Of a DNA stretch of 14,166 nucleotides, positions 1 to 14,166 are shown one piece after another. The notes beneath the pieces are model-generated. The model worked only from the letters and a program-made list of their open reading frames with translations, was not told the DNA's origin and did no database searches. How positions within the stretch are numbered: the first letter of the stretch is position 1; the number at the start of each line of letters is the position of its first letter. Location: positions 1-14,166 of the forward strand of contig CADWAF010004045.1 of the NCBI GenBank assembly GCA_902984215.1. Direction: 5' to 3'. The DNA comes from Willaertia magna (lineage: Eukaryota > Heterolobosea > Eutetramitea > Acrasida > Naegleriidae). The position numbers and the translations under genes are program-made.

Positions 1-1
1 G

Positions 2-796
2 TTTTTAGGGGAAAGTGATGATAATGATAGTGGTGGATTGTCAGATCTTAAATTGCCAACAAAAGGTAATATAAGTAATAATGGGAATAAGAAATTGGTA
101 GAGGAATATGATGGAGTGTTGGTACCAAAGTATGAAATTGTTTATAAAAGAGATTTTGAGATGTCAGAATATACTTATACTTCTCCAACTTCACTTAATA
201 CTACAAAACCAAAAGAAATTGTAGTAAGAGTTTTTTTACCATTATTGGATAGTATTAAGAATGTAAATTTGGATGTTTCTGAGAATTTTATGAAGTTAAA
301 TTGTAGTGAATCACCTAAATATTCATTGGATATACATTTACCTTATGGGGTAATGTCAGATAAAGTAAAGGCTCAGTTCGATAAGAAATCAAAAACATTA
401 AAGGTTTCCCTTTGTGTGATTCCAGATCCAATCCAAAAAGTTAAGTTTGATAACATAGAAACTACTAATGACGATGAGGAACAGGTTTTACAAAAAGATA
501 AAAAGGTGACACCACTTTCAGAACAGCCAAACACAGAAAAAGAGAAGATTGAAGACTCAAAACCTCAAACAAAGAAAAAAGTAACGTTCAACAATGAAGT
601 GGAGACATCGTCTTTTGCGAATAATAATGTGAATACAATTGTAAACTCAGATACGAAAATAGTCTTGCCTCAAGAGATAAATGAAGGTAATAGAATTGGA
701 ATCATAGAAAAAGATAAATGCACTTTACAAAAAGATGTCCCTCAACAGAAACAACAAAAAGAATTCAAAAACAAATACCTTTTAGAGATTGATTAA
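2..796 (+). CDS. PIH1-domain (Kintoun/PIH1D-like) dynein assembly factor, 3' part
   Basis: The frame is open from the left edge (base 2) to a TAA, giving 264 residues; the start lies outside the window. Residues about 40-145 match the C-terminal CS/p23-like domain of PIH1 proteins. The marks are a P-K-Y-E-I-V entry strand, a K-E-I-V-V-R-V-F-L-P-L-L strand, a Y-S-L-D-I-H-L-P-Y strand, and the K-A-Q-F-D-K signature followed by L-K-V-S-L. Known family members (DNAAF2/Kintoun, PIH1D1-3) act in the cytoplasm with HSP90 and R2TP to fold axonemal dynein heavy chains or snoRNP/PIKK clients. The KAQFDK block reads most like Kintoun. The N-terminal PIH domain would be upstream, off the window. The last 120 residues are a charged, disordered tail rich in K, E and Q. 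The stop is one base from the stop of the convergent WDR54-like gene. The PIH1 family is clear; the choice of Kintoun over another PIH1D member is inference. Confidence 0.82.
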   Translation, partial: FLGESDDNDSGGLSDLKLPTKGNISNNGNKKLVEEYDGVLVPKYEIVYKRDFEMSEYTYTSPTSLNTTKPKEIVVRVFLPLLDSIKNVNLDVSENFMKLNCSESPKYSLDIHLPYGVMSDKVKAQFDKKSKTLKVSLCVIPDPIQKVKFDNIETTNDDEEQVLQKDKKVTPLSEQPNTEKEKIEDSKPQTKKKVTFNNEVETSSFANNNVNTIVNSDTKIVLPQEINEGNRIGIIEKDKCTLQKDVPQQKQQKEFKNKYLLEID

Positions 797-797
797 T

Positions 798-1475
798 TTA
801 TACATCTATTAAATACAATTTCTTTTTCTCATAAGCAGCAACAGCTAAAATATTTTCATGAATAAATCCCACTCCAGTTAATATATTATCTTTATATTTT
901 TCTGATGAAATAAGTTCTATCTTTCCCTTACTTAATTTCCAAAGTAAAACGTAAGTATCTTCTGAGGCTGTAGCAATTAAAATATCCTCTCCTTTTAGGA
1001 ATGCATCAATTGCGTTGATTGGCAAAGAGTGAGCAGCCACCTCCATTTGTTTTGGTTCTTTATAGACAAGATTGTAAATTCTAATGTGGCCACTTGCAAA
1101 GGCAGTTATGGCAACATTTCCTAAAAGTACAATACCAACAACAGGGAATTGTAGATTGTCTGTAACATTGTGACAATTAGAAGTTTCAGCAAAGGTAGGT
1201 CTGTCAAAGATTTTAATATCTCCATTTCCAGTTCCAATTATTAAATAGCGATCATTACAGCCAACACTTGTTATTGGTGAATAGGCAGCTTGCTTTGTCC
1301 AGTCTAATTTAATATCCTCAATGGATTTGGCATCAAAACAAGTAAGTTGACCGTTCGAATCGCCTACATAAATTTTACTTTCTATAGATGCAATAGCAGT
1401 GTAATAAAATGATATTTCTCTCTCCACTTTATGGAAAAACATTAAGGTCATTAATTTAGTTTCATAAAACTTCAA
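798..1475 (-). CDS. WDR54-like WD40 propeller, 5'-truncated
   Basis: The ORF encodes about 225 residues with at least four WD40-type units: I-Y-V-G-D-S-N-G-Q-L-T-C-F-D, Y-L-I-I-G-T-G-N-G-D-I-K-I-F-D, A-I-T-A-F-A-S-G-H-I-R-I-Y-N, and A-S-E-D-T-Y-V-L-L-W-K-L-S. The last unit and the following strand resemble the C-terminal half of WDR54. The similarity seems to run to the very start of the ORF, where F-Y-E-T-x-x-M-T-x-M-x-F recalls the middle of WDR54. About 100 N-terminal residues of the family are therefore missing. No ATG starts the ORF: an in-frame TGA lies at 1493-1491, the ORF begins with Leu codons, and the first ATG is at 1451. An AG at 1477-1476 could be a splice acceptor, but no matching 5' exon is visible upstream, where eS12 sits. 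It is a 3' exon, a decayed copy or an assembly chimera. WD40 is certain; WDR54 is likely. Confidence 0.65.
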   Translation of the reverse strand: MKFYETKLMTLMFFHKVEREISFYYTAIASIESKIYVGDSNGQLTCFDAKSIEDIKLDWTKQAAYSPITSVGCNDRYLIIGTGNGDIKIFDRPTFAETSNCHNVTDNLQFPVVGIVLLGNVAITAFASGHIRIYNLVYKEPKQMEVAAHSLPINAIDAFLKGEDILIATASEDTYVLLWKLSKGKIELISSEKYKDNILTGVGFIHENILAVAAYEKKKLYLIDV

Positions 1476-1497
1476 CTTGTTAACAAAACGTCAAAGG

Positions 1498-1791
1498 CTA
1501 TAGACCAACCCATTCACCTAATTGTTTTCTAGTTGGGACTTGTAATAAATCAACCTTCTTGTATGCACAGAAAGTTTGAACTAACTTCTTTAATTTATCA
1601 TTTTCACAGTCATCAGCTAAGAAACACATTTGAGCTTTATCCTTTGCTAAGGTTCTTAAAACTTCTCTTAAACCTCTAGAAACAGATCTACTTGCAGCAG
1701 TAGTCTTTAAAACTCTTCTAATTGCAGAGTTCATGTTTAATTCTTCCTTTGGCTCTTGAACGAGCTTTTCGACTGCATCAACGTTGGACAT
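1498..1791 (-). CDS. RPS12: Small-subunit ribosomal protein eS12, C-terminally short
   Basis: The ATG at 1791 opens a 97-residue protein of the eS12 branch of the L7Ae/L30e/S12e fold, part of the beak of the 40S subunit. Diagnostic stretches are the N-terminal helix A-I-R-R-V-L-K-T, the S-R-G-L-R-E-V-L-R-T-L helix, the C-F-L-A-D-D-C-E-N-D strand-turn, and the terminal K-Q-L-G-E-W-V-G-L. Known eS12 proteins are about 130-145 residues long and continue after GEWVGL with C-K-I-D-R-E-G and a V-V-G-x-S/C-x-V-V-V strand. Here a TAG follows the Leu codon directly, and no frame downstream carries the missing block, so roughly 40 residues are absent. Only 22 bases separate its stop from the WDR54-like ORF on the same strand. 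It may be a truncated paralogue, a deletion product, or an assembly chimera. The start is supported by the normal N-terminal length. Confidence 0.85.
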   Translation of the reverse strand: MSNVDAVEKLVQEPKEELNMNSAIRRVLKTTAASRSVSRGLREVLRTLAKDKAQMCFLADDCENDKLKKLVQTFCAYKKVDLLQVPTRKQLGEWVGL

Positions 1792-2037
1792 TTTCTGGCT
1801 TTTTTTTGTATGGTGGTCACTACAACTAGTATGTTGCTCGCACGAGTATATGTGGAGTTAAGTGTTTTTTTTTTCGAAAACGAAAATCAAGTTGTTTACT
1901 TCTTTACAATGAAAAGCAAAATTTGGGTCATTTTTTGGCTCCTGTTTTTTCATGACAACTACGGTGAAAATAAAAATTCAGCTGCCACCTTCACAACCAA
2001 AGAACAAAAGTAATTGGTAGATGAAATTAAGTGAGAA

Positions 2038-3972
2038 TTAAAGAAAAGATTTATAGAAACCAACACATTCATAAATACTTGATCTAACTTTTCCTACAAT
2101 TTCACCAACATCTACTTGTGGAGATGATGCTTGAGTTAGATAATAAGTGTGTCCACTCCAAGAAGCCATATTGGAGTAATGAGTACCAAATAGTGGTGGA
2201 ATTTCAATGACAGAACCTCCCCCACAAACCCATTGTTTTTGTAATTTAATACCTTTTTGTAAAGGAGCTTTTAATACATTTGCGCCACCAGCCATAAATA
2301 ACATTTGAGTCAAACCAGCACCATGAACTCCTTAATGAATTATAATTATTTAATAATAATTTTAATATTTAGAAAATAAACTATATTTACAAAAGAACTT
2401 ACCTATTAATATTTGTGTATTATAAATTCTTTCTAATTGTTTTTCAAAAGGTATTGTTGCAAAATCTACAACAAACACATTTGTCTTTACACTTATACTG
2501 TCCATTGTAATTCTTGAAAATTTTGATTCCAATTCTGCCACAAGTTCCTTCATATTTTCAATCTTACGTTGAGCATCTTTTCTAAAAGGATGATACTTTC
2601 TATCAATAATAGTTATATTCACTTCTATTCTCTTTTCAGTTAGAACATTCTCATTAGCTGTTGCACCAACAACAGCATTACTATTAGCTCTATAAGGAGG
2701 AACTTTAAAACCAAAAGATTTTAACACATGTCTTCCAAAATTTACAAATAAATCCGTTAAAGGTCCACACGGATTAGTAGTTGCGATATCCTTTACAATT
2801 GGACTACTAGCTCCAGGTAAATTTACGATAGCATTTCTAAATAAAACTTTTCTGCCATTACGTGTCCAATCTTTAGTAACAATTCTTGTCGTTATTTCAT
2901 CACTTTTTGTTGTCGTTGTCTTTCCCTTAGAAGAAGAACTAAATGCCTTTTCCCACATTGATAAATAAGGTCCATCTAAATCTTGATCAATAATTAAAAG
3001 TTGTAAATTATCTCTTTTCACATTAATTTTTAAAGTTTCCAAAACGAGATATGCATTTACAAAATCTTCCATACTGTGATAAGTATTTAAAACATTATCT
3101 CTAGCAGTTAATAATACAGGATTATCAATAATTAAGATATCATCACTAATCTCTTCTTCATTCCATTCATTTACAGAAGAAAATCCAGCAAATATAGGTC
3201 TATTAATAGCTTGAAAATGTCCAGTTGGCCATTTATTTCTTGTATGAAAAATGTCAGATCTTTTACATTTACCTTTTATAGAACCTTCTGGAAATGTATA
3301 ATATCTAGCACAATTATCAATTAATCCCCACTTTTCATTACAATCATTTCCCATCGTTGTTAATTTTCCAAAATCAATTAAAACATTTTGTAATGTACAA
3401 AAAATATCGGGACCAGAATGTCGTGGTTGACGAAAACGATAACATGTAACCTTACTGCCATTTATATTATTTTTGTTATTAATATTATTATGGTTGTTAA
3501 TTTTTGTTGTTGTTGTTGTGGATAGAGGTTCACAGTAAGTTTGTTTGTTATTTCGCCAGGATTGATAAAAACCAAAAGAGAAACTGTTATCACATTCTTC
3601 TGATTGTTTTAATAGTTTTGCATAGTAAGGAACATGTTCATTTAAAACGTGTGAAAAGTATGAAGGTTCTTTATCGTTATATTCATCTTCATTATTATTA
3701 AATTCATCTTCATTATTATATTCTTCTTTATATCCATCTTTATTATCGGAATTGTAATTTTCAATAAGGTTATTTAATTGTTTATCTTGATTATTATTTA
3801 GTTTAATATTTTGTTTATCAATTAATGTGGCAATATCTAATTTTGCATTATTATTATCATTATTTAATTGATAGTGTTGTTGTTGGTGATGGAAATGTTT
3901 TTCGTATTGAATGAATAAAAAAATATTGAAAACAAAAAAAATCACCAAACCAACGATTAGTATTTTTTTCAT
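2038..3972 (-). CDS. GT61-family glycosyltransferase, type II membrane protein, two exons
   Basis: Exon 1 runs from the ATG at 3972 to 2403 and exon 2 from 2330 to the TAA at 2038, giving 620 residues. Residues 4-22 form a hydrophobic signal anchor after two lysines, as in type II Golgi/ER enzymes. A long Asn/Asp/Glu-rich stem covers about 35-105, with Thr and Asn tracts near 152-172. The catalytic part resembles GT61 (EOGT/POMGNT2-like and plant xylosyltransferases): P-V-L-L-T-A-R-D-N-V-L-N-T-Y-H-S-M-E-D (285-303), an acidic D-Q-D-L-D-G (329-334), and the hallmark I-L-I-G-V-H-G-A-G-L-T-Q-M (521-533) rebuilt exactly across the intron. Family members transfer GlcNAc or Xyl to proteins or polysaccharides in the secretory pathway; the substrate here cannot be deduced. 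The gene fires divergently from the P4H/F-box/actin gene. Confidence 0.85.
2331..2402 (-). other. Spliceosomal intron, 72 bases, phase 1, in the GT61 gene
   Basis: On the minus strand the donor is GTAAGT (2402-2397) and the acceptor ends TTAAG (2331). Removing it joins I-L-I with a split Gly codon and V-H-G-A-G-L, which restores the conserved GT61 motif in frame. The intron is almost purely A and T, lower in GC than the flanking exons. Confidence 0.92.
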
Positions 3973-4241
3973 TTATTTTTTTAAATCTCACATACTAGGC
4001 TACTGTAGTCCTAGGTGTGTTGTTTTCGCGTTGCCTCTGTGTGAAACCAAGGTTTTCCCTCCCTTTGTTGTTGTGCTACTGGTAGGTGGTCTATTAAAAA
4101 AAATAAAGTTATTTTATAAAATAAATTGATTAATAAAAAAGTTACAACAAGCCTTAAAGTTCAATTTCTAGCTGGAAACTAGAATTTAAAAATTATTTTG
4201 TAAAACTAAAAAATAAATTTTTTAATTTTAAAAAAAAAAAA
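3973..4241. promoter_or_regulatory. Divergent promoter region between the GT61 and P4H/F-box/actin genes
   Basis: This 269-base spacer separates two start codons pointing away from each other, so it should hold both promoters. The side next to GT61 is relatively GC-rich (about 3994-4090) and the side next to the other gene is nearly pure A/T. Both starts sit behind A-rich leaders: A12 directly before the ATG at 4242, and AAAAAAATAA before the ATG at 3972. A short dyad lies near 4166-4184. No TATA box or known factor site can be called with confidence. Confidence 0.55.
4166..4184. repeat. Short dyad TTCTAG-N7-CTAGAA in the divergent promoter
   Basis: Perfect 6-base arms flank a 7-base loop, CTGGAAA. 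It lies about 58 bases upstream of the ATG at 4242, in a region with little other sequence complexity. It superficially recalls heat-shock elements, but the spacing of the TTC and GAA units does not fit, so the call is only a dyad. Confidence 0.3.
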
Positions 4242-7084
4242 ATGCAAAAGATCAAAAATTTATTAAACAAAAAGAATACAGACAATAACATGTCTGAAAA
4301 TTCAAAAGAAGAGACAAAGGAAAGTAAGAAGAGTTTAAAAAAAGTGAAATGGGATGACAATAAAGAATTTCAAAAAATGTTTAAAAAACACTTTTCTAAA
4401 GAATTAGATTCTACTACTTTTTCTAGCTCAACAACTACTACAACAACAGAACAAAAAAAACAAGAAGAAGATAATGAAGATAGTATTAAATTTTGGAGAA
4501 GAACTGACTTACTTATTCCAGGTCAATCTATAACAATTCCAAAAGAAGAAAAATTAGTTCATTTACTTTCCAAACCAATTTCAAAAGAAGAAGAAAAAAA
4601 ACGAGAACTTGAAAAGGAAAAAAAAATAGAAAAAAAAAGAAAAGAACGTGAAGAAAGAAAAAAACAAGGTATTTATGATGATCCACCTAAACCACCAATT
4701 GAAACTGAAATTATTCAAAATGTAGATCGTTGTTTTACAATTTCACATTTATTAAGTGAAGATGAATGTGATGGTTTAGTTAATTTTTTAAATAAATTTG
4801 AATTTAAAAGTTTAACAGATGAATACCCAAAAGAATATAGAAATAGTGAACGTTTATTAGTTATAAGTAAAACTTTTTCAAATTTAATTTGGAAAAGATT
4901 AAAAGGTTATTTAAAAAAGGAAGATTTACAAAATGTTAGACCATATGGTTTTGATAATAATGGTAAATGGAAGGCTATTGGTATTAATGAATGTTTAAGG
5001 TTTTCTAAATATAATGAAAAATCTTTCTTTAAAGCACATATGGATGGTCAGTTTATTAGAAATGATAATGAAAAATCAATTTATTCAGTTTTAATTTATT
5101 TAAATGAAAGATATTATGGTGGAAGAACTACTTTATTAAAGAAGGTAAAGGAAGAACGATTGGTTAATAATAATAATAATAATGGAGATTTAGTAATGTC
5201 TTTTAAGAAATTGGGTAAGATAGATCCAAAAAAAGGATGTGCTGCAGTTTTCAATCAAGATTTATATCATGAAGGAGGGAAAGTAAGATATGGATATAAA
5301 TATATTTTAAGAACTGATATTATGTTTAAAAGGGTTGATAGTGAAAGTGTTCCAAGAGGTATTGTAAATTATAAAGATGAACCTTTATTTAGAAAAGTTA
5401 AAGAATTAGTTGATAAAAGTAATGAATTAGAGAAGAATGGACAAGTAAAAGAAGCAACTGAAAATTATTTAAAAGCTCAAGAAATTCAAGTTGAGTTATC
5501 ACATTCAATGTATAATGTTGTTAAACGTTTTAATGGAAAATTAAGTTATTTAGAACAGATATTACCTGAAGAAGTATTTGTAATTATATTTAGTTATTTA
5601 ACAAGTGAAGAAGTTGTAAAATCTATTTTATTGTTAAATTATAATTTAAATCAAATTGGAAGAAATGAAAATTTATGGATGATCTTTTATGAAAGAAGTT
5701 GGCCAAGTAATAAGGATAATCAAATTATTTACAAGTTAGAAAGTAAATTATTGAATAATGTTGGTAATAATAATGAAGATTTAGAAGAAGATGTAGAGGA
5801 ATATAAAGATTGGTATCAAACATTTATTTGTAGAAAGTATTTAGAAAAAGATTTTTGTGCAGTTTTATTGGATCCAGGTGCTTCAAAATATAGTTTTACT
5901 TTACAAACAAATGAAAAGTGTAAAGAATCACATTCTGTTTGTGCAACTGTAAGTGGTTACTTTAATTTTTTATTACTAAAAATTGTAATTATTTAAAAAC
6001 ATATTGTAAATTAAATCATTAGCCTAATCATCCCCACTTTTATTATCCAGGTTATGGTTATGATGATATGTTAGTTGGGGATCGTGTTGCAATTTATCAT
6101 ACAGCTAAACGTCCACTATTTACAAGAGATGGTACTATTGAATCATTTGATAATTTTAAGGTATTGATTTATCAATTGTATAAAGATGATGTACGTGTTC
6201 CTTTAAGAAAACATCCTTTATTGATTGCTACACATCCAAGATGGATAAATGAAGATTTAGAAGAAATTAAGGAAAAAGTATTTGAATTGGGTATTCCAGC
6301 AGTTTGTTTTGTTGACACATCAAAATTAATTTCATTGAAATATCAATTACCAACAAGTTTACATATTCAAGCATCATCTTCAGGTATTTATGTTACTCCA
6401 ATTATTAATGGTGAACCAAAAATTGAAAATAGAAAATGTGTAGATATTTCTGTTGCTTATATTACTGAATTCGCACAAATGAAGGATTATTATTCAATTA
6501 GCTTTAATTATCGTATTGCCAAAAAGTTTTTATGTTTTTCACCTTTTGATAGAGAAAAACAACCTTTTGAATATGAACAATATAAAAAGCAAGTAAATGA
6601 AGTTAATGTTGGAAGTAGTTATTATCCAAAGTTAATGTCTTCAACAGTTAGATTAGGTTATGGTGAATTATATTTTGGTGAAGGTAAGGTAATGAAGATT
6701 GTGAAAGAAGCGTTAGAAGGATTGGAAAGTGACGACATTAGAAAAGAATGTTTAAATCACATAATTGTCACTGGTGGATTGGCTGTACTTGATGGATTTA
6801 AAAAACGTTTAGAAAATGAATTGACTAATACTTTTGGAAAGGAATTAGATTTAAATACAATTGTTTATCAAGAAAAAAGACCTGAAAAACCAACAAAAGA
6901 TGATTATTATAGTAATAGAGATAAAAAGGTAGAATATGAAGGATGTGATATGGATGTATTAGAAGGAGCTAAGATATTTAGTTCATTATCTAATGTTAAA
7001 CAATATTATTTATTTAATAACAATGAAAAAGAATTAAACATTGACACAACATACCATAGGAGATCCCGAACCACAAACAAATGA
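4242..7084 (+). CDS. Fusion: prolyl-4-hydroxylase-type 2OG oxygenase + F-box + actin-like domain
   Basis: Two exons (4242-5948, 6023-7084) encode 922 residues, ending in TGA. Residues 1-150 are charged and partly coiled-coil (K/E-rich 113-142), with a Ser/Thr tract at 57-69; M17 is an alternative start. Residues about 160-365 form a 2OG-Fe(II) dioxygenase of the P4H class: H266-x-D268 and H343 as iron ligands, and K353 in the 2OG position (inferred by alignment with PHD2/collagen P4H). Residues 380-420 are a helical hairpin. Residues 434-487 are a typical F-box (LPEEVFVIIFSYL, then ENLWMIFYERSW), the Skp1-binding module of SCF ubiquitin ligases. From about 538 to the end an actin fold follows, with a D-P-G-A-S phosphate-1 loop, a D-D-x-L-V-G-D segment, R-V-P-L-R-K-H-P-L-L-I, and V-T-G-G (818-821). 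The phosphate-2 loop (DSGDG in actin) reads A-S-S-S-G, so ATP hydrolysis is doubtful. It is probably cytosolic or nuclear. Each domain is clear; the joint function is unknown. Confidence 0.85.
5949..6022 (+). other. Spliceosomal intron, 74 bases, phase 0, inside the actin-like domain
   Basis: The donor GTAAGT starts at 5949 after the codons for C-A-T; the acceptor ends TTAG at 6022. Splicing is phase 0 and joins to P-N-H-P-H-F-Y-Y-P-G, which leads straight into the actin-like D-D-M-L-V-G-D segment. Without splicing the frame ends in a hydrophobic tail and a stop at 5996. The intron splits the actin domain, so the F-box and actin parts must share one transcript. Confidence 0.88.
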
Positions 7085-7609
7085 AAATGCAAAGACTTTA
7101 AGGTGCAAACTGCGTTCAAAAATCTGTAGAAGAAAGTAAGAAATAAACGTAAGTTACCTAACAAACAAGTTTTATGTTGGACTTTTAAATTTAACAAGAT
7201 TTTAAACTTTGTTTTTGGCGCCTTTTGTTGGCTTAAATTTTTTAGTTTACAAAATTATTAAGCTTTAATTTAGCGCCAAGCCTTAGTACAATCCAAATAC
7301 GAAAATATGCAAACAAACTAGAACAGCGTTTTTATTTGTTCTAAATACAGTTTCTTACTTAAGGCCTCAACTATTTAGCAATTGTTACTTATTATACAAT
7401 TTTTAATTCAACAAAACAACTTTTATTAGTAAGTAATATTTTGTAACCTTAGGAGGAGGAGATTTATATTTATTTTTAAGGCCGATCTTTTTATTTTATT
7501 TTAGATTGTTCTTTATTTATAAAGTTATCCTCTATTAAATCAAACATAAACAAATTACAGTATCGATACAGTACGAATTTAATCGAAGTGATTGAAAAAA
7601 CTCTTGAAA
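7085..7609. promoter_or_regulatory. Intergenic region with probable MDR-like gene promoter
   Basis: These 525 bases contain no ORF that I can support. An AATAAA at 7142-7147, 58 bases after the fusion gene's stop, is a candidate polyadenylation signal. The rest should contain the promoter of the downstream gene. It is less AT-extreme than the spacers on the right of the window. It includes two GGCGC-containing sites (7214-7221 and 7273-7280) and a purine stretch, GGAGGAGGAGA, near 7452-7462. Confidence 0.45.
7214..7280. promoter_or_regulatory. Pair of oppositely oriented E2F-like sites
   Basis: TTTGGCGC at 7214-7221 fits the E2F/DP consensus TTTSSCGC exactly, and CTTGGCGC on the minus strand (7280-7273) differs at one base. 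GC-only 5-mers are rare in this AT-rich intergenic DNA, which makes the pair noticeable. It lies about 330-395 bases before the next start codon, so either neighbour could be served. No test of binding is possible here. Confidence 0.25.
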
Positions 7610-9256
7610 ATGAGTATTTCTTATAACAACAAACTTGTTGCAATACCTTTTGTTCAAAAAGCGTTGGTTAGAAACAATGTTGAAGGAAATAACAATGAAC
7701 AAACTTGGTTTACATTAATTGAAAACTATCCAGTACCTTCTGTTCACCCCAACCATCCGTTACGAACAAACGATGTAAAACGCAGAAAAAATTCAGAATC
7801 TTTCTTAAGTTGTCTTTTCAACAAAAGGAAAGATGAAGAAGATGATGTACATAGTAAACATGCATTGCAAAGTGACGAAGTGTTAATTAAAGTAAAATGT
7901 TCATGCATTCATAATTATCAAATTGAGCAATGTCCGCAAGGTATTTGTGGTATGGATTTTAGTGGTGTTATTATTAAGAAAGGAGATTCAGTTAAAAACT
8001 TTAAGGTAGAAGAAGAAGTGATTGGGATTGCAACACCACCCATGGGTTCTTGTCAGGAGTATATAGTAATTAATACAAGTAAGCCTTTCTTCTTGATCAA
8101 GAAGCCTTCAGCAATCAGTTTTGAGGCAGCCTCCTTATTTCCTTCTTTGCTAATAACATTATTCAACTGTTTTCAAACACCAAGCGGAATGGATGATGAC
8201 AAAGAAGAGAATGAAATAAATAGTTTATCAGACAACGTTATACTACTGACCGGAATATCGAAGAGAAAAGAAACAAGTAATTATTGGTTAGCAAAACTGT
8301 CATGCTTAGTGTTAAAATACTTTTATTTTTGTAAGAGGGTGTACATTAAATTTTCAGAGAAGGAAGAACAAGATGAAGTGTTCAAGAACGAATTGAAACG
8401 GGTAGGATGCGATGGGGATTTCAATGCTTATAAGTCTTTCATACAAAATCAACAAAATTGTAAAGTAATTTTGTTAGACTTTTCGTGTGGTAAACATGGT
8501 TTGGATGAAGTGAGGGAAGTAACTAAAAACTTGAAAAGTATTGTAAATATTGATTTTAATGAAACCTCACAACACTCAATAACACCCGATGAGACTATCA
8601 ACAACTCAAGGATGAAACATAGAAGCAGAAGAGCTTCATTTAAAGATTGGATGGGTTATGTTTTTGGTTGTAACGAGCCTTCAAACCTAAAGACAATACT
8701 TAATGAGAAAAATATGAAGGATGGTAATTCTACTTGTAAAGAACGCTATATTACTTTTGGGGATTATTCAGCTAGGGGTGAAATACTTAATAGTAAATTA
8801 AAAGCTGTTATTAATTGGTTAGCAGGAGAAGTTCAGTTTATTAAATTCTTTGAAGAAGGATTGCCTCTTCTTTCGTTTGATCAATTTGTTAGTTTAGTGA
8901 GGGAAAGAAATTATAAACCTTCAGAATTGAATATTGTTAAGATAGACCAATATAAAGAAGAGGAGAGGAATGAAGAGAAGACTACCCAAACCACTAAGCA
9001 GCAACGTACAATTGAATTAAATACACAGGGAACTTTGTTGAGTAGAAGAAAAAGTTACAACTCTTTTAACGCGGAGAATACGAGTCAACAACCTGTAATG
9101 TCTGTACAAACTGGTAAAAGGCAAAGTATGCCTCTGTCAACAAAAATACATATTTTGAAACAGATAACTCGCAACAACAATTACGGAATTAACAGTGAAA
9201 TCACCTTAAATGAGACCATAAAAACAAGCATTGAGGTGAAAACATCTAGTGCTTAA
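7610..9256 (+). CDS. Divergent medium-chain dehydrogenase/reductase-like protein, probable pseudoenzyme
   Basis: I chose the ATG at 7610; an upstream TTG extension adds only six residues. The 548-residue product has a GroES-like half of the quinone-oxidoreductase (MDR) superfamily at about 89-180: D-E-V-L-I-K-V-K, C-G-M-D-F-S-G-V-I, G-D-S-V-K-N-F, V-I-G-I-A, C-Q-E-Y-I-V-I, and P-S-A-I-S-F-E-A-A-S-L-F-P. The Rossmann half begins near 209 (N-V-I-L-L-T-G-I-S) but lacks the glycine-rich nucleotide loop: charged residues follow, where the family has G-x-G-x-x-G or GGVG. Unusual inserts include a basic, Cys-containing stretch at about 56-82 and a Lys/Arg segment near 330-350. A tail of about 95 residues rich in Q, T, S and R follows. 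No zinc-ligand pattern is evident. MDR ancestry is well supported; catalysis is doubtful, and a regulatory or scaffold role is a guess. Confidence 0.7.
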   Translation: MSISYNNKLVAIPFVQKALVRNNVEGNNNEQTWFTLIENYPVPSVHPNHPLRTNDVKRRKNSESFLSCLFNKRKDEEDDVHSKHALQSDEVLIKVKCSCIHNYQIEQCPQGICGMDFSGVIIKKGDSVKNFKVEEEVIGIATPPMGSCQEYIVINTSKPFFLIKKPSAISFEAASLFPSLLITLFNCFQTPSGMDDDKEENEINSLSDNVILLTGISKRKETSNYWLAKLSCLVLKYFYFCKRVYIKFSEKEEQDEVFKNELKRVGCDGDFNAYKSFIQNQQNCKVILLDFSCGKHGLDEVREVTKNLKSIVNIDFNETSQHSITPDETINNSRMKHRSRRASFKDWMGYVFGCNEPSNLKTILNEKNMKDGNSTCKERYITFGDYSARGEILNSKLKAVINWLAGEVQFIKFFEEGLPLLSFDQFVSLVRERNYKPSELNIVKIDQYKEEERNEEKTTQTTKQQRTIELNTQGTLLSRRKSYNSFNAENTSQQPVMSVQTGKRQSMPLSTKIHILKQITRNNNYGINSEITLNETIKTSIEVKTSSA

Positions 9257-9316
9257 ACAAAAACAAAAAAGGATCTTATTTTTGGTAGTGAACAGAAAAG
9301 GGTGTAATTTTCAGGA

Positions 9317-9580
9317 ATGACAAAGGAAGATGTTAAAATTGGTGTTGATGAGCAACACAATGTGTTAACAGTTTCTGGGGAAGTAAAGAAAGAAAAGAAA
9401 GAAGAAAATGAAAGATATCATTGTGTTGAAAGAAGTGTTGGTTCTTTTAGTAGAAGTGTTCAATTACCTAAAAATATAGATTTAGATGGAATTAAGGCAA
9501 ACTTAGAACACGGTGTTTTACGTGTCACTGTTCCAAAGAAAATCGATGAAACAAAGAAAAGAACAATTAATATTGATTAA
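9317..9580 (+). CDS. Hsp20/alpha-crystallin-domain protein, N-terminally short
   Basis: The ATG at 9317 gives 87 residues that cover only the alpha-crystallin domain from the point where small heat-shock proteins read P-G-M-x-K-E-D-V. Seen are the strands D-V-K-I-G-V, L-T-V-S-G-E-V, R-S-V-G-S-F-S-R-S-V-Q-L-P and the signature G-V-L-R-V-T-V-P-K, plus a C-terminal I-N-I that fits the I-x-I oligomerisation motif. The usual N-terminal arm and first strands (about 40-60 residues) are missing. Directly before the ATG, TTTTCAG at 9308-9314 looks like a splice acceptor that would supply GA to complete a Gly codon (phase 1), exactly where many Hsp20 genes read Gly-Met. No 5' exon is visible in the 60 bases back to the previous stop. 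It may be an orphan 3' exon, a truncated chaperone, or a short working form starting at this ATG. Confidence 0.75.
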   Translation: MTKEDVKIGVDEQHNVLTVSGEVKKEKKEENERYHCVERSVGSFSRSVQLPKNIDLDGIKANLEHGVLRVTVPKKIDETKKRTINID

Positions 9581-9592
9581 CTGTATTTATCT

Positions 9593-9598
9593 AATAAA
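9593..9598 (+). terminator. Candidate polyadenylation signal AATAAA for the Hsp20 gene
   Basis: AATAAA lies 13 bases after the Hsp20 stop, within the 34-base gap to the convergent RCC1-like gene. Such a position implies a very short 3' UTR, or transcripts running into the neighbour. The hexamer is common in AT-rich DNA, so support is modest. Confidence 0.35.
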
Positions 9599-9614
9599 CA
9601 TTATTTCTAATGAA

Positions 9615-10691
9615 TTACAATATTAAAATTTCAATATCAGTCAACTGGTTAGCAATTACTTTTGTAAATAATTTAATTGACAAATCATCATTTTCTTCTT
9701 CAACATTAATTTCATAATCACTTTCAATCATAAAAAAACTATTCACCAAAATTGGGTAATGATACTTATTGATACCATTTGTTAAAACATTTCTTAATTT
9801 TTCATTTACTCCTGAAAGCATATTACCACCAAAAACTTGCCATACTTCATTTTCCCCAAATAAACGTACCACATTAAAATTTCCAAAAGATTTATAAATA
9901 TATTCAATTTTTTTATCAAAAAGAATTTTCTTAAATTGTTTAACTTTTAAATCAATTCCTCCTGCTAATTGATCATTTAAATTTTCTCCACAAACATAAA
10001 CATCATTAAATTCATTTAAAATTAAAGTACCATAACTATTACAAGAAATTTGTTTAATTTTAAATGGTATTTCTAATTTTATAAATTCTTTAAATATTCT
10101 ATCTTTATTTAAAATACCTAATTGATGTTGTTTATTTTTTCCTAAACCATAAATTTCACCATTTTTAGTTAATAAAATACAATGATCTATTCCACATTGT
10201 AAATCTTTAATTTCAAATTTCTTTTTTACAAAAATTAATCCTTTTCCTTCTTGATAATCATAAATATCTAATTGTTTTGTAATTATTAAAAAATGTAAAG
10301 AAAAATTTTTAATTTTTTTAATATTAAAATATCTTTTAAATTTAATCTTTTTAAATTCATTAAATTTTTTATTTAAAAAACAACCGGAAATAAATACATC
10401 ATTTACGTCATTTACAATAATTGTAAAATTGTCACCACATTGTAATAATTTAATATTTCCAAAATCATTTTCCGTTAAAATTTCTGTAAATGTTATTCTT
10501 GTCCCATTATCACCTAATCCTAATTGGCCAAAATCATTTTGTCCAGTCACAAATATTTTATTACAATCCGTTACAATAACAATATGATTGGTTCCAAAAT
10601 CAATTAATTTAATTTTATATTTAATTATTAATTGATCATCTCCATCGTAAATATTTGTCCAAGAAGAATCTTCAATCGTAAGAAACTTCAT
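9615..10691 (-). CDS. RCC1-repeat beta-propeller protein
   Basis: The ATG at 10691, behind a long A-run in the sense strand, opens a 358-residue protein made of degenerate RCC1 repeats: I-F-V-T-G-Q-N-D-F-G-Q-L-G-L-G-D (best unit, near 46-61), D-V-F-I-S-G-C, I-Y-G-L-G-K-N-K-Q-H-Q-L-G, and D-V-Y-V-C-G-E-N-L-N-D-Q-L. Recurrent C-G-x-x-x-x-x-I/L-x-T/N strands separate the units. The length suits a five- to seven-bladed propeller without extra domains. RCC1-type proteins range from Ran exchange factors to ubiquitin ligases and scaffolds. The residues that bind Ran cannot be judged here, so no specific role is assigned. Codon use is extremely A/T-biased. It converges on Hsp20 with 34 bases between the stops, and no intron is needed. 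Confidence 0.82.
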   Translation of the reverse strand: MKFLTIEDSSWTNIYDGDDQLIIKYKIKLIDFGTNHIVIVTDCNKIFVTGQNDFGQLGLGDNGTRITFTEILTENDFGNIKLLQCGDNFTIIVNDVNDVFISGCFLNKKFNEFKKIKFKRYFNIKKIKNFSLHFLIITKQLDIYDYQEGKGLIFVKKKFEIKDLQCGIDHCILLTKNGEIYGLGKNKQHQLGILNKDRIFKEFIKLEIPFKIKQISCNSYGTLILNEFNDVYVCGENLNDQLAGGIDLKVKQFKKILFDKKIEYIYKSFGNFNVVRLFGENEVWQVFGGNMLSGVNEKLRNVLTNGINKYHYPILVNSFFMIESDYEINVEEENDDLSIKLFTKVIANQLTDIEILIL

Positions 10692-11169
10692 TTTTTTTTT
10701 AAAAATAAAAAAATAAACAGTTTACAAAAAGCTTTAAACTAGATAAATTTCTTTCTTTTTTAAAGTAACCATTTACTAAATTAAATAAATTTACTAAATA
10801 ATACTTTACAAAAAAGTACAAGCTTACTTTTTATTTTAAAATATTTATATTGTTTTTATGTTTTTACAATGAAAAGAGTAATTTTAATTTTAGATAAAAA
10901 AATTAAAATTAATAGTCAATTATATAAAATCTTTATTTTTTTTTGATTTTACATTTTATAATATGTTTATAAATTATAAATTTTATTATTTATAAATTAA
11001 AGAATTAAAAAATAAATAATTAAATATAAAAAGTTTTTTATTAATTTATAATTAATTTTGTAATTAATTTTATAATATTTTTATTTAAGAATTATATCTG
11101 CTAAAGTTTTTCTAATAATTTTATAAAATCTGTATATAGTACAATATAAATTTTATAATTTCTATTTAA
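10692..11169. other. AT-rich intergenic spacer
   Basis: This 478-base stretch has no supportable gene. It should hold the promoter of the RCC1-like gene at its left end. It contains poly-A/poly-T runs, a 12-base inverted repeat at 10879-10911, and short TAATTAATTTTATAATT-like tracts. I see no RNA gene or known regulatory site. Confidence 0.6.
10879..10911. repeat. 12-base perfect inverted repeat, 9-base loop
   Basis: TAATTTTAATTT at 10879-10890 and its reverse complement at 10900-10911 flank TAGATAAAA. It is perfect but purely A/T, so in this composition it may be chance. Confidence 0.3.
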
Positions 11170-12068
11170 TTAAGGTTTTTGTTTGTAACCATTTAAAGAG
11201 TTAATTAAAGTAAATACTTTATCTGCCAAATACCACTCAATATTATATTCGTTTTTAGTTCTACTCTTCTTTTTTATAGTTAAGTGTAAAAATACATCAC
11301 CGTCAGATTCTTCTTTTTATAAGAAATGTTTCAATTTCTTTAAATTCAGTATCATTAACAAATAATTCTTTATCTTTTACATCTTTTAAAAACTGAATAA
11401 GTTGTGGTGTAGTCTTTTTAGCAAAAGAATTTTGTTCACCTGTTGAACTATTCATTCTTAATTGACTGCTGACTTAATAGTTTAGGAGACCGAGTCTTTT
11501 GTGGTTTGTTTATTCCTTTTGAATGAATAGCTTTAGTGTTGTTATCCACAGAAGAGCTTGTTACTTTGTCAACTTTTTGTGGTGTCATGCCAGTGTCTTT
11601 AAGAACATATTTATATTCTAACAGTTCGTTTTTGCTTGCTTTTTTAGGAATTTCTTCTTCTAGCAACTCAATTTGTTTCATTCCCTTTCTGATATCCTTA
11701 TCAAACAGCTTTGTAAAATCTTTACACCATCCACTAACTGTTTCATAACAAAACGTTTTACTAAACTGTTGTTGTACACCAGTTACTGCTTTTACAAAAG
11801 TTTTTGAATCTTGTGGTAGTAGAGCAACTTTAGGTGTGGTAGTTAAAATAGGTAACAAATCAAACGCATATGATCTTTGACCTTGGTTTCTTCTTATTTT
11901 ACAAATATATTGGTTAACTTGATAAATTATGGCGTCTTTGTCAATTATTCCAACAGGTCTTTTGTTTGTAGTCCTGTCATTCTGAAGGTAGACAAAGAAA
12001 GATACAACTTGTGTTAAATATTTTATGTTGTTGTTAGCATTACTTTCTATTAAATTAATATTGTTCAT
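11170..12068 (-). pseudogene. Unrecognised protein family, copy A, in three broken frames
   Basis: The ATG at 12068 opens 206 residues to a TAG at 11448. A second frame (11455-11303, 50 residues from an ATG overlapping that stop) continues with T-T-P-Q-L-I-Q-F-L-K-D-V-K-D-K. A third frame (11313-11170, 47 codons) gives E-E-S-D-G-D-V-F-L-H-L and W-Y-L-A-D-K-V-F before a TAA. Middle and last frames meet at an A5 run (minus strand) at 11314-11318, a one-base slip. The first part has V-G-I-I-D, N-Q-G-Q-R-S-Y-A-F-D-L-L-P and K-D-F-T-K-L-F-D-K-D-I-R-K-G. The same blocks recur in copy B, so they are protein and not noise. I recognise no family and see no catalytic motif, signal peptide or membrane segment. 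It could be decayed, carry unseen introns, or contain sequencing indels. Confidence 0.6.
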
Positions 12069-12489
12069 GGTGCAGTTGTTTTTTTGAGATTTTGGTTGTC
12101 TTTCCTGTCCTTTACTTTTTTCAAATAATAAATTAGTTGAGGCGATGTCATTTCATAAACACGAGCTAAATCATGATCTTTCCTTTTCTAACGTAATTAT
12201 CAATTAGTTTTGTAAAATCACAATATTTTCCACCAACTGATTTATAAAAAAAAACGTTACAAAATAGTAAACGTTTGCTTTTTGTATTAGCTTTAACAAA
12301 ATGAAAAGAGCAGTCCACATTAATTTCAGACTGGAAAGTTAATTGAGGTACCAAATCAATAGCGTGTGACCTTTGACCTTCTCTTTTTTTAAGTTTTGAA
12401 ATGTATTTGTTGACTTTATCAATAACAGCTTCTATATCAATTATTCCAACTAATCTTCTTGTCCTGTTGGAAACTAGTTTTTTTAGAGT
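12065..12489 (-). pseudogene. Unrecognised protein family, copy B, 5'-less and frameshifted
   Basis: The frame opens without an ATG after a TAA at 12492-12490 and runs to a TAG at 12166: L-V-G-I-I-D, K-V-N-K-Y-I-S-K-L, E-G-Q-R-S-H-A-I-D-L-V-P, F-V-K-A, and D-F-T-K-L-I-D-N-Y-V-R-K-G. These align with copy A in the same order and nearly the same spacing, at roughly 40 percent identity by eye. A shifted frame then gives M-T-S-P-Q-L-I-Y-Y-L-K-K-V-K-D-R-K, matching copy A's second frame, and stops at a TGA (12067-12065) that overlaps copy A's ATG. The C-terminal block of copy A is absent. Its 5' end abuts the AT desert, so the start of the gene is lost. This looks like an old, decaying tandem duplicate. 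Confidence 0.6.
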
Positions 12490-13570
12490 TTAATTAAAAA
12501 AAGAAAAATCTAAAAATATTTTTAAAGAATTAAAAATAATTATAAAATATATTTAAAATATAATTTTTTTTTTCTTTATTAAATAATAAAAATTATATTA
12601 TTATTAATTAATATTAAATATTAAAAAAATATTATTATAAAAAAAATTATTATTAAAAATATTAAGTATTAAATATTAAAAAAAAATTATAAAAAATTTT
12701 TTTTTGTAAATATTAATAAGAATTTTAAAAAATTTAATTATTATTATTATAAAATAATATTTATTATGATATAAAAAATATAATATAAAAAATTAATTAT
12801 TTATATAATAAATTTTAATTATAAAAAATATAAATATTATAATATAAATAATAATATAATTATATAACATAAAAAATAAAATATAAAAAATTTATTATTT
12901 TTTATTTATTTTAAAAAATATTAATTTTATTTTTTTATTAATAATTTAATATTATAATTATATATAATTGTTATATTTTAAATAATTAAATTAAAATTAT
13001 TTTTATTTTTTAAAATTTTTATTTTTTTATATTTTTTTATTTTAAAAAATTTATATATAATTAATTAAAAAATTAAAGTTTAATTAAAAATTAAAATTAA
13101 AATTAAATAAATATAATTAAAAATATATATAAATATATAAAATTAAAAAAATAAAATAAAAATACTTTTAATAAAATATAATATATAATAATAATATTAT
13201 TTATTATAAAAACAATATTTTTAATTTTATAAAATAAAATTAACTTAAAAAATATATAAATTTTTTTTAAAAATTTTATATATAAATAAAAAATAATAAT
13301 ATAATATAAAAATTAAATAATTATTTATTTATTATAATATAAAATAATAATTATTTTAAAAATATAAAATATATTTTTATATTATAAAAATAAAAAAAAA
13401 TTAAAAAAAAATAATTATAAGTATATTTTTTAATAATATAATTTTTTTAAATAAAATACTTTATTATAAAAAATTAATTTATAATTTAAATAAATAATTT
13501 TTATATAATGAATGTTATTATTATAATTATTAATATAGTTGTTAATGAATATAAAGAAAATATTAAAATA
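12490..13570. other. AT desert, about 1.1 kb nearly free of G and C
   Basis: The stretch consists almost wholly of A and T. Uninterrupted G/C-free runs include 12869-12969, 12971-13077 and 13245-13420 (176 bases). No ORF, tandem unit or RNA gene is visible. It is made of short mixed A-runs, T-runs and TATA/ATTA steps, not a clean microsatellite. It separates the decayed gene pair from the right-hand island. Confidence 0.85.
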
Positions 13571-14021
13571 AAATTATATTTAAAAAAAATAGAAGGGCTG
13601 TTTTTTTTAATTTTTTTTTTAAATCATTGTGCATTAATTTCTTTGTTTTTATTTTAATTTTATTAAACCATTTCTTGGCCATTTAAATATGAAGTTTTTA
13701 ATTTTATTTAGAGGTAGAGATATTTGAATTTTTTTTAGTCCGAAATTTAGACCTGTTATGTTTATGAAGGAAGAGAAGTTACAGGTGTTGTAGAACACAT
13801 AATGGCATAATTTCGCTTTTTTTTGGGACATAAAAGAATAAAGGAAATTGGGACTAGTACTCTGTAAACCCAGTTTTCCATAATGTATTTTAAGACCCTA
13901 GTAAAAATCATACAAAAGCATTTATGAAAATATGTCATTTTCCTGCAGGACCGGAGTTTTAATATAGTCTTTTAAAGAAATTATGTAAATTAGATAACAA
14001 AATTAAGATAAATTTTTATTT
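13571..14021. other. Unassigned island with two small minus-strand ORFs
   Basis: GC rises again after the desert. On the minus strand there are two overlapping small ORFs in different frames. One runs 13938-13762 (58 residues, with K-C-F-C-M-I-F-T-R and N-W-V-Y-R-V-L-V-P); the other runs 13831-13649 (60 residues). Neither resembles a protein I know, and both are short enough to be chance. Relics of a gene or mobile element are possible but unsupported. Confidence 0.35.
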
Positions 14022-14166
14022 CTAAAAATTAATTTGTTCTTTACAAATATCAACGTATTTCACTTCTGACCACTGATTAATTTCTTTCAATGAAAATAAT
14101 CCATCGCCTCCCCTAATACTTCCAAAAACAAATGTTCTTGCCATATTTTCCAATTCAATTGCATAT
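14022..14166 (-). CDS. 3' end of an unidentified gene, running off the right edge
   Basis: From 14165 to a TAG at 14024-14022 a frame of 47 codons is open to the window edge, reading M-A-R-T-F-V-F-G-S-I-R-G-G-D-G-L-F and then E-I-N-Q-W-S-E-V-K-Y-V-D-I-C. The composition is protein-like and clearly richer in G and C than the spacers, which supports coding. T-F-V-F-G-S followed by a G-x-x-S-L-K segment vaguely recalls an RCC1-type strand, but this is too little to name it. The start and most of the protein lie outside the window. Confidence 0.5.
   Translation of the reverse strand, partial: YAIELENMARTFVFGSIRGGDGLFSLKEINQWSEVKYVDICKEQINF

Follow-up and report, generated by a model that had tools for sequence, protein, structure and literature searches.

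KDM2A and KDM2B carry a 2-oxoglutarate (2OG) oxygenase and an F-box in one chain; they are JmjC histone demethylases with a CXXC domain and leucine-rich repeats. In Dictyostelium, JcdI/Fbxo13 combines an F-box with a JmjC oxygenase and binds Skp1. A larger amount of Skp1-bound JcdI goes with a lower JcdI level, and the effect of JcdI overexpression requires the oxygenase and not the F-box (PMC9485057). PhyA hydroxylates Pro143 of Skp1 in Dictyostelium, as described in the portion of PMC7864055 used here. On the actin side, the excerpted text of PMC7562919 reports the combination of an F-box and an actin domain only in the plant lineage, where ARP8 is single-copy. SUSA2/ARP8 (At5g56180) binds the Skp1 homologue ASK1 and still complements when its nucleotide residues are mutated, and a substrate-holding role has been suggested for its actin domain (PMC7562919, same excerpts).

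Here we analyze a gene that is predicted to place an oxygenase, an F-box, and an actin-superfamily domain in one protein. The gene comes from Willaertia magna, a free-living heterolobosean amoeba that is described as non-pathogenic. The amoeba has been called 'closely related to Naegleria'. The window, by which we mean the whole stretch of DNA analyzed (14,166 nt), is contig 621 of a 19.2-Mb assembly with 894 contigs. A text search of the open-access literature found no description of a protein with all three domains, in agreement with the original prediction, which knew of no described protein with this domain order.

A single gene with two exons

The gene lies at 4242..7084 on the forward strand and encodes a 2OG oxygenase/F-box/actin-fold protein. 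Joining 4242-5948 to 6023-7084 and translating the product yielded 922 residues and a stop codon. Exon 1 (4242..5948, forward strand; residues 1-569) holds an N-terminal tail, the oxygenase, a TPR-like hairpin, the F-box, and the first stretch of the actin fold. Exon 2 (6023..7084, forward strand; residues 570-922 and the stop) holds the remaining actin fold and a C-terminal tail. Between them is a 74-base, phase-0 intron (5949..6022, forward strand; GTAAGT...TTAG), which, when left unspliced, leads the reading into a stop at 5994-5996. Splicing thereby reproduced the intron and product length of the original prediction, and the NCBI W. magna protein P0001 (ABK040_003979) also has 922 residues, with four substitutions relative to the window product (E79D, N181D, K598E, and K830Q). 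At the splice junction, the alignments of the Naegleria proteins P0002 and P0003 are gapless relative to the W. magna protein. Exon 1 ends at residue 569 and the actin domain starts at 538, placing the intron inside the actin part, as had been claimed.

A single open frame (4158-5996) runs through the oxygenase and the F-box into the actin fold, so the splice matters only for the remainder of that fold. We weighed the possibility that misassembly or a faulty gene model had created the join. The join is known here from predicted proteins, and one N. fowleri gene model (P0003) skips part of the F-box. However, in addition to the continuous frame, the NCBI proteins of W. magna and Naegleria have the same domain order, and P0010, an ENA fragment near-identical to P0003 in their overlap, carries the F-box stretch. 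We consider the chance of an artefact negligible, and the earlier view of a single gene whose join does not arise from neighboring genes holds. A W. magna genome paper, in the sections drawn on here, describes RNA-seq with BRAKER2 (PMC11702301), and ABK040_003979 presumably derives from that annotation.

The oxygenase domain

Residues from about 157 to 365 (4710..5336, forward strand) form a 2OG-Fe(II) oxygenase domain, within which the Pfam family 2OG-FeII_Oxy_3 (PF13640) matched at 253-355, above its cut-off (E 1.6e-8; 35.8 bits vs 27). The spliced translation places H266-M-D268, H343, and K353 exactly where they had been predicted (5037-5039 and 5043-5045 for H266 and D268, 5268-5270 for H343, and 5298-5300 for K353, all on the forward strand). 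We take H266, D268, and H343 to be the Fe ligands and K353 to be the basic 2OG ligand. Across 51 aligned oxygenase domains, H266, D268, and K353 were each found in all 51 and H343 in 49. This alignment was made up of 12 family rows, two other proteins, 12 viral-contig rows, and 25 bacterial-contig rows; its intake was the window, 13 of the 21 returned proteins, and 37 of the 60 loci (12/13 viral and 25/47 bacterial). P0015, whose long chain includes an oxygenase stretch, was left aside. Alignment A5 contained 13 of those viral and bacterial loci, with L061 left out.

Using a profile built from the window domain and its relatives, we found that the nearest solved sequences are prolyl 4-hydroxylase (P4H) enzymes: 3ITQ and 5HV0 (3e-18), both presumably bacterial prolyl 4-hydroxylases, followed by 5C5T (2e-15) and 3GZE (3e-13). 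In the text of PMC7864055 drawn on here, 5C5T is named vCPH and 3GZE is named CrP4H. The near-invariant Fe and 2OG ligands, together with the proximity to solved P4H enzymes, suggest that the oxygenase is probably active. No JmjC family appeared among the Pfam matches of the window protein at E≤1, and the sole NCBIfam match of the oxygenase was 'Fe2+-dependent dioxygenase' (0.07; 12.6 bits vs a cut-off of 143). 'Prolyl-hydroxylase-type' is a fair label for the family of the domain and does not name the residue that it would modify.

These profiles also bear on the hypothesis that the protein is a second Skp1 hydroxylase, in which the F-box would bring the oxygenase to the C-terminal proline of Skp1 in a PhyA-like manner. 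A W. magna Skp1 bears NDFTPEEE near its C-terminus, a stretch that we take to be the PhyA site. However, a separate PhyA-like enzyme is found elsewhere in the genome (at C72), with Dictyostelium PhyA (DdPhyA, 6T8M) as its best solved match (6e-21), whereas the profile of the window domain matches the P4H enzymes closely (3e-18 to 3e-13) and the same PhyA structure only distantly (0.007). On these grounds, we set Skp1 aside as the oxygenase target and regard this hypothesis as very unlikely.

In the oxygenase tree, which compared the family rows with 24 bacterial and 12 viral rows (L089 was left out), 12 family rows fell on one side of a branch with 99/98 support, together with two ungrouped proteins, P0014 and P0021. 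A named viral or bacterial donor for the oxygenase was considered and rejected, as the family stands apart from every viral and bacterial row of this tree, which has long branches and an unstable bootstrap.

The TPR-like hairpin and the F-box

Between the oxygenase and the F-box is a predicted TPR-like helical hairpin (residues about 378-425; 5373..5516, forward strand), with helices at 381-398 and 402-418 in the structure model described below. TPR matches in Pfam were below threshold (0.17 for P0004 and 0.0046 for P0014).

The F-box was predicted at residues 434-487 (5541..5702, forward strand). In the window protein, F-box-like matched at 441-479 below the Pfam cut-off (E 0.029; 14.6 bits vs 24.3), and the window F-box is missing from the 104 F-box-like matches listed for the W. 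magna genome. Among the 13 relatives scanned, seven have an F-box-like match above the cut-off (P0002, P0006, P0007, P0009, P0011, P0012, and P0013), four have one below it (P0004, P0005, P0008, and P0010), and two have none (P0003 and P0014). An F-box profile of 11 members matched 33 PDB sequences at E≤0.1, all F-box proteins by name, with FBXL5 as the best (2.9e-8) and SKP2 and KDM2A/B lower; the match labeled p19 is presumably the SKP2 F-box. The family profile and the seven passing relatives speak for the assignment; the window's own copy is sub-threshold.

Counting by exon, the W. magna genome has at least three Skp1, at least seven cullin, and at least 104 F-box-like matches, and the organism can thus be expected to have SCF ligases.

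The actin-superfamily domain

The actin domain starts in exon 1 (part 1, residues 538-569; 5853..5948, forward strand), where it includes the phosphate-1 loop D544-P-G546, and continues in exon 2 (part 2, residues 570 to about 905; 6023..7030, forward strand), where it includes the adenosine-loop G820-G821. Pfam Actin (PF00022) matched the window protein above its cut-off (6.7e-17; 61.6 bits vs 27), with the best stretch at 600-737. When seven long-form members were aligned by HHalign with nine proteins of the actin family from the same genome, the probability was 99.2% over 348 columns, compared to 0.4% or less for five column-shuffled controls. A profile of the C-terminal ~390 residues from six members reached a best E-value of 1.4e-14 in the PDB and matched 148 distinct sequences there at E≤1e-3. 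Every one of the 60 matches listed is an actin or an actin-related protein, with conventional actins scoring best among the solved structures. Based on the PDB profiles and the shuffled controls, the actin and F-box similarities are well beyond chance, and the actin-like domain proposed to begin at about residue 538 is confirmed.

We then compared individual residues, using actin numbering and the residue roles of actin (Q137, D154, and H161 for ATP hydrolysis). Q137, D157, G158, and H161 are replaced in 7/7 long-form members, and D154 is retained in 2/7. D11 is retained in 6/7, and G13 and the adenosine-loop G-G in 7/7. The W. magna protein has S, Q, and Y at positions 137, 154, and 161, respectively, and retains D11, G13, and the adenosine-loop G-G. 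This pattern suggests that the actin domain is probably not an ATPase. Actin-related proteins need not hydrolyze ATP, so the lost residues bear on the working mode of the domain and not on its fold.

The extent of the similarity raises the possibility of a cytoskeletal regulator, in which the actin fold would join or mimic actin and bind actin-binding proteins, the oxygenase would hydroxylate actin or one of these proteins, and the F-box would remove the complex. Consistent with this, the similarity spans most of the actin fold, conventional actins are the best solved matches, and an exon-by-exon count gives 37 matches to the actin family in the genome. However, the ATPase residues are mostly lost, and when the window domain is aligned with a conventional W. 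magna actin, only 64 of 342 positions are identical. We consider such a role improbable. In an actin tree with 17 of the 37 matches, eight family rows formed one group with 100/100 support. The tree has long branches, that of P0013 included, and gave no clear placement with which to name the closest actin or Arp type.

An AlphaFold2 model of the window protein, based on 14 sequences, had a mean pLDDT of 65.5 and a pTM of 0.44. The pLDDT was mostly 73-91 in the oxygenase (161-360), with dips near 231-240 and 301-320, and in the actin region most values lay between 65 and 92 for residues 541-710, apart from a drop at 574-582, and between 63 and 88 for residues 741-850. It fell below 50 at 433-476 and 482-536, i.e., nearly the whole F-box. 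Between 541 and 700, strands and helices succeed one another in the order seen in actin. The structure prediction proposed earlier as a check thus returned an actin-like order of elements, but it left the F-box nearly all at pLDDT <50, and we based the actin-fold assignment on the sequence profiles and not on the model.

Long-form relatives and a shared history of the parts

Protein searches returned family members from N. lovaniensis (P0002, P0006, P0007, and P0009), N. gruberi (P0008), and N. fowleri (P0003 and P0013). The order oxygenase, hairpin, F-box, actin is found in the W. magna protein, in the four N. lovaniensis proteins, and in the N. gruberi protein; the two N. fowleri models share this order with gaps, as P0003 is missing part of the F-box and the actin match of P0013 is sub-threshold. 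All three Pfam models pass jointly in P0002 and P0007 (2/13 relatives, or 2/14 with the window). Elsewhere, weak matches were obtained for the 2OG domain of P0006 (24.1 bits), the actin domains of P0009 (26.5) and P0013 (19.9), and the F-box of P0008 (19.6). The actin domain is present in all seven long-form members, with P0009 just under the Pfam cut-off. Protein searches followed by Pfam scans, in line with the architecture check originally suggested, recover the same order in Naegleria proteins. Judged from these predicted proteins, the three-domain family is real and is kept in both Willaertia and Naegleria.

In both trees, W. magna is the first to split among the long forms. The oxygenase tree supports the long-form group at 97/92 and the Naegleria copies at 100/97, and support for the same splits in the actin tree is weak (88/78 and 88/90). 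The agreement between the trees suggests that the oxygenase and actin parts appear to share a history.

Mean identity over the 15 pairs among six full-length members is 58.8% for the oxygenase, 48.0% for the F-box, and 33.7% for the actin domain. This gradient is as expected if the enzyme is constrained and the presumed receptor part is free to diverge, and the presence of four copies in N. lovaniensis agrees with an enzyme whose receptor parts diverge. It can also be read differently, with the oxygenase as the working part, the F-box and Skp1 setting the stability or level of the protein itself in an O2-dependent way (a mechanism put forward for JcdI), and the actin fold placing or assembling the protein. 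The oxygenase is the best conserved domain, the window F-box is weak, and JcdI provides a precedent, both in the relation of its Skp1-bound fraction to its level and in its oxygenase-dependent effect (PMC9485057, in the sections drawn on here). However, JcdI has a JmjC domain, so the parallel to the window protein is functional only, and the actin domain in all seven long forms suggests a further binding role. We give control of the protein's own level the second-highest weight, as possible but doubtful.

Shorter forms with an oxygenase and an F-box

The W. magna genome encodes a paralogue (L011) in a 725-residue intronless frame, with an NCBI version of 705 residues (P0016), in which both the oxygenase (1.9e-13) and the F-box (6.1e-10, above the Pfam cut-off) are strongly matched. 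Protein searches of this genome returned no further W. magna copies. Both domains are over cut-off in the metagenome proteins P0017 and P0019, and P0004 (from EukProt), P0005, and P0018 have the oxygenase with an F-box below cut-off.

The C-termini of P0016, P0017, P0018, P0005, and P0004 are not significantly actin-like by sequence. Compared singly to two separate profiles, the short forms gave 0.1-11.5%; against a merged profile, P0016 gave 62.6% and the other four gave 0.3-0.7%. Together without others, P0016, P0017, and P0018 gave 2.4%, compared to 96.1% for a set including P0013, whose relationship to the long form is clear when it is compared singly (99.1%). A phmmer search of the PDB with P0016 returned no actin match. 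A wider claim of an actin fold across the short forms was thus not upheld by the profile comparisons.

A proposed function

We favor, with a probability of about 0.5, a model in which the protein is an SCF-type substrate receptor that binds clients through its actin fold and carries its own hydroxylase. The F-box would dock on Skp1 and thereby on a cullin ligase, the C-terminal actin fold, with most of its ATP-hydrolysis residues lost, would bind the client, and the N-terminal P4H-like oxygenase, working with Fe(II), 2-oxoglutarate, and O2, would hydroxylate this client or a neighbor. Recognition, modification, and probably ubiquitination would then take place in one assembly responsive to O2 and 2-oxoglutarate. 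In this model, we infer that the protein binds Skp1, that the oxygenase is catalytically active, that the actin fold binds a client, and that these steps are coupled. By analogy with plant ARP8/SUSA2, the SCF adaptor with an actin-fold receptor that the original prediction put forward is plausible. Several features run counter to the SCF-receptor model: the window F-box is weak, poorly modeled, and mid-chain, and the short paralogues are not provably actin-like. In addition, the F-box of JcdI is dispensable for its overexpression effect, which shows that client ubiquitination does not necessarily follow from the pairing of an F-box with an oxygenase.

A stronger version of the SCF-receptor model, which we offer tentatively and think unlikely, is a self-contained 'hydroxylate, then ubiquitinate' adaptor. 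Here, the pseudo-actin would take the client, the oxygenase would mark it, and the F-box would deliver it, such that turnover would read O2, iron, and 2-oxoglutarate without a separate hydroxylase. If this is true, the core of P0017 and P0019 (and, more weakly, of P0004, P0005, and P0018) would extend the family beyond heteroloboseans.

To our knowledge, an O2-sensing hydroxylase and its ligase are elsewhere encoded as two proteins, or are JmjC-paired as in JcdI. If the proposed function holds, one can ask whether a ligase receptor makes its own O2-dependent degradation mark, and the Willaertia/Naegleria family would make a hydroxylation-coupled ligase directly testable. The combination of F-box and actin, reported as plant-only in the excerpted text of PMC7562919, is now found in a distant eukaryote, joined to an oxygenase.

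Comparison with known systems

The prolyl 4-hydroxylases (3ITQ/5HV0, 5C5T vCPH, and the algal CrP4H 3GZE) and PKHD-type enzymes belong to the same domain family as the window oxygenase and share the H-x-D...H...K arrangement; unlike the window fusion, the P4H enzymes were solved as separate enzymes. The family profile also matches the F-boxes of KDM2A and KDM2B in the PDB, but their oxygenases are of the JmjC type and they are not known to have an actin fold. PhyA resembles the window protein as a 2OG oxygenase tied to SCF biology, according to the portions of PMC7864055 and PMC9485057 used here, but differs in its distant profile match and in having its own PhyA-like counterpart in W. magna. 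Like the window protein, JcdI comes from an amoeba and has an F-box together with an oxygenase that is non-haem and depends on O2; unlike it, JcdI has a JmjC oxygenase, an F-box near the N-terminus, and no actin domain in the description given in those sections of PMC9485057.

On the actin side, plant ACTIN-RELATED PROTEIN 8/SUSA2 has, like the window protein (with its sub-threshold F-box), an F-box followed by an actin domain. The F-box of SUSA2 is N-terminal, whereas that of the window protein is mid-chain, and ARP8/SUSA2 is described with these two domains only. The likeness is drawn from this description; no protein named plant ARP8 was among the matches listed in our protein searches. ARP8/SUSA2, which the original prediction did not mention, makes the F-box-actin half less novel than it had appeared. 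Each domain pair thus has a precedent, ARP8/SUSA2 for the F-box with actin and JcdI for the F-box with a JmjC oxygenase: two-domain analogues are known on both sides, and what appears to be new is the three-domain join.

Genomic neighborhood of the oxygenase gene

Upstream of the gene encoding the 2OG oxygenase/F-box/actin-fold protein, a glycosyltransferase-61-like gene lies on the minus strand (2038-3972), and the two are arranged head to head with ~270 bases between them. The match to PF04577, covering 2362-3972, has an E-value of 3.9e-5, slightly below the Pfam cut-off. Judged by eye, the frame at 2038-2331 looks like a second exon of this gene.

Farther along the window, two adjacent minus-strand frames (11448-12152 and 12166-12489) contain similar versions of the segment VGIID..A.I..VN.YI.K....GQRS.A.DL. 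They may represent a tandem duplicate. A Pfam scan of the 11448-12152 frame returned no match. We also observed that G+C is merely 1-2% across the ~1 kb at 12500-13500, a stretch containing numerous imperfect A/T tandem repeats.

Other F-box genes

An intronless W. magna paralog of the oxygenase gene (L011, G000:C281; 1279-3456 of the locus) has a strong oxygenase and a strong F-box. The deposited gene model of the N. fowleri family member (P0003, FDP41_008733) is missing part of the F-box, and this part is present in a nearly identical ENA fragment (P0010). The gap is probably a prediction error.

Elsewhere in the W. magna genome, short frames that encode either an F-box or a Ras-like GTPase with a CaaX-like end form an array (L097, G000:C122:2001-11451), with two divergent actin genes on the opposite strand. 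The arrayed frames look like F-box-GTPase fusions interrupted by introns.

Skp1 and PhyA-like genes

W. magna encodes a PhyA/PHD-like prolyl hydroxylase as a separate gene (L022, G000:C72), whose best solved match is DdPhyA (6T8M, 6e-21). A 423-residue frame (L091, G000:C189) ends in a Skp1-like domain. A W. magna Skp1 (L090, G000:C294) contains NDFTPEEE. The proline in this stretch probably corresponds to the position at which human Skp1 has glutamate (PMC7864055).
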